A stretch of 60,685 nt of DNA. It comes from Flammeovirgaceae bacterium. GTDB lineage: Bacteria; Bacteroidota; Bacteroidia; Cytophagales; Cyclobacteriaceae. Location of the stretch: contig JAJTHV010000022.1 of the NCBI GenBank assembly GCA_021300095.1, forward strand, positions 1 through 60,685, read 5' to 3'. Numbering within the stretch: the stretch's first letter is position 1; every line of letters starts with the position of its first letter. Positions 1-60,685 of this stretch are shown here, one piece after another. The notes below the pieces were generated by a model. The model searched no databases, had not been told where the DNA came from, and saw only the letters and a program-made list of their open reading frames with translations. The position numbers and the translations under genes are program-made.

Positions 1-1
1 C

Positions 2-757
2 TGTCCAGTCTGTGGATACAGGTATAACATCAATATATTGAATGAGAGCTTTGTAATAGATTACGGGTTTAAGATAGTAAATCAGATTAAGAAAGCTAGA
101 GAGGATGGAAAATTGTATCGAGAAATAAGTGCAGAGCTAATGATTAACATTGAAATGATTAAAAAGCTCTCTAGAATTAAAAACTATGAATCTTATCAGG
201 AGAAATTTGAAAGAAACCTATCTGCAAAAAGAAAACAATATTTGACTTGCAAGAAACAAAGTACAAAGTATAGAGTATTGGAAAATTGGTTACGTAAATA
301 TGATTGGGAATGGTTCAAGTACAATAAAATCTATTTCAAAAGAAAAAAATACACAAGGATCAAAGTAAGTGATGTGGCCATACTTAATCAATTAAAAAAG
401 AGATTTAATCAATTATGTAAAGAAAACCCAAACTATCGAATCTCAAAAATTAAACTTCTAGGAGATGAGTTTAAAGATTTAACCTATGCTAATTATCAAA
501 AATTGCTTCCAAAAACCGTATCGTTTATTAATGGAAGTATCGAGTCTTGGCTGAGCTTTAAAATTCGCCAAATTTCTCAATTTGTAGAATCTGTTTGTAA
601 AACAAGTGGATATTTAAAAGATATCTCGGAGAGGTCTTTGTATCACAGATTTATTGGAAACCGGAAATCCTTGACTACCACTGATGTGATAAGTCTTAAA
701 TGCTTTGTTAAGGATTACTTAGAAAGTTACCAGACCGTATCCTTGGCCAGGATATGA
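2..757 (+). CDS. tnsD: TnsD/TniQ-family transposon target-selection protein, C-terminal part (5' end outside window)
   Basis: The reading frame is open from the left edge; the first codons encode a CPVCGYRYN zinc-finger-like block, so the TTG at 38 is not the real start. About 251 residues are visible. CPxCG, then a DYG-like segment and a short helix-turn-helix-like stretch (residues about 30-55), then a region with xxLRKYDWEWF and a final RIxQ segment follow the layout I know from the C-terminal half of Tn7 TnsD, which binds the attachment site and recruits TnsC. The gene is clearly richer in A and T than the genes from 940 on, as expected for a mobile element. It is transcribed towards the transposon end at about 911. 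tnsABC would lie left of the window. A more distant TniQ-type protein is the alternative. Confidence 0.72.
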   Translation, partial: CPVCGYRYNINILNESFVIDYGFKIVNQIKKAREDGKLYREISAELMINIEMIKKLSRIKNYESYQEKFERNLSAKRKQYLTCKKQSTKYRVLENWLRKYDWEWFKYNKIYFKRKKYTRIKVSDVAILNQLKKRFNQLCKENPNYRISKIKLLGDEFKDLTYANYQKLLPKTVSFINGSIESWLSFKIRQISQFVESVCKTSGYLKDISERSLYHRFIGNRKSLTTTDVISLKCFVKDYLESYQTVSLARI

Positions 758-803
758 GAACAAAAGCATAAACTCTCTATTAAGCTGATTTTCATGTTAT
801 ATT

Positions 804-832
804 GCAAAAGGGCTGTAAAAAGTAGCTTTTGC
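804..832 (+). terminator. Hairpin after the TnsD-like gene
   Basis: GCAAAAG (804-810) and CTTTTGC (826-832) form a perfect 7-bp stem with a 15-nt loop, 46 bp after the stop codon. There is no strong T tract, so it is a weak terminator candidate. The same bases include TTG (802-804) and TAGCTTTTG (823-831), which resemble a Bacteroidota promoter pointing out of the element. Confidence 0.3.
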
Positions 833-842
833 TAATTTAGAA

Positions 843-901
843 AACTTAAAAACTTTATTCCGCAACTCAAAAACTTTATTCAGAACTCAAAAACTTTATT
901 C
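843..901 (+). repeat. Three direct 18-bp repeats, probable TnsB binding sites
   Basis: AACTTAAAAACTTTATTC (843-860), AACTCAAAAACTTTATTC (864-881) and AACTCAAAAACTTTATTC (884-901) are identical except for one base in the first copy. Starts are 21 and 20 bp apart, about two helical turns, so a protein would bind all three on one face. The complement carries GAATAAAGT, like the core of Tn7 TnsB sites. The outermost copy lies 10 bp from the proposed tip at 911. Confidence 0.72.
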
Positions 902-939
902 TGTTACCCCACTAACTTGTCACTTCAAATCATGATGTT

Positions 940-2133
940 ATGTATTACCATCGCTTAGGCAACATTCCGCCCAAAAGACATACCCAATTTCGACAGCCGG
1001 ATGGCAGCTTGTACAAAGAAGAGTTGGTCAGTTCAGAAGGTTTTTCGGGAATCTATTCCAACTTGTATCACATTCATCCGCCAACACGCATCAAATCGAT
1101 TGGGGAGCCTACTCGTTACGGTGCGAAACGAATCGAAGACTATGCGCTTCGGCAAACGCATTTAAATACTTCAAAAGTTACCATTACCGGTGAAGATTAT
1201 TTGTCGGCACGCAAAGTGCTGATGATGAATAATGACTGTGCTATTTCTATTTGCTCTCCGCGCCAGCGAAAAATGGATTATTTCTATAAAAATGCAGAAG
1301 GTGACGAAATAATTTTTGTGCATGATGGCAAAGGTGTTTTAATTTCTCCTTTCGGAAAGTTGGATGTACGTCAGGGTGATTACATCGTCATTCCACGAAC
1401 CGTGATTTACAAATTTGAATTTGAAGAAGGACCGCTTCGCTTGCTCATTACAGAATCTGCTTCGCCTATCGAAACGGTAAAACGCTACCGCAATGATTTA
1501 GGACAGTTGCTCGAGCACTCACCTTATTGCGAACGCGACATCCGGGCACCGTATGAATTGATTACGGATACCAGCCGTGGTGATTTTTTAGTGAAGATCA
1601 AAAAGCAGGGCTTTCTTCATAACTATGTTTATGATTACAGTCCATTGGATCTAGTTGGTTGGGATGGATTTTTATGGCCTTACGCTTTTTCGATCCACGA
1701 CTTCGAACCAATTACCGGACGCATACATCAACCACCACCAGTGCATCAAACTTTTCAGGCGCGCAATTTTGTAGTGTGTTCATTTGTGCCTCGATTATTT
1801 GATTATCACCCACAGGCAATTCCGGCACCGTACAATCACAGCAATATTGATAGCGATGAAGTACTCTACTATGCTGAAGGGAATTTTATGAGCCGCAGGG
1901 GCATTGACCGCGGATCGTTCACTTTGCATCCGGGCGGATTACCACATGGACCACATCCGGGTACAGTAGAAAAAAGTATTGGCGCCAAAGAAACCCATGA
2001 GCTAGCTGTGATGATTGATACGTTTCATCCGCTGCATTTAACGGATCAATCCTCGGAATTCATTGATAAAAATTATCCAATGAGTTGGACAGATAACTCT
2101 GAGGGTGGATTTCATGAAGTGAATACGCCTTAA
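940..2133 (+). CDS. hmgA: Homogentisate 1,2-dioxygenase
   Basis: This 397-residue protein opens the aromatic ring of homogentisate to maleylacetoacetate in tyrosine and phenylalanine breakdown, using cytosolic non-haem Fe(II). The N-terminus (YYHRLGNIPPKRHTQFR, then YHIHPPT) is the conserved start of the Bacteroidota form, so the gene is intact at its 5' end. The iron-site region shows NHSNIDSDEV and, later, LPHGPHPGTVEKS with the last His ligand. The ATG at 940 is chosen because conservation begins at once; the ATGs at 932 and 935 are in another frame. The gene starts only 28 bp after the proposed transposon end, and I see no TAnnTTTG element in between, so its original promoter has probably been displaced. 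No other tyrosine-catabolism genes are next to it. Confidence 0.93.
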   Translation: MYYHRLGNIPPKRHTQFRQPDGSLYKEELVSSEGFSGIYSNLYHIHPPTRIKSIGEPTRYGAKRIEDYALRQTHLNTSKVTITGEDYLSARKVLMMNNDCAISICSPRQRKMDYFYKNAEGDEIIFVHDGKGVLISPFGKLDVRQGDYIVIPRTVIYKFEFEEGPLRLLITESASPIETVKRYRNDLGQLLEHSPYCERDIRAPYELITDTSRGDFLVKIKKQGFLHNYVYDYSPLDLVGWDGFLWPYAFSIHDFEPITGRIHQPPPVHQTFQARNFVVCSFVPRLFDYHPQAIPAPYNHSNIDSDEVLYYAEGNFMSRRGIDRGSFTLHPGGLPHGPHPGTVEKSIGAKETHELAVMIDTFHPLHLTDQSSEFIDKNYPMSWTDNSEGGFHEVNTP

Positions 2134-2140
2134 AAACTAT

Positions 2141-2166
2141 AGCCACAAAGTCACTAAAGCACAAAG
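2141..2166. repeat. Short CACAAAG-type repeats after hmgA
   Basis: The gap after hmgA holds CCACAAAG, TCACTAAAG and CACAAAG in a row. Short strings of this type recur between genes in many Bacteroidota genomes, as far as I recall. No function is apparent. Confidence 0.35.
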
Positions 2167-2202
2167 CTCATAAAACGCAAGAAATTACTTAATTAAAAAA
2201 CT

Positions 2203-3249
2203 ATGATCCCTACCAAAGCCTACGCAGCCTTCAGTGCCACCACACCTCTCGCACCCTTTCAATTTGAACGCAGAGATCTTCGTCCGGATGATGTGCAAGT
2301 AGAAATTCTGTACTGCGGTGTTTGTCATAGCGACTTACATCAAGCGCGCAACGAGTGGGGCGGTTCCATGTACCCTATGGTGCCCGGCCATGAAATTGTA
2401 GGCAAAGTAACACTTGTGGGTACTAACGTAAAAGAATTTGTAGTTGGCGAACTAGCAGGTGTAGGCGTGATGGTAGACTCTTGCCGGACGTGTAAAAACT
2501 GCATGAACGACTTAGAGCAATATTGCGAAGAAGGAATGACCGGCACCTACAACGCGTTTGAGCGCGATGGCAAAACCATTGCGCAAGGTGGATACTCCTC
2601 GCAAATTGTAGTCGATAAAAAATATGTGCTGCACATTTCAGAGAAACTTGATCTCAAAGCTGTAGCTCCGTTGTTGTGTGCAGGCATCACTACCTACTCG
2701 CCTTTGCGATATGCCAAAGTAGGCAAAGGGATGAAAGTGGGTATCATTGGGTTGGGCGGACTTGGCCACATGGGTTTAAAATTCGCGGCTAGCTTCGGTG
2801 CTGAAGTAACCCTCATCAGTTCATCTGCCTCCAAAGAAGCCGATGCCAAACGACTAGGCGCACATCATTTTTTACTTTCATCTGATGAAAAACAAATGCG
2901 TCAGCACCGTGGCCATTTTGATGTGTTGCTCAACACCGTTTCTGCCAATCACGACTACTCGCCTTACTTAAAATTATTAGGATTAGACGGCACGATGCTG
3001 ATCGTGGGTATTCCTGCACAAGCTCCAGTAGTACGACCATTCGATATTTTAACCAACCGCAGAAGTATCACCGGGTCTTCGATTGGCGGTATTAAAGAAA
3101 CGCAAGAAATGCTCGACTACTGTGCAGAGAAAAATATTGTTGCCGATGTGGAATTGATTCCGATGCAAGAAATCAATAACGCGTATGAGCGAATGGTGAA
3201 AAACGATGTTCGCTACCGATTTGTAATTGATATTAAAAGTTTAGGATAA
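2203..3249 (+). CDS. Zinc-dependent NAD(P) alcohol dehydrogenase, cinnamyl-alcohol-dehydrogenase/YahK type
   Basis: This 348-residue MDR-superfamily enzyme should reduce aldehydes (or oxidise alcohols) with NAD(P)H in the cytosol. Visible are the catalytic zinc motif GVCHSDLH (residues about 40-47) and GHE, the structural zinc cysteines in CRTCKNCMNDLEQYC (about 94-108), and the nucleotide-binding loop GLGGLGHMG (about 182-190). Length is normal for the family. It follows hmgA in the same direction after 69 bp, so it may be co-transcribed, though no link to homogentisate breakdown is known to me. The exact substrate cannot be told from the sequence. Confidence 0.9.
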   Translation: MIPTKAYAAFSATTPLAPFQFERRDLRPDDVQVEILYCGVCHSDLHQARNEWGGSMYPMVPGHEIVGKVTLVGTNVKEFVVGELAGVGVMVDSCRTCKNCMNDLEQYCEEGMTGTYNAFERDGKTIAQGGYSSQIVVDKKYVLHISEKLDLKAVAPLLCAGITTYSPLRYAKVGKGMKVGIIGLGGLGHMGLKFAASFGAEVTLISSSASKEADAKRLGAHHFLLSSDEKQMRQHRGHFDVLLNTVSANHDYSPYLKLLGLDGTMLIVGIPAQAPVVRPFDILTNRRSITGSSIGGIKETQEMLDYCAEKNIVADVELIPMQEINNAYERMVKNDVRYRFVIDIKSLG

Positions 3250-3281
3250 GTTGTTACTTTCGGTGGCCGATGTTTTGTTTT

Positions 3282-3776
3282 TCATTTTATTCGTTTCAAA
3301 ACAACGCGTTGCACCGAAGTAGTTGAATAATTCGTTACTTCAGGATGGGAAGTTGCTTCTTTCTTGCCGGAAGTAACTTCAAAAATCAATTCATCCCCCC
3401 GTAATTCATATTCAGATGTGAGCATAATGCCTTGCGTTTCAAAGATGCTGTACAATTTATTGCCGGTGAGATAATCCGTTAGCTCCAAGCCTCCGCCTTC
3501 GTCCGTTACATACAAATTTTTGCTCGCATCCTTTAGCCGCAGTTTATAGTCCTTCACCATAGGCATTTTGGCAGAGAGATACTCCATACGCCAGGTCCAC
3601 ACATGAGTAGCTTCAACTGCTACTGTCAACTTTACTTCTACACTATCACGCAATTTTCCCAAATGATAGATATGCATCATTCCTTTCCACGTACCGGCAC
3701 AGCGATCGCCAAATAATTCCTGTGCAGAACCATTCCATGAAATAAAAAGAAAAAAGATAAATACGAAGCTCCGCAT
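3282..3776 (-). CDS. Secreted protein of unknown function
   Basis: 164 residues. The N-terminus MRSFVFIFFLFISWNGSAQ is a typical type I signal peptide, so the mature protein is probably periplasmic or outer-membrane associated. The remainder is predicted beta-rich (alternating polar and hydrophobic stretches such as YLTGNKLYSIFETQG), reminiscent of small lipocalin-like or DUF-type barrels, but I recognise no family. It is on the opposite strand to the dehydrogenase, with ends 32 bp apart, and its start is 15 bp past the stop codon of the next transcript partner region. Confidence 0.7.
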   Translation of the reverse strand: MRSFVFIFFLFISWNGSAQELFGDRCAGTWKGMMHIYHLGKLRDSVEVKLTVAVEATHVWTWRMEYLSAKMPMVKDYKLRLKDASKNLYVTDEGGGLELTDYLTGNKLYSIFETQGIMLTSEYELRGDELIFEVTSGKKEATSHPEVTNYSTTSVQRVVLKRIK

Positions 3777-3791
3777 GCGTGATGGTTGTCC

Positions 3792-4649
3792 TTATACCTT
3801 GCCCTTCTTTACCAGGTATCCAAACAAAGCTGCTGTAAAAAACATAAGGATGCTATACAAGGCGGCTGGTACGCTCATGAGCGAGTTATTCAATACCGAA
3901 AGCGCAATAAAAATAGCAAGCGTACCATTGTGAATTCCGATTTCCATTCCAATGGCTACCGCCTGGCGCTTCTCTACTTTCCAGATTTGAGGCAAATAAT
4001 ATCCTAATCCCATACTGACTAAATTAAACACCAAGACAGGAAATCCGATAGAGGGAAAATGAGTAGTTAGAATAACACGCTCGCGATACACGGCAGCAAC
4101 AATGATCAGCAATAAAAAAATAGCCGAAAGGATTTTTACTGGTTTATCCATCTTCGCAGCAAAAGAAGAAGCTTTGCTTTTAATCAGCATGCCAATTGTA
4201 ACCGGCAACAGTACGATCATAAAAACCTCAATCACCTTAGCAAATTGCATGGGGACATATTGATCGGATGTCAGGAAGTGAGCGAGAGAAAGATTGACCA
4301 CCAACGGTAAAGTGAACAAGGTGAGGACGCTATTCACAGCCGTTAAGGTAATATTCAATGCGACATCTCCATTCGACAGGTGACTATATAAATTCGCTGT
4401 GGCTCCACCGGGTGAAGCGGCCAATAACATCAACCCCACTGCGAGCGCTGGTTCCAGTCCAAAAATTTTCGCTATAAAAAAACAAACAATTGGAAGTAAA
4501 ACCATCTGGCATATCAAGGCGATGGCAACTGCCTTTGGGTATTGTATTACGCGCTTAAAGTCTTCGAGGGAAAGTGATAAACCCAGACCCAGCATAATGA
4601 TGCCGAGGGCAATGGGTAATAGCGTAGTGGTTAAGATGCTGCCTTGCAT
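3792..4649 (-). CDS. Bile acid:sodium symporter family (BASS/SBF) membrane transporter
   Basis: 285 residues with about eight to nine hydrophobic segments. The start (LPIALGIIMLGLGLSLS) and the segment LLAASPGGATANLYSHLSNGD are hallmarks of the SBF family, whose members use sodium to import bile acids, pyruvate, pantothenate or other organic anions across the inner membrane. The GGATAN motif lies in one of the crossed helices that form the ion site. It is the downstream neighbour of the M24 peptidase with only 2 bp between stop and start, so the two are probably one transcript. The substrate cannot be assigned. Confidence 0.88.
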   Translation of the reverse strand: MQGSILTTTLLPIALGIIMLGLGLSLSLEDFKRVIQYPKAVAIALICQMVLLPIVCFFIAKIFGLEPALAVGLMLLAASPGGATANLYSHLSNGDVALNITLTAVNSVLTLFTLPLVVNLSLAHFLTSDQYVPMQFAKVIEVFMIVLLPVTIGMLIKSKASSFAAKMDKPVKILSAIFLLLIIVAAVYRERVILTTHFPSIGFPVLVFNLVSMGLGYYLPQIWKVEKRQAVAIGMEIGIHNGTLAIFIALSVLNNSLMSVPAALYSILMFFTAALFGYLVKKGKV

Positions 4650-4651
4650 AA

Positions 4652-6118
4652 CTAATTTTTTTTCTCTTTGCCAAGTTCAGGTAAAATGAAATTATCGAGC
4701 GGGCTAGAAAGTTTCATAGCCGCTTCAATGTCTTTCACCGTGCGAGGTGCGAGAATGGATAAATGTTCGTATCCCGCCTTGGTGATCAGGTAGTCATCTT
4801 CAATACGCACGGCAATGCCCCACCACTTTTTATCACACGGTGCCCCTTCAGGAATATAAATACCCGGCTCGATGGTGATGATCATGTTCTCTTGCAATTT
4901 GTCATACGTGCCGCGGTCGTGCACATCTAAGCCGATATGATGGCAGCAACCGTGCGGATAGTACGTGTTAGGCTCATCCGGATTTTTAATGATGCCCAAT
5001 TCAGTCAATCCTTTGTTGACTGTAATGCGCGTAGCTCGTGTTAACTCTGCGAAGGTAGCACCCGGTTTACATACTTTCATGGCTTCTTCCTGAGCTTTCA
5101 ATACTAATTCATAGATCAACTTTTGCTCAGGAGAGAATTTTCCGTTTACCGGAATGGTGCGGGTAATGTCCGCTGTGTAGCCGCGGTATTCCGCACCTAA
5201 GTCCATCAGAATTAATTCCTTATTGGAAATATTTGGCTTGTAATTATCGATATAATGAAGAATACAGCCATTGTGACCGGCACCGACAATCGATGGATAA
5301 CCTAAATCTTCTGCCTGATATTTTTTAAAGACAAACTCATGAATGCCTTGAATTTCGCGCTCACTCATGCCGGGCTTCATCGCCTTCATTACCTCAAGCT
5401 GACCCATGCATGAAATCTGCACGGCACGCTTCACCATACTTAGTTCTTCAGGTGTTTTAATACCGCGTAAGTCGTCCATGATTGGATCAAGGCCCGCTAT
5501 ATCCAAATTATTTTTGGATGGCTCAACGGCTAGCGTCACTCCTTTTTTATCCGGATAATTTACCTTGGCTTTGAATTGCGCTTGCAAATCGAAGAGGTCG
5601 GATGAATCGCGTAGATCGTTGCGGACATCATTGAAAAAATCGGTAAAGAGTATTTTATCAAACTTTGAAAAGTTTACATCATAGCGTTTAAACTCGGTGT
5701 TATTGAATGCTTGCGAAAAGCCCAACACATCTTTCACTCCTTTTTCGCCAAGTCTACGACCATCCCACATTTCATCCTTCACATTACGGGGTTGGACAAA
5801 CATGATTTCGTTGTATTGCGTACCATTATTGGCAGTCTGCATGTCTTTAAAAATAAATAGCACAGCATCGGGTTCTTTGTAACCGGTGAGGTAGAAAAAA
5901 TCAGGATCCTGGTGATATACATAGTTTACATCATTGGCTCGATTGCGCACGGGACTTGCAAAAAATACGGCTACCGAATTAGCCGGTAACTTGGCGCGAA
6001 GTTTTTCTCTGCGATCTTTATGAAATTCTTTGGTAAGAAAATCGGATGGCAGATCGGGGTTTTGCGAGAAAAGTGGCAATGAAATGACCATTGCACATAC
6101 AATCAAAAGATACCTCAT
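4652..6118 (-). CDS. Secreted Xaa-Pro aminopeptidase (M24B, aminopeptidase P family)
   Basis: 488 residues. The start at 6118 is preferred over the in-frame ATG at 6163 because it begins a clean signal peptide (MRYLLIVCAMVISLPLFSQ). After an N-terminal creatinase-like domain (about 20-180), the pita-bread domain carries the five metal ligands: two Asp in LMDLGAEYRGYTADITR, His in GCCHHIGLDVHD, Glu in ITIEPGIYIPE and Glu in VRIEDDYL. It should remove N-terminal residues preceding proline from periplasmic peptides, using Mn or Zn. Peptide scavenging fits with the tricorn-type protease that is divergent from it at 6322. Confidence 0.9.
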   Translation of the reverse strand: MRYLLIVCAMVISLPLFSQNPDLPSDFLTKEFHKDRREKLRAKLPANSVAVFFASPVRNRANDVNYVYHQDPDFFYLTGYKEPDAVLFIFKDMQTANNGTQYNEIMFVQPRNVKDEMWDGRRLGEKGVKDVLGFSQAFNNTEFKRYDVNFSKFDKILFTDFFNDVRNDLRDSSDLFDLQAQFKAKVNYPDKKGVTLAVEPSKNNLDIAGLDPIMDDLRGIKTPEELSMVKRAVQISCMGQLEVMKAMKPGMSEREIQGIHEFVFKKYQAEDLGYPSIVGAGHNGCILHYIDNYKPNISNKELILMDLGAEYRGYTADITRTIPVNGKFSPEQKLIYELVLKAQEEAMKVCKPGATFAELTRATRITVNKGLTELGIIKNPDEPNTYYPHGCCHHIGLDVHDRGTYDKLQENMIITIEPGIYIPEGAPCDKKWWGIAVRIEDDYLITKAGYEHLSILAPRTVKDIEAAMKLSSPLDNFILPELGKEKKN

Positions 6119-6321
6119 ATTGATAGATTTTTCAGTATTCGAAAAATAGGGAATTGCTACCATAGTTCAAGCTGAAATTACATCATTGCCAACCGATCTG
6201 ATTGTTAATTCCTTCATAAAATGTATATAAACCATTCTGAATTAAAACGCACCGTCCGCCATTTCATCATTGCTTGACTGGATTTGTTTGTTGTAATTCG
6301 TTCCTTTAAATCCCACTACCT

Positions 6322-9300
6322 ATGAAACGTCTGGTGTGTTTCTTGATTTCTCTTGCTTCTTTAACTGTTATGGCGCAATCGCCAACACTTGTGCGGTATC
6401 CGGCTATAAGCCCTAATGGATCATTACTCAGCTTCTCTTTTCAGGGAGACATCTGGACGGTGCCTTCAACTGGCGGTAAGGCCACTCGACTCACAGTACA
6501 TGATGCATACGAAAGCACGCCCGTCTTCAGCCCCGATGGGAAAAGCATCGCCTTTACCGGTTCTCGCTACGGCAACAATGATATTTTCGTGATGCCAGCC
6601 GAAGGTGGAACCCCCAAGCGATTAACTTATCACTCCAATGGCGATCAGATTTCCAGTTGGAGTAACAACAACATGATCTTCTTTTCAACGTCACGCGAGT
6701 TTCAACAAATTGAGCGCCCGTTGGAAATCTATTCGATTTCCGCAGAAGGTGGAACTGAAGTACGTGCGATGGATGCGGTTGGCTTTGATCCATCACCCTC
6801 ACCCGATGGTCGTTTCATTGCCTTTACACGTGGTGATCTAAATCCCATCTTCCGCGAAGACTACCGTGGCCCTTCGAATCGGGACATCTGGTTGTTCGAT
6901 TCTAAAAACAAAACTTACACACGTATATCCACTTTCGATGCCAACGATATTCTGCCTCGCTGGGGCAATAATCAATCTCTCTACTTTCTTTCTACGCAAG
7001 GTGGGCGCAATAATCTCTACCGAATAAAAATAAGTGATGCAGGCAGGTCGATTGGCGCTGCCGAACAACTGACTGACTTCAACGATTACTCCATTCGTTA
7101 CTTTTCAATTTCAGCAGACGGAAAAACGATTGTGTTCGAGCGTGAAAAAAACATTTACACCTTCAACACCGAAAACAAATCCACACAAAAGGTAAACATC
7201 CAAATTGGTGCCGATGTGCGCTTCGATCCGGTCGTGAATAAATCGGTATCGGCAGATGCTAATGAATATGCTGTTTCACCCAACGGAAAATTGATGGCCC
7301 TCGGCATTCGCGGAGAGGTATACGTGAAAGAAATCAACAAAGAAAAAAACACCACCACCAATCTTTCCAATCACGCTTACCGCGATATGAACTTCGATTG
7401 GATCGGTGATTCAGTAGTTGTATTTACATCGGATCGTGAAGACGGAAACTTTGATCTCTATTTAGCGAAATCAACCGATAAGCAATCGATCGTAAAATCA
7501 TTGAAACATCGTGTAACTCGACTCACACAATCAGCCGAAGACGAATCCGGTGTTTCCATTTCTAATGACGGAAAGAAAATTGCGTATGTCCGTGGCCGAG
7601 GGACTTTAGTCGTCAGCGATATTTCTCCAGACGGAAAATTGAGTAACGAAAAAATTCTACTCACCGGTTGGGCAGCACCTTCTAACATTCGCTGGAGTCC
7701 GGATAGCAAGTGGCTGGCTTATTCACAGGAAGATTTATATTTCAACGAAGAAGTATTTATTCACGCTGCTGATAATAGCAGCAATCCCGTGAATGTGAGC
7801 ATGCATCCACGCTTTGATGGCGAACCGGTGTGGAGTGCCGATGGGTCGAAGCTCGGATTCATCTCCGCACGCAACAATCAATCCAATGATGTTTGGTTTG
7901 TATGGTTGAAAAAAGAAGATTTTGAAAAATCGCAGAAGGATTGGGACGAAACCACCTCTGAAGAGAAACCTGAAAAGAAAGATGATAAAGAGAAAAAAGA
8001 AGAGAAGAACAAGCCGGTGAAAATTGACTTCGATCGGATTCACGAGCGCGTAGTGCAGGTCACCAGCTTTCCCGGCGATGAAGCCAACCCGATCATTTCA
8101 AAAGATGGTGAAACTTTCTTTTATACAGGCACTACAAGCACGGCCAAGGGTCGTGACCTCTACAGCATTAAGTGGAATGGTAAAGACTTGAAAGAGTTCA
8201 CCAAAGGTGCCTCGAATCCTTCTCGCGTGTCGATGGATCGTGAAGGGAAATATTTGTACTTCCTCAAATCGGGTGGTGCTATTAATCGCATCGACATCAA
8301 AGGCGAAAAAACAGAGCCACTTCCCTACTCAGCAAAACAACGCATTGATTTCACTGCCGAACGTACACAAGTTTTTGAAGAAGCCTGGCGTACGATTCGG
8401 GATGGATTTTACGATCCGCAGTTTCACGGCAAAAACTGGAATGCCCTTCACGACAAGTACAAAGAACTTTGTGTGATCGCCAGCACGAATGAAGACTTCC
8501 GCGATATGTTCAATTACTTATTGGGCGAATTGAACTCCAGTCATATGGCGCTCTCAACCCCAGCACAGGCGGATACTCAGCGCGATGCTACCGGTATGTT
8601 GGGTGTTGAGTTAGTGCCACTGAAAGATGGAATGAAAGTAATGCGCGTGATTCCCAATTCTCCAGCCGACAAAGCAACCAGCAAACTGTTTGTTAACGAT
8701 GTGATCACTTCTGTGAATAATCAACCCTACAATGAAAAGGAAAACTTTTATGATTTGTTGAATACTAAAGTGGAAGAACGTGTGCTGTTAACGGTTCGCA
8801 ATATAGAAGGCAAAGTGCGCGAAGTGGTGATTCGCCCTACTAACTCAGTGCGCCAATTGTTGTATGAAGAGTGGGTGGAGAATCGGAAGAAGTTGGTCGA
8901 TCAATTTTCAAATGGACGAATTGGCTATATTCACATTCAGGCCATGAGCTTACCAAGCTTTGAAGTATTTGAGCGCGAGCTGCAAGCAGCAGGCTACGGA
9001 AAAGAAGGCTTGGTGGTAGACGTGCGCTACAATGGCGGTGGCTCCACCACGGATTATCTGATGACGGTGCTTAATTACAAGCAACATGCCTACACCATTC
9101 CGCGAGGCGCCAGCGATAATCTAGAGCGCGACAAACTAAAGTTCCGCGACTATTATCCTACGGGTGAGCGGTTGGTTTTTGCTGCGTGGATGAAACCATC
9201 CATTGCTTTGTGTAATGAAGGCAGCTACAGCAATGCAGAAATTTTTTCGCATGCCTACAAAACATTGGGTATCGGCAAACTAGTGGGGGTACCTACGAAT

Positions 9301-9525
9301 GGATCAGTAATTTCAACCGGTGGTCGTCCGCTGATGGATGGCTCGTTTGTTCGCTTGCCATTCCGCGGTTGGTTCACGAAATCCACCGACAAAAACCAAG
9401 AACTCGGTCCGGCAGTTCCTGACATCACAGTTTACAATTCACCCGATTGGATCGCGAAAGGAACAGACGATCAATTGAAAGCTGCGGTTGAAGAAATTTT
9501 AAAACAAATCGGCACGAAAAAGTAA
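6322..9525 (+). CDS. Tricorn-type protease: beta-propeller, PDZ and S41 serine peptidase
   Basis: 1067 residues with a signal peptide (about 1-19, ending VMAQ). Residues about 20-530 contain repeated PD40/WD-like blades (SPDGKSIAFTGSR and variants); about 535-580 is a Lys/Glu-rich linker; about 680-760 the tricorn C1 domain with ELNSSHMAL supplying the catalytic His; about 765-850 a PDZ domain; about 860-1060 the S41 core with the nucleophile region NEGSYSNAEIF. The enzyme should cut oligopeptides to smaller peptides in the periplasm. The length matches the bacterial tricorn family. It shares an intergenic region of about 200 bp with the divergent aminopeptidase P gene, which suggests a common role in peptide degradation. 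Confidence 0.92.
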   Translation: MKRLVCFLISLASLTVMAQSPTLVRYPAISPNGSLLSFSFQGDIWTVPSTGGKATRLTVHDAYESTPVFSPDGKSIAFTGSRYGNNDIFVMPAEGGTPKRLTYHSNGDQISSWSNNNMIFFSTSREFQQIERPLEIYSISAEGGTEVRAMDAVGFDPSPSPDGRFIAFTRGDLNPIFREDYRGPSNRDIWLFDSKNKTYTRISTFDANDILPRWGNNQSLYFLSTQGGRNNLYRIKISDAGRSIGAAEQLTDFNDYSIRYFSISADGKTIVFEREKNIYTFNTENKSTQKVNIQIGADVRFDPVVNKSVSADANEYAVSPNGKLMALGIRGEVYVKEINKEKNTTTNLSNHAYRDMNFDWIGDSVVVFTSDREDGNFDLYLAKSTDKQSIVKSLKHRVTRLTQSAEDESGVSISNDGKKIAYVRGRGTLVVSDISPDGKLSNEKILLTGWAAPSNIRWSPDSKWLAYSQEDLYFNEEVFIHAADNSSNPVNVSMHPRFDGEPVWSADGSKLGFISARNNQSNDVWFVWLKKEDFEKSQKDWDETTSEEKPEKKDDKEKKEEKNKPVKIDFDRIHERVVQVTSFPGDEANPIISKDGETFFYTGTTSTAKGRDLYSIKWNGKDLKEFTKGASNPSRVSMDREGKYLYFLKSGGAINRIDIKGEKTEPLPYSAKQRIDFTAERTQVFEEAWRTIRDGFYDPQFHGKNWNALHDKYKELCVIASTNEDFRDMFNYLLGELNSSHMALSTPAQADTQRDATGMLGVELVPLKDGMKVMRVIPNSPADKATSKLFVNDVITSVNNQPYNEKENFYDLLNTKVEERVLLTVRNIEGKVREVVIRPTNSVRQLLYEEWVENRKKLVDQFSNGRIGYIHIQAMSLPSFEVFERELQAAGYGKEGLVVDVRYNGGGSTTDYLMTVLNYKQHAYTIPRGASDNLERDKLKFRDYYPTGERLVFAAWMKPSIALCNEGSYSNAEIFSHAYKTLGIGKLVGVPTNGSVISTGGRPLMDGSFVRLPFRGWFTKSTDKNQELGPAVPDITVYNSPDWIAKGTDDQLKAAVEEILKQIGTKK

Positions 9526-9535
9526 TCAAAAAAAA

Positions 9536-9580
9536 GAGCCAGCGGTGAATAACTTTACTGTAAACCACCGTTGGCTTATT
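9536..9580. terminator. Bidirectional terminator between convergent genes
   Basis: AGCCAGCGGTG (9537-9547) pairs with CACCGTTGGCT (9566-9576), with one G-T pair and an 18-nt loop. An A-rich run precedes it (9528-9535) and T-rich sequence follows (TATTTATT), so it can end transcription of both the tricorn gene and the minus-strand esterase gene. Confidence 0.7.
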
Positions 9581-10479
9581 TATTGAAAACACTGTGCCAA
9601 AAATGTTTTTAACGGCTCGGTAATGATTGTTTCATTGGGCGCACCAATGGCATCGTTTATGCCTTCATGATCATATTGATTTCCGGTAACCTGCGAAACT
9701 GTAACTCCCACCGATTGAAGCTTGGTGATAAAGTCATCGGACAAGGCGATGCGTGCGTTGGTACCTCGCTTGGCGATGACGAAACGCGGATAGGTGGTGC
9801 CTGATACAACTTGTGAAATAGGAGAAGCTTTTGTCCAATCGCTGCTGTTGTTGCCAAAAGCATTTAGATACGTTTCATTGCCTTCATTGCATTGGCCTGC
9901 CACATCGTAACCTTCCGTATCGATACTTGCAATACCTTTCAATGTTGCCAAAGAAATTCCACGCGTTGGCAAGAACTGCTGACTAGTACCGGTTAATGAC
10001 ACCATGTGTGCGCCAGCACTATGCCCCAGTAAAACTATTTTTTGCTTGTCTCCTCCGTAGGCGGCAATGTTGTCGTACACAAATTTCACAGCATCAGCGA
10101 CATCTTCATTATGCGTAGGAAACTTGATTCGATTCGGGTCGGTAGAAGCCGTAGACGGGCTTAAGCGATAATTTACGCTTACAAATACATAACCAAGTGA
10201 AGAAAATAAATTGGTCTTATTTGTAATGGAGTTCGCTTTATCTCCAATGGCCCATGCACCTCCATGCACATAAATAACGACTGGCTTGGTTGCACCGCTA
10301 GTTCCAAAATGATAGAGATCTAGGCTGAGCAAGTTGGCATCAACTCCAGTAACTTGCTTATAAGGTAGTGTTACTTTAGTGTAAGTAGATGATGGCACTG
10401 ATGGTGTTTCATCTTTTGAACAACTGTCCAAAAAAACGATGAACAAAAGAATAGAAAATGGAGTAAATATTCTTTTCAT
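9580..10479 (-). CDS. Lipoprotein alpha/beta-hydrolase, carboxylesterase type
   Basis: 299 residues. The N-terminus ends in a lipobox (FIVFLDSC, Cys about 20), so it is probably membrane-anchored. YVHGGAWAIGDK is the oxyanion-hole HGG motif, GHSAGAH the nucleophile elbow with the catalytic Ser, and DHEGIND near the C-terminus gives the Asp/His end of the triad. This is the BD-FAE/hormone-sensitive-lipase-like esterase group acting on short-chain or acetyl esters. The exact substrate is unknown. It is the last gene of a long minus-strand series. Confidence 0.85.
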   Translation of the reverse strand: MKRIFTPFSILLFIVFLDSCSKDETPSVPSSTYTKVTLPYKQVTGVDANLLSLDLYHFGTSGATKPVVIYVHGGAWAIGDKANSITNKTNLFSSLGYVFVSVNYRLSPSTASTDPNRIKFPTHNEDVADAVKFVYDNIAAYGGDKQKIVLLGHSAGAHMVSLTGTSQQFLPTRGISLATLKGIASIDTEGYDVAGQCNEGNETYLNAFGNNSSDWTKASPISQVVSGTTYPRFVIAKRGTNARIALSDDFITKLQSVGVTVSQVTGNQYDHEGINDAIGAPNETIITEPLKTFLAQCFQ

Positions 10480-10565
10480 AGGGGAAAAATTGAGTTTAAA
10501 AGGGTAGACTCATTTCCTAGCCGAGGGTTTAATGAGAGAAAAACATTTTTTAAAAAGAACCATAA

Positions 10566-10934
10566 TCAGGAGTTGAACTGACCAAAATGCCAGAGTATTC
10601 CGGATGGATCATGTAAAAAACATTCTTTGCCCCAAGATTCTATCCGTACCGGCACTAATCGCACTTGACTGAATTTGGAAGATAGGTCAAGCGCCAACAA
10701 TTCCTGATAGTAGGTATCTGCATTGGCTACCTCTACGAACACCATGGTGTTGTCCACCCAATCTTTCACGTAGGCATTTTGCAAATAAAAACCGATGTTG
10801 TCATTTATCTGAAAATAGGACATTTGAGCTGAGATGACTGATTCCCTAAAACCGAGTGCCTGATAAAATGATCTTGATTCTTCGAAATTCTTAGCGCCAA
10901 TAAAAGGCTGAATGGAGGTGGCTCTTGTTTTCAT
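10566..10934 (-). CDS. VOC-superfamily (glyoxalase/bleomycin-resistance-like) protein
   Basis: 122 residues, a single vicinal-oxygen-chelate unit pair. PFIGAKNFEESRSFYQALGF is the usual first beta-alpha element, and CFLHDPSGILWHFGQ is the last strand with a DPSG turn. Such proteins dimerise and use metal or a bare pocket for isomerisation, dioxygenation or drug binding. No metal ligand pattern is clear enough to predict an enzyme, and a drug-binding or unknown role is equally possible. Confidence 0.8.
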   Translation of the reverse strand: MKTRATSIQPFIGAKNFEESRSFYQALGFRESVISAQMSYFQINDNIGFYLQNAYVKDWVDNTMVFVEVANADTYYQELLALDLSSKFSQVRLVPVRIESWGKECFLHDPSGILWHFGQFNS

Positions 10935-10984
10935 ACCAGTGAATTTATTAAGTATAGATCAAATATATCTTTTGATTTTGAAAT

Positions 10985-11242
10985 TCATTGATCATCATCG
11001 TTTGGAAATTGACAGAAAGATTCCTCCGCTTCTTCTGTCAGAAAAAACATGCGGTGCGTATTTTGTCCTGATGAAATCATCATGCGACTAGCCAACAGTG
11101 ATTCAGGTGCCTCAAAATAATATACGTCCTCTTTCTTAGTTTCAAAAAATCGATACCAGTATTCTTCGGTCCAACCGCTGAGTGGCTGGGCGTATTGAAA
11201 GTAAAGCGTTTTAAATTGCGAATGGGGGATTTGACTTTGCAT
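10985..11242 (-). CDS. Small hypothetical protein
   Basis: 85 residues, acidic at the C-terminus (FCQFPNDDDQ) and rich in Tyr, Phe and Trp. No signal peptide or membrane segment. It is 14 bp upstream of no other reading frame on its strand except the downstream VOC gene, and follows the membrane protein at 11257 after 14 bp, so it is probably part of that transcript. I do not recognise the family; the length and codon use look like a real gene. Confidence 0.6.
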   Translation of the reverse strand: MQSQIPHSQFKTLYFQYAQPLSGWTEEYWYRFFETKKEDVYYFEAPESLLASRMMISSGQNTHRMFFLTEEAEESFCQFPNDDDQ

Positions 11243-11256
11243 TCAAAAAAATGGGT

Positions 11257-11790
11257 CTACTCTGTTGAGCTTGAAATCGATCTCTTGATGGTGAATAGAT
11301 ACGTGTAGTACGCTAACATAGTCAAGAAGGCTAAATCTCTTATAGCAATCCACTCTTTGATAAAGTAAATATGTAAAACCGTATCAAGGGAAAAGGTAAT
11401 ATATAATATCACCCAAATTAGTTTCAAATAATCCAACACAGTACGATTAGACTTTCTAAAGAAATGGACCAAGTATACGCATAGATATGTGGATAATCCT
11501 ATTACTAATATTTCGAATGCCATATCCCAATGCTGAATTTTAAAAAGGGATCCGATGACAATACACGCTATAGAGATTCCCATCACGTAAACTAGCTTTG
11601 ATCGTATGAGCGTCCCATTTTCCACCAGCAGAGCAACGGCTGCCATATAGAAGATAAAGTTTGTTATCGTAAATGTGGATCTCGTAGAAAACAGTTCTTT
11701 AGTGATAAAAACACTTGACACCGTATAAAAAACATTTACTATCAAAATGACCCAAACTGTTACTTTAAATAAAATTGATTGCCCATTCAT
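11257..11790 (-). CDS. Integral membrane protein of unknown function
   Basis: 177 residues with about five to six hydrophobic segments (first at about 8-30, others near 40-58, 66-85, 90-110, 120-140 and 150-168). A GSLFKIQHW segment recalls a short motif seen in several Bacteroidota membrane proteins, including GldL, but the rest is not GldL-like. It lies 14 bp downstream of the fatty acid hydroxylase gene, so the two may be co-expressed and the protein may act at the inner membrane. No function can be assigned. Confidence 0.65.
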   Translation of the reverse strand: MNGQSILFKVTVWVILIVNVFYTVSSVFITKELFSTRSTFTITNFIFYMAAVALLVENGTLIRSKLVYVMGISIACIVIGSLFKIQHWDMAFEILVIGLSTYLCVYLVHFFRKSNRTVLDYLKLIWVILYITFSLDTVLHIYFIKEWIAIRDLAFLTMLAYYTYLFTIKRSISSSTE

Positions 11791-11804
11791 AAATTGCAGT
11801 TACC

Positions 11805-12608
11805 TTATTTAGTTAACTTTTTAGTCATCCATCTCCACATCGTCTTTGGGAAAAAAGGTTGTAACAATTGCCCTACATAGTTTTGTGAAAACTCCTCTTT
11901 GATTCCCAACTTTTCAGGTTCAGTATTTGGGCACACATACGTTCCAAATAAAACATCCATCAGCGGAGAGATGTTTGCATAGTTGCCGCGATCACGCTCC
12001 AAATCGTGGTGCCAATGATGCAAATCGGGTGAGCCAATTAATTTCTTTAGCGGACCCAATTCTAGTCGCACGTTGCTATGAATGTAAATCGCCCAAATTC
12101 CTCGAAAAGCGATGAACATCACAATGGCATCCAAATTAAATCCCAACACAAAGGCAGGTAAGTTAATCAGACCGATAGTGTAAATCGAATCAATGGGGTG
12201 CTCTCGATGCGCAGCCAGCCAATCTAAACTTTTCGCGCTATGATGTACTTTATGAAAGCGCCAAAGGAAATCTACTTTGTGCTGAAGGCGATGCCCCCAA
12301 TAAATAATGAAGTCGCTAAGAACAATTACTTCTACCGCCTGCAACCAGACAGGCTGTTTTTGTATCCATTGTTGGAATGCTTGCGGTACAACATGTTGTA
12401 AAGCTTCATTAAAATAAAGCAAACATGAAAGCACCAGTCCGCTCCACAACAAGTATTGCCCTAAAAAATAGCAAAGGTCCAATATCCACTCCGCGCGAAA
12501 GATGGGTTGGCCCTCTCGCGCAGGGAAAACTTTCTCCATGGGGATAAATACCACCGCCAAAAAGAAAAGACTGGCACCGGTGGCTACCAAGATATCCACG
12601 TAACTCAC
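11805..12608 (-). CDS. Sterol desaturase/fatty acid hydroxylase family membrane enzyme
   Basis: 267 residues, several membrane segments. The di-iron histidine boxes are clear: HRLQH (about 106-110), HKVHH (about 119-123) and HHWHHD (about 197-202). The family inserts oxygen or double bonds into lipid substrates at the inner membrane; the specific lipid (fatty acid, hopanoid, carotenoid or ornithine lipid) cannot be read here. The start is a GTG at 12608 whose GTGA overlaps the stop codon of the preceding gene, indicating translational coupling to the small protein at 12605-12970. Confidence 0.87.
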   Translation of the reverse strand: MSYVDILVATGASLFFLAVVFIPMEKVFPAREGQPIFRAEWILDLCYFLGQYLLWSGLVLSCLLYFNEALQHVVPQAFQQWIQKQPVWLQAVEVIVLSDFIIYWGHRLQHKVDFLWRFHKVHHSAKSLDWLAAHREHPIDSIYTIGLINLPAFVLGFNLDAIVMFIAFRGIWAIYIHSNVRLELGPLKKLIGSPDLHHWHHDLERDRGNYANISPLMDVLFGTYVCPNTEPEKLGIKEEFSQNYVGQLLQPFFPKTMWRWMTKKLTK

Positions 12609-12970
12609 TTCCTCTTCTTTATTGGTCTAGGGTTCATTGAATCTATCTGAATAGAATCAATCACAAAAACAGCACCGGATTTCGAGCCACTCATCATCAA
12701 AATTTTCTTGCGAGTTCGTGCCCTTTGTATAGAATCAGACTTTTTAAATGGCTTTGTTAAAATAATTGATTTTGAAGAATACATCCATGTTTTATCTTTT
12801 AAAGAATCCATCTTAAATGGAATAGAGTCCTGTTCAACTTCTTCGCTAGCTGATGATGTTGCTGTGGAATTTGTCATTGATATATACCCACCCCGGTAGG
12901 CAACAAACGCTGTCAACGATGTAACAAACAAGATTAGCGTAATGGCTTTTATTAATCTAGACTTGAGCAT
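12605..12970 (-). CDS. Small membrane-anchored protein of unknown function
   Basis: 121 residues from the ATG at 12970; an upstream TTG at 12976 is in frame but less likely. One hydrophobic segment (about 8-28) is followed by a Ser/Thr-rich, then Lys-rich region with a basic tail (PRPIKKRK). It looks like a single-pass or signal-anchored protein with an exported domain. Its stop overlaps the start of the fatty acid hydroxylase gene by 4 bp, so it may be an accessory subunit, which is inference. No family recognised. Confidence 0.6.
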   Translation of the reverse strand: MLKSRLIKAITLILFVTSLTAFVAYRGGYISMTNSTATSSASEEVEQDSIPFKMDSLKDKTWMYSSKSIILTKPFKKSDSIQRARTRKKILMMSGSKSGAVFVIDSIQIDSMNPRPIKKRK

Positions 12971-13008
12971 ATTCAATTTTTTTGGCTCTCATAATCAAAT
13001 TTAAGAAA

Positions 13009-13578
13009 TTAATCTTCTTTATTTGAAAATTCGGGCACAATCACCTGCATCCTATCAAAACCTAGCAACCCTTTTGAATAACTTAACTGAATCGAATCTC
13101 CAAGTTTCAAATCTGGATAATCGCTTTTTGAAATAACCAGATGGAATTCCTTATCCATCGCTGAATTTAGCTTCAGTGAATCTTGATTTGAATTCGTGTT
13201 AACAACTAATTGAAGTATTTGCTCGCTCGCATAATACCTATTTATAAAACTGGCTGAAGAAAGAGAAATCAAAACAATGGGAACCAAATAGGAAAAAAAA
13301 CTGCGCGGAGTAATATACTCGATCCAATCTAGTTTCCACACCACAACCAGAATCAGAATTGTCAAGACAAAGCCGATAGTTGAAAAAATTAACACAAACT
13401 TTATGGGTTCAGTTAATCCTACAACTTGTAGGATTTCATAAGTACACCAAGCCATCGCGCTAAGCAAAACCAGAATTTTAATAGCTGAAAAAATCCCATT
13501 CGATCTCCTTCGCTTTTTTCCATCTCCTTCCCCAGAAGAAAAAAGAAAGAACACATCCAAAAAATCTAAAAAATCCAT
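13009..13578 (-). CDS. Membrane protein of unknown function
   Basis: 189 residues. A basic patch (KKRRRS, about 20-25) precedes three hydrophobic segments (about 28-50, 60-80 and 90-112); the C-terminal 75 residues are soluble and probably outside the membrane. No recognised domain. It sits 38 bp upstream of the small protein gene at 12605-12970 in the same direction and belongs to a block of unknown proteins between 12605 and 14778. Confidence 0.6.
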   Translation of the reverse strand: MDFLDFLDVFFLFSSGEGDGKKRRRSNGIFSAIKILVLLSAMAWCTYEILQVVGLTEPIKFVLIFSTIGFVLTILILVVVWKLDWIEYITPRSFFSYLVPIVLISLSSASFINRYYASEQILQLVVNTNSNQDSLKLNSAMDKEFHLVISKSDYPDLKLGDSIQLSYSKGLLGFDRMQVIVPEFSNKED

Positions 13579-13612
13579 AGCGCTTCTTATTCAAATAAAT
13601 CACAACGTAACT

Positions 13613-14176
13613 TTATGCTGATCTCTTATTTATTTTTCCGATTCGCTCGATAAATAACCGATCACGCACTTTATGCCATTTAAACGTAGTAACACAACTG
13701 CGCCACAGATCACCTTTCAATTCGAAGATCAAAGGTGATTGATTTTCCAATTCTATTTCAATCCGAATGGAACCATATTCAATTTTATCACCCCACGATT
13801 TAAACCATCTGGCTATTTCAAAGGGTACTCCCAACTTACTTAAAATCCACATCGGGAAAAAAGGGACCATTGAAACGAAATTGGGTTTTTTAATCACGGA
13901 TATCCTCGTTATTTCCTCCAGCCGAATTCCTATGCCAAACAATTTTTGCCCGGCACGAATGCGTACTACCGCACCTTTGGGTGTCCAGTCAAAATGAATT
14001 TTGTATTGATTATGGGATGGCAAAGGCGGCAAGTTTGGATAGCTTACCCTCAATCGAAGATGTCCAATTCCATAAGCACCGTAGCGTAGTCGCTCGCGAA
14101 ACGTAAACTCTTTGCCGACCTCTTGTTCCAGATCACGAGTCAATTCACTATTTACAGATAATTCGTGGACTGTCAT
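13613..14176 (-). CDS. Hypothetical protein
   Basis: 187 residues if started at the ATG at 14176, which lies 8 bp after the stop of the preceding gene. A longer frame up to 14293 would overlap that gene by more than 100 bp, and its extra N-terminus shows no protein-like pattern, so it is rejected. The protein has a central hydrophobic patch (SMVPFFPMWILSKLG) that may bind membrane, flanked by beta-rich segments. I recognise no family. Confidence 0.58.
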   Translation of the reverse strand: MTVHELSVNSELTRDLEQEVGKEFTFRERLRYGAYGIGHLRLRVSYPNLPPLPSHNQYKIHFDWTPKGAVVRIRAGQKLFGIGIRLEEITRISVIKKPNFVSMVPFFPMWILSKLGVPFEIARWFKSWGDKIEYGSIRIEIELENQSPLIFELKGDLWRSCVTTFKWHKVRDRLFIERIGKINKRSA

Positions 14177-14184
14177 GCAAGCGT

Positions 14185-14778
14185 TTAATGACGAAGGAAT
14201 TCTAAAAAGAAAAAGATTCCGTAGATCCAGAAATTGTACAGTACGGTGTAAAAGGCACCATTCCTTGCGCTCTCCCAGATATTGCCGCGGCATTGGTTGG
14301 AGTTTTTAAATATAAGCCGTAGAGCTCGAAAGAAAATCCAGTACAGCATAGCGGCAAATGAACTGATTGCTACCAGAATCACCTCACTAAAAAACCAAAC
14401 GGCCACCGCAACTAAAATGGCCCAGCCAATCCACAACAAAATAGAAACTAGAATACTGCCTAGATCATCACCATCAATATGAATATCTGGTGCATCAAAG
14501 CTAGTAGCAAGGTCAGATGTAGTATGAATCGAATTCAAGTTAGAAGTAGGTGATACTTTTTCATCATGAGTTTCGTGAACCACATTTATCCCACGATACA
14601 ACCCAATAGAAATGAAAAGAAAAAATACCACCGCAAGAATCGTGATCGAAATCATCGAGTTCTCAAAAAACGTGCGATGCTGCCCCAATCCCCAGAAATA
14701 AACGCTGATCAGTGTAAGAGCCGCCACTAAAAAACTTATGCGCACAATGGTCTTTACGCGCCACACAGATGATTTCAT
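14185..14778 (-). CDS. Membrane protein of unknown function
   Basis: 197 residues. Hydrophobic segments near 10-28, 40-60, 110-135 and 138-160 suggest four membrane passes, with an acidic loop containing DIHIDGDDLGS between the second and third. It is followed after 8 bp by the gene ending at 13613, probably a single transcription unit. I do not recognise the family. Confidence 0.6.
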   Translation of the reverse strand: MKSSVWRVKTIVRISFLVAALTLISVYFWGLGQHRTFFENSMISITILAVVFFLFISIGLYRGINVVHETHDEKVSPTSNLNSIHTTSDLATSFDAPDIHIDGDDLGSILVSILLWIGWAILVAVAVWFFSEVILVAISSFAAMLYWIFFRALRLIFKNSNQCRGNIWESARNGAFYTVLYNFWIYGIFFFLEFLRH

Positions 14779-14782
14779 AGAT

Positions 14783-15286
14783 TCATGATTTCGTACTCCG
14801 TACTTTCAGAAATTCATAATAATCCACATTGAATAAATCAGTGTAACCCAACTGCCGGCAAATGGTTGCGCACTGCCCGCGATGATAGGTGTTGTGATTA
14901 ATGCAATGCTGAATCACATCAATCAACGGTATTGGCTCACTTCGCCAAGGCGTTCCTAACTTAGATTGAATTTCTTCATCTGACAATTCAAATACTTTCT
15001 CTTTTAACTTCTGCGAATTTTCAGCTAGCGCTTGCAATACCTCCACCTTTTCAAATGAATCGTTTTCGCCACGGTATGTGGTGGGAATTTTTCGAGCAAT
15101 AATTGAATACCAAAACTCTTGTGCCACCAGAATGTGATGCAGGGTACCTATTAAACTAGGGAAGCTGGAGGTAACTGACTGATAAAGCCTTGCATCTGAT
15201 TGTTGTCGCGCAAAGTCGATCCATTTTGTATTCGCCCATTCATTATAGGTAGCATAATCGCAGAGTAGTCGTTTGATTTCGCTCAT
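14783..15286 (-). CDS. DinB/YfiT-family protein
   Basis: 167 residues forming the four-helix bundle of the DinB family. The three metal-site histidines appear in HHILVAQEFW (His about 52) and HCINHNTYHRGQ (about 128-138). Members include thiol-dependent transferases (bacillithiol S-transferases) and proteins of unknown role. It lies 4 bp upstream of the membrane protein gene at 14185. The specific reaction is not known. Confidence 0.85.
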   Translation of the reverse strand: MSEIKRLLCDYATYNEWANTKWIDFARQQSDARLYQSVTSSFPSLIGTLHHILVAQEFWYSIIARKIPTTYRGENDSFEKVEVLQALAENSQKLKEKVFELSDEEIQSKLGTPWRSEPIPLIDVIQHCINHNTYHRGQCATICRQLGYTDLFNVDYYEFLKVRSTKS

Positions 15287-15345
15287 CTTATCATGATTTC
15301 GAATTTACAACCTACCTCAAAGAAATGATAAGAGCAATCAGAAAT

Positions 15346-16713
15346 TTACTTTTGTGACTGAGGCGGTTGATCGATGCGTTGATCGATGGCATTCATTACC
15401 GAATGAATAATTTCATCCAACTTCATGGCCGAATCCTTTAAGTTGCATACCACATCTTTTTCATCTTCGCGCAACGTTGTTTGATCAATCATGGCGACTA
15501 ATCCCAGAATATTCGCCAATGGAGCACGTAATTTATGTGCCGTGATAAACGCATACTCTTCCAGTGCTTTATTCTTATTCGCCAATTCACGTGTTCGCTC
15601 GTGAATGATGGCCTCCAGATTATTATTGATGGCAATGATCTGATCCGATTGCGCTTCAATCTCTGCTTTCTGATCCTTTAGTAGCTGATGGCTGTTCGCC
15701 TGTCTTCGAAACAAAATAACGATAATCATCAGCAAAACGGTAACAATTGTAATGGTAATTACCAGATAGAGTTGCTTCTGCGTTTGATCACGCAATTTCA
15801 ACTGCTGCAATTGTAATTGTACTTGCTGAATATCTTTTTCCTTGTTGAGCAAGCCGACTTCATTCTGTGGATTGAACGTTTCGATAAAACGAAACAAATC
15901 CATATTCACGTAGCCGGCAATAACAGATTCGCTGTCGGCAATAAATTCTTCACTGGCAAAGTATTCCTTTAAAGGCTCATCCCAATCACTACTCAAAGGC
16001 AAACCAATGCCTCTTCCTTCATAGCGCATGGTAAAATAATTCTGCCGGTTTAATTTCGTGAATCCTTTATCGAGGCTGAGTAGATACACTGGCAAACTCA
16101 AATAACCGAAACTCTTTTGGCGGGAAGCGAGCACGTGAATCAACTCCATACTGGCACCCGTGTGTTCAATTTTAAAATCAACATCATTCTCATCTCGCAT
16201 TTTAATCAACTCTTTTTCCAATACTGTTCCTTTGGCGGTAAGAGCCGTAGCACCAGCCATGTATTTCAACAATTCTTGTTTGGAGCGAGCAATCGGTATA
16301 TCACTTGTGGAAACTAACACCGCAATATCGGCCATGTAGGAAGGTGAAAACTTCATTAGCTTTCTGCGTTCTTCTGTAATTGAAAATCCGGCCAGCCCAA
16401 ATACACCGATTTGTGAATTGCTTTGCAGTCGATTCATCACCTCACTGAAGGTGCCTTCCTGAATCCACTGATACGTAAGTTCGATTTGATATTTTTTATT
16501 CAGGTAGCGACTGAATCCTTCCATGATCTCCACCTCCATTCCGCGCAAGCGCTTGGATTCATCGGTGTAACCATATGGACTGTTCTGAAACCAATATAGT
16601 TTCACGGTGCCCCTCTTAGTATCTTTCACTTCGCTCCATCTGCTACCGTTTGTTTGACCTAATAAATCAACAATTAGTATAAAAATGAAACCTGCAACCA
16701 GAATAACTCGCAT
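15346..16713 (-). CDS. Solute-binding sensor protein with HisKA-type domain but no ATPase domain
   Basis: 455 residues. A signal peptide (about 1-20) leads into a periplasmic type-3 solute-binding domain (about 30-265: LRGMEVEIMEGF, GVFGLAGFSITEERR, then a GTVLE segment), a membrane helix (about 315-338), a coiled coil (about 340-390) and a HisKA-like helix pair with AHKLRAPLANILGL (about 395-410). The protein stops about 45 residues later, so the HATPase_c domain of a histidine kinase is absent, and no such domain follows within the next gene. It resembles a sensor for amino-acid-like ligands with an incomplete kinase, which could act as a scaffold or pair with a separate kinase. It is followed by the DinB gene. 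Confidence 0.78.
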   Translation of the reverse strand: MRVILVAGFIFILIVDLLGQTNGSRWSEVKDTKRGTVKLYWFQNSPYGYTDESKRLRGMEVEIMEGFSRYLNKKYQIELTYQWIQEGTFSEVMNRLQSNSQIGVFGLAGFSITEERRKLMKFSPSYMADIAVLVSTSDIPIARSKQELLKYMAGATALTAKGTVLEKELIKMRDENDVDFKIEHTGASMELIHVLASRQKSFGYLSLPVYLLSLDKGFTKLNRQNYFTMRYEGRGIGLPLSSDWDEPLKEYFASEEFIADSESVIAGYVNMDLFRFIETFNPQNEVGLLNKEKDIQQVQLQLQQLKLRDQTQKQLYLVITITIVTVLLMIIVILFRRQANSHQLLKDQKAEIEAQSDQIIAINNNLEAIIHERTRELANKNKALEEYAFITAHKLRAPLANILGLVAMIDQTTLREDEKDVVCNLKDSAMKLDEIIHSVMNAIDQRIDQPPQSQK

Positions 16714-16724
16714 ACAATAAAAAG

Positions 16725-16732
16725 CAAAAATA
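16725..16732 (-). promoter_or_regulatory. Bacteroidota -7 element before the solute-binding sensor
   Basis: The minus strand reads TATTTTTG (TAnnTTTG), ending 12 bp before the ATG at 16713. No clear TTG lies at the -33 position, so the call rests on the -7 box alone. Confidence 0.4.
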
Positions 16733-16750
16733 CGACTTACTACGCTAATT

Positions 16751-17845
16751 CTATGCCTTTCGTTGCGGACGCCAGTTTAAAATTGGTTTTTCAAAGAGGT
16801 AATAACTCAAAGTTACCAAAGCAGTCGTGAGCAAAGCAATCAAACCGATGGCTAGCCAAAATGAAATTGTGTAGTGGTTAAAGACATATTCTGATAGAAG
16901 GATGGCTACCATGTGTAACAAATAAATTCCATAACTCATTTTACCACCCATCGAAAGCAGCTTTAATCTCCCCAAACGAAAACACGCGTTGGATGAAAAT
17001 GCTTGTTCGATCAGAATAACAACTGCCATGAGAGGAAATCCGATAATAGCAATACAATCGCCCCAATGAAAATATTCGGATAGCCGGTAGTTGAATAGGA
17101 TCAAAAGAAAAAAGCCAACATACAACCAACGCATGTGATTCCGAGAGAAAAAAACAACCAGTCGATCGAGTCGATCTTTTTTATAAACAGCAACGAATGC
17201 TAATGCAGCACCTATCATCAAAGGCGCTAAACCAGATAGCGTGTGATAGCGATGACCTCCGTTCACACGAAAAAGGATTGAAAGGAAAACAAGCGAACTC
17301 ACCAACGGTAGAAAAATCTTTTGGTGTCGGACTAAAATAATAATCACCAGCGGCCAAAGTAAATAAAATTGTTCTTCTATCGCCACACTCCATTGCACAC
17401 CTAAGATTCCGCTTTGTGGCCATACTCCATAGATATTGTCAAAATTAGCCAGGAATGTTGAATACAAAAGTGGATTGGCTTTTTCCGTTAACGAAGCATC
17501 GAGGAAAGGATGGAAGATAAAACCAAGAATAAGCACCACAAAGTACAATGGCCAAATTCGCAAGATACGCCTTGCATAAAAAATGCTCAGCTGTATGGAT
17601 CCTTCCTGCTTTGCTTCCTCCAATAGCAGGTGAGTAATCAGGAAACCACTCAGAACAAAAAAGAAAGAAACGCCCCACTCCCCACCGCTGCCATCCAATG
17701 AGATGGCGATGATAAAATATTTCTTGATGGAATCATCCGGAAAATAAAAGTTGCGCGTGATATGTTCTCCCATCACAGCCAAGGCGGCTAGTAACCGAAG
17801 CGCATCCAGATTTTCAAAATAAACACGCTCCTTACGCTCATTCAT
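16751..17845 (-). CDS. Acyltransferase 3 family (OafA/YrhL-like) membrane protein
   Basis: 364 residues with about ten membrane segments. The signature start NLDALRLLAALAVMGEH has the catalytic-type His near the first helix, followed by FFFVLSGFLITHLL and QWSVAIEEQFYLLWPL, all typical of the family. It moves an acyl group (often acetyl) from the cytoplasm to a surface sugar or lipid. Here it lies just downstream of mtgA (12 bp), so an envelope polysaccharide or peptidoglycan precursor is a sensible but unproven acceptor. Confidence 0.88.
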   Translation of the reverse strand: MNERKERVYFENLDALRLLAALAVMGEHITRNFYFPDDSIKKYFIIAISLDGSGGEWGVSFFFVLSGFLITHLLLEEAKQEGSIQLSIFYARRILRIWPLYFVVLILGFIFHPFLDASLTEKANPLLYSTFLANFDNIYGVWPQSGILGVQWSVAIEEQFYLLWPLVIIILVRHQKIFLPLVSSLVFLSILFRVNGGHRYHTLSGLAPLMIGAALAFVAVYKKDRLDRLVVFFSRNHMRWLYVGFFLLILFNYRLSEYFHWGDCIAIIGFPLMAVVILIEQAFSSNACFRLGRLKLLSMGGKMSYGIYLLHMVAILLSEYVFNHYTISFWLAIGLIALLTTALVTLSYYLFEKPILNWRPQRKA

Positions 17846-17857
17846 AGTCTTACAAAA

Positions 17858-18556
17858 CTATTGAAGCACCGCTTGTATATCAGGATCAGATTCAAGGTTA
17901 TTCATTTGCCCCATGATCCAATACGATCTGCGCTGCACATACGATGACAACGGCTTGATGAGATATTTTTTGGGGTTTGGTAGAATGGCAGCTATTTGTG
18001 CGGCTTCCTGTCGTGTTAATTTCTTAGCCGACTTTTTATAATAGTGCCGGCTTGCCGCCTCGATTCCAAAAACTCCTTTCCCCATTTCAGCCACGTTGAG
18101 GTACACTTCGAGTATGCGCTCCTTGCCCCATAGTAACTCAATCATAAAGGTGAAATACACTTCCAATCCTTTTCGCAGCCAACTTCGTCCTTGCCATAAA
18201 AAAACATTCTTCGCCACTTGCTGACTGATCGTAGAGGCACCGCGCACCCGCTTGTGTTTTTTTTGATTATTTTTCATGGCTTTCTCTATGCTCTTCCAAT
18301 CAAAGCCATTGTGCTCGGGGAACAACTGATCTTCAGATGCCATTACCGCCAAACCTGCATATTTCGATATGTCCGCCCGTTCAACATAATCCCGCTTCAA
18401 TCCATATCCTTGAAACAAACTTCCAACTTGTGTGAGGGTGATGGGTGGATCGACCCATTTCAATACAATGATGTAAACCAATTGAAGTACAAACAAAATC
18501 AAAAAGAGATTTCTGATTTTACGGAGTATCTTTTTTATGCGGGGAGACAAAGCCAT
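17858..18556 (-). CDS. mtgA: Monofunctional peptidoglycan glycosyltransferase
   Basis: 232 residues: a short cytoplasmic tail, one membrane anchor (about 15-32) and a GT51 domain. The catalytic Glu lies in ASEDQLFPEHNG, and the family motifs RGASTISQQVAKN and WGKERILEVYLN follow. It polymerises lipid II into glycan strands at the outer face of the inner membrane, without a transpeptidase domain. Its ATG shares one base with the stop codon of the GNAT gene (TAATG), so the two are translationally coupled. Confidence 0.93.
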   Translation of the reverse strand: MALSPRIKKILRKIRNLFLILFVLQLVYIIVLKWVDPPITLTQVGSLFQGYGLKRDYVERADISKYAGLAVMASEDQLFPEHNGFDWKSIEKAMKNNQKKHKRVRGASTISQQVAKNVFLWQGRSWLRKGLEVYFTFMIELLWGKERILEVYLNVAEMGKGVFGIEAASRHYYKKSAKKLTRQEAAQIAAILPNPKKYLIKPLSSYVQRRSYWIMGQMNNLESDPDIQAVLQ

Positions 18557-19077
18557 TACGAATTTAGAATTTTCTCCAACACCACAAATTCCAAGGCTTG
18601 CTTCGGAATGCCCCAGCGCGTATCGGGAACTATAAACGGTTTACGCTCGCCCGTCAGGCGGTAGCCATGACGCACATACCAGTCAATCAGTTCTTGTCGC
18701 ACAGAAATGACTGTCATATAAATTTTTGAACACTGCTGAGTCACCGCATATACTTCGGCTTCTGCTAAAAGCTTTTTGCCAATTCCCTTTCCCTGCGTAT
18801 CTGGTTTTACCGAAAGCATCCCAAGATAAATTTTATCACCATCTTTTCGCAACTCCACACATCCCAAAAGCTGTTGCTCTTCTATACACAGCAACACCGT
18901 GGTATCCGCTTTTTGAATTAAATCGCGCAGCGCCTCTTCATCAATGCGTGTGCCATCCAACAAATCAGCTTCGGTGGTCCACCCTTTTTTAGAGCTTTCA
19001 CCCCGATAAGCAGAGTTCACCAATTGATTGAGCGCGGCAGCATCGGCCACAGTAGCAGTAGAAATTTGCAACGACAT
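18556..19077 (-). CDS. GNAT-family N-acetyltransferase
   Basis: 173 residues from the ATG at 19077. The longer frame from 19122 is rejected since it would overlap the divergent gene and cover the promoter. The acetyl-CoA loop is in LSVKPDTQGKGIGKKLL (about 93-109), preceded by the beta-4 strand KIYLGML and followed by the alpha4-beta6 element. It moves an acetyl group from acetyl-CoA to an amine; the substrate is unknown. It heads the mtgA-acyltransferase run. Confidence 0.87.
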   Translation of the reverse strand: MSLQISTATVADAAALNQLVNSAYRGESSKKGWTTEADLLDGTRIDEEALRDLIQKADTTVLLCIEEQQLLGCVELRKDGDKIYLGMLSVKPDTQGKGIGKKLLAEAEVYAVTQQCSKIYMTVISVRQELIDWYVRHGYRLTGERKPFIVPDTRWGIPKQALEFVVLEKILNS

Positions 19078-19082
19078 AGATC

Positions 19083-19112
19083 CAAATATATTAATTTGCA
19101 TGCTCTCGCAAA
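19083..19112 (-). promoter_or_regulatory. Promoter of the GNAT-mtgA run, possibly leaderless
   Basis: On the minus strand TTTG (19112-19109), 18 bp, then TATATTTG (19090-19083) match the Bacteroidota -33/-7 consensus. The -7 box ends 5 bp before the ATG at 19077, so transcription would start at about the first codon. The box is inside the gap shared with the divergent regulator at 19116. Confidence 0.6.
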
Positions 19113-19115
19113 TAT

Positions 19116-20258
19116 ATGGCATATAAAATCGACCTATTCAGCATCTTCATTTTCTTAGGAATTGTGCAGGCCGCATTTTTGTGCTTGTTCTTTTTTTCTA
19201 TTAAAAGCCGAAACTTCAACACCAACTTTTTCCAAGGCGTGATGATTTTCAGCATGGCTGCCTGCAGTTTTGAAATTTTGCTCTGCTATACAGGTGTCAT
19301 CATCAATATGCTTTGGCTGGTTGATTTTTCAGAGCCACTATCATTTGTCATTGGACCCGCTTTTTACTTAATGACGTTCCATTTGATCCAAGGCCAACTA
19401 CCGAGGCGGTGGTACCTGCATTGGGTGCCCGCTTTAATTTGGCTGATTCTACAAATTCCGTTTTTGATTCAGGGAAACGATGTAAAGTTCAATGCCTGGA
19501 TTGGTTCTTATCACCCACCCGGTCTGTCATTTATTGATGATACACCTGATTTTTTTAATCCACCGTATCATTCCGAAATTATATTGGCGCACCTCTCAAT
19601 TTATGTTGTGTTGGGGTTACTACTGGCCGTAGAGGCATTTAAACAAAAACAACAATCATTTTTCAATACCCAAGTCACAGCATTACAAAAAGTGCGTTCA
19701 GCCATGGTGCAGGTAGGCCTTGTCGTGTTATTGATTTTCACCGTTAAAATTTTTAATCGCGATGACATGGGCGACCACTTGTTTGCAGCTTACACCACCA
19801 TTCCTATTTATCTGATCAGCTTTCAGGTGATCCGTCAATCCGGATTTTTTAAGCAATCCACCATTATCGAAACTACCAAATACAAAAGTTCTTCTCTCTC
19901 GGCCGAAGATCAAGCTCTCATCTTAGATAAATTAAAAAACCTGATGAGTGAAAAGAAATTATACCTTCAGCCCAACTTCACACTGCCCGATTTGGCCGAA
20001 CAACTCAACGTATCGGTGCATCAGGTGTCGCAAGCAATCAACGATGGACTTGGCAAAAGTTTTTTCGAAATGCTGTCCGAACATCGCATTGAAGAAGCCA
20101 AAGTACTGTTGATTGCAAAGTCCAATATTAAAGTAGAAGAAATTGCTGAAGAGGTGGGTTACAATTCGAAATCATCCTTCAACACGGCTTTTAAAAAATT
20201 AGTTGGCATGACACCAAGCGAGTGGCGTGCAACAGCCGAAAAACAAAAGAGGGGCTAA
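19116..20258 (+). CDS. Membrane-bound AraC-family transcription regulator
   Basis: 380 residues. The first 245 hold about seven membrane helices (first at about 8-28), and the last 100 an AraC-type double helix-turn-helix: LPDLAEQLNVSVHQVSQAIN and KVEEIAEEVGYNSKSSFNTAF, ending with GMTPSEWR. This layout is a common Bacteroidota regulator in which a membrane domain probably senses a lipid or membrane signal. It faces the GNAT gene across a gap of 38 bp and so may control it, but this is inference. Confidence 0.88.
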   Translation: MAYKIDLFSIFIFLGIVQAAFLCLFFFSIKSRNFNTNFFQGVMIFSMAACSFEILLCYTGVIINMLWLVDFSEPLSFVIGPAFYLMTFHLIQGQLPRRWYLHWVPALIWLILQIPFLIQGNDVKFNAWIGSYHPPGLSFIDDTPDFFNPPYHSEIILAHLSIYVVLGLLLAVEAFKQKQQSFFNTQVTALQKVRSAMVQVGLVVLLIFTVKIFNRDDMGDHLFAAYTTIPIYLISFQVIRQSGFFKQSTIIETTKYKSSSLSAEDQALILDKLKNLMSEKKLYLQPNFTLPDLAEQLNVSVHQVSQAINDGLGKSFFEMLSEHRIEEAKVLLIAKSNIKVEEIAEEVGYNSKSSFNTAFKKLVGMTPSEWRATAEKQKRG

Positions 20259-20289
20259 CGCCCCCCTCACCCTACACTCCTACATCTGT

Positions 20290-20739
20290 TTATTGTCCCG
20301 TTTCATTGGCTTTTGCATATTCCAGCGTAGGGCCATCGCAGTGCCCCCAGGTTCCTTGCAACAGTTCTGCCGAAACAGACTGCAATCGTTCTTTTGGGTA
20401 GCAACTTGTTTTCAGTTCATCTCCACTGGTATATGTTAACTCCATAAATTGTTGATCCGATTCGGAAACCGTGGTAAATGTGCCGGTCGCTGTCTTTGTA
20501 GCGTTATCTTGTTGGCGATATCTGCTAAAAGTGCCATCGTTGTTAAAAACATAATACTCCTGCCACTGCATCGCTGATCCCGTGGTCGATCCTAATCCCC
20601 ACGCTCCCGTCATTTTCACCAACACCCACTTTTGCTGACTGGTCGTAACCAACTCCTTGGGCTTTTCGCTCAGTGGCGACTCCTTTGTACAACTTGCCAG
20701 AGCCGCTACCAGTAATGAGATTAAAACTATGTTTCTCAT
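20290..20739 (-). CDS. Small lipoprotein, lipocalin-like
   Basis: 149 residues with a signal peptide and lipobox (LLVAALASC, Cys about 17). The mature part has features of the lipocalin-like lipoprotein group common in Bacteroidota: KWVLVKMTGAWG, YYVFNNDGTFSRYR and repeated beta strands, and ends with cysteines. Probably anchored in the outer membrane with an unknown ligand. It is convergent with the AraC gene (31 bp). Confidence 0.75.
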   Translation of the reverse strand: MRNIVLISLLVAALASCTKESPLSEKPKELVTTSQQKWVLVKMTGAWGLGSTTGSAMQWQEYYVFNNDGTFSRYRQQDNATKTATGTFTTVSESDQQFMELTYTSGDELKTSCYPKERLQSVSAELLQGTWGHCDGPTLEYAKANETGQ

Positions 20740-20900
20740 ATTTTAAATTTTTGTTTCTACGACTTTGACACGCGCCCCCACCCAAAAGGTTGGAAAGCAG
20801 TCTAAACCGCGTTCGAATTTATAAAATCGGCCTTCCTGTCTATAAAAACAGCCTTACCTTGGCGAACCGCTCCCGTTTCTTTGCCCAAAATCTAAAACAC

Positions 20901-22064
20901 ATGATCGCCACTGAAACCCCTTCCCTCACCGAACGCAGACACGACCTCGACTGGCTGCGCGTAATCGCCATCATTATTCTCCTTTTTTTCCACACCGGCA
21001 TGTGGTTCAACAACTGGGGCTGGCACGTAAAAAACAACGAGCTCACCACCTCCTTCCAATATTGGATGATCTGGTCGCACAACTTCCGCATGCAGTTGCT
21101 GCTCTTTATTTCCGGGGCGGGCACTTTCATTGCCCTTGGCTCGCGCACTTCAAGCCAGTTTCGCAAAGACCGCTACAAGCGCCTGCTAGTGCCGCTCATC
21201 TTTGGTATGCTCGTCATCGTGCCACCTCAAATCTTTTACGAGCGCATCAGTCAATACACCAGCTACTGGGATTTCTATAAAACCGTTTTTCAATTCAAAC
21301 CTTACCCTGAAGGCGGAAGCCTCAGTTGGCATCATCTCTGGTTCATTTTATACTTACTTGTTTACTCCATGCTTGCACTGCCATTTTTAAAATACCTGCG
21401 ATCACCCAACTCCGAAAACTTCCGACAAAAGTGCAACAAGGTACTCTCATCGCCTGCCGCCATGTTATTCATTCCATCTATTTTAATACTCATCAGCCAA
21501 ATCATTTTGCGCCCTTACTTCCCCGAAGAGACGCATGACCTACTGAAAGACTGGGCATATTTCGTCTATTACTTTTCGTTCTTCCTCATGGGCAGCATCT
21601 GCTACTCCATCCCTACACTGTGGCAAGCCATCGGCAACAATCGAAAATATTTTCTGGTCGCACTGGTTTTCGCGCTCATTCCATTCTATGCGTGCTATCT
21701 ACATTTCCGCGAACTCATCACGCTGCCTGCACATATCGATACCATCGAAACCATTTTTGATGTCAGCGCCATTTTTGTCAGTTGGTTCACCGTCATCACC
21801 ATCATCGGATTCGGTCAGCACTACCTCAACAAACCCAGTCGCTGGCTCGCGCCCATCAACGAAGGTCTCTATCCATTTTATATTTTACATCAGTCAGTCA
21901 TCATTGCCATCGGGTACTACGTGTGTCAATGGGACTGGAGCATCTCCGCCAAATATTGGATGATCTGCTTTCTCACAGCTGCCAGTTGCACCGCTTTTTA
22001 TGTTTGGATCATTCGCCCATTCAACATCATGCGCTTTTTATTTGGTTTGAAAACAAAGAAATAG
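20901..22064 (+). CDS. Acyltransferase 3 family membrane protein (OpgC/MdoC-like)
   Basis: 387 residues from the ATG at 20901. An upstream in-frame ATG at 20790 adds 37 residues with no homologous pattern and is not preferred. RHDLDWLRVIAIIILLFFHTG is the usual first helix with Arg and His, and about ten membrane segments follow. A His-rich loop SLSWHHLWF is also typical of the succinyltransferase OpgC group. Probable role: adding acyl groups to periplasmic or surface glycans. The substrate is unknown. Confidence 0.85.
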   Translation: MIATETPSLTERRHDLDWLRVIAIIILLFFHTGMWFNNWGWHVKNNELTTSFQYWMIWSHNFRMQLLLFISGAGTFIALGSRTSSQFRKDRYKRLLVPLIFGMLVIVPPQIFYERISQYTSYWDFYKTVFQFKPYPEGGSLSWHHLWFILYLLVYSMLALPFLKYLRSPNSENFRQKCNKVLSSPAAMLFIPSILILISQIILRPYFPEETHDLLKDWAYFVYYFSFFLMGSICYSIPTLWQAIGNNRKYFLVALVFALIPFYACYLHFRELITLPAHIDTIETIFDVSAIFVSWFTVITIIGFGQHYLNKPSRWLAPINEGLYPFYILHQSVIIAIGYYVCQWDWSISAKYWMICFLTAASCTAFYVWIIRPFNIMRFLFGLKTKK

Positions 22065-22080
22065 AAATTAAGGCTTTGGG

Positions 22081-22200
22081 GGCATGGCTTACTCAAAACG
22101 CATTCCATGCGTTTTGAGCGCCACCGGGCTGTCGGCAGTCGCCACCCATCGCACAGTCCACTTCGGGCTCCAATGCATGCCTCCATCCCTTGCCCACGCC
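22081..22200 (-). ncRNA. Candidate structured RNA
   Basis: On the minus strand GGCGTGG (22200-22194) pairs with CCATGCC (22087-22081), one G-U pair, closing a 120-nt domain. Inside is a perfect 11-bp hairpin (CTCAAAACGCA, 22118-22108, with TGCGTTTTGAG, 22102-22092). Blocks AAGGGATGGAGGC and GACAGCCCGGTGGCG resemble, from memory, a recurrent intergenic motif of flavobacteria and related groups. No coding gene on the minus strand lies next to it, and a frame that crosses it looks accidental. I cannot name the family. Confidence 0.45.
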
Positions 22201-22306
22201 AGCACGTAGCTTATCTGTACTTCCTCATTCATCGTGTAGCAAGGCAGAGATCGACCTATAGAAAAATTGACTGAAAAGACCCAAATTTGAATACCAACAA
22301 AACAAT

Positions 22307-22537
22307 ATGGGGACACTTGAATTGAAATCAGATCTACATAAAATCCTAGACAGCATTGAAAACGAACAGCTGCTGCGGACAGTTTATGATTTCCTAAAGC
22401 AAAGAGAGACTGGAAAGGAAGGGCAGATATGGAACACGCTGACCGAAGAACAAAAGAAGGAAGTTTATATATCATACGAAGAATCTCAAGACGACAATAA
22501 TCTAATTGCTTGGGAAACTGTTAAGATGAAGTATTAA
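22307..22537 (+). CDS. Small antitoxin-like protein
   Basis: 76 residues, acidic and helical, with LKSDLHKILDSIENEQLLRTVYDFL and a C-terminal tail like those of RelB/ParD-type antitoxins in Bacteroidota. Its stop codon overlaps the start of the decayed toxin gene (TAATG), the usual coupling in toxin-antitoxin pairs. With a dead toxin, it may be under relaxed selection or may serve as an orphan regulator. Confidence 0.62.
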   Translation: MGTLELKSDLHKILDSIENEQLLRTVYDFLKQRETGKEGQIWNTLTEEQKKEVYISYEESQDDNNLIAWETVKMKY

Positions 22538-22705
22538 TGCAGGTTTATGTTACACCAAGAGCCGAATAGAATTTTGATTCAATAGTAAATTAGAGGATTT
22601 CAATTATCGCGGCAAACAAGATTACTTTACAGAGTTAGGGACAACAAGATTATCATACTCGCATTTTTTGACGTTAGACAAGACCCAAATAAAAAATTTG
22701 GCTAA
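22537..22705 (+). pseudogene. Remnant of a RelE/ParE-type toxin gene
   Basis: The ATG at 22537 opens MQVYVTPRAE, a typical ParE/RelE start, followed at once by an in-frame TAG, then NFDSIVN and another TAG. In another frame the end reads YRVRDNKIIILAFFDVRQ, then DPNKKFG and a stop at 22705, the characteristic C-terminus of these RNA-cleaving or gyrase-poisoning toxins. About 170 bp remain of the 290-300 bp expected, so the gene has two nonsense codons, at least one frameshift and an internal deletion. It must be inactive. Confidence 0.75.
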
Positions 22706-22722
22706 ACCTACGCCTAACAACC

Positions 22723-22738
22723 CAAACGTTATCGTTTG
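22723..22738. other. Short hairpin downstream of the toxin remnant
   Basis: CAAACG-TTAT-CGTTTG is a perfect 6-bp stem with a 4-nt loop. It is preceded by GCCTAAC (22712-22718), the inverse core of integron attC sites, but no GTTRRRY partner follows. Probably the remains of a terminator or cassette end. The rest of 22706-22781 shows no gene. Confidence 0.35.
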
Positions 22739-22781
22739 CCCTCTCACAAAAAATAAGTAGCTTCCCTTTTGATTTTAACCT

Positions 22782-24023
22782 ATGAAGCCCTTTCTACTTG
22801 CAATTGTAGCATTGATCTGCTTGCAATGCTCCACTAACAATCAACCACCCATTACGTGGCAAACCATTGAGAAGTCTCTACAGACACAACTCATCACTGC
22901 TGCCGATGGCGACACCATTCATCTGCCGGAAGGCCATTTCATGTTTACCAAAAGCATTACGCTTGATGGCAAAAAGAACATCCTCATCAAAGGCAAAGGG
23001 TTAGACAAAACCATCCTCAGCTGGAAAAACCAAACTGAAGGAGCCGAAGGCCTTCATATCAGCAACGGAAAAAATATTGTACTCGAAGATTTCTCCATCG
23101 AAGATGCCAAAGGCGACAACTTGAAAGTAAACGACACACACGGAATTACCTTTAGAAGAATACGCTCCGCCTGGGCCGAAGGCCCAAAAACAGAAAACGG
23201 TGCATACGCGCTCTACCCGGTTTTATGTACACGCGTGCTCATCGAAGAGTGCATCGCCATGGGCTCTTCGGATGCTGGAATCTACGTGGGCCAATCTGAT
23301 TCAGTGATCATCCGCAACAACAAAGCCTACTGGAATGTAGCGGGCATTGAAGCCGAAAATTCCAAGTGGGTCGAAATCTACGGCAACGAAGCCTACGAAA
23401 ACACAGGCGGCCTACTCATCTTCGATTTACCCGGACTCACGCGCTACGGCCACACTGCCAAAGCATACAAAAACAACATCCACGACAACAACCACGAAAA
23501 TTTTGCGCAGAAAGGAAATGTGGTGGCCAGCATACCGCCCGGAACCGGTGTAATGATTCTCGCCACCCACAATGTCGATTTTTATGACAACACGCTCACC
23601 GACAATCGCACGGTAGGCGTGGGCATCGTCAGCTACGAAATGGTTGCTGCCCTCAACGAAGGAGAGCAACAACAAGAAGGTGCCATTGGTGGGGTGCAAT
23701 CCGTCAACAACCGCTTCCGCGAAGATTCACTCTACAATCCGTTTCCGTATCATATCAACATTCATCACAATCAATTTGAAAACAGCCACTGGTTTCCGAC
23801 CATGCAAAGCGACATTGGCAAACTCTTGCTCACCAAATCATTTTTCGACACACCCGATGTAGTGTATGATGGCATCGAAAATCCGAAACAAAAAGAGCGC
23901 AACATCTGCGTTTCTGAAAATGGTGAAATCACCTTCATGAACTTAGATGCCGCCAACGATTTCAAAGCGCTATCCAAAGATGGTGCGGCATTCGCCTGCG
24001 ACAAGAAAGCTGCAATGCCATGA
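22782..24023 (+). CDS. Secreted parallel beta-helix lipoprotein
   Basis: 413 residues with a lipobox (LICLQC, Cys about 15). Repeated strands with Asn and Asp at turns (for example IKGKGLDKTILSW, ISNGKNIVLEDF, NNKAYWNVAGIEAENS) show a right-handed parallel beta-helix, as in polysaccharide lyases. The family (TIGR03805-like) is regularly paired with the diheme cytochrome encoded next, whose start overlaps its stop by 4 bp. No catalytic site is clear, and the substrate is not known. Confidence 0.85.
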   Translation: MKPFLLAIVALICLQCSTNNQPPITWQTIEKSLQTQLITAADGDTIHLPEGHFMFTKSITLDGKKNILIKGKGLDKTILSWKNQTEGAEGLHISNGKNIVLEDFSIEDAKGDNLKVNDTHGITFRRIRSAWAEGPKTENGAYALYPVLCTRVLIEECIAMGSSDAGIYVGQSDSVIIRNNKAYWNVAGIEAENSKWVEIYGNEAYENTGGLLIFDLPGLTRYGHTAKAYKNNIHDNNHENFAQKGNVVASIPPGTGVMILATHNVDFYDNTLTDNRTVGVGIVSYEMVAALNEGEQQQEGAIGGVQSVNNRFREDSLYNPFPYHINIHHNQFENSHWFPTMQSDIGKLLLTKSFFDTPDVVYDGIENPKQKERNICVSENGEITFMNLDAANDFKALSKDGAAFACDKKAAMP

Positions 24024-25084
24024 ACACATTTTTAAGATGCAGCGCATTGATTTTACTAATGGCTGCCTGTCAACAAAAAAAGCCGGAGGTCATTGTTGCT
24101 CAAGAAGAAGTATCACTCGCGACTAACCTCAGCGCGTTAGGTCCTGAAAAATTATCGAGCTATGATTTCTTCAAAGGCGAATTAAAAAATCTACAACCGG
24201 TCGAAGGCGTAATCGGCTACACGCTCAACTCTCCTTTGTTCAGTGACTACGCATTTAAAAAACGGTTTGTCAAAATCCCGAAAGGAAAAAATGTAAGCTA
24301 CCATGCTACCGAAGTGCTCAACTTTCCGGAAGGCACGGTTTTGATCAAAAATTTTTATTACCCGTCCGACTTCCGTAAACCGGAAGAACAGAAACGAATT
24401 TTAGAAACGCGCCTGCTTATTTTAGAAAACGGAAACTGGAAAGCACTGCCCTACATTTGGAATGACGAGCAAACCGAAGCGTATCTGGAAGTGGCCGGAA
24501 AAAATATCGAAGTGGAATGGATTCATTTCAATGGCGAAAAACGAAAAGTGAATTACTCTGTGCCGAATGTCAATCAATGCAAGGGTTGTCATTTGCATGG
24601 CGATCAACTTTCGCCCATCGGCCCCAGCGCTCGTCAACTGAACAGTAATGATGTTTCCACGAATCAACTACTTGCATGGCAACGCGCGAATGTGTTAGAC
24701 GGCTTGCCCGATCTTAAAAGCATTCCACTTCTCGCCTCCTACGAAAACAAAAATGAATCTATCGATCAACGCGCACGTGCCTGGCTCGAAATCAATTGTG
24801 CGCACTGTCATCGTGCAGATGGACCAGCAAAAACAAGCGGGCTTCATTTACTCGCATCATTGAATGCCAGCGCGCAACTGGGCATCGGCAAAGCACCCGT
24901 GGCTGCAGGCAAAGGTTCTGGTGGGCGATTGTTTGGGATTGTTCCCGGCAAACCGGAAGAATCCATTTTGCAATACCGCATCGAATCGACACATCCCGGA
25001 ATCATGATGCCCGAGTTGGGAAGAAAACTTGTGCACGAAGAAGGAGTTGAACTCGTGCGCCAATGGATCAGTGAAATGAAATAG
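24020..25084 (+). CDS. Diheme c-type cytochrome, SO2930/HNE_0200-like family
   Basis: 354 residues with a lipobox (LLMAAC, Cys about 16). Two heme c motifs are visible, CKGCH (about 191-195) and CAHCH (about 260-264), so two hemes are attached in the periplasm. The N-terminal half (LSSYDFFKGELKNL, LNSPLFSDYAFKKRF, FPEGTVLIKNFYYP) is the conserved domain of this family. It is translationally coupled to the beta-helix gene and no electron partner is encoded nearby. The pair probably acts as an oxidoreductase on a carbohydrate-like substrate, which is inference. Confidence 0.88.
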   Translation: MNTFLRCSALILLMAACQQKKPEVIVAQEEVSLATNLSALGPEKLSSYDFFKGELKNLQPVEGVIGYTLNSPLFSDYAFKKRFVKIPKGKNVSYHATEVLNFPEGTVLIKNFYYPSDFRKPEEQKRILETRLLILENGNWKALPYIWNDEQTEAYLEVAGKNIEVEWIHFNGEKRKVNYSVPNVNQCKGCHLHGDQLSPIGPSARQLNSNDVSTNQLLAWQRANVLDGLPDLKSIPLLASYENKNESIDQRARAWLEINCAHCHRADGPAKTSGLHLLASLNASAQLGIGKAPVAAGKGSGGRLFGIVPGKPEESILQYRIESTHPGIMMPELGRKLVHEEGVELVRQWISEMK

Positions 25085-25113
25085 CTCAACCCAAATGAAC
25101 TGAAGTGAATTTG

Positions 25114-25129
25114 AGAACCGAAAGGTTCT
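25114..25129. repeat. Hairpin with GAAA loop after the diheme cytochrome gene
   Basis: AGAACC-GAAA-GGTTCT is a perfect 6-bp stem closed by a GNRA-type tetraloop, followed by TCGCATACTC without a T tract. It may protect the 3' end of the beta-helix/cytochrome transcript. Confidence 0.4.
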
Positions 25130-25155
25130 TCGCATACTCAGACAAGTACAATGCT

Positions 25156-25247
25156 TGTCATGCCGAGGTAGGAGGCAACTTCTTTCACATTTAAAAAAAG
25201 AACTTCAGTGCAATACACGATAAGACTCCTCGTGCCTCGGAGTGACA
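25156..25247. repeat. REP-like imperfect inverted repeat
   Basis: TGTCATGCCGAGGTAGGAGG (25156-25175) is an imperfect inverted copy of GACTCCTCGTGCCTCGGAGTGACA read on the other strand (25224-25247). Sequences of this TGTCAnnCCGAGGnACGAGG type are scattered between genes in many Bacteroidota. It sits between convergent genes and could fold in transcripts from either side. Confidence 0.65.
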
Positions 25248-25254
25248 AAGAGGG

Positions 25255-26484
25255 TTATTGCTCCCTTCGAATCGCTTCCACCGGATCCAATCGCGAAGCG
25301 CGCAAGGCCGGATACGTTCCGAAAACAATTCCGACCACAATTGCGATGAGCGAAACCAAAACAATTGTATTCCAGGTGTACGAAGCCTGAAATGGAACTT
25401 TGGTAATCGCTCGGATAATAGGAATGGTAGCCATTGTACCCAACACACCTAAAATCAATCCACACAAACTACCAAAGGCCGAAATGGAAATCGACTCGGC
25501 CAAAAATTGAAAAACAATATCTTGACGTTTTGCACCAAGCGCTTTGCGCACACCAATCTCCGTAGTACGTTGTGTCACAGAAATCAGCATCACATTCATT
25601 ACACCCACTCCGCCCACCAACACCGAGATTCCCACAATCAAACCCATAATCACCCGAAACAGACGAAAACCCTGCTCGGCTTGTTCCACCCGAAATCCAT
25701 TGGTAGCAATAGTAAAGTCAGCACGCATTGAACCATACTCTTTCTTCAGCCACTCACTTATCTTTTCCTTTACAGGATTGACTTGATCGACTTCGTTCAC
25801 TTCGATGATCACCGATGGCGGATAATTTTTAAAATCAGCCGATGTAAATACAGTGATCGGCACAAATACTTCCGGGCTCTTGGTAGATAGGTTCGCCACT
25901 CCAATTATTTCATGGCTTTCTCCCCGAATCATCAATGAAGTTCCAATCAATGAAGCTGCCGAATCTGTCGGAGAAAATAATTTGGCAAACGTTTTATTCA
26001 CGAGCGCCACTTTGCGTGCCGATTGAACATCTTGCTGATCGAGTAAACGACCGGCTATTAATTTAGACTTCGCTTGCTCATCCAGGGAAGGAGTGGTTCC
26101 ATACCATACCGTCAACATTTTTTTAGATGTGGTCGGGTGAACTGCTTCCGCAGATTGTGTAGAAAGCAACATCATCTTCGCTTGCCCGGACAGCTCGTGT
26201 TGTAGTTTTTCAAATTGTGCTTGCGAAAAATAGGCGAAAGTATCTTTCTTTACTACTACTCCGTTTTCGCTGCGGGTAGTTTTTGATGAAACCTCAATAA
26301 AATTGAGTGAAGTAGTTTGTGTGATCTGATCTTTTGCAAATTTCTCCATACCATCAATCAAACAGAGTATGCCAACCAAGGCGGCCACTCCGATAATCAT
26401 TCCCAGAATGGAAAGAAATGTTTGGAAAATTTGACCTTTCATTGCACGAAAGGCCATCGCGAAAGCGGGAATTATTTTTTTCAT
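25255..26484 (-). CDS. MacB-like ABC transporter permease (FtsX family)
   Basis: 409 residues from the ATG at 26484 (a TTG two codons upstream is in frame). It has an N-terminal membrane helix (IFQTFLSILGMIIGVAALVG, about 18-37), a periplasmic MacB-core domain (about 50-270), and three C-terminal helices with GVMNVMLISVTQRTTEIGVRKALGA, the coupling helix signature. It should form the transmembrane dimer of an efflux or lipoprotein-type transporter, but no ATPase gene is next to it. The downstream end is close to the REP-like repeat. Confidence 0.88.
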   Translation of the reverse strand: MKKIIPAFAMAFRAMKGQIFQTFLSILGMIIGVAALVGILCLIDGMEKFAKDQITQTTSLNFIEVSSKTTRSENGVVVKKDTFAYFSQAQFEKLQHELSGQAKMMLLSTQSAEAVHPTTSKKMLTVWYGTTPSLDEQAKSKLIAGRLLDQQDVQSARKVALVNKTFAKLFSPTDSAASLIGTSLMIRGESHEIIGVANLSTKSPEVFVPITVFTSADFKNYPPSVIIEVNEVDQVNPVKEKISEWLKKEYGSMRADFTIATNGFRVEQAEQGFRLFRVIMGLIVGISVLVGGVGVMNVMLISVTQRTTEIGVRKALGAKRQDIVFQFLAESISISAFGSLCGLILGVLGTMATIPIIRAITKVPFQASYTWNTIVLVSLIAIVVGIVFGTYPALRASRLDPVEAIRREQ

Positions 26485-26558
26485 AATCAATCGGCAGCTT
26501 CTAGACTTCCGATTGCTTGAATTGTTACAAGCGCTTGAAAATTATTTTGGTTGCCCAC

Positions 26559-27236
26559 TTATTTGCTGTAATCTACCACAAAGACATCCGGAAATTTTTT
26601 GCGCAGTTCGTCAAGCATAGACTGTGCTTTTTCACGTTTGGAAAAACCGGTGAGCATGATGCTGTAATATTTCACACCTGAAACAATCTTCACCTGAACG
26701 GCCACGCGCTTTTTATAGGTGCCTTTCATGTTATCCACTATTTTCATCACATTCACTAATTCCTGATAAGTTCCAAGTTGCACACCAAAACCCTTGAGTG
26801 TAACACGACTGATATTAAAATCATAAATTTCCTTTTCGTCCACCGTCACATGATCTACGGGCACAGGTTGTGTGTCTCCGGTGCCATCGGTGGCATCTAC
26901 AATTTCCAATTTTACGTCAGCCGTACCTTGATTAAAAAAATTCAATTTCTCGGCAGCCGCTTTCGATAAGTCGATGATTCTTCCTTCTACATAAGGACCG
27001 CGATCATTGATAACCACAATGACCGATTCATTATTTGCTAAGTTGGTCACACGTACTTTCGTTCCAAACGGCAGCGTGCGATGAGCAGCTGTCATCTTCG
27101 AAGCCTTGTAGCGTTCACCACTGGCAGTAGGTTTACCTTCAAATTTGTCGGCATAGAAAGAAGCCTTGCCCGTTTGCACTTGCGCAAAAGTCGTAACACT
27201 GACGACACAAAAAAGTAATGTAATGATCCGATTCAT
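26559..27236 (-). CDS. rlpA: RlpA-family septal lytic transglycosylase with SPOR domain
   Basis: 225 residues. Signal peptide (about 1-18), then a double-psi beta-barrel RlpA domain (about 20-110) with GKASFYADKFEGKPTASGE and FGTKVRVTNLANNESVIVVINDRGPY, in which the catalytic Asp lies in NDRGP. Residues about 145-225 form a SPOR domain for binding to denuded septal glycan (VQLGTYQELVNVMKIVD). It should cut glycan strands during cell separation. Confidence 0.9.
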   Translation of the reverse strand: MNRIITLLFCVVSVTTFAQVQTGKASFYADKFEGKPTASGERYKASKMTAAHRTLPFGTKVRVTNLANNESVIVVINDRGPYVEGRIIDLSKAAAEKLNFFNQGTADVKLEIVDATDGTGDTQPVPVDHVTVDEKEIYDFNISRVTLKGFGVQLGTYQELVNVMKIVDNMKGTYKKRVAVQVKIVSGVKYYSIMLTGFSKREKAQSMLDELRKKFPDVFVVDYSK

Positions 27237-27286
27237 GCTATCGTAGTTGAAATTTCAACCGAAAGATAATTCATTCTGTGCGATGT

Positions 27287-27811
27287 TTATTTTTCCGAGG
27301 GATTTTTCTTTCCCGCTTTCAGTTTGGTCAATGTGGCTTGTAGCCGTTTCTCCAATGTCTCTTCCTTCTTTGCGGAAGCAATCCACACGGCATACTCCTT
27401 GCGATTGGTAAATGAAAGCGTATCAAAAAATGCTTTTGCTTTGACATTCGCTGCCAACAGTTCCTGCAACACTTGGGGTAAATCAACTACACGTTCTTCT
27501 AGGTCTTCTTCTACCACCACATTCACTGCATCGCCAATATTCTTTGCAATTGCCTGACGTACATCTTTGCGCACCAAAATAGCATGCTTGCCTCCACCCA
27601 TTACAGACAGAATACCTCGGTATGGAAACCCATCAAAAGTAACTTTCACTTTTACCTGTCCGCGCGTTCCAAAAATTTGCTGAACATCATACGGAAATGA
27701 GATAAATGCGGCATCAACCGATAAGCCGGGGTCCTCTAAAACACCCTTAAACTTCTTCACAATCGGTTTCTTTATTTTAGGGTCAGGCTTTTTTTGAGTT
27801 TCTTTACTCAT
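27287..27811 (-). CDS. YdeI/OmpD-associated family protein with DUF1905 domain
   Basis: 174 residues. An N-terminal DUF1905 barrel (about 15-105: FISFPYDVQQIFGTRGQVKVKVT, then PYRGILSVMGGGKHAILVRKDVR) is followed by a C-terminal YdeI-like helical segment with FDTLSFTNRKEYAVWIASAKKEETLEKR. Such proteins are widespread and uncharacterised. It is divergent from the DJ-1-type gene with only 38 bp between its start and the old lipoprotein start at 27849. Confidence 0.85.
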   Translation of the reverse strand: MSKETQKKPDPKIKKPIVKKFKGVLEDPGLSVDAAFISFPYDVQQIFGTRGQVKVKVTFDGFPYRGILSVMGGGKHAILVRKDVRQAIAKNIGDAVNVVVEEDLEERVVDLPQVLQELLAANVKAKAFFDTLSFTNRKEYAVWIASAKKEETLEKRLQATLTKLKAGKKNPSEK

Positions 27812-27926
27812 TGCATGTTATTGATTGTTTGAAATTAATAAAAATCAGATGCGGATTTTGCTCATGAGTTTGGTTTTTGGCTGGGTATTCTCTTGCCAGT
27901 AAAGTGAAAAGGAAAATAAGGCTCCC

Positions 27927-28568
27927 TTGGCAGCGCCTATTGATCCCACAAAACCATTGCGTGCCGCCTTTCTGGTGGTAGAGGGTGTCTATAATTCTGA
28001 ATTGGTTGCCCCGATGGATGTATTTCAACACACCCGGTTCCATACATCCAATGGTATTGAGGTGTTTACCATCGCGCCCCAGCGAGATACCATCACCACG
28101 TTTGAAGGTTTAAAGTTGATTCCCGATTACGGGTTTGACGATGATTATCCGGCCATTGATATTTTGGTCGTGCCCAGCGCGGAGCACAGCATGGACACCG
28201 ATTTAGAAAATGAAAAATTGCTAGCCTTTGTAACAAAAACGGGTAAGCGAGCGCTCTACACATTTTCCCTTTGCGATGGCGCTTTTGTTTTGGCCGAAGC
28301 CAAATTACTCGACACGTACGAATGCACTACCTTTCCGGGGGATATTTTAAAGTTTAAGAAAGCATACCCCCAATTAAAAGTGCATGAAAATGTAAGTTTT
28401 GTACACGATCGAAGAGCAATCACTTCGGCTGGGGGCGCCAAATCCTATGATGCGGCTCTTTACTTGGTGGAGTTGTTGTATGGCAAAAAGGTGGCGGATG
28501 GCATTGCCAAAGGATTAGTTATTGAATGGGATGTAGCCGCTGTAAAGCATATTCAAACCAATCAATAA
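27927..28568 (+). CDS. DJ-1/PfpI-family protein with interrupted lipoprotein leader
   Basis: 213 residues from the TTG at 27927, the first possible start after an in-frame stop. The core has LRAAFLVVEGVYNSEL and the nucleophile elbow FSLCDGAFVLAEA with Cys; the catalytic His site (SAGGAKSYDAAL) fits the AraC/PfpI-like glutamine amidotransferase group. In the same frame, the ATG at 27849 opens a lipoprotein-like leader, MRILLMSLVFGWVFSCQ, then TAA (27900-27902), then SEKENKAPLAAP and the known start. A nonsense mutation has thus separated leader and domain. AAAAGGAAAA at 27907 could serve as a ribosome site for the TTG. The gene may be a cytosolic form or a pseudogene. Confidence 0.75.
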   Translation: MAAPIDPTKPLRAAFLVVEGVYNSELVAPMDVFQHTRFHTSNGIEVFTIAPQRDTITTFEGLKLIPDYGFDDDYPAIDILVVPSAEHSMDTDLENEKLLAFVTKTGKRALYTFSLCDGAFVLAEAKLLDTYECTTFPGDILKFKKAYPQLKVHENVSFVHDRRAITSAGGAKSYDAALYLVELLYGKKVADGIAKGLVIEWDVAAVKHIQTNQ

Positions 28569-28627
28569 GTTATTTTACAAAATGACCTTTTTTATTACGT
28601 AGGGTAAATACTATGCTGCCATTGGCT

Positions 28628-28635
28628 TATCTTTG
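28628..28635 (+). promoter_or_regulatory. Bacteroidota -7 element before the PAS histidine kinase
   Basis: TATCTTTG fits TAnnTTTG and ends 7 bp before the ATG at 28643, so the leader would be very short. I see no clear -33 TTG at the usual distance. Confidence 0.45.
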
Positions 28636-28642
28636 AAACTAC

Positions 28643-30874
28643 ATGAAACAGTCGCTACCACCGCTTGAGCATCATAGCCAAATCATTGGCAAACTTCAAG
28701 CTGCTGTTTTTGAGTACACGCTCTTTCCCAATGGCAATCGCGACTTTACCTATTTTAGCCCGTATTGCGAAACTATTTTTGAAACAGACAGCAAAGTTCT
28801 GTTGAGTGGCATTCACCCAATCGAATCTTTCGTACACGAAGAAGATCGGCCCAGTTTTCTAAAAGATTTTCATCAGTGGCTGACGCATGCGCAAGCGTTT
28901 CAATGGGAGGGCAGAATTGTGACACCTACCGGAAAATGCAAATGGGTGGAAGCCATTGGTTCCCCTACGCGTATGGACGATGGGCGCATTGTCTGGGTTG
29001 GGTTATTCACTGATCAAACCCATCAAAAAGAAATGGAGCGCATCAATCGCGAAAATAAACAGCGGTTGGACTTAGCGCTACTTGGTTCTGAATTGGGCGT
29101 GTGGGATTACAATTACAAAACGAATGTCACGGTCATCAATCAAAAATGGGCCGACATCATCGGATATCCGAAAGAGGAGTTGGAAGATATGTTTTGCCAC
29201 TGTGAAGATTTCATTCACCCGGAAGATCGCCCCAACTATTTAACTAGTGTTGAGAGACATCTAATCAAAGAAACGGAATACTACGAAGTTGTTTATCGGT
29301 TTCAATTAAAAAATGGGAACTGGCGCTGGGTGATGGAACGTGGACAGATAGTGGAATTTGATGGTCAGGGAAATGCCTTACGCACGGTGGGCACTTTACA
29401 GGATTTTGAAAACCGAAAGACACAGGAGCAGATAGCTGTTGAGGCTGAAGGCCGCTATCGCGAATTGATTGAAACATTACCGCTCGGCATTGTTATTTAT
29501 CAGGATAACAAGCTGGTTTTTGCCAACAAATCGGTTGCAAAATTGATGGGTGCCGCTTCCGTAGATGAACTGATCGGAAAGCCTGCGTTACACTTTGTCC
29601 ATCCAGAATCAATCGCCAACTCGATGGAACGTATAAAACAGTTGATGGATGGGAAGACCGTTCCAACTATTGAGCAAAAATACATTCGGTTGGACGGTAA
29701 AGAAATTATTGTGGATGTATCGGCTCATCAACTCAACTTCCGGGGGAAACCTGCCATACAAATCACTATCAAAGACACTACCGAAGAGCGGGAAGTGCAG
29801 ATGGCCAAACGCAAAACCGAAACGTTGTTCTCTCAATTGTTTAAAAGTTCTCCTTTTGGATTGGTGATGCTGGACGACACGGGAAAAGTGGTGCAGGTAA
29901 ATGAAGGGTTTGAAAAAATGTTTGGCTACACCAGCGAAGATTTGGCGGGAAAAAGCTTGAATGATTTTATTGTGCCTCCCGAATTAGAAACCGAAGGCAA
30001 CGACCTCAACACCATCATCTCGAGCGAGCAAGTAATCAAAATTGAATCAAAACGACTGCACAAAAACCGAACAGCCTTGTCGGTAATTATTTATGGTGTG
30101 CCCGTGCCGCTCGAAAATAAAACCATTTCCATTTTTGGCGTTTATGTCGATATTACTGAGCAAAAACGGGTAGAGGAAGAATTGAAAGTGCGTAACATTG
30201 AACTCGATAATTTTGTATACAAAGTATCGCACGATTTGCGAGCACCCCTGTCTTCTGTATTGGGATTGGTAAATCTGGCGAGCCTCAAAGGCAACACCGA
30301 CAATTTGGAAGAATACATACAGCGCATTGGACAAAAGGTAAAACAACTCGATCACTTCATCAGCGATGTATTAAGCCACTCTAAAAATCTGAAGCTGGAA
30401 CTGAAAGTTGAAAAAATAGATTTACAGCAACTTATCGACAAAACATTTGCCGACTTAAACTATCTGAAAGGCGCTCACGAAATTGGTCGCGAGATTAGTA
30501 TAGAAGGCAATGAGTTTTACAGTGATCCCTGGCGAATAGGCGAGATCTTCAGAAACCTCATATCCAATGCTATCAAATACCGCGATTTCAATAAAAACGA
30601 TTCACACATACGCATCATGATTAAGATCGCACCTGACAGAGCCTCTATTTTGTTTGAAGACAATGGCATTGGCATTAGCAAAGCGGACCTTACCAAAATC
30701 TTTGATATGTTCTACCGCGCCAGCGAGCAATCAGACGGATCAGGTCTCGGTTTGTATATCGTAAAAAATGCAGTGGATAAGCTGGGTGGAATTTTGAAAG
30801 TAACCAGCGAAATTGGCAAGGGCACTTCTTTTGAATTAAAGCTGCCCAATTATACCTTAGCAGTTGATAACTAG
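28643..30874 (+). CDS. Multi-PAS sensor histidine kinase
   Basis: 743 residues, no membrane segment, so probably cytosolic. Four PAS-type units: about 15-130, 140-255 (LDLALLGSELGVWDYNYK), 270-385 (LIETLPLGIVIYQDN) and 395-505 (FKSSPFGLVMLDDTGK). HisKA follows with the phospho-accepting His in KVSHDLRAPLSSVLGL (about 532-547), then HATPase_c with NLISNAIKYRD (N box), EDNGIGIS (G1) and GSGLGLYIVK (G2). It should phosphorylate an unknown response regulator; none is next to it. The lone kinase suggests signalling to a distant partner. The acetyltransferase-like gene follows by 12 bp. Confidence 0.92.
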   Translation: MKQSLPPLEHHSQIIGKLQAAVFEYTLFPNGNRDFTYFSPYCETIFETDSKVLLSGIHPIESFVHEEDRPSFLKDFHQWLTHAQAFQWEGRIVTPTGKCKWVEAIGSPTRMDDGRIVWVGLFTDQTHQKEMERINRENKQRLDLALLGSELGVWDYNYKTNVTVINQKWADIIGYPKEELEDMFCHCEDFIHPEDRPNYLTSVERHLIKETEYYEVVYRFQLKNGNWRWVMERGQIVEFDGQGNALRTVGTLQDFENRKTQEQIAVEAEGRYRELIETLPLGIVIYQDNKLVFANKSVAKLMGAASVDELIGKPALHFVHPESIANSMERIKQLMDGKTVPTIEQKYIRLDGKEIIVDVSAHQLNFRGKPAIQITIKDTTEEREVQMAKRKTETLFSQLFKSSPFGLVMLDDTGKVVQVNEGFEKMFGYTSEDLAGKSLNDFIVPPELETEGNDLNTIISSEQVIKIESKRLHKNRTALSVIIYGVPVPLENKTISIFGVYVDITEQKRVEEELKVRNIELDNFVYKVSHDLRAPLSSVLGLVNLASLKGNTDNLEEYIQRIGQKVKQLDHFISDVLSHSKNLKLELKVEKIDLQQLIDKTFADLNYLKGAHEIGREISIEGNEFYSDPWRIGEIFRNLISNAIKYRDFNKNDSHIRIMIKIAPDRASILFEDNGIGISKADLTKIFDMFYRASEQSDGSGLGLYIVKNAVDKLGGILKVTSEIGKGTSFELKLPNYTLAVDN

Positions 30875-30886
30875 CTCTTTCTTTGC

Positions 30887-32056
30887 ATGACTCTGCACGA
30901 AGTTGTAAGCACACTCGATAAAAAAGAATTTTTACATCTGCCCATTCGGCTTTATAAAAATTCACCCCGCTGGATTCGTCCGTTGGACAAAGACGTTGAA
31001 AATGTTTTTGATCCGGAGAAAAATAAAACTTTTCGCCACGGAGAAGTAATTCGTTGGATTTTGAAAGATGCGCAGGGAACAACCATCGGCAGAGTAGCCG
31101 CATTTATCGATCAGAAGACGGTGAATAAAGGAAACGACCAGCCCACGGGAGGAATGGGTTTCTTCGAATGCATTGAAAATAAAGAAGCCGCTTTTATTTT
31201 GTTTGATCAATGCAAAAAGTGGTTGCAACAAAAAGGGATGGAGGCCATGGACGGCCCTATCAACTTTGGTAGCCGCGATCGTTGGTGGGGATTGCTGGTA
31301 GATGGGTTTGACCGCGAACCAAATTATCAATGCAACTACAATCCTACTTACTACAAAACTTTTTTTGAAGCGTACGGCTTCAAAACTTATTTCAATCAGT
31401 TTACTTTTGCCCGCAAAATTCAAGATCCACTCTCGCCCAAACTGGCACGCAAAGCCGAACTGATTGCGCAAGAAGATGGATATGAGTTTCGTCATTTGCG
31501 CAAAGACGAAATCAAAAATTTGGGTGAATACTTGCGCACCGTTTATAATAAGGCTTGGGCCAATCGGGCAGAAAACCCGGAGATCACCTCACAACAAGCC
31601 GCACTGATCGTGAAGCAGATGAAGCCCATCTTGGATGAGAAACTTTTGTATTTTGGTTTTTACAAAGGCGAACCTATTTCATTTTTTCTTTCGCTACCGG
31701 AAATCAATCAGATTTTCAAACATGTAAATGGCAAAGTCAACTGGTATGGCAAACTGGTTTTCCTTTGGTTTCAATGGCGCAAACTCAATACGAAAGCCTT
31801 CGGTATTTTATTTGGTGTAGTACCAGAGCACCAAGGCAAAGGAGCTGATGGCGCCATGATTAGTGCCGCCCGAAAGGTGTTACAAGAAGTCTATAAACGA
31901 TATGTCGATTATGAAATGAACTGGATTGGCGATTTCAATCCGAAAATGATTAATGTGGTTGAACAAGTGGGCGGCTTCGTTTCAAAAACGCATATCACCT
32001 ATCGAAAACTATTTGACGAGACCAAGCCTTTCAAAAGGCATCCAATTTTAAATTAA
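30887..32056 (+). CDS. GNAT-like acetyltransferase-fold protein
   Basis: 389 residues of a family common in Bacteroidota with a GNAT fold in the second half. The first part (LPIRLYKNSPRWIRPLDKDVENVFDP) contains a conserved basic segment; the acetyl-CoA loop may be VPEHQGKGADGAMI (about 318-331). No substrate is known. It is followed by the VTT membrane protein after 1 bp, so both are in one transcript. Confidence 0.75.
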   Translation: MTLHEVVSTLDKKEFLHLPIRLYKNSPRWIRPLDKDVENVFDPEKNKTFRHGEVIRWILKDAQGTTIGRVAAFIDQKTVNKGNDQPTGGMGFFECIENKEAAFILFDQCKKWLQQKGMEAMDGPINFGSRDRWWGLLVDGFDREPNYQCNYNPTYYKTFFEAYGFKTYFNQFTFARKIQDPLSPKLARKAELIAQEDGYEFRHLRKDEIKNLGEYLRTVYNKAWANRAENPEITSQQAALIVKQMKPILDEKLLYFGFYKGEPISFFLSLPEINQIFKHVNGKVNWYGKLVFLWFQWRKLNTKAFGILFGVVPEHQGKGADGAMISAARKVLQEVYKRYVDYEMNWIGDFNPKMINVVEQVGGFVSKTHITYRKLFDETKPFKRHPILN

Positions 32057-32057
32057 C

Positions 32058-32675
32058 ATGAAGAAGACAGAAGAAAAAGAAGAAACACGGTCGAGTTTTC
32101 TCTTCCGCAACTTATTCAAGGGGTTGGCATGGTTTGCCATTATCATTGTCGTATTCGTTTTATTGGAAGGCTATATCCAGCAAAACTTCAAAGAGCACAT
32201 TGATACCATTCGGGCCAATCCGGGTATTTTATATGGCATCTACACAATTTCTGAAATTGTTTTCGGCATCCTCCCGCCCGAAATCTTTATGATGATTTGG
32301 ATTTTGGACAACATCGACTTGAGTGGCTTCATTATCAACCTTACCATCCTCACGCTCATTTCGTATGCAGCCGGCATTTTAGGATACTACATTGGCAAAG
32401 TATTTTCGAAAACAAAATTTTATCAAGAGCGCATTCGCGAAAAATATTTGAAACAATATGAAGGCAAACTAAAAACCTATGGTGGCTACCTCGTTTTTGT
32501 AGGTGCCGTTACACCGGTGCCCTTCTCGGCCACCTGCATGTTGGCAGGCTCTGTGAATTTAAACTTCAAATACTTCCTGCTGATTTGCATTACACGCGTC
32601 ATTCGCTTTGCCGGCTACGGAGCAGTAGTGTGGTACGCACCTGATTTGTTTAAAGATTTAACGAGCGGGTTTTAA
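32058..32675 (+). CDS. DedA/VTT-domain (SNARE-associated) membrane protein
   Basis: 205 residues with about four membrane segments. The VTT-type core is YAAGILGYYIGKVFSKTKFY then GGYLVFVGAVTPVPFSATCMLAGSVNL (split at about 154), which contains the re-entrant loop of lipid-scramblase-like DedA relatives. Probable role: moving lipids or lipid carriers in the inner membrane. Its last 18 bp overlap the 3' end of the convergent penicillin acylase gene. Confidence 0.8.
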   Translation: MKKTEEKEETRSSFLFRNLFKGLAWFAIIIVVFVLLEGYIQQNFKEHIDTIRANPGILYGIYTISEIVFGILPPEIFMMIWILDNIDLSGFIINLTILTLISYAAGILGYYIGKVFSKTKFYQERIREKYLKQYEGKLKTYGGYLVFVGAVTPVPFSATCMLAGSVNLNFKYFLLICITRVIRFAGYGAVVWYAPDLFKDLTSGF

Positions 32676-35066
32676 AATCCATTTTTCCTTCATCACTGTT
32701 TCGATCTTGCTGAGGGTAAAATAAACCGGAAAGTGCTGATCGGTAGCCCAGCGTTCAAACAGATTTTTATAGAATGGGCTATTCACATCACCACTTTGGC
32801 CGGGCGTATTCGTAAACATCGTTTGATCCCAATCAGCCAAATCCACAGCTATTCGAAAACTAGCACCCGATGTCTGATTGTCGCTGTTGGTGGTCATGCC
32901 CGGTGTTGCTCCATTTCCTCCTCGAGGCAGAGGTCCCACTTCCAGTTTTTTTCGTAGTTCGGCATTCACTGCATTACTCAACGGGTGTTTGATCAGCACG
33001 TGATGATACGCAGATTGTCCGTAGTTCCATTTCAACATGTCATCGCCCAACTTCACATTCAAATCCTGAACGGCTTTTTCGAACGTTGATAGTAAAAATT
33101 GATCTCGTCCCGCCAAACGCTGGCTGCCAAAAATAGAATTGCCTTGTTGAATCCACTGGATTATTCGCGCCAGAGGAATATACTTGACCGAACTTTTCAT
33201 TTGCTCCGGCACTGCCAATGAAAGAATGTCTTCCGTAATACGCTTCTCCCATGCTGCATAAATTCCGGCTTCGATAGACGAAGCACTCATTTCAAAATTC
33301 CATTTCAACAAAAGCTGTTTCGCTTGCTCTGCCTGAGGTAAAGTGGCTGAAAGATTGGTGAGCATCGGCACGAGTGTGCGAGCCGGAATAGACACATAAT
33401 CAAATTGCAGTTGCATCATATCTTTCAACTCAAATTTTTTGCCGGAGCCCAGCACTTCGCGAATGCGATCACCGCGATACGAATCAGCCCACGTCCATCC
33501 TACCGCATTGCGATGAGGGTAGTTATTAGGAATCAAATTCTCATTGGCGGTAGCCCAAAAACCTTTAGATGGATTATACACGGAAGGCAATGATTGAATC
33601 GGTAAATATCCACTCCATTCATACCGACCATCACCTGGCACCGGAAGAAGCCCATTCCAATTTTTGCGAACAGGTGCCACACCGGCAGCCTGCCATCCAA
33701 TGTTTCCCTTTTTATCGGCCCAGATCATATTCTCTCCGGGTATGTGATTATACGAGCAAGCTTTTCTAAACTCCTGCCAAGTAGTAGCCTGATCCATTCG
33801 CAAGCTGGAAAGATACGGTGCACTGCCAATCTCCATCCAACCACAACGCATCGCATAAGCGGTGTTACTTTCCTTGTCGAGGTATGTTACCGGGCCATGG
33901 CGTGTGTAGCGATGCTCCACATAAACTGAGGATCCACCCTTTACGCGAATGGTATCTTTAATCACACGCATGTCTTCCCACTTACCTTGATACTTGTATT
34001 GGTTTTGATTTTGTGGATTCAGCTGATACACATACAAATCTTCTGCATCAATATCAAAAATGGTGAGACCCCATGCCCCGTGCTCATTGTGCCCAATGGA
34101 TACACCCGGAATTGTAGGTTCACCTCCGCCTACTACATTCCAACCAGGCGCGTTCAGATGAACCATGTAACGCAAAGAAGGTGCAGCAATAGCACGATGG
34201 GGATCGTTGGCCAATAGTGGAAATCCGCTTTTTGAAAGAGAAGGGCTAACGATCCAATTGTTGCTTCCGATTGTGGAGCGCTCGGTAGCCATCAAATGTT
34301 GGTAAGACTTCTCATCTGCGGAAGCTAAACTTTTGTATTCTTTCCAATCCAAATTAGCAGCGATGGAAATATCCGAAGGACTGAAAGTAAGCGGCTTGCG
34401 AAAGGCATCGTATAATTCAGTAACGGGCTTGCTCAACAAAGTAGCGTCAATAGAGGGATCCAATTTTAGTTGAGGCGTTCCCGGCTCAAACACGACCAAC
34501 TCTTTTACTTTCACTTCGCCTATGGCAGCGACCCAACGGCCAAACTGAACTTCTTCTCCGATGTTTCCCAGCAATCCCTGATGCCTAGAGATGACCACAT
34601 CAGCCGTCCACCGCTGCGGTTTGGTTTTGAGGAGCGTAAATTCCAAAGGCAGCAATTCGGGGTTTTCTTCTGTCGTTGCGATATAACTGTTAACCCCATC
34701 GGTAAAAGCCTGAATGATGGCAGCACCATGCGGATGGTAATGATTTAATTCCTTTTTTAAGTCGCCCCGAAAGCGAAACAAGCGAGTGCCCTGATCACGA
34801 AGTAGTTCTTTAGCTCCCAACAATTCCGCCATCGTGCCGGTGGCTTGCCTGCGCCAGATTTCAAATTGAAAAAGTCGGTCTTTGGCCGCACAGTATCCTT
34901 GCGCAAAAAACAAGTCATGTTCATTCTTTGCATAAATATGGTTAACACCAAACTCATCGCGAATAATTTCGACCGGCTGCTGAAGGCCGGCTACCGAAAG
35001 TTCATTTTTAGTCTGAGCCATTACCGCTGAAGCGGCAAAGCAAAAGATGATACATAGTTTTTTCAT
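32658..35066 (-). CDS. Penicillin acylase family protein (N-terminal nucleophile hydrolase)
   Basis: 802 residues from the ATG at 35066, chosen because the signal peptide MKKLCIIFCFAASAVMAQ begins there; an ATG at 35141 is in frame but less likely. The alpha chain is about 20-240, and self-cleavage should release the beta chain at the Ser of GSNNW (about 260). Residues such as LLANDPHRAIAAPSLRYM and GVSIGHNEHGAWGLT support the fold. Family members cleave beta-lactams, acyl-homoserine lactones or other amides in the periplasm. Substrate unknown. Confidence 0.9.
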   Translation of the reverse strand: MKKLCIIFCFAASAVMAQTKNELSVAGLQQPVEIIRDEFGVNHIYAKNEHDLFFAQGYCAAKDRLFQFEIWRRQATGTMAELLGAKELLRDQGTRLFRFRGDLKKELNHYHPHGAAIIQAFTDGVNSYIATTEENPELLPLEFTLLKTKPQRWTADVVISRHQGLLGNIGEEVQFGRWVAAIGEVKVKELVVFEPGTPQLKLDPSIDATLLSKPVTELYDAFRKPLTFSPSDISIAANLDWKEYKSLASADEKSYQHLMATERSTIGSNNWIVSPSLSKSGFPLLANDPHRAIAAPSLRYMVHLNAPGWNVVGGGEPTIPGVSIGHNEHGAWGLTIFDIDAEDLYVYQLNPQNQNQYKYQGKWEDMRVIKDTIRVKGGSSVYVEHRYTRHGPVTYLDKESNTAYAMRCGWMEIGSAPYLSSLRMDQATTWQEFRKACSYNHIPGENMIWADKKGNIGWQAAGVAPVRKNWNGLLPVPGDGRYEWSGYLPIQSLPSVYNPSKGFWATANENLIPNNYPHRNAVGWTWADSYRGDRIREVLGSGKKFELKDMMQLQFDYVSIPARTLVPMLTNLSATLPQAEQAKQLLLKWNFEMSASSIEAGIYAAWEKRITEDILSLAVPEQMKSSVKYIPLARIIQWIQQGNSIFGSQRLAGRDQFLLSTFEKAVQDLNVKLGDDMLKWNYGQSAYHHVLIKHPLSNAVNAELRKKLEVGPLPRGGNGATPGMTTNSDNQTSGASFRIAVDLADWDQTMFTNTPGQSGDVNSPFYKNLFERWATDQHFPVYFTLSKIETVMKEKWILKPAR

Positions 35067-35259
35067 CGGGCGGATGGTTTTGTTTTTGGCTTCAAACCGT
35101 TTCATAAGAATTGCATAGCATTGATTATGGTGGGTAAGCAATTATAAGTTAATTCTTAAATTGAAATTTCAAGATGCTTTTGTGAGGAATGCAAACCGAT
35201 GCAGGAAGAATGGTGGAATTTGAAGCAAAATAAAATTAGTTTCTTACAGCCCAACCCTT

Positions 35260-35267
35260 TACTTTTG
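35260..35267 (+). promoter_or_regulatory. Bacteroidota -7 element of guaB
   Basis: TACTTTTG fits TAnnTTTG and lies 32 bp before the ATG at 35300. The -33 box is weak (TTAG or TTTC near 35236-35244). The remainder of the 230-bp gap from 35067 to 35299 shows no gene. Confidence 0.5.
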
Positions 35268-35299
35268 CCCCGCAAATAATCATTCGTAAATTATTTGCC

Positions 35300-36772
35300 A
35301 TGGCACTCGATTCTTCCAAATTTTTGTTCGAAGCACTCACCTATGATGACGTGCTTTTAGTTCCTGCTTACAGCGATGTACTTCCCCGCGAAACCGACCC
35401 GAGCGGTTATTTAACCAAGAATATCAAACTAAATATTCCAATCATATCCGCTGCGATGGATACCGTAACGGAAGCCGAATTGGCCATCAGCATGGCGTTG
35501 GAGGGCGGTTTGGGGTTCATTCATAAAAACATGTCAATCGAGGCGCAGGCCGATCAGGTGCGCAAGGTGAAACGCTCACAAAGCGGGATGATTCTCGATC
35601 CGGTGACCTTGCACATTAGTTCCACGGTTCGCGATGCTGAAAAAATCATGCGCGAATTCAAGATAGGAGGTATTCCCGTGATTGATGATAACGGAAAACT
35701 GGTGGGTATCATCACGAATCGCGATTTGCGCTTTCAGAAGAACATGGCCACTCCGATCGAGCAGATCATGACGAAAGAAAATCTGATTACTGCCCCTGAA
35801 GGAATTACATTAGAAAAAGCTGAACTCCTTTTACAGGATTATAAAATTGAAAAGCTGCCCATCGTTAACAAAAAAGGCAAACTGACCGGGCTTGTTACCT
35901 ACAAAGACATTCTGAAAAAGAAAAACAAACCCAATGCCTGCAAAGATAAGTTTGGCAGATTGCGTGTGGGCGCTGCTGTTGGCGTTACCCCGGATATTCT
36001 GGATCGAATCGAGGCTTTGAAGAATGCCGGTGTGGATGTGATTAGCATCGATACGGCACACGGTCACTCCAAAGGTGTGATGGAAGCCGCCAAAAAAGTA
36101 AAAAAGAAGTATCCTTCATTGGAGTTGATTGTTGGAAATATTGCCACGGGTGAAGCCGCTCGGGCACTCGCCAAAATTGGTGTAGATGCTGTAAAAGTGG
36201 GCGTAGGTCCTGGTAGTATTTGCACCACACGAATAGTGGCCGGCATTGGTCTGCCGCAGTTATCGGCTGTTTACGAATCCGCGAAGGCGCTCAAAGGATC
36301 AGGCGTAAAAGCCATTGCCGATGGAGGTATTCGCTTCTCGGGCGACATCGTGAAAGCGCTGGCAGCCGGTGCCGACAGTGTGATGATCGGATCGTTGCTG
36401 GCCGGCACTGAGGAAGCACCCGGTGAATTGATCATCTACGAAGGCAGAAGATTCAAATCCTATCGGGGCATGGGCTCTCTTGAGGCCATGGAAGACGGAT
36501 CAAAAGATCGCTATTTCCAGGATGTAGAAGACGACATTAAGAAACTAGTTCCTGAAGGAATTTCCGGTCGCGTGCCTTTTAAAGGTTCGGTTGCCGAAAT
36601 TCTATATCAACTGGTGGGTGGCCTCAAAGCTGGCATGGGCTACTGTGGGGCAAAGAATATCGAGAAATTGAAAACAGCGAAGTTTGTAAAGATCACCGCA
36701 GCCGGTGTGCACGAAAGCCATCCACATGATGTAAGCATCACACGCGAAGCTCCGAATTATAGTAGAAAGTAA
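35300..36772 (+). CDS. guaB: Inosine 5'-monophosphate dehydrogenase
   Basis: 490 residues, the full length of the enzyme. It converts IMP to XMP with NAD, the committed step to GMP. The TIM barrel begins [13 protein letters not shown]; two CBS domains (about 95-205) are inserted; the catalytic Cys loop is [16 protein letters not shown] (about 290-305) and the flap region KRYRGMG-like ([13 protein letters not shown]) follows. It is a single-gene unit with its own promoter and terminator. Confidence 0.97.
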
Positions 36773-36813
36773 TTTAAAGCCCTCCGTTAAAGGTTATTTA
36801 TAATTATTATTGC

Positions 36814-36842
36814 AAAGCCAATCGTATGCCGATTGGCTTTTT
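36814..36842 (+). terminator. Rho-independent terminator of guaB
   Basis: AAAGCCAATCG (36814-36824) pairs perfectly with CGATTGGCTTT (36830-36840) around TATGC, followed by more T. This lies 41 bp after the guaB stop codon. Confidence 0.85.
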
Positions 36843-36852
36843 GCTGGCTATT

Positions 36853-38916
36853 ATGTTCAAAACCAAGGCTATTATCCGTTTGACTTCGCTGTCCGCAGCC
36901 ATCAGCTGGGTAATCTTGGTATTTGCCGATATCACCGTGCTTTTCAGTGACATGAAGGCGCTCCCGCCCGATGTGCCAGTTTGGCTACCACGTGTCATGC
37001 TCGACTTGTACGTGGTTTCTCTCTTCTATTATTACAAGTTTCGGATTGAGCGTGATGAGGGCTTAAATTTTACTGACCTGCTTTGGAAAGTATTCGCGAC
37101 AGGATTGATTGCCACCGTGATTTCGCTGGCGGTGCGGTTAGTCCTTTTTCTGCTGGGAAGCACCAAGCTGTCTACCAATGTTCTGTTTATTGATTTCGTT
37201 TATCAGATCAACCTCGCGCTTTTCATCAACTTTTTGCTGGCGGCTTTCACCTGCTGGAAACGCCTGATCTTATACCAAAAATCAAAATGGCTGATTCGTG
37301 CGTGGCTGGTGTTTGAATTCTTGTTGTTGGGCATTCTGCTCTATGATAGCATTCATGTAGCATTATCAGAGGCCATCTCCACCATTGCCATCGTACTCAC
37401 CAGCTTATTGGGGTTGGTGCTTTCCGCCAACATGCGGTGGGTTGCCTATCTTAACTTTAAACAAAAATGGACAAGTTTGCTTTTGCTCCTGTTGTCCATT
37501 TTCTATCTCGTTTATTTTCTCTATTCGGTTACAATCTGGTCAGACCAAATCACACAGCAATCCGGTGCATTTGTCAGTTTCCAAAGCCATGTCTTCAACA
37601 TTGCGCTGCTAGCCTTTGTGCTTACCTATATGTCGTTTTCGTTTTTGGTGGTGTTGTTCAATTTACCTACCTCCTCGGTGTTTGAGCAAAAACTGGAAGA
37701 GGTCGTTAACTTTCAACGCATCAGTCAGTCCATTCAAACCGAACAAAGCGAAGAGAGCGTTTACAATATTTTGTTGGAAAGCTCCGTGAGTTCGGTGTTT
37801 GCCGATGCAGCCTGGCTGGAGATAAAAGGCGCTGCCAATGAGCAGCGATTGTTTACCTATCAGATCACCGAAAAGGAAACGAAAGAAATTCACACCCATC
37901 TTGAGAAACACAAAATCAAAGGTGCACTCGATCAAAGCAGCGATAAAACTAAAAATCTCTCCAAGCATCTGAGTTCGTTAAAGAGCACACGCTTCCGCTC
38001 ATTACTTGCTTTTCCGATTAAAGTAAAAGACGAAACCATCGGCACTTTGGCCTTGCTGAAAGAACTACCGGAAGGATTCAATAAAGAGATGACGCGCATT
38101 GTTTCCGCTTTCGCGAATCAGGCCGGTATCTCTATTGAGAATTTCCGATTGATGGAAGAAGCTTTTCAAAATGCACGCTACAAAGAGGAATTAAAAATCG
38201 CGAAGACGGTGCAGCAAAGTTTGCTGCCCACCCGACTTGAACAGCATGCCGATTTTGAAATATCGGCTTTCTCGGCTTCAGCCGATGAAGTGGGTGGTGA
38301 CTATTATGATACACTGCGCATCAGCGATCATGAAATTGCGCTGATCATTGCCGATGTTTCAGGGAAAGGAACTACGGCAGCATTCCACATGTCACAGATG
38401 AAGGGTATCTTCCATAGCCTGGCACAACTAGGCCCCAACCCGCGCGATTTTATGGCCAAAGCAAATAAGGCCTTGGTGTTTTGTTTGGAACGTGGCTCAT
38501 TTATTTCCGCCACCTATTTTGTGATCAACACCGAAAGCAAAAAAGTGTTTTACTCGCGGGCGGGTCATTGCCCTGTGTTGTTATACAAATCCTCCAAACA
38601 AAAGGCAGAGTTTCTCAAAGATAAAGGCACTGCCTTAGGAATGGTACGCAGCCAAGACTACCGCAATTTTGTAGAGGACAATGAATTTGCCTATGAAGCG
38701 GGGGATGTGATGATTTTGTATACCGATGGTATTACCGAAGCGAAAAACAACAAAGGCGAAGAGTTTGGCAACGAAAGGCTAGCCGAGGTACTACAAAATA
38801 ATGCAGAAAAAAGTTCCAAAGAAATTGAAGAAAGTGTAATTAGTACACTTTATAAATTTTCGGGATCAGAAGATATTAATGATGATTACACGTCTATGAC
38901 GGTAAAATTCAGATAA
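36853..38916 (+). CDS. Membrane-bound PP2C-type phosphatase (SpoIIE/RsbU family) with GAF domain
   Basis: 687 residues. The ATG at 36853 is used; an in-frame ATG at 36826 sits in the guaB terminator loop. About eight membrane helices fill residues 1-265, a GAF-like region about 300-440, and the SpoIIE domain the rest: VGGDYYDT, ADVSGKGTTAAF, YTDGITEAKNN and DDYTSM supply the Mn ligands. It should dephosphorylate the STAS protein encoded next and so start the partner switch in response to a membrane signal. Confidence 0.9.
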   Translation: MFKTKAIIRLTSLSAAISWVILVFADITVLFSDMKALPPDVPVWLPRVMLDLYVVSLFYYYKFRIERDEGLNFTDLLWKVFATGLIATVISLAVRLVLFLLGSTKLSTNVLFIDFVYQINLALFINFLLAAFTCWKRLILYQKSKWLIRAWLVFEFLLLGILLYDSIHVALSEAISTIAIVLTSLLGLVLSANMRWVAYLNFKQKWTSLLLLLLSIFYLVYFLYSVTIWSDQITQQSGAFVSFQSHVFNIALLAFVLTYMSFSFLVVLFNLPTSSVFEQKLEEVVNFQRISQSIQTEQSEESVYNILLESSVSSVFADAAWLEIKGAANEQRLFTYQITEKETKEIHTHLEKHKIKGALDQSSDKTKNLSKHLSSLKSTRFRSLLAFPIKVKDETIGTLALLKELPEGFNKEMTRIVSAFANQAGISIENFRLMEEAFQNARYKEELKIAKTVQQSLLPTRLEQHADFEISAFSASADEVGGDYYDTLRISDHEIALIIADVSGKGTTAAFHMSQMKGIFHSLAQLGPNPRDFMAKANKALVFCLERGSFISATYFVINTESKKVFYSRAGHCPVLLYKSSKQKAEFLKDKGTALGMVRSQDYRNFVEDNEFAYEAGDVMILYTDGITEAKNNKGEEFGNERLAEVLQNNAEKSSKEIEESVISTLYKFSGSEDINDDYTSMTVKFR

Positions 38917-38952
38917 GCATAAACATAAAAAAACCTTAACCGTTACAACTAC

Positions 38953-39303
38953 ATGGTTCACATTAAAAGACTACAAGAAGTCGGAGCTGACATCATTGCC
39001 GTAGTAGGTGAAATTGATGCAAGTTCTTCCATTGAGTTGGATTTGGCGATTGCCAAAAGTGTGGGTGAAGGATATAAAAAAATACTGGTCGATTGTCAGG
39101 CTTTGGAGTACATATCCTCTGCCGGGTTGGGTGTGTTTATGTCGTATATCGAAGAATTGAGAGATAAAAATATCAGTTTCGTGCTGTTTGGCATGAAAGA
39201 ACGTGTGCTTAACACCTTCAGCATTTTAGGATTGGCTGATTTGTTGAACATTCGGGAAAACAAACAAGAAGCGAAAAAACTAGCCGATGAGCTATCAGTA
39301 TAA
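38953..39303 (+). CDS. STAS-domain anti-sigma factor antagonist
   Basis: 116 residues, one STAS domain. The site DCQALEYISSAGLGVFM carries the conserved Ser (SSAGLG) that the partner kinase phosphorylates. Unphosphorylated, it should bind the kinase encoded next and free its target. Its 3' end overlaps the next gene by 17 bp. Confidence 0.92.
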   Translation: MVHIKRLQEVGADIIAVVGEIDASSSIELDLAIAKSVGEGYKKILVDCQALEYISSAGLGVFMSYIEELRDKNISFVLFGMKERVLNTFSILGLADLLNIRENKQEAKKLADELSV

Positions 39304-39697
39304 CACCGGGTGTAGCCTGAACAACTTAAAGGGCGTGCGGGAATTTATCCGCAGGTCGCTGGACGGACAAGAAGTGTCTGATCTGGAGTTGGGCGCTATT
39401 GTGCTGGCGCTGGACGAGATGTGCTCTAATCTGATGATTCATGCCCATCATTGCAATCCGGATCACTTTATTGCGTTAAATATCCACATCCCCGTAAAGG
39501 GACAATTCATTTTTGAGATTATAGATGATGGATCTATGTTTGACATCAATCAGTTTCAGGAGCCTAAACTGGATAATCTGGTGCACGAAAAGCGCAAGGG
39601 AGGCTTGGGTATACGTTTGGTTAAGTCCATTATGGACAAAATTGAATACCTGCACGAAGGCGGCAAGAATGTGTGCCGGCTAACCAAAACCATCTGA
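39287..39697 (+). CDS. RsbW-like serine kinase (anti-sigma factor type, HATPase_c_2)
   Basis: 136 residues. The ATPase motifs are LALDEMCSNLMIHAHH (N box), IDDGSMFD (G1) and KGGLGIRLVKSIMDK (G2). It should phosphorylate the STAS protein and, in the usual scheme, bind a sigma factor or other output. The target is not encoded here. The start is the ATG at 39287, inside the STAS gene. Confidence 0.9.
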   Translation: MSYQYNTGCSLNNLKGVREFIRRSLDGQEVSDLELGAIVLALDEMCSNLMIHAHHCNPDHFIALNIHIPVKGQFIFEIIDDGSMFDINQFQEPKLDNLVHEKRKGGLGIRLVKSIMDKIEYLHEGGKNVCRLTKTI

Positions 39698-39737
39698 ATG
39701 ACCCCATAAGGGCGTTCGATCTCTAGATTTTTACCCT

Positions 39738-39745
39738 TATTTTTG
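39738..39745 (+). promoter_or_regulatory. Bacteroidota -7 element of the SurA-like cluster
   Basis: TATTTTTG matches TAnnTTTG and lies 20 bp before the ATG at 39766. TTCG (39715-39718), 19 bp upstream, is a weak -33. Confidence 0.5.
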
Positions 39746-39765
39746 CGACCTAAATTTTATCATAC

Positions 39766-41712
39766 ATGCGAAAGCTGTGTTTCCTTTTATTCTCATTGTT
39801 GGCAACGGTTGGTTTGGCGCAAGAAAAGAAATCCGGTAAGCCGGTGGCGGTTTTTACGGTCAATAAAGTGCCTACGTATACCGATGAGTTTGTTTATCTC
39901 TACAAGAAAAATCACCAAAACAAACCGGAAGATTTTACAGAAACCAAAATCAATGAATACCTCGATTTGTTTGTCAACTTTAAGCTGAAGGTGGCTGAGG
40001 CAAAAGCCATGGGCTTGGATACAACCGCCAAGTTTATCAAAGAATTGAACACCTACCGGGAAGATTTAAAAAAACCCTATAGAGCAGAACCTGATTTACT
40101 GGAGAAACTGACAAAGGAAACCTACCAGCGACTCACCGAGGAAGTACGGGCATCACACATTCTAATTTCAACTACCCCGGAGTCAAGCCCGTCAGATACT
40201 GCCAACGCCTACAAGAAAATTTCGGACATTAAAAAACGTATTGAAGGCGGTGAAGACTTTGAAAAACTGGCGCGCGAGCTTTCCGAAGATCCCAGTGCGA
40301 AAGTGAATGGTGGCGATCTCGGTTATTTTACATCCATGCAAATGGTTTATCCTTTTGAACTGGCGGCCTACAACACAAATGTGGGAAGTCTTTCTTCTAT
40401 TGTGCGCACCCGATTTGGTTATCATTTACTGAAAGTGACTGACAAAAAGCCCGCCAGAGGCGAAGTAGAAATTTCACACATCCTTTTGCGCGCTGCCAAT
40501 CCGGATGACACCAAAATAAAAAATACAGCCTTTGAAATTTTTGATCAGTTGAAAGCAGGCCGAAGCTGGGACGACCTCTGCAAAGAATTTTCGGATGATG
40601 GTAATACAAAAAACAGTGGCGGAAGACTTCGTCCCTTTGGCGTAGGAGCTCTTGCTTCGGTGCCGGAATTTGAAAACACAGCTTTCAGCATGCAAAAACC
40701 GGGCGACATCAGTGATCCATTTAAGTCTGCCATTGGCTGGCACATCATTCGATTAGAGAAAAAAATTCCGCTTCCTTCCTATGCGGAAATAGAATCTTCC
40801 CTCAAACGAAAAGTAGCACGCGATGAGCGCCTGCAAGTTTCGCAGAAATCCATGGCGAGTAAAAGACGAAAAGATTTTCAGTGGTCAGAAATTCAAGAAA
40901 CTAAAAAGCTGGTTTTTGCAACAGCCGATTCAACTTTGACAAAAGGAAAATGGGTGAAGAAATGGAGCGAGGAGGAAAATAAAAAAACGCTCTTCACCAT
41001 TGGGACAAAAAAATACACCACTGGAGATTTCGCAGTCTATGTTCGAAAAAAACAAGCCCCTTCAGACGTAAGCCCTGCTATCTACATGGATCAGTTGTAC
41101 CTGAATTTTGTGGATGAAAAGGTGAACGAAGTAGAAGAAGAAAAATTATTGCGCGAAAAGCCGGACTTCAAAAACCTGCTGAATGAATACTACGAAGGGA
41201 TTTTGTTCTTTGAAATCATGGAGAAAGAAATCTGGAACAAGGCTTCTGCCGATTCAACGGGGCAACAAACGTTTTATCAGTCACATTTGGAGAAATACAA
41301 AGCCGGAGATCGTGTGGAGGCCCGCATATTCATGGCGACTGATAAAAGTGTGATTGAGGCCTTTCGAAAAAAGGTAGAAGCAGGTGATTCCATTAAAAAT
41401 GAGGACATCAAAAAATTTAAGTCAGTACAACCTTTACGCAACTATGAAAAAGGGGAAAGCAAAGTGGTCGATAAAATCACCTGGGCGGCCGGATTGTATG
41501 AAGTGGAACTAGACAAGAATTATTATCTTGTAGAAGTCGCTCGTCTGGTAGCTCCCGGAATCAAAACTTTTAATGAAGCTCGCGCATCTATTATTACGGA
41601 CTATCAGGCTGAATTAGAAAAGATGTGGTTGGCAAACCTGCGAAAGAAATACCCCGTGGCAATCAACAAAAATGGAAAAAAGGCAGTGCTGAATACATTA
41701 GTTAAGAAATAA
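39766..41712 (+). CDS. Periplasmic peptidylprolyl isomerase with two parvulin domains (SurA/PrsA-like)
   Basis: 648 residues, signal peptide (about 1-18, ending LAQ). Two PpiC parvulin domains at about 130-230 (VRASHILISTTP, GGDLGYFTSMQMVYPFE) and about 235-335 (EISHILLRAA, GGRLRPFGVGA), flanked by helical chaperone parts. It should assist folding and transport of outer membrane proteins. It is the first gene of a set with the two next genes; the second begins directly after its stop. Confidence 0.93.
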   Translation: MRKLCFLLFSLLATVGLAQEKKSGKPVAVFTVNKVPTYTDEFVYLYKKNHQNKPEDFTETKINEYLDLFVNFKLKVAEAKAMGLDTTAKFIKELNTYREDLKKPYRAEPDLLEKLTKETYQRLTEEVRASHILISTTPESSPSDTANAYKKISDIKKRIEGGEDFEKLARELSEDPSAKVNGGDLGYFTSMQMVYPFELAAYNTNVGSLSSIVRTRFGYHLLKVTDKKPARGEVEISHILLRAANPDDTKIKNTAFEIFDQLKAGRSWDDLCKEFSDDGNTKNSGGRLRPFGVGALASVPEFENTAFSMQKPGDISDPFKSAIGWHIIRLEKKIPLPSYAEIESSLKRKVARDERLQVSQKSMASKRRKDFQWSEIQETKKLVFATADSTLTKGKWVKKWSEEENKKTLFTIGTKKYTTGDFAVYVRKKQAPSDVSPAIYMDQLYLNFVDEKVNEVEEEKLLREKPDFKNLLNEYYEGILFFEIMEKEIWNKASADSTGQQTFYQSHLEKYKAGDRVEARIFMATDKSVIEAFRKKVEAGDSIKNEDIKKFKSVQPLRNYEKGESKVVDKITWAAGLYEVELDKNYYLVEVARLVAPGIKTFNEARASIITDYQAELEKMWLANLRKKYPVAINKNGKKAVLNTLVKK

Positions 41713-42612
41713 ATGACAGCAATCAATCGGTTTGGATTTAGAAGCTTTTGGGTGGGGATTGGCATCAGTTGCCTGGTTGCTTCGTGCGACCTGATCCGCA
41801 TGAAAAAAGGGGATTCATCGGCCGATCAGCAACGCAAAGCCATCGCCCGGGTAAACGATGCATATCTCTATTTAGATGAACTGAATGGCATTGTGCCCGC
41901 CACTGCCAACAAGGAAGATAGTACAGCCCGAATCTCCTCATATGTAAACAGTTGGATCCGAAAGCAGTTGTTGTTAAATGAAGCCGCTAAAAATATTGAT
42001 ATCAATGAAGCCGAGGTGGAACGCAAAGTGCTGGATTATCGCTATAGCCTGATCGGGTACGAGTTTCAAAATTATTACATCAAAAAAAACCTGAACGATA
42101 GTATTTCACCGGCAGAAATTGAGGAATACTATAAAGGCCATCTGGACAATTTTGTGTTGAAACAAAACATTATACAAGGCACTTATATCAAAGTAGCCAA
42201 AACGGCACCTCGCATTCAGCGCATTAAAGAATTGATGTACTCAACCAAGCCTGCCGATCAGAACGAATTAAAATCGTATTGCTTGCGGTTTTCGGAAGCG
42301 TACCAGCTCCCGGATTCTACCTGGATAGAATTTGATAAGTTAACGGCCAATTCGCCCCTGGCCGAAATACCGAACAAGATTCAGTTTCTGCATAATTACC
42401 GGTTTTACGAAACCAGCGATGAAGGGTACTTGTATTTTCTCAAGATTGACACCTATAAAATATCCGACAATGTTTCACCTCTGGAATTTGTTCAAGAGGA
42501 CGTCAAAAACATTATTTTAAACAAAAGAAAAGTAGAACTTGCCAAAAAATTGGAGGACGAGGTATATGAAAATGCTGCTAAACGAAAGGATTTCGAGGTT
42601 TTTAACCGTTAG
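41713..42612 (+). CDS. SurA-like lipoprotein without a parvulin domain
   Basis: 299 residues with a signal and lipobox-type Cys (CLVASC, about 25). The helical part (ARVNDAYLYLDELNGIVP, then a SurA-N-like segment ending about 190) resembles the chaperone domain of its neighbours, but no PpiC signature can be seen. It probably works with the flanking isomerases in outer membrane protein folding, as part of a complex. The start directly follows the previous stop codon. Confidence 0.75.
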   Translation: MTAINRFGFRSFWVGIGISCLVASCDLIRMKKGDSSADQQRKAIARVNDAYLYLDELNGIVPATANKEDSTARISSYVNSWIRKQLLLNEAAKNIDINEAEVERKVLDYRYSLIGYEFQNYYIKKNLNDSISPAEIEEYYKGHLDNFVLKQNIIQGTYIKVAKTAPRIQRIKELMYSTKPADQNELKSYCLRFSEAYQLPDSTWIEFDKLTANSPLAEIPNKIQFLHNYRFYETSDEGYLYFLKIDTYKISDNVSPLEFVQEDVKNIILNKRKVELAKKLEDEVYENAAKRKDFEVFNR

Positions 42613-43930
42613 TTTACTCTCTGTAAGCATGGCTTTATCGGCCATTGCCCAGGAAAAGGAGAAAACAGGCTTCGTTGTCGATAAGATTATCGCCAAAGTA
42701 GATAACTACATCGTGATCAAATCCGAGCTAGAATCGGCCTATCAGGCTTATCTGGCGGAAGGAAACGCGAATTCAGATGAAGGGAGATGTCAGCTTTTCA
42801 ATCGGTTAATCATGAATAAGTTGATGGTGGCCAAAGCGGAGATCGACTCCGTTATTGTAACGGATTTGGAGGTAGACCAAAATACCACCCAACGGATGAA
42901 TGCCATCCTTCAGAATTCAGGTAATTCACCGGAAGAATTGGAGAGAAGGTATGGCAAGAGTTTGGAACAAATTCGGGTTGAATTAAGAGACCAAATTCGC
43001 GAACAATTATTAGCACGCGAAATGACCGGCAGGATCACCAAAGACATCAAAATTACACCGGCTGAGGTGAAGCGGTTCTTCAATAAAATCCCGAAAGACA
43101 GTTTGCCTTTTTATTCATCGGATGTAGAAATTGGTCAGATCGTTAAAAATGTGAAGATCAGTAACTCACAAAAAGAAGAAGCCAAAAGAAAACTCAGCGA
43201 AATTCGCGATCGAATTTTAAATGGGGAAGACTTTAACACCTTAGCGCAAAAGTATTCGGAAGACCCCAGCGTAAAAGCCAATGGTGGTGAAATGGGCTTT
43301 GTAGGACGCGGACAGATGGTGCCTCAATTTGAAGCCATGGCTTTCAAATTACGTAAAAACGAAATCTCTCAACCATTTGAAACGGCCTTCGGTATTCACA
43401 TTATGCAGTTGATCGACCGCAGAGGCAATGAGTACAATTCGCGTCACATCTTATTGCAAGGCATTCCATCAAGTGATGATGTAAAGCGTGCTGAAAAGTA
43501 CTTAGACAGTTTGAGATCCCGCATTCTCAACGACAGCATCAAGTTTGAATATGCTGCAAAAGAATATTCCGATGACATGGGAACAAAAGGTCATGGTGGT
43601 TATTTTACCGATCCGGACGGAGGCATTCACGTATCCCTTCGGGAAATTGATCCGGTAGTTTACCTCGCGCTGGATACCATGAAGGTAGGGCAAATCAGTA
43701 AACCGCTTACCTATCGCTCGGAAGATGGTAAAGATGCCGTGCGTGTACTCTATTTCAAAGCGAAGATACCACCACACCAAGCTAACTTAAAAGACGATTG
43801 GCATCGCATTCAATCTGCGGCATTGGCTGAGAAAAAAGATAAAGTGATTGGCAAGTGGTTCAACAAATCCAGACAAGACGTTTTCATCAATATTGACCCC
43901 TCGTATAATTATTGTAAAATCTTAGAGTAA
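42566..43930 (+). CDS. Periplasmic chaperone/peptidylprolyl isomerase, SurA-like
   Basis: 454 residues from the ATG at 42566, which begins a signal peptide ending AIAQ; the frame overlaps the previous gene by 47 bp. A SurA-N domain (about 30-165: VDKIIAKVDNYIVIKSELE) and two parvulin domains (about 175-275 with GGEMGFVGRGQMVPQFEAM, and about 280-385 with HGGYFTDPDGG) match SurA. It should escort outer membrane proteins to the BAM machine. Confidence 0.93.
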   Translation: MKMLLNERISRFLTVSLLSVSMALSAIAQEKEKTGFVVDKIIAKVDNYIVIKSELESAYQAYLAEGNANSDEGRCQLFNRLIMNKLMVAKAEIDSVIVTDLEVDQNTTQRMNAILQNSGNSPEELERRYGKSLEQIRVELRDQIREQLLAREMTGRITKDIKITPAEVKRFFNKIPKDSLPFYSSDVEIGQIVKNVKISNSQKEEAKRKLSEIRDRILNGEDFNTLAQKYSEDPSVKANGGEMGFVGRGQMVPQFEAMAFKLRKNEISQPFETAFGIHIMQLIDRRGNEYNSRHILLQGIPSSDDVKRAEKYLDSLRSRILNDSIKFEYAAKEYSDDMGTKGHGGYFTDPDGGIHVSLREIDPVVYLALDTMKVGQISKPLTYRSEDGKDAVRVLYFKAKIPPHQANLKDDWHRIQSAALAEKKDKVIGKWFNKSRQDVFINIDPSYNYCKILE

Positions 43931-43999
43931 ATTCCAACTTAAAATTCAGGGTATCTCTTATCTTGAGTAGCTGAATTTGGATTTCTTAATCTGTAAAAA

Positions 44000-44971
44000 A
44001 TGGCCAAACAATATTCCAACGATGTAGAAGCAGCCGATGCGCTGGCAAAAGCCTATCAGGACTTACGCAGTGAAATCGCGAAAGTAGTAGTAGGACAGGA
44101 TGAAGTGGTGAAGCTGGTTCTTACCGGAATTTTTTGTCAGGGTCACTCGCTTTTAGTTGGTGTGCCCGGATTGGCGAAAACACTATTAGTGCAAACCATT
44201 TCCAAATCTCTCGACTTGCACTTCAAGCGCGTGCAGTTTACTCCGGATCTAATGCCTTCGGATATTGTAGGTGCAGAAACGATGGACAAGGAACGCAACT
44301 TCCAATTTGTGAAAGGTCCCATTTTTGCAAATATTATCTTAGCGGATGAGATCAACCGGACTCCTCCGAAAACCCAAGCAGCGCTCTTAGAGTCGATGCA
44401 GGAGTATGCTGTAACCATTGCGGGAAATAATTATCCGTTACCGCAACCTTTCTTTGTGTTGGCGACACAAAACCCCATCGAACAAGAAGGAACCTATCCC
44501 CTTCCAGAAGCACAGTTGGATCGCTTTATGTTCAATATCTTTTTGGACTATCCCAGCTACCAGCAAGAAATCAACATCGTAAAAAATACGACTGCCGATT
44601 TCACACAACAGGTTACTAAAATTTTATCTGCAGAAGATATTATTGCATTTCAACATCTCGTGCGGAGAGTGCCTATTGCCGACAATGTGGTTGAGTATGC
44701 TGTGAAGCTTGCACAAGCTACACGTCCCGGCAAAAATGGCTCCGCTGTTTCCAACGAATGGTTGGAGTGGGGTGCTGGTCCGCGGGCTTCTCAATTTTTA
44801 GTTTTAGGAGCTAAGTGCAATGCTCTTATCAACGGCAAATACTCTCCCGATATCGAAGATGTGCAGGCCGTAGCGAAACCGGTACTACGCCATCGCATCG
44901 TGCGCAACTTCAAAGCAGAAGCCGAAGGAATTTCGGTGGATGGTATTATTGAGAAGTTGATGGCTTTGTAG
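44000..44971 (+). CDS. MoxR-family AAA ATPase
   Basis: 323 residues. Walker A is GVPGLAKT (about 54-61), Walker B LADEINRTPPKTQ (about 112-124), with VPGLAKTLLVQ and AALLESMQEYAV in the MoxR-specific insert. MoxR proteins act as chaperones for maturing protein complexes, often with VWA-domain proteins; none is visible here. It follows the SurA cluster with a 69-bp gap. Its 3' end overlaps the convergent thioesterase gene by 26 bp. Confidence 0.93.
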   Translation: MAKQYSNDVEAADALAKAYQDLRSEIAKVVVGQDEVVKLVLTGIFCQGHSLLVGVPGLAKTLLVQTISKSLDLHFKRVQFTPDLMPSDIVGAETMDKERNFQFVKGPIFANIILADEINRTPPKTQAALLESMQEYAVTIAGNNYPLPQPFFVLATQNPIEQEGTYPLPEAQLDRFMFNIFLDYPSYQQEINIVKNTTADFTQQVTKILSAEDIIAFQHLVRRVPIADNVVEYAVKLAQATRPGKNGSAVSNEWLEWGAGPRASQFLVLGAKCNALINGKYSPDIEDVQAVAKPVLRHRIVRNFKAEAEGISVDGIIEKLMAL

Positions 44972-45404
44972 GCATCCAAAAAAAATCCTCCGCTTTCGGA
45001 AAACCCGTAAAGACTTGTTGAATAAAATCATTCGGAATGGTGAGCTTCCGTTTGGTCATGTCAATCCAGGCACCATCCATGTTAATGATTGCTGCAATGG
45101 TTCGGTCTTCTTTATAAATATGATGGCGAATGCTCCACCGCGAAAAATCGGCAGTAGCTTTTGTTACCACTAAATCCACGGAGACCTTATCTTCGAATTT
45201 GATCTCGCGCTTAAACAATGCTTCCTCCCGAAAAAGAATCGGCCCGATTCGAAGTTCTTCAAATTTTAAATTGGTAAGCCCTTGTTGCGAAAAACAAGCG
45301 ATGCGCGTGGTAGCTCCATAATCATAATATGCCGAATGACGCAAATGCCGGTTTTGATCGATGTCTGACCAGCGCACCTGAATGGGTATTAAAAAAGTTG
45401 TCAT
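44946..45404 (-). CDS. Acyl-CoA thioesterase (4HBT hotdog-fold)
   Basis: 152 residues with the 4HBT pattern VRWSDIDQNRHLRHSAYYDY at the N-terminus, including the Asp-like residues of the catalytic helix, and FEDKVSVDLVV later. It should hydrolyse an acyl-CoA in the cytosol. Its end overlaps the moxR gene and its start is 11 bp downstream of recO's stop on the same strand, so it is probably transcribed with recO. Confidence 0.87.
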   Translation of the reverse strand: MTTFLIPIQVRWSDIDQNRHLRHSAYYDYGATTRIACFSQQGLTNLKFEELRIGPILFREEALFKREIKFEDKVSVDLVVTKATADFSRWSIRHHIYKEDRTIAAIINMDGAWIDMTKRKLTIPNDFIQQVFTGFPKAEDFFWMPTKPSTSQ

Positions 45405-45415
45405 ACTTTAAATTT

Positions 45416-46084
45416 CTAATTAATTAAATCCCTAACAACGGGAATGGATTTTATCTCTCCCAAACCATCAATATGCAACGCATAGAAGCGCAATACTACA
45501 TCCAATAAATTTCTTCGCTGCACCTGATTCATTCCAATAGGTGCAGAATAATCTGCGTAAAGCAATTGCTCTAAAATAATTTCTTCGGCATCATCGGCAT
45601 AAAAAGGTGTTAAAATCTCGGTCGTTTGGCTGGGGCCGAATCCGAGTAAACGACTGAGCTTAATCAAAAAAAGCAAATGGAAATTTTCTACTTGAATGGG
45701 CTCCTGATCCAATGTGATAAATGATTCGAATAGAAACTGACACAACTCCTGTGAATGGGTTTGTTCTTTTACAGACTTATTGATCATCTCCGTTAAAAAA
45801 AGTGCCACTGTTGATTTCTTAAAATCGGAAGTGATGGTTTGGTATGGATGCACACATCGCACTTCCTTTAGGCGTAAGATGTTGGCGTTTTCTTTATGAT
45901 ACACAACCAGATCGAGGAGTGTAAGCGGTTGATACAGTGCTATTTTTCCTTTGCCTGATTTACTTCGGGCACTATTCACCATGTACGATTGCAAGCCCAA
46001 CTGTTCGGTAAAAATCGTAACGATAATCGATGACTCTGCGAATTTGGTATACCGAAATACAATGCCTTTTGTTTTTAGCAACAT
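45416..46084 (-). CDS. recO: DNA repair protein RecO
   Basis: 222 residues, with the OB-fold N-terminus (TKGIVFRYTKFAESSIIVTIFTEQLG) and the helical C-terminal domain. The zinc finger of some RecO proteins is not evident. It helps RecA load on single-stranded DNA by displacing SSB. It is in one run with tdk and the thioesterase gene, 7 bp after tdk. Confidence 0.9.
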   Translation of the reverse strand: MLLKTKGIVFRYTKFAESSIIVTIFTEQLGLQSYMVNSARSKSGKGKIALYQPLTLLDLVVYHKENANILRLKEVRCVHPYQTITSDFKKSTVALFLTEMINKSVKEQTHSQELCQFLFESFITLDQEPIQVENFHLLFLIKLSRLLGFGPSQTTEILTPFYADDAEEIILEQLLYADYSAPIGMNQVQRRNLLDVVLRFYALHIDGLGEIKSIPVVRDLIN

Positions 46085-46091
46085 GGGTTTG

Positions 46092-46697
46092 CTAGTGCTT
46101 CGTTGGTTTGGCTTCTTTCATTCCTTCCACAAAAGACTTTCTGTTACGCGCTTCGTATTTATCTTTTTCACCCAATAGTACTTGTGATTTGTTTTCAGAG
46201 AGGCGAAAGGAGAATGAAGCCAGCTCACCGGTTTGCGCGCAGATAGCGTGCACTTTGGTGACAAATTCCGCGACAGCGAGTAAGTTGGGCATGGGGCCAA
46301 ACGGCTTGCCTTCATAATCCATATCGAGGCCCGCCACAATTACACGCTTTCCCGCATTAGCCAGCGAATTACAAACTTCTACGATGGCATCATCAAAAAA
46401 TTGAGCCTCATCAATCCCCACTACATCGCAATCACCAGCAAGCAACAAAATATCTCCGGCAAAGTTGACGGGAGTAGACCGAATTTCGCGCTCACTGTGC
46501 GACACGATCTTCTGGTCATCGTAACGTTTGTCAATCGCAGGCTTAAAAATTTCCACCTTTTGTTGGGCAATCAATGCGCGATTGAGCCTCCGAATAAGTT
46601 CTTCCGTTTTACCGGAAAACATGCACCCACATACCACCTCAATCCAGCCGTTCTTTTCGGCTCGGGTATTGCGACCAATGTGCGGTTCTATAAACAT
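46092..46697 (-). CDS. tdk: Thymidine kinase (type II)
   Basis: 201 residues. Walker A is GCMFSGKTEELIRRL (about 26-40); the catalytic Glu is in VVGIDEAQFFDD (about 92-103); the substrate loop is YEARNRKSF. It phosphorylates thymidine in the salvage pathway. The usual zinc-binding Cys set is largely lost: CAQTG in place of CxxCG, and NRKS in place of CRxC, so the lasso domain is probably metal-free. Confidence 0.92.
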   Translation of the reverse strand: MFIEPHIGRNTRAEKNGWIEVVCGCMFSGKTEELIRRLNRALIAQQKVEIFKPAIDKRYDDQKIVSHSEREIRSTPVNFAGDILLLAGDCDVVGIDEAQFFDDAIVEVCNSLANAGKRVIVAGLDMDYEGKPFGPMPNLLAVAEFVTKVHAICAQTGELASFSFRLSENKSQVLLGEKDKYEARNRKSFVEGMKEAKPTKH

Positions 46698-46742
46698 ATT
46701 GCAAGGTAAAAATTAGCCGGAACTTGAATAGGGTTCGTCAGA

Positions 46743-47066
46743 TCAATCATCATATTTTAGATGAGGCAGTTTGCCCTCGTCCGGGACACGCACGGCCAAA
46801 TCACCTAAGGCTTTCGCCTGACATGCCAGTCGCTCATTGCCGGACAGCTTTCCCTCCTGTTCATAGCGAATCTCAGCGGCTGTTTTCTCCGAGATTTGCT
46901 CAAATCCCTTCACAACGATCAATTTACAAGTAGTGCAACGCCCTTTGCCTTCACAAGCGTGCATCCAGTCCACCCGCTCATTTTGGAGAGCCGCCAAAAT
47001 AGAACGAGATTGTGGGTGAATATTCACCTCTTTTCCACTCAGGTTTTCAATTACTATCTTTGCCAT
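46743..47066 (-). CDS. 2Fe-2S ferredoxin
   Basis: 107 residues with the plant-type cluster motif CEGKGRCTTC (about 40-49) and the distant fourth Cys in RLACQA (about 80). It should carry electrons for oxygenases or other redox enzymes. The ATG at 47066 lies 27 bp from that of the divergent unknown gene at 47094. There is no clear enzyme partner nearby. Confidence 0.9.
   Translation of the reverse strand: MAKIVIENLSGKEVNIHPQSRSILAALQNERVDWMHACEGKGRCTTCKLIVVKGFEQISEKTAAEIRYEQEGKLSGNERLACQAKALGDLAVRVPDEGKLPHLKYDD
47055..47062 (+). promoter_or_regulatory. Bacteroidota -7 element before the unknown gene at 47094
   Basis: TATCTTTG fits TAnnTTTG and lies 31 bp before the ATG at 47094. It overlaps the 5' end of the divergent ferredoxin gene. 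No convincing -33. Confidence 0.4.
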
Positions 47067-47093
47067 CTTTAGAACGCACCTTGATCAATCTTT

Positions 47094-48089
47094 ATGGACG
47101 AAAAAATCAGCTCACAAGCAATCGGACAATATAGCGAGCATTATGCTTCTAAATTAGCCGATCAGTTTTTTAGTAAGAAAGAAACGATCAGCGGCCCTGA
47201 AATACTCACGCTCTGCGAAATAAAGCAGGTAAATATGTTCATCATTCGCGAGTTGATGCACGCCTGGAAACAGGAATCTGAAAAACTAAAGAGCCCTTAC
47301 TTCGACTATCAGGCACCTGCAGTGAAGGATGCGCTGGCGCAATTTCAAAATACGCTCTCAAACCATATCTCGGTGAGCCGGAAAGATTTTGTGCCGCTTT
47401 TGGAATCAGCCGTAACGAAAACCATTTATTTGATCATGGCACCCTATGATTTCTATTCAGAAACATTGGATCGCTACGGCAAAGGGTATCTCAAAACCGA
47501 ATATCTGAAAGGTGAAGTAAAATATTTGCGGATCAATCAGGCTCCCCTGGAACGTCTGGTCTCTAAGCTGGAAGAACAAAAAATCGATGTGCTTACCGGC
47601 AATGAAGCATTTGGCATGCTCGACTCAATATTAGAGGAGGTTAATTTTACACCCGAAGACTTTGAAGGCTTTATCGGACAATTTTCGAAATTAGTTCCAC
47701 TGCGGGTGGACAGATTGTTTGAAGCGCGGAATGTTGTAAAACAACCGGAAGTAAAAAAAACCGAACCCGTAAGACCAGAACCTGTAAAACCGGAGCCGGT
47801 GAAAGCAGAGCCAGTCGTAAAAGAAAACAAACCAACATTGGCCGAAAATCTGGCACGCCAAAAAACTACTAAACTAAAGGATAGTCTCACGATCAATCAA
47901 AAATTCATGTTCACCAAAATTCTTTTTAAAGGTGACTTTGAGATTTTTTCTGAAACAATTGATCGATTGGATTCTTTTGAAACGCTTAACCATGCGCTAG
48001 CCTTTTTAGGAGACCACTACCCAGACTGGGATCGTGAAAGCGAAGAGTACGAAGAGTTTTTAGAAGTGCTGGAAAAGCGGTTTTCCTAA
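47094..48089 (+). CDS. Conserved hypothetical protein with Pro-rich linker
   Basis: 331 residues. The first 215 are mainly helical (LCEIKQVNMFIIRELMHAW). Residues about 222-250 form a Pro/Glu/Val/Lys repeat (EPVRPEPVKPEPVKAEPV). The C-terminal 70 residues are a second folded unit (KFMFTKILFKGDFEIF). There is no signal peptide. The family seems conserved in Bacteroidota but I know no function. Repeats of the linker are near-identical at DNA level. Confidence 0.75.
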   Translation: MDEKISSQAIGQYSEHYASKLADQFFSKKETISGPEILTLCEIKQVNMFIIRELMHAWKQESEKLKSPYFDYQAPAVKDALAQFQNTLSNHISVSRKDFVPLLESAVTKTIYLIMAPYDFYSETLDRYGKGYLKTEYLKGEVKYLRINQAPLERLVSKLEEQKIDVLTGNEAFGMLDSILEEVNFTPEDFEGFIGQFSKLVPLRVDRLFEARNVVKQPEVKKTEPVRPEPVKPEPVKAEPVVKENKPTLAENLARQKTTKLKDSLTINQKFMFTKILFKGDFEIFSETIDRLDSFETLNHALAFLGDHYPDWDRESEEYEEFLEVLEKRFS

Positions 48090-48152
48090 AAACTTGATCA
48101 TTAGAGAATAAGTATTATCTGTAATCAAAGATTTTCTTTAACTTTAATTACC

Positions 48153-48740
48153 ATGGAAAACAACTTAACTATAAAAGGACGTGTGATTGAACAAATGGAT
48201 GATAATGAGTTTTTTCATTTCTGTCAAGAAAATTCCGGGTTAAAGTTTGAACGTGATACAAAAGGTCAAATTGTCATTATGTCGCCTACAGCAATTTTAT
48301 CCGGTGATCGAAATAGCGAAATCAATTACCAGTTGAGAGCTTGGAACAAAAGAGAAAAACGAGGAAGAGTTGTAGATTCTGATACTGGCTTTTATCTCAA
48401 AAATGGTGCGATGCGAAATCCGGATGCTGCATGGATACGTAACCAACAATTCTCCCAGTTAGCTGAAAACGAAATCAACCGATCCTTCGCACACATTTGT
48501 CCTGATTTTATCATCGAACTTAAATCCTATTCAGATTCAATTGAAGCGCTCAAAGGAAAAATGAATGAGTGGATTGAGAACGGGTGTAAATTGGGTTGGT
48601 TAATGGATGTCGATAATGAAGTAGTTTATATCTATGAGCAAGGTAAGCCTGAGCGCACCCATAAAGGTTTCGATAGTACACTTTCTGGCGATCCGATCTT
48701 GCCTGGATTTGAATTCGAACTAGCTGAGCTACGATTTTAG
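48153..48740 (+). CDS. Uma2-family PD-(D/E)XK nuclease-like protein
   Basis: 195 residues of the DUF820/Uma2 family. The nuclease core has NPDAAWI and PDFIIELKSYSDS with the Asp and Glu-x-Lys of the PD-(D/E)XK motif, and GWLMDVDNEVVYIYE at the end. These proteins are often found in many copies per genome and their role is unknown. Convergent with rodA. Confidence 0.9.
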   Translation: MENNLTIKGRVIEQMDDNEFFHFCQENSGLKFERDTKGQIVIMSPTAILSGDRNSEINYQLRAWNKREKRGRVVDSDTGFYLKNGAMRNPDAAWIRNQQFSQLAENEINRSFAHICPDFIIELKSYSDSIEALKGKMNEWIENGCKLGWLMDVDNEVVYIYEQGKPERTHKGFDSTLSGDPILPGFEFELAELRF

Positions 48741-48778
48741 TTTATCGAAAAGTAACAATTCAATTAACCCTGTTTCTT

Positions 48779-50053
48779 CTAAATCCTTTGCAACACTTCT
48801 CCGCGGTGTGCATCCAATTTTAAAAGGATAAACAGCAAGATTGTAAAGCCCCATAGCGAAGACCCGCCATAGCTAAAGAAGGGCAAAGGGATTCCAATAA
48901 CCGGAAACAATCCGATCGTCATGCCGATATTGATGGCAAAATGAAAAAACAAAATACAGGCTACACTATACCCATATGATCGCGCAAAACGACTCTTCTG
49001 TCGTTCCGCTAGAAAGACCACCCGAAGCATCAGAGCCACAAAAAGCGCCACGACAACCAAACTTCCAATCCAGCCAAATTCTTCTCCGATCGTGCAAAAG
49101 ATAAAATCGGTGCTTTGTTTGGGAACAAAATCAAATTTAGTTTGGGTGCCTTTTAAAAATCCCTTTCCTAGAAACCCTCCACTGCCAATAGCAATTTTCG
49201 ATTGTGTCACATTCCAACCAACTCCCAACGGATCAATATCCGGATCGATCAATACCATTACACGATCTCGCTGATGCTTTTTTAAAACTTTATTGACTGC
49301 GTAATCCACACTTTCGATCACTCCGCTAATCAAGAGTGCTCCGATGGTGAGAATTAAAATTCGTTTCAATTTCTTCTTGCCAAAATAAATCAAGATGAAC
49401 AGCACTACTAAAATAGCTCCATGCAAAAAAAGTTGGTTCGGCACCAGAAGCGTAAGAATAAAAATGAAAGCTGCACAAATACCTACTATCAGAATAAAAG
49501 GCGACATTCCTTCGCGATAGAAAACCAACACAAAAGAAGTAAATACCAATGCAGTACCGGTATCTTTCTGTAATTGAATCAAGAGAATCGGTACGCCAAT
49601 CAAAGCAAACAAGATTGCCTGATTGCGCAAGTTGTCCATCCGAAAACCAACAGACCCGATGAATTTTGCAACGGCCAAAGCGGTGATAAATTTAGCAAAC
49701 TCGGAAGGCTGCACACCAAAAGAACCAATACCAATCCATGCTTTATTACCGCCTACTTCCTTTCCAATAAGTGGCACCATGAACAGCACAACCAAAATCA
49801 ATCCATAAAATACGTAGGCAAATGTTTCATAGAAGCGCATGTCGATGATGATGATCGCTAGAACAATCACAGCCGATGCCGCAATAAACATTAACTGCCT
49901 GCCAGAGCTAAGTGATAAATCCCAGATAGTTTGGTTAGCTGTCTCATCATAAATCGCGGCAAAAATGTTTAGCCAGCCTAAAATGACCAGAGCCATGAAC
50001 AATAAGATGGTTGTCCAATCTAAACTTCCGCTTATATCATCATCGCGTCTCAT
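48779..50053 (-). CDS. rodA: Rod shape-determining SEDS protein RodA
   Basis: 424 residues with about ten membrane segments and SEDS family signatures (GIGSFGVQPSEFAKF; the C-terminal PLPFFSYGGSS). It polymerises lipid II into glycan at the elongation sites, together with the PBP2 transpeptidase encoded just upstream, with which it overlaps by 4 bp. Last gene of the mre operon. Confidence 0.96.
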   Translation of the reverse strand: MRRDDDISGSLDWTTILLFMALVILGWLNIFAAIYDETANQTIWDLSLSSGRQLMFIAASAVIVLAIIIIDMRFYETFAYVFYGLILVVLFMVPLIGKEVGGNKAWIGIGSFGVQPSEFAKFITALAVAKFIGSVGFRMDNLRNQAILFALIGVPILLIQLQKDTGTALVFTSFVLVFYREGMSPFILIVGICAAFIFILTLLVPNQLFLHGAILVVLFILIYFGKKKLKRILILTIGALLISGVIESVDYAVNKVLKKHQRDRVMVLIDPDIDPLGVGWNVTQSKIAIGSGGFLGKGFLKGTQTKFDFVPKQSTDFIFCTIGEEFGWIGSLVVVALFVALMLRVVFLAERQKSRFARSYGYSVACILFFHFAINIGMTIGLFPVIGIPLPFFSYGGSSLWGFTILLFILLKLDAHRGEVLQRI

Positions 50054-51873
50054 CGGGCTTTATCCAAAAATTTGCCGGCTAGCACATAATCCTCGATGAA
50101 CTGCCGTTTTGTTTTTCCATACAAATACTTTTCAATCATCAAGCTCGCGATAGAGGCTGCCGCGCGTGCACCTTGGCCTGCATCTTCTACATATACCGCT
50201 ATGGCAATTTTTGGATTATCGCGGGGAGCAAATGCGATAAACACTGAGTGATCGGGCAATGGATCATTTTGCACAGTTCCTGTCTTTCCACACACCACTA
50301 CATCTGCCAAGTGTGCCCGGTATTGACCCGTACCGGCATCCACAACTTGCTGCATAGCATCCACCGCCACTTTAAAGTAAGATGAATCAATGGTTGTATA
50401 GTGCCGCTCTAAATATTGTGGAAGTGGCTTTCCATTTTTACCCACCGACTTGATCAAGTGCGGAACATAATAATAACCACGATTGGCAATGGTGGCTGCA
50501 AAGTTGGCCATTTGTATAGGCACTACTAAATTTTCTCCTTCGCCAATTGCAATGGAATAAATATTTGAAAATTTCCAAGGTCGATTATTATACGCGCGAT
50601 CGTAGTATTCCGGAGTAGGAATCAGTCCGTCTTTTTCATTGGGCAAGTCGATACCCAAATTTTTTCCAAAGCCAAAACTGTGAATGTGTTTGTTCCATTC
50701 TTTCAGACCAATGCGCGTATCTTCGAACGGTGAACTAGAAATATTCTTATTCAACATTTTACGCAGCACATTAAAAAAATAGGGATTGCACGAATTGGCA
50801 ATAGCACCTCTCAAATCCTGATTGTCATGGCCGGCATGGCAGCCTATCAATGACTTATCACAACGGAATCGCGTTTCCGGAGTGATGACGCCCTCCTGCA
50901 GAGCAGACATCGCCTGCGCAATTTTAAAAATAGATCCGGGCCTGTATTGCGCCATCAGCGGACGATTGAAAAGCGGCTTCATCGAATCATTGCTGATGAG
51001 CCTGAAATTAGAACTGTAATTTTTACCGGTGAGTAAGGTGGGGTCATACGAGGGGCCGGAAACAAGTGCGAGCACTTCGCCTGAAGATGGTTCTATGGCC
51101 GCAATACTTCCGGCTTTGCCGCGCATCAACATCTCTCCATATTGTTGCAAATCCAAATCGATGGAGGCAATCAAATCCTGGCCAGGCACCGAAAGGGTAT
51201 CATACGCTCCGTTTTTAAATGAACCCTTTTCTACGCCTTTTACATTTCGCAATTTGAAGCGCACACCTCGCTTGCCACGCAACTGTTCCTCATAAAATGA
51301 TTCAATACCACTTTGTCCGATGTAGTCGCCCTGCCGATAAATTTTTTCTTCATCACTATCCAATTTGTCTTTGGATATTTCGCTCACATAGCCCAACGCA
51401 TTTGCCAATGCTTTTGTGCTATAGGCGCGAGTTGTTCGAGCTTCGATATAGAAACCTGGGAATTCATCAAGGCGGTCTTGTACTTTCGCGAAATCTTCGT
51501 TTGAAAGCTGATCGATAAAAAGTGTGGGCTTTACAGGCGAATATTCTTTCCGCGCTTTCATTTCCAAAAAGCGCTTACGCAATTCCTCTCTGGAAATTTG
51601 AAACACCTCACAAAAACGGGTTGAGTCAAAATTCTTTACATCTTTTTGAATGACGGTCACATCGTACTCGGGTGTGTTGTAAACAATCAACTTACCATTG
51701 CGATCGCTGATCAATCCCCGGAAGGGATATTCTACTTGGCGTAAGATGGCATTGCTATCGGCCAACTCCGCATATTTGTTGTCGAGCACTTGAATGAAAA
51801 AAAGCTTGATAAGGAAGACGATCCCCACCAACACAAATACCAATTGCAGTATTTCGCGTCTACCTTCGTTCAT
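50050..51873 (-). CDS. mrdA: Penicillin-binding protein 2
   Basis: 607 residues: membrane anchor (about 10-30), dimerisation domain (about 50-225), transpeptidase domain (about 255-590). Active-site motifs are SIFK (SxxK, in PGSIFKIAQ), SCN (SxN, in ANSCNP) and KTGT. It cross-links peptidoglycan in the elongasome with RodA and MreC. It overlaps mreD and rodA by 4 bp at each end. Confidence 0.96.
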   Translation of the reverse strand: MNEGRREILQLVFVLVGIVFLIKLFFIQVLDNKYAELADSNAILRQVEYPFRGLISDRNGKLIVYNTPEYDVTVIQKDVKNFDSTRFCEVFQISREELRKRFLEMKARKEYSPVKPTLFIDQLSNEDFAKVQDRLDEFPGFYIEARTTRAYSTKALANALGYVSEISKDKLDSDEEKIYRQGDYIGQSGIESFYEEQLRGKRGVRFKLRNVKGVEKGSFKNGAYDTLSVPGQDLIASIDLDLQQYGEMLMRGKAGSIAAIEPSSGEVLALVSGPSYDPTLLTGKNYSSNFRLISNDSMKPLFNRPLMAQYRPGSIFKIAQAMSALQEGVITPETRFRCDKSLIGCHAGHDNQDLRGAIANSCNPYFFNVLRKMLNKNISSSPFEDTRIGLKEWNKHIHSFGFGKNLGIDLPNEKDGLIPTPEYYDRAYNNRPWKFSNIYSIAIGEGENLVVPIQMANFAATIANRGYYYVPHLIKSVGKNGKPLPQYLERHYTTIDSSYFKVAVDAMQQVVDAGTGQYRAHLADVVVCGKTGTVQNDPLPDHSVFIAFAPRDNPKIAIAVYVEDAGQGARAAASIASLMIEKYLYGKTKRQFIEDYVLAGKFLDKAR

Positions 51874-52382
51874 CGTCTTCGTTCAATAGAAAAGTATTGC
51901 AGAATCAGCACCACCGAAAGTGTAAACATCAGGCTCATCAGCACTTTGAGTAATGTAAATCCAAATCGTGAAAAACCGGCAGCCTCCACAAAAAATAAAA
52001 TAAAGTGGTGGACGAAAAGTAGTGGGATGCAATAAATCAAAAACCATTGCAACCCATTGGATGCTAACGTGGGCGTCACTCCGGAATCGTAACCACCCTG
52101 CGGAGTAATAACCCCTAACCAATAATTTCGCACATAGCCAATGGCTACTAGCGCCATCGCATGCAGGCCCAGACTATCATAAAATATATCGATCGTAAAG
52201 CCCAACAGAAAACCGGCCAGCATGAGTAAGAGATTATTGGTTTCAACCGGCAACAACAAGATGAAAACAACATAGAGAAAACAGAAGGCGGTGTTGAATA
52301 AAACCAGGTTTTTCAATAGCAACACTTGCACAAGTGCATACACAAAGAACAGAAAAAAATGAATGACGCCTGACTTACTCAT
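51870..52382 (-). CDS. mreD: Rod shape-determining protein MreD
   Basis: 170 residues with about five membrane helices, consistent with MreD. It lies between mreC and mrdA with 4-bp overlaps at both ends. Sequence conservation in MreD is low, so the position in the operon carries much of the call. Inner-membrane elongasome component. Confidence 0.9.
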   Translation of the reverse strand: MSKSGVIHFFLFFVYALVQVLLLKNLVLFNTAFCFLYVVFILLLPVETNNLLLMLAGFLLGFTIDIFYDSLGLHAMALVAIGYVRNYWLGVITPQGGYDSGVTPTLASNGLQWFLIYCIPLLFVHHFILFFVEAAGFSRFGFTLLKVLMSLMFTLSVVLILQYFSIERRR

Positions 52383-53218
52383 TTACGTATTCCTTTGGTC
52401 AATACTTCGAGCGAATCCTGCTCTGCTCTTAAATTACTTTTCACAACCTCTACAAAAGCAAGCCTGCTAAAGTCTTGCGCCAACTCTACTTTGATCTGAT
52501 GAAAAGGCGACTCCTCACTTAATTTAACATCTTTAATCACTCCGATCAATATTCCTTCCGGAAACACAGCGTTGTAGCCGGAAGTGACAATGGTATCGCC
52601 TACCTGCGGACTAACATGTCGGGGGATGTATCGTAAATCAATGAATCGCGGGTCGAATCCATCCCACTGCACCGTGCCGAAATGACCGGTACGTTTTATC
52701 TTACTGGAAACATGATCATCGATATTTAAAAGTGAGATTAAGACTGCGTGGTGATCTGAAACGGATTTGACTTTGCCGATAGCCCCTTGCTGACTAATAA
52801 CCGCCATCCCGGGTGCTAAACCATGCGCTGTACCTTTATTGATGGTTATAAAATTTTTATACTGATTGGTGGAGTTGTTAATCACATTGGCGCTGATGTA
52901 CTCAAACCGATTGATGATGGCGGCATTTTTTAGTTGACTCAAACCATACTCCTCAATCAACTGGGTACGCTCATCCAATTGTTTTCGTAATGCCGCGTTC
53001 TCTCCGGCCAATATCGTGTTGATATCACGCAGCGAAAAATACTCTTTAATGTTTTGCGAAGTGCTGATGATGCTGGCCGCAATTTGATTTGAGCTATTAA
53101 AATACCGGGTACTTTGGTACTGATTGTTTTCCACCACCATCCAAACACAAAACAACTGCAATAAAAGAAACGTAAAGAATGCCCTATATTGGTAAATGAA
53201 TTTAAAGAGCCGTTCCAT
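52379..53218 (-). CDS. mreC: Rod shape-determining protein MreC
   Basis: 279 residues: one membrane helix (about 10-28), a coiled coil (about 60-90) and the periplasmic beta-barrels with INKGTAHGLAPGMAVISQQGAIG (split, about 125-147) and GDTIVTSGYNAVFPEGILIG. It activates PBP2. It overlaps mreD by 4 bp and follows mreB after 3 bp. Confidence 0.95.
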   Translation of the reverse strand: MERLFKFIYQYRAFFTFLLLQLFCVWMVVENNQYQSTRYFNSSNQIAASIISTSQNIKEYFSLRDINTILAGENAALRKQLDERTQLIEEYGLSQLKNAAIINRFEYISANVINNSTNQYKNFITINKGTAHGLAPGMAVISQQGAIGKVKSVSDHHAVLISLLNIDDHVSSKIKRTGHFGTVQWDGFDPRFIDLRYIPRHVSPQVGDTIVTSGYNAVFPEGILIGVIKDVKLSEESPFHQIKVELAQDFSRLAFVEVVKSNLRAEQDSLEVLTKGIRK

Positions 53219-53221
53219 CTA

Positions 53222-54247
53222 CTAGGTCATCAATACTTTCCGATAGTGGTTTAAATTTTTAAGAGCAGCGCCTGTGCCACGCACTACGGCACGAAGCGGA
53301 TCATCGGCTACGTGAATGGGTAACTTGGTTTTCAATGACAAGCGTTTATCCAAACCGCGAAGCATTGCACCACCACCCGTTAGGTAGATTCCTTGCTCAT
53401 AGATGTCGGCTGAAAGTTCTGGAGGTGAAAGCTCCAACGCCTTTAATACTGCTTCTTCCAGTTTTGAAATGGATTTATCCAAAGCGAAGGCTACTTCCGA
53501 GTAGGAAATTTTAATGGTTTTGGGAATACCCGTCATCAGGTCTCTTCCTCTAATTTCATAATCATCCGGGCCGTCATCAAGTTCAGTTAATGCCGAGCCT
53601 ACTTCAATCTTTACGCGCTCAGCTGAGCGTTCGCCAATCAACAGATTGTGCTGTCTGCGCATGTAATCCAAAATATCTCTGTTGAATGTATCCCCAGCAA
53701 TGCGAATTGACTGATCACACACAATACCGGATAAGGCGATTACAGCAATATCCGTTGTTCCTCCACCGATATCCACAATCATATTTCCGATGGGTTGTTC
53801 GATATCGATGCCGATACCGATGGCAGCCGCAATCGGTTCATGAATCATGTACACCTCTTTGGCATTGGCATGTTCGGCTGAATCGCGAACGGCACGTTTC
53901 TCTACTTCCGTGATGGCGGAAGGAATGCAAATCACCATACGCAACGAAGGCGGGAATAATTTTTTTCCCGTGTCGATCAATTTGATCATTCCACGGATCA
54001 TCATTTCAGCGGCATGGAAGTCGGCAATCACGCCTTCTTTCAATGGCCGGATGGTTTTAATATTGTCGTGGGTCTTTTCGTGCATTTGCATTGCCTCGCG
54101 GCCAATAGCGAGCACCTTATTGGTAGTTTTATCGATAGCGATAATGCTAGGCTCGTCTACCACAACTTTGTCTTTGTGGATGATAAGTGTATTGGCCGTG
54201 CCAAGGTCAATCGCAATGTCTTGTGTAAAAAAGTCAAAAAGTCCCAT
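53222..54247 (-). CDS. mreB: Actin-like rod shape protein MreB
   Basis: 341 residues, full length. Actin-fold phosphate loops DLGTANT (about 13-20) and DIGGGTTDIAV (about 165-175), and the AIGIGIDIE helix with EPIAAAIG. It forms membrane filaments that guide lateral wall growth. First gene of mreB-mreC-mreD-mrdA-rodA. A weak promoter-like TAATTTCG (minus strand) lies upstream at about 54280. Confidence 0.97.
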   Translation of the reverse strand: MGLFDFFTQDIAIDLGTANTLIIHKDKVVVDEPSIIAIDKTTNKVLAIGREAMQMHEKTHDNIKTIRPLKEGVIADFHAAEMMIRGMIKLIDTGKKLFPPSLRMVICIPSAITEVEKRAVRDSAEHANAKEVYMIHEPIAAAIGIGIDIEQPIGNMIVDIGGGTTDIAVIALSGIVCDQSIRIAGDTFNRDILDYMRRQHNLLIGERSAERVKIEVGSALTELDDGPDDYEIRGRDLMTGIPKTIKISYSEVAFALDKSISKLEEAVLKALELSPPELSADIYEQGIYLTGGGAMLRGLDKRLSLKTKLPIHVADDPLRAVVRGTGAALKNLNHYRKVLMT

Positions 54248-54337
54248 TTATGTTTTTAAAATAAATTCGTAATCACGAAATTACAGAAATAATCCGGTCA
54301 ATTTTAAAGCTAGTTGCGTTAAAAACGCACATGCTTT

Positions 54338-55861
54338 TTAATGTTTAAAATGTCTGAACCCGGTGAAGACCATCGCTATTCCATGTTGGTCGCAAAAGTC
54401 GATCGAGTCTTGATCTTTGATAGAACCACCCGGTTGTATCACCGCCCGAATGCCATGCTGTGAAGCAATCTCTACGCAATCAGGAAACGGAAAGAACGCA
54501 TCCGATGCCATCACCGCTCCTTTCAAACTCAATCCAAACGATCCCGCCTTTTCAATCGCTTGCTTCAGCGCATCTACCCGGCTGGTTTGGCCTACTCCAC
54601 TCGATATCATTTGCCCATCTACCGCCAGTATGATGGTATTTGACTTGGTGTGCTTGCAAACCTTGCTCGCAAAAAGAAGTGCAGCCACTTCTGGCTCGGT
54701 AGGAGCTACTTTAGTCATTGTCTTCAAATCCTCCTTTGCATCGGTTTTAAAGTCTACGTCTTGTTCAATCACACCGTTGAGCAGGTTTTTAAATTGCTTG
54801 GCGGTCTTCAACGGTTGCTTTTGTTTCAACAGAATACGATTCTTCTTCGTGCGTAGCAACTCCAATGCATCGGCATCAAAGCTAGGTGCTATTAAAATTT
54901 CAAAAAATAGTTTGTTGATTTCTTCGGCAGCCTGCAAATCAATCGGCTGGTTGGTTGCCAGTACTCCGCCAAATGCCGAGAGTGTGTCGGCTTCAAACGC
55001 TTTGAGGTATGCTTCCTTCACCGATTTTCCGGTGGCCACTCCGCAGGCGTTTGTATGCTTAATGATGACAAATGCTTTTTCGCCTGCAAACTCATGCACC
55101 AAATTCACAGCTGCATCCACGTCTACCAGGTTATTATAAGAGAGTTCTTTGCCGTTGAGTTTTTCAAACAATGAATCCATGTCGCCATAGTAAACTCCTT
55201 TTTGGTGCGGATTTTCTCCATAGCGCAAAACTTGGCCTGTCTGCACACTGCTTTTAAAGCTGGGAAGTTGTTGCTCTTGGTTAAAATACTGAAAGATGGC
55301 AGAGTCGTAGTGCGAGGTAACATCAAATGCCTTGGCGGCAAATCGCTTGCGATCGCTCAAATCACTGGCTCCGTTTTTGGTTTCCAATAGTTGCAGCAAC
55401 TCGCTGTATTGACTTCGGGATGAAACGATCACCACATCGTTGAAATTTTTGGCTGCTGCGCGGATCAAGGAAATTCCACCAATGTCAATCTTTTCAATGA
55501 TATCTTCTTCCGATCCGCCTTTTGCCACCGTTTCCTCGAATGGATACAAATCCACAATCACCAAATCCAGCGGGCCAATTTTAAACTCAGATGCTTGCTT
55601 TAGATCTCCGGCATCTTCTCTGCGAAAGAGAATACCCCCAAACACAGCGGGGTGCAACGTCTTCACGCGCCCGCCAAAGATGGAAGGATAGCCTGTAAGT
55701 TGTTCAACGGGTGTTACCGGATAACCGAGCTTTTCAATGAACTCCTGAGTACCACCGGTGGATACAAACTCTACTTTGTTTTTTGCTAATGCGTGAATGA
55801 TCGGCTCAAGGTTGTCTTTGTAAAAAACGGAGATCAGTGCCCGGGTAATTTTCTTATTCAT
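54338..55861 (-). CDS. purH: Bifunctional AICAR formyltransferase/IMP cyclohydrolase
   Basis: 507 residues, the usual length. The N-terminal MGS-like IMP cyclohydrolase domain (about 1-185: LISVFYKDNLEPII, then FGGRVKTLHP) is followed by the AICAR transformylase with FVIIKHTNACGVATG (catalytic Lys-His, about 258-272). It makes the last two steps of purine synthesis to IMP, the substrate of guaB in this window. Confidence 0.97.
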   Translation of the reverse strand: MNKKITRALISVFYKDNLEPIIHALAKNKVEFVSTGGTQEFIEKLGYPVTPVEQLTGYPSIFGGRVKTLHPAVFGGILFRREDAGDLKQASEFKIGPLDLVIVDLYPFEETVAKGGSEEDIIEKIDIGGISLIRAAAKNFNDVVIVSSRSQYSELLQLLETKNGASDLSDRKRFAAKAFDVTSHYDSAIFQYFNQEQQLPSFKSSVQTGQVLRYGENPHQKGVYYGDMDSLFEKLNGKELSYNNLVDVDAAVNLVHEFAGEKAFVIIKHTNACGVATGKSVKEAYLKAFEADTLSAFGGVLATNQPIDLQAAEEINKLFFEILIAPSFDADALELLRTKKNRILLKQKQPLKTAKQFKNLLNGVIEQDVDFKTDAKEDLKTMTKVAPTEPEVAALLFASKVCKHTKSNTIILAVDGQMISSGVGQTSRVDALKQAIEKAGSFGLSLKGAVMASDAFFPFPDCVEIASQHGIRAVIQPGGSIKDQDSIDFCDQHGIAMVFTGFRHFKH

Positions 55862-56044
55862 AGCTTCAATTTGAAAATTTGAGAATTCGGTAATTTGATG
55901 ATTCGTTAATCGGGAATCGGATTGAGGAATAGATGGAATTGGGGTTAGCGAGAAGTGTAATTGTATTGAAAATCTTTAGGTAAAAAAGAAGTTGAATTAA
56001 ATTCACCATCCATTTTCAAATTTTCAAATCGATTAATTTTCAAA

Positions 56045-56878
56045 TTAACTCAGGCCGTGTAAAAAATCTTTCTCTTCAAATGCCTCTGAGTCGATAGAAA
56101 AATCATCGGCATCTAAGAACGCCGGGAACCGATCGCGGTAGGCTTGCAACGCATTTGCACTCAGTTCGATCGTTTTAGTGGCTTCTACTCCTTCCACGGT
56201 AAAAATAAGATCACCTTTCGGTCCTATAATCGATGACTGCCCATTGTACTCAATACCATTTCCATCAATCCCTACTCTATTTACACCAACTGCATAACTC
56301 AGATTTTCGATGGCTCTGGCTTTCAACAGCGTTTCCCACGCAGTGGAGCGAACCACCGGCCAATTGGCCACGTAAATTAGCAGATCATACGAAAGTTTTT
56401 TCAGTGATGGATTCCAGCGGTTGCGGCTCCAAACCGGAAAGCGAAGGTCATAACAAACAAGCGGGCATATTCTCCAGCCTTTCCAATGACCGATCAGTAA
56501 ACTTTCTCCAGATGAGTACACTTGCTGCTCTTCGGCCATGCGAAAGAGGTGGCGTTTGTCGTAGGTTTTAAAATTTCCACCCGGCTCCATCCACAACAAA
56601 CGGTTGTAGTAGCGGTCGTGCACATTGGCGATGAAGCTGCCCAATATCAATGCACCGGTTTGGTCGGCCATTTGGCGCATCCACTTAAAAGTGCGCATGT
56701 TCATCATTTCTGCCAATCGGCCGGCCTTCATAGTAAAGCCTGTGGTAAACATTTCAGGCAGAATAATTACGTCTGTAGGGCCAATTCCCCAGATTTTTTC
56801 CTCGAAAGAGGCCAGATTAGCGCCAATATCCTCCCAATGGAGGTCGGCCTGAACAATGGTTATTCTTAAATCCTGCAT
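56045..56878 (-). CDS. Omega-amidase/nitrilase-family amidohydrolase (YafV-like)
   Basis: 277 residues of the carbon-nitrogen hydrolase fold. The catalytic triad is Glu in LPEMFTTGF (about 43), Lys in YDKRHLF (about 110) and Cys in VCYDLRFP (about 144). Members of the YafV branch remove the amide from ketoglutaramate or ketosuccinamate, repairing side products of transamination. The exact substrate is assumed from similarity. Confidence 0.88.
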   Translation of the reverse strand: MQDLRITIVQADLHWEDIGANLASFEEKIWGIGPTDVIILPEMFTTGFTMKAGRLAEMMNMRTFKWMRQMADQTGALILGSFIANVHDRYYNRLLWMEPGGNFKTYDKRHLFRMAEEQQVYSSGESLLIGHWKGWRICPLVCYDLRFPVWSRNRWNPSLKKLSYDLLIYVANWPVVRSTAWETLLKARAIENLSYAVGVNRVGIDGNGIEYNGQSSIIGPKGDLIFTVEGVEATKTIELSANALQAYRDRFPAFLDADDFSIDSEAFEEKDFLHGLS

Positions 56879-56969
56879 AGCTGGCTGAAACGGACTGCAA
56901 AGAAAACCAATTTAATTTGAAATGAGGCGAATTGGAGATTTGAAAAATTTATAATTACAAAGAAGGCGA

Positions 56970-57635
56970 TTACGCAATCGCGTGAACCAAAAAATCATTG
57001 AGGGGTTTCAGGGTCTTGCAGACGGTTGCCACCTTTTTGACGAATTTCTTATCTGCCACTTCCTTGTCGGGGAAGTAGTGCGAGACGATAAAACTCTTGT
57101 GCTTTAGCCAATCAATGTGGGGATGATCTTTCGGGTATCCCTTAGGAGCCGTTTTCAGGCTGTCAAAATCATCGAGTCCTGCTGGAAATGTCTTTTTAAA
57201 AATTTTATCAGCCAGAATTTTGCCAAAGGCGGCCGCATTGTAATCTACCTCCTGCCGAATCTTGGCTAGGTTTTCCGCATCGGGCATATAAAGGCCTCCC
57301 GCAACAAAACTTTGATTATTGGGCTGAATATGGATGTAATAGCCTGGCTCTTGCTCCATTTTGCCTTTGGGCGAAAACCCAGCTCCCATATTAATTTTAT
57401 AGGGGCTTTTGTCCTTGCTGAATCGCACATCGCGATAAATGCGAAATGCCTGCTTGCGTGGATTAATGGCCGCCAGCGACTCATCAAACGCAACCAATTC
57501 GCGGTGAAATTCTTCCAAAAAATCTTCGAATTGCCCTTTGACTACAAGGTATTTGGGTTTGTTTTTCTCAAACCACTCGCGGTTGTTGTTTTTGGCGAGT
57601 GATTTTAAAAACGCTAATGCATTTGCTAATTCCAT
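56970..57635 (-). CDS. DUF2461 family protein
   Basis: 221 residues of a conserved family with no known function: FLKSLAKNNNREWFEKNK at the N-terminus, RIYRDVRFSKDKSPYKINMGAGF and YIHIQPNNQSFVAGG in the middle. Cytosolic. The neighbours do not reveal a role. It starts 25 bp upstream of, and in the same direction as, nothing closely linked. Confidence 0.88.
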   Translation of the reverse strand: MELANALAFLKSLAKNNNREWFEKNKPKYLVVKGQFEDFLEEFHRELVAFDESLAAINPRKQAFRIYRDVRFSKDKSPYKINMGAGFSPKGKMEQEPGYYIHIQPNNQSFVAGGLYMPDAENLAKIRQEVDYNAAAFGKILADKIFKKTFPAGLDDFDSLKTAPKGYPKDHPHIDWLKHKSFIVSHYFPDKEVADKKFVKKVATVCKTLKPLNDFLVHAIA

Positions 57636-57659
57636 CTGAAATAAACCTCAACTATTTTA

Positions 57660-58154
57660 TTATTGGCACACGGCTATGCCCGTTCTTCCATTGGCTATGG
57701 TGGTGCCATTGGTGCCAATGTTTCCGGCAGCAAGAATTACAGAATAACTCGGACCCGATTCAGCCAAGTGTACTTTTACACACGCAGCCATGGCAAGCAA
57801 TTCCTTGTATGTTACTTGAGTTTCGTTGGCAAGGGTCTTAATCACTGTTTCGCTTTTACCGGAAGCGGCCGTAAGTGGCGAAAGTAGCAGAGCAATTTCC
57901 GCATCCGGGGTAGAAATATCTCCTAAATGAAGGTGAACCGGGAATTTTGCATCTCCTTCGGTGCCCGTCAATTCTATCAAAACTGTGGTGGTTCCGTTCT
58001 TTCGCTCTTTGAAAGTGACAGTGCCATTGACATTATATGCTGAGCCAGCGGCCAATGAATAAACAGCCTGATTTCCTGTAAAATCTGACACCAACTCACT
58101 TTTTTGGCAAGCAGTCAAGCCACTCAACAATGCCAACATCCACACGTATTTCAT
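57660..58154 (-). CDS. CHRD-like lipoprotein
   Basis: 164 residues with lipobox (LLSGLTAC, Cys about 16). The mature part, with FPVHLHLGDI and a Gly-rich end (AAGNIGTNGTT), resembles CHRD or related secreted beta-sandwich domains. It is probably surface-exposed. The metal-binding His residues (HLH) may suggest a Cu/Zn superoxide dismutase-like fold, but the rest of such a site is not clear. Confidence 0.65.
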   Translation of the reverse strand: MKYVWMLALLSGLTACQKSELVSDFTGNQAVYSLAAGSAYNVNGTVTFKERKNGTTTVLIELTGTEGDAKFPVHLHLGDISTPDAEIALLLSPLTAASGKSETVIKTLANETQVTYKELLAMAACVKVHLAESGPSYSVILAAGNIGTNGTTIANGRTGIAVCQ

Positions 58155-58232
58155 ATTCTAAAAGATTAAGTTCTCCAAATCAACTAACCAATTTACACAT
58201 TTTTTATTGCGCACACCAACTATCAAAATCTA

Positions 58233-59516
58233 CTACAATACCTCCACACATTTTTCAAGTCCCATTCCACGCGAAGCTTTGATCAAAATAGTGGCATTTT
58301 CAATCGGGTTTTTCTGCAAATAAGCGGTTAACAAGTCGCGTGATTCAAAGTACAATGCCTGCGGCATCGCCTCAGCCGCTGATCTCATCAATAAACCACA
58401 TAGAAAAACCTGCGCAAAGTTGAGGGTATTTAGCATCTCTCCCATCTGCCGGTGCTCTTTTTCAGCTTCTTCTTCCAACTCAAACATATCGCCCACAATT
58501 GCCACTTTGTGTTCTGCTTTCATACCTGCCAGATTTTCTATGGCTGCGGTCATCGAACTGGGGTTGGCATTGTACGCATCTAAAATGATGGTATTCGTGC
58601 CTTTGGTCATCACTTGCGAACGCATATTTCCGGCTACATATTCCGCAATGCCTTCATTTGCTTTGACTGCCTCCACACCAAAATATTTGCCGATGCATAG
58701 AGCCGTGGCAATGTTTTCAAAATTATAGGCGCCAATCATCTGTGTTTTGATGATTGCACTTTCTTCTGTTTTAACTACCAAAAACGGGTTGGCCTCTACT
58801 AGTTCACAGGCATAATAATCGCCCTTGGCGGGATACATGACTGGATTACTAAAGCGCTTGGCCATGTTGGACAAAATCGGGTTTTGCGAATTGATAAAAA
58901 CCGTTCCATTTTCTAGAATCAGATGCTGGTACAATTCCGACTTGCCACGAATGATATTCTCAAATCCACCAAAGGTGCCAATGTGTGCTTTGCCAATATT
59001 GGTGATGAACCCATGCGTAGGTAGTGCAATGGAGCTGAGTAGAGAAATTTCACCCAAATGGTTAGCTCCCATTTCAACAATTGCCAATTCAATAGATGAA
59101 TCGATGGAAAGGATGGTGAGCGGCACACCAATATGATTATTCAAATTGCCCTTGGTGGCGAAGGTTTTAAACTTCTTGCGCAACACGGCATTCAACAATT
59201 CTTTGCTGGTGGTTTTTCCGTTCGATCCCGTAAGGCCAATCACCGGAATGGTAAGTTGTTTGCGATGAAACCGCGCCAATTCCTGCAATGCCAGTAATGT
59301 ATCCTTTACAACCATGATCCGCGGATCAGTGGCATACTTCTCTTCGTCTACTACGACATAGCTGGCACCTTTCTTCAAAGCTTCTTCTGCGAAAGTATTG
59401 GCATTAAACGTAGGCCCTTTTAATGCAAAAAAGATGGCGTCTTTTTCAATTTGACGAGTATCTGTAGACACTTTGCGCGATTCGAGGTAGAATTGATAGA
59501 GAGTTGGTATATCCAT
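58233..59516 (-). CDS. murF: UDP-N-acetylmuramoyl-tripeptide--D-alanyl-D-alanine ligase
   Basis: 427 residues. The ATP-binding P-loop is GLTGSNGKTTSKEL (about 97-110), then EMGANHLGEISLLS, NIGKAHIGTFGG and the C-terminal domain with DAYNANPSSM. It adds D-Ala-D-Ala to the cytosolic muropeptide precursor. Single gene here, not in a division/cell-wall cluster. Confidence 0.95.
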   Translation of the reverse strand: MDIPTLYQFYLESRKVSTDTRQIEKDAIFFALKGPTFNANTFAEEALKKGASYVVVDEEKYATDPRIMVVKDTLLALQELARFHRKQLTIPVIGLTGSNGKTTSKELLNAVLRKKFKTFATKGNLNNHIGVPLTILSIDSSIELAIVEMGANHLGEISLLSSIALPTHGFITNIGKAHIGTFGGFENIIRGKSELYQHLILENGTVFINSQNPILSNMAKRFSNPVMYPAKGDYYACELVEANPFLVVKTEESAIIKTQMIGAYNFENIATALCIGKYFGVEAVKANEGIAEYVAGNMRSQVMTKGTNTIILDAYNANPSSMTAAIENLAGMKAEHKVAIVGDMFELEEEAEKEHRQMGEMLNTLNFAQVFLCGLLMRSAAEAMPQALYFESRDLLTAYLQKNPIENATILIKASRGMGLEKCVEVL

Positions 59517-59532
59517 GTTGCGAATTGTGCCT

Positions 59533-59540
59533 CAAAGCTA
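59533..59540 (-). promoter_or_regulatory. Possible -7 element of murF
   Basis: The minus strand reads TAGCTTTG (TAnnTTTG), 17 bp before the ATG. The nearest TTTG upstream (59565-59562) is 21 bp away, longer than the usual 17-19 bp. Confidence 0.35.
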
Positions 59541-59591
59541 AAAAATCAAATTATCTTGTGGCAAAATAACTAGTCGATTCAAATAATCGTT

Positions 59592-60685
59592 ATGGTTAAA
59601 ATGGGTATGCCGACCAAAAACATAATTGTGGGGTTTCTGCTGTTGAGCTTTCAGGTGACGAATGCCCAATTTTCGTATACAGTCGATCAAAGCATACCGG
59701 TAGAAGTAAACGGCAAAAATTTACTCATGCCGTGGGCGGGTGGCATCAATGCATCGCAAATCAATACGATGGATTTGAATGGGGATGGGAAGGCCGATTT
59801 AGTTCTCTTCGATCGCACCGCCAATAAAGTCCTTACCTACCTCCAGCAAAATAATCAATACCTGTATGCTCCAGACTATGAATCGCTTTTTCCTAGCACT
59901 GTCAACCAATGGGTGTTGTTGCGTGACTTAAACTGCGATGGCAAGAAAGATCTTTTCACCAGCGATCCGTTTGGAATGATTGCCTATATCAACACCACGA
60001 AAGTGGGGGCTCCATTATCCTGGAGGCCCTACAATCCAGACGATCAAAATTATCCCAAGCCCATACTTTCGAAAGGATTTACTATTCCGGTGAATGTAAA
60101 AATTAATGTAGATGATATTCCTGCCATCGATGATTTGGATGGCGATGGTGATCTGGATATTCTCAACTTTTATTTCATCGGGCCCGGCACTGTGGAGTGG
60201 CACCAGAATCTATCCGTTGAAAATTCTAGCCAATGCGATTCGTTAGTTCTGCAACGACAATCCCAAAAATGGGGTGGCTTTACCGAATGCGCGTGCGGCA
60301 TTGTATCACTTCCGGGAGGAAAAACCTGCGATGAACTTATCAACGGTCGCACGCAACATAATGTGGGCAAAAGTCTCTTGGCAATCGACATGAATAATGA
60401 CGGGGCCACTGAAGTTTTATTTTCCGAACAAACCTGTGCCAATCTATTCTTGTTATCAAATACGGGCACTGCTTCCAATGCCGCGATAACTCAGTTTGCA
60501 GCATTCCCTTCGTCCACGCCCATTAGCTTACTCACGTATCCGGTAGCCTATTCCGAAGATGTTGATTTCGATGGAATCAAAGATTTGATTGTGTCTCCCA
60601 ATATTTCGTTCCGTGAATATTTTGGAACCAACTTCCAACAATCGGTCATGCAGTTTAAAAATACCGGCTCTGCACAACTGCCACA
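59592..60685 (+). CDS. Secreted FG-GAP/VCBS repeat protein (3' end outside window)
   Basis: Open to the right edge, 364 residues visible. The in-frame ATGs at 59592, 59601 and 59607 all precede a signal peptide (IIVGFLLLSFQVTNAQ). FG-GAP-like Asp-rich calcium sites are repeated: MDLNGDGKADLVLFD, RDLNCDGKKDLFTSD, DDLDGDGDLDILNF, DMNNDGATEVLFSE and DVDFDGIKDLIVSP, which build a beta-propeller. Such proteins in Bacteroidota often end with a type IX secretion sorting domain; that part would lie outside. Confidence 0.85.
   Translation, partial: MVKMGMPTKNIIVGFLLLSFQVTNAQFSYTVDQSIPVEVNGKNLLMPWAGGINASQINTMDLNGDGKADLVLFDRTANKVLTYLQQNNQYLYAPDYESLFPSTVNQWVLLRDLNCDGKKDLFTSDPFGMIAYINTTKVGAPLSWRPYNPDDQNYPKPILSKGFTIPVNVKINVDDIPAIDDLDGDGDLDILNFYFIGPGTVEWHQNLSVENSSQCDSLVLQRQSQKWGGFTECACGIVSLPGGKTCDELINGRTQHNVGKSLLAIDMNNDGATEVLFSEQTCANLFLLSNTGTASNAAITQFAAFPSSTPISLLTYPVAYSEDVDFDGIKDLIVSPNISFREYFGTNFQQSVMQFKNTGSAQLP

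Follow-up and report, generated by a model that had tools for sequence, protein, structure and literature searches.

A divergent Flavo-1-like dispersed element in a Flammeovirgaceae genome, with a conserved framework and apparently exchangeable hairpins

The window analyzed here, a 60,685-nucleotide stretch of a Flammeovirgaceae bacterium contig, carries on its minus strand an element at 22077 to 22201 (model boundaries) that, judged by sequence, is almost certainly a divergent, dispersed extragenic copy of the Flavo-1-like type lying below the curated threshold for that family. The explanation that we consider best overall, and reasonably probable, is a Flavo-1-like dispersed element acting as a REP-like platform with exchangeable hairpins. 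What is new is that comparison of orthologous sites suggests replacement of hairpins at fixed positions while the framework around them is kept.

An Rfam scan of the window, which an earlier note on this DNA had recommended, returned no family at its threshold. Four weak matches at 21950 to 22350, with E values up to 10, were unrelated and were rejected, and the window copy gave no match to Flavo-1 (RF01705; gathering score, 42 bits) up to the same E value. A BLAST-type search of the window's own genome found two diverged copies together with short matches, some of which were the ends of other copies. Among six other loci from this genome, an Rfam scan matched Flavo-1 in three (best, 34.7 bits; E = 2.9e-4), and an RF01705 search of 29 genomes (own and relatives) matched 14 at E ≤ 0.01, with 26 matches in the own genome, four of them above the 42-bit cut-off. 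We read 44 copies and added four, for a total of 48. Alignment A1 holds 43 of these, including the window type (C143, G011C112, G003C109, G024C26b, and G001C17 are omitted), and alignment A2, from which the covariance model R1 was built, holds 40 copies without the window type; another analysis of the 48 dropped four rows (C278, C50b, C320, and the window copy). R1, although it lacks the window type, still ranks the window copy first among its hits in the window (32.5 bits, E = 4.8e-6, model positions 1 to 110 of 110; the next hit scores 11.3 bits), and it gives 26.1 bits for locus L003 and 15 bits for locus L002. At one orthologous site, the window-type core occupies the place of the canonical core. 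These results point to common descent with recognized Flavo-1 members, and a covariance model built from relatives, as the earlier note had also advised, thus recovered the element along with homologues and compensatory changes elsewhere.

Both sequence blocks and the minus-strand fold described in that note are present in the window copy. The outer stem P1, assigned from P1 covariation and sequence, has its 5' strand GGGCA at 22191 to 22195 and its 3' strand UGCCC at 22080 to 22084, both on the minus strand, as are all of the following parts. Block 1 (GGGAUG, 22184 to 22189) and its partner block 2 (CAGCCC, 22126 to 22131) were assigned from the alignment fold and pair counts, and the pairs of block 1 are the same in the RF01705 structure line; its GGG and UG pair with the CA and CCC of block 2 across an A-G mismatch. 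The central mini-helix joins GGCA at 22178 to 22181 (pair counts, columns 22-23 with 114-115) to UGCC at 22134 to 22137 (pair counts and sequence); it is a 2-bp GC helix in canonical copies and 4 bp long here, the extension being read from the sequence. The window type is thus marked by this GGCA/UGCC helix and by a G in block 1, in place of the U or A of most copies, with C as its partner. The apical hairpin P2, the putatively exchangeable part, lies at 22141 to 22168 with a base (GCC/GGC) read from the sequence; its window-type core is common to L002, L003, and orthologues, and at other orthologous sites P2 is replaced. Hairpin P3 at 22085 to 22123, identified as an inverted repeat, consists of a UGGC/GCCA base and a 12-bp CTCAAAACGCAT hairpin. 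The terminal hairpin had been given as 11 bp; an inverted-repeat search shows a perfect hairpin of 12 bp with a 3-nt loop (22092-22103/22107-22118), and it is a property of the window site, not a family feature. Likewise, the proposed 7-bp closing stem GGCGTGG/CCATGCC can pair in the window copy, but one inserted base interrupts it in the orthologue of genome G066; overlapping it is the family-wide covarying stem of 5 bp, which is GGGCA/UGCCC in the window copy. The sequence AAGGGATGGAGGC has two exact sites in the window, and the one at 31233 is outside any model hit.

The element begins 12 bp beyond the stop codon of a plus-strand open reading frame (ORF) with an Acyl_transf_3 domain (20790 to 22064; Pfam E = 8.3e-27) and is antisense to it. 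On the opposite side, a plus-strand right-handed beta-helix/NosD-like gene (22782 to 24023; Pfam) is the first conserved gene, and a similar gene also follows the element in G066. On the plus strand at 22313 to 22760, an interrupted reading frame comes after a 74-aa ORF that has no Pfam match, an arrangement that we take to resemble a decayed toxin-antitoxin pair; the interrupted frame is open in genome G012 (L127, 741 to 1025), and neither the ORF nor the frame was seen at the matching place in G066 (L128). The element was said to be covered by no gene, and this holds: a 128-aa minus-strand ORF that overlaps it has no Pfam match, a 111-aa plus-strand ORF overlaps its 3' part, and no known gene lies over it.

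Folding energy alone is weak evidence and is not strand-specific. A 130-nt minus-strand segment gave z = -1.85, with 9 of 200 shuffles folding as well, and the same length of plus strand gave z = -2.81; the 125-nt element gave z = -2.15 and -2.35, and three canonical copies folded singly were no more stable than their shuffles (z = -0.51, 0.23, and 0.23). The window element stands beyond chance because of homology with covariation, not because of energy, and to that extent the proposal of a folded minus-strand RNA with two blocks survives as a structured element with homologues. RNAalifold predicted 10 pairs from the 43 copies of A1, 8 of them changed on both sides. The same pairs were formed in 97.0% of cells with a covariation score of 0.433, compared with 0.139 after shuffling and at most 0.133 with the 3' side slid, a comparison biased toward the structure, which was predicted from the same rows. 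Columns 18-119, for example, hold UA in 22 copies, AU in 15, and GC in 5, and columns 34-108 hold GC in 24 and UA in 15. Alignment A3 (84 matches) gave 95.1% paired and a covariation of 0.213 versus 0.074; it is not independent, having been fitted to the model, sharing 6 of its 84 rows with A2, and containing mostly loci picked by a pattern in which much of block 1 is fixed. Of its 11 pairs, 30-322 does not form in 41 of 82 rows, a failure that probably reflects a shifted register beside a bulge. Wobble pairs give weak support for the folding strand (6 G.U versus 4 A.C in A1); A3 has 14 G.U, 11 of them at one pair.

The 5-bp stem P1 pairs perfectly in 109 of 130 distinct elements (142 elements minus 3 dropped and 9 duplicates), compared with a mean of 41 and a maximum of 54 in 200 shuffles, and among these its sequence varies (GCGGC, 49; GCGTG, 14; GGGCA, 13; CGGCC, 11; GCAGC, 10; and others). 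In the resulting structural model, one strand, the minus strand in the window, is shown to be capable of folding into a three-way arrangement. P1 leads into a rod made of a conserved, roughly two-fold symmetric internal-loop helix (GGG-A.G-UN, a GC core, and A-A-(G/U)), which is capped by the variable hairpin P2; the variable hairpin P3 comes after the rod and is missing or very short in some copies. Short palindromes of the CTCCTTCGCTAAAGCTACGGAG type, some in tandem, were seen by eye directly after some elements (L051, L043, and L040), and in others P2 or P3 contains CCCGATAGCTATCGGG palindromes (also by eye).

R1, applied with a ceiling of 131 scored candidates per genome, matched 15 of 29 genomes (own and relatives) at E ≤ 0.01. 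The own genome has at least 43 matches (131 of 748 candidates scored), which may or may not include the window copy; at least 39 were found in G011, at least 39 in G012, at least 14 in G003, and 0 to 7 in the others, and five genomes of the same genus had none under the same scoring. In a sample of the phylum, 38 of 247 genomes matched under stricter filters and at most 15 candidates scored per genome, which agrees with the statement in the earlier note that similar blocks occur between genes in many Bacteroidota. An exact pattern run over genome contigs gave 89 stretches, 80 of which were taken as loci, and viral contigs gave 5 more; R1 on these 85 loci gave 84 matches at E ≤ 0.001. A full-length model match was also seen outside Bacteroidota, in a contig titled Candidatus Marispirochaeta associata (L172, 4543 to 4625), and may represent transfer or contamination. 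The model gave no hit at the pattern matches in Candidatus Thiodiazotropha (L162) and Alteromonas indica (L203), which were taken as chance, and the pattern AAGGGATNGNNGC was abandoned as an element marker since most of its 12 sites, inspected by eye, were not elements.

Three of the five viral loci contain R1 matches: L235 (3722 to 3817), L236 (766 to 857), and L238, a 9.2-kb contig with three copies (437 to 540, 6250 to 6373, and 9039 to 9144). Dispersed, patchy copies that also occur in viral-collection contigs could be the ends or MITE-like remnants of a classical DNA transposon, and in L238 two of the three copies flank a 612-aa ORF that carries an integrase core domain (rve) and may be the phage's own. 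We regard this origin as very improbable: no outer inverted repeat was seen apart from the 5-bp P1 with its varying sequence, and no transposase was recognized between close pairs in L206, L219, and L224 (by eye, ORF starts only).

The orientation of 48 copies (E) relative to neighboring genes was mixed, with 14 >E>, 11 <E>, 7 >E<, 10 <E<, and 6 with one neighbor missing, and none of the 48 was recognized inside a gene. A mechanical ORF overlapped 10 of the 48 copies; six were re-read, and the ORF overlapping the window copy was checked by Pfam. Three of the six were frames extended upstream of the likely start (by eye), two were low-complexity or mixed frames, and one had no spanning frame listed. 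Two copies lie just upstream of tmRNA on the same strand, one at 43 bp in L070 (G008; tmRNA 2516 to 2909, copy 2953 to 3052, minus strand) and one at 42 bp in L078 (G005; copy 2979 to 3100, tmRNA 3143 to 3536, plus strand). REP-like stems can protect mRNA ends, and 28 of 45 copies are co-directional with their downstream neighbor, a weak excess that would suit a cis-acting untranslated-region element such as an attenuator, a riboswitch, or an mRNA-stabilizing 3' end. Between tandem genes, however, there was no clear orientation preference (14 versus 10), and the gene that the window copy follows runs on the opposite strand; we consider a cis-acting role improbable.

These data also bear on the suggestion of the earlier note that the element is a free-standing RNA. 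A trans-acting small RNA with its own promoter, working by pairing or protein binding, would be consistent with the strong covariation of the structure, with the retention of the element at the window locus in three genomes, and with the Rfam label of Flavo-1 ("Gene; sRNA"). Against it stand dozens of dispersed copies, and no intrinsic terminator adjoins the window copy on either strand, nor does any promoter-like match, the nearest on the minus strand being about 260 bp upstream by an E. coli-type consensus. In addition, the available text of PMC9723704 places Flavo-1 hits in the Flavobacterium psychrophilum transcriptome sense or antisense of transcribed regions, with many outside them. Because copies are dispersed and have mixed orientations and no terminator adjoins the window copy, a dedicated free-standing RNA is not supported, and we rate it as unlikely.

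Comparisons between orthologous sites are the basis for the REP-like platform with exchangeable hairpins. The window element occupies the same place in G012, where 124 of 125 bases are equal (by eye), and in G066, where the family P1 is retained; both orthologues keep the P3 base. We compared 41 elements of the own genome with 55 G012 stretches and used 12 of 15 orthologous pairs. At these 12 sites, the framework was identical at 552 of 577 positions (95.7%), the flanks at 1881 of 2222 (84.7%), and the hairpins at 602 of 756. One hairpin was less than 50% identical at 4 of the 12 sites: P2 at C108 (11/41) and C319 (8/38), and P3 at C364 (7/23) and C456 (7/26). Copies at different sites averaged 77% identity (range, 55 to 100%) over two framework blocks in 24 cleanly parsed own copies, so detection does not by itself force a value of 96%. 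Since most G012 stretches were fetched for holding an element, loss and decay are under-counted and the estimate of selection is biased upward.

Individual sites show similar behavior. A compensatory change is seen at C463, where the own genome (G000) has U-A and G012 has C-G at one core pair. In G066, the copy at the C164a site differs in P2, whereas P1 and P3 are unchanged; beside it lies other DNA of about 1.6 kb. At the site of G012 C91, the core in G066 is of the window type, and P3 and the 3' side of P1 are similar; because the left flank there differs as well, the exchange may have extended past the element. In a survey that dropped 3 of 146 rows, L372 among them, the P1 types found with window-type cores were GGGCA, GGGCG, and GCGGC; reading by eye added CGGCC in G066. 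The G066 copy in L372 was missed by R1 at E ≤ 0.1 and was read by eye; at this rearranged orthologous site, a DUF1016_N/YhcG_C nuclease-family gene (Pfam; 3043 to 4053) adjoins the window-type core. No clean empty site was found among the sites compared: those with both flanks present were occupied, or the neighborhood was rearranged, and insertion is for that reason inferred from differences in copy number. For this set of sites, the sequence comparisons show a framework and P1 that are nearly constant at a given site and a P2 or P3 that appears replaceable as a whole.

A REP-like element might be moved by a single-strand HUH transposase (RAYT, TnpA_REP subclass 2.6) that recognizes the fold in single-stranded DNA. 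RAYT-like ORFs do occur near elements: at 58, 484, and 861 bp in 3 of 80 genome-contig loci fetched by the element, at 175 bp in L300, and at about 1.5 kb for a copy in C164 of the own genome; the loci with an element close to a RAYT are L171, L223, L151, L300, and own C164. In the main test, however, only 2 of 42 RAYT loci (about 1.5 kb each side, element-rich genomes) held an element, with about 1 expected at the density of the own genome, and 1 of 52 Y1_Tnp-related loci held one (a few loci overlap). G007, G151, and G205 have elements and no PF01797 or RAYT-profile hit. No replication-strand bias was seen in two one-contig genomes (10 leading versus 11 lagging, by eye), for which the origin and terminus came from noisy GC skew, 20 stretches were used per genome, the elements were those among the matches listed, and 1 of 22 near a skew boundary was left out. 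No viral relatives of the own RAYT were found, and no element lies beside the YIHNNP gene of the own genome (L038). Movement by a RAYT is thus a doubtful explanation. The label "subclass 2.6-like" rests on a motif in the available text of PMC6006769 and a pattern search. The RAYT-like gene with the YIHNNP motif (L038, 1354 to 1962; G000:C75) has short ACGCGTT/AACGC palindromes nearby (by eye), and these are a different repeat from the Flavo-1-like element.

Weighing these lines of evidence, we lean slightly toward a REP-like platform over a dedicated small RNA. In the mechanism that we propose for the platform, the element would spread between intergenic sites in the manner of REP/BIME-type repeats; its framework would serve as a structural platform recognized through the internal-loop helix, in single-stranded DNA or in a transcript; and copies would swap hairpins through recombination or template switching. 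Conservation of sites between species and the copies upstream of tmRNA weigh against this reading, as they would also fit a functional RNA. More tentatively, and with somewhat less than even confidence, Flavo-1-like elements may be site-retained, selected platforms whose frame is fixed and whose hairpins, and sometimes whole core, are swapped between copies (a "socket and cassette" repeat); the window type could, with the same reserve, be one cassette of this modular repeat. From these data Flavo-1 gains an outer stem and a third arm, plus a subfamily missed by the Rfam model. The data suggest a dispersed structured repeat in which the frame is selected and the hairpins are exchanged, and this makes Flavo-1 function testable through a binder of the internal loop and an agent of hairpin exchange.

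Flavo-1 itself appears in Table 1 for Bacteroidetes in a 2010 study, as given in its available text (PMC2864571), and the available portion of a later one states that no clear function was found (PMC9723704). The parts of the literature surveyed on Flavo-1/RF01705 make no mention of hairpin exchange or an outer stem. Our elements share with RF01705 the core pairs (GGG-UN, GC, and A-A-(G/U)C), similar block sequences, and, according to the Rfam structure line, the core fold GGG-UN / GC / A-A-N-C with a variable cap. The window type, in contrast, does not keep the A-A pairs next to the cap, has G-C replacing U-A/A-U in block 1, and has a 4-bp instead of a 2-bp central helix and a longer internal loop; P1 and P3 are unpaired in the Rfam model. 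REP/BIME repeats and REPINs, with TnpA_REP (RAYT), are likewise dispersed, extragenic, and hairpin-rich and vary in copy number between close relatives, and the available texts of PMC6006769 and PMC3733652 describe a GTAG/CGTC-type foot tetranucleotide for REP/BIME-type repeats. Flavo-1-like elements differ from these in their length of about 75 to 180 nt with a conserved internal-loop helix and in a RAYT association at about chance in the main test. The "atypical secondary structures" beside TnpA_REP subclass 2.6 of Bacteroidetes, as the available text of PMC6006769 describes them, are from the same phylum and are also structured and multi-copy; in a comparison by description only, they differ in that the YIHNNP gene of the own genome is not flanked by a Flavo-1-like element.
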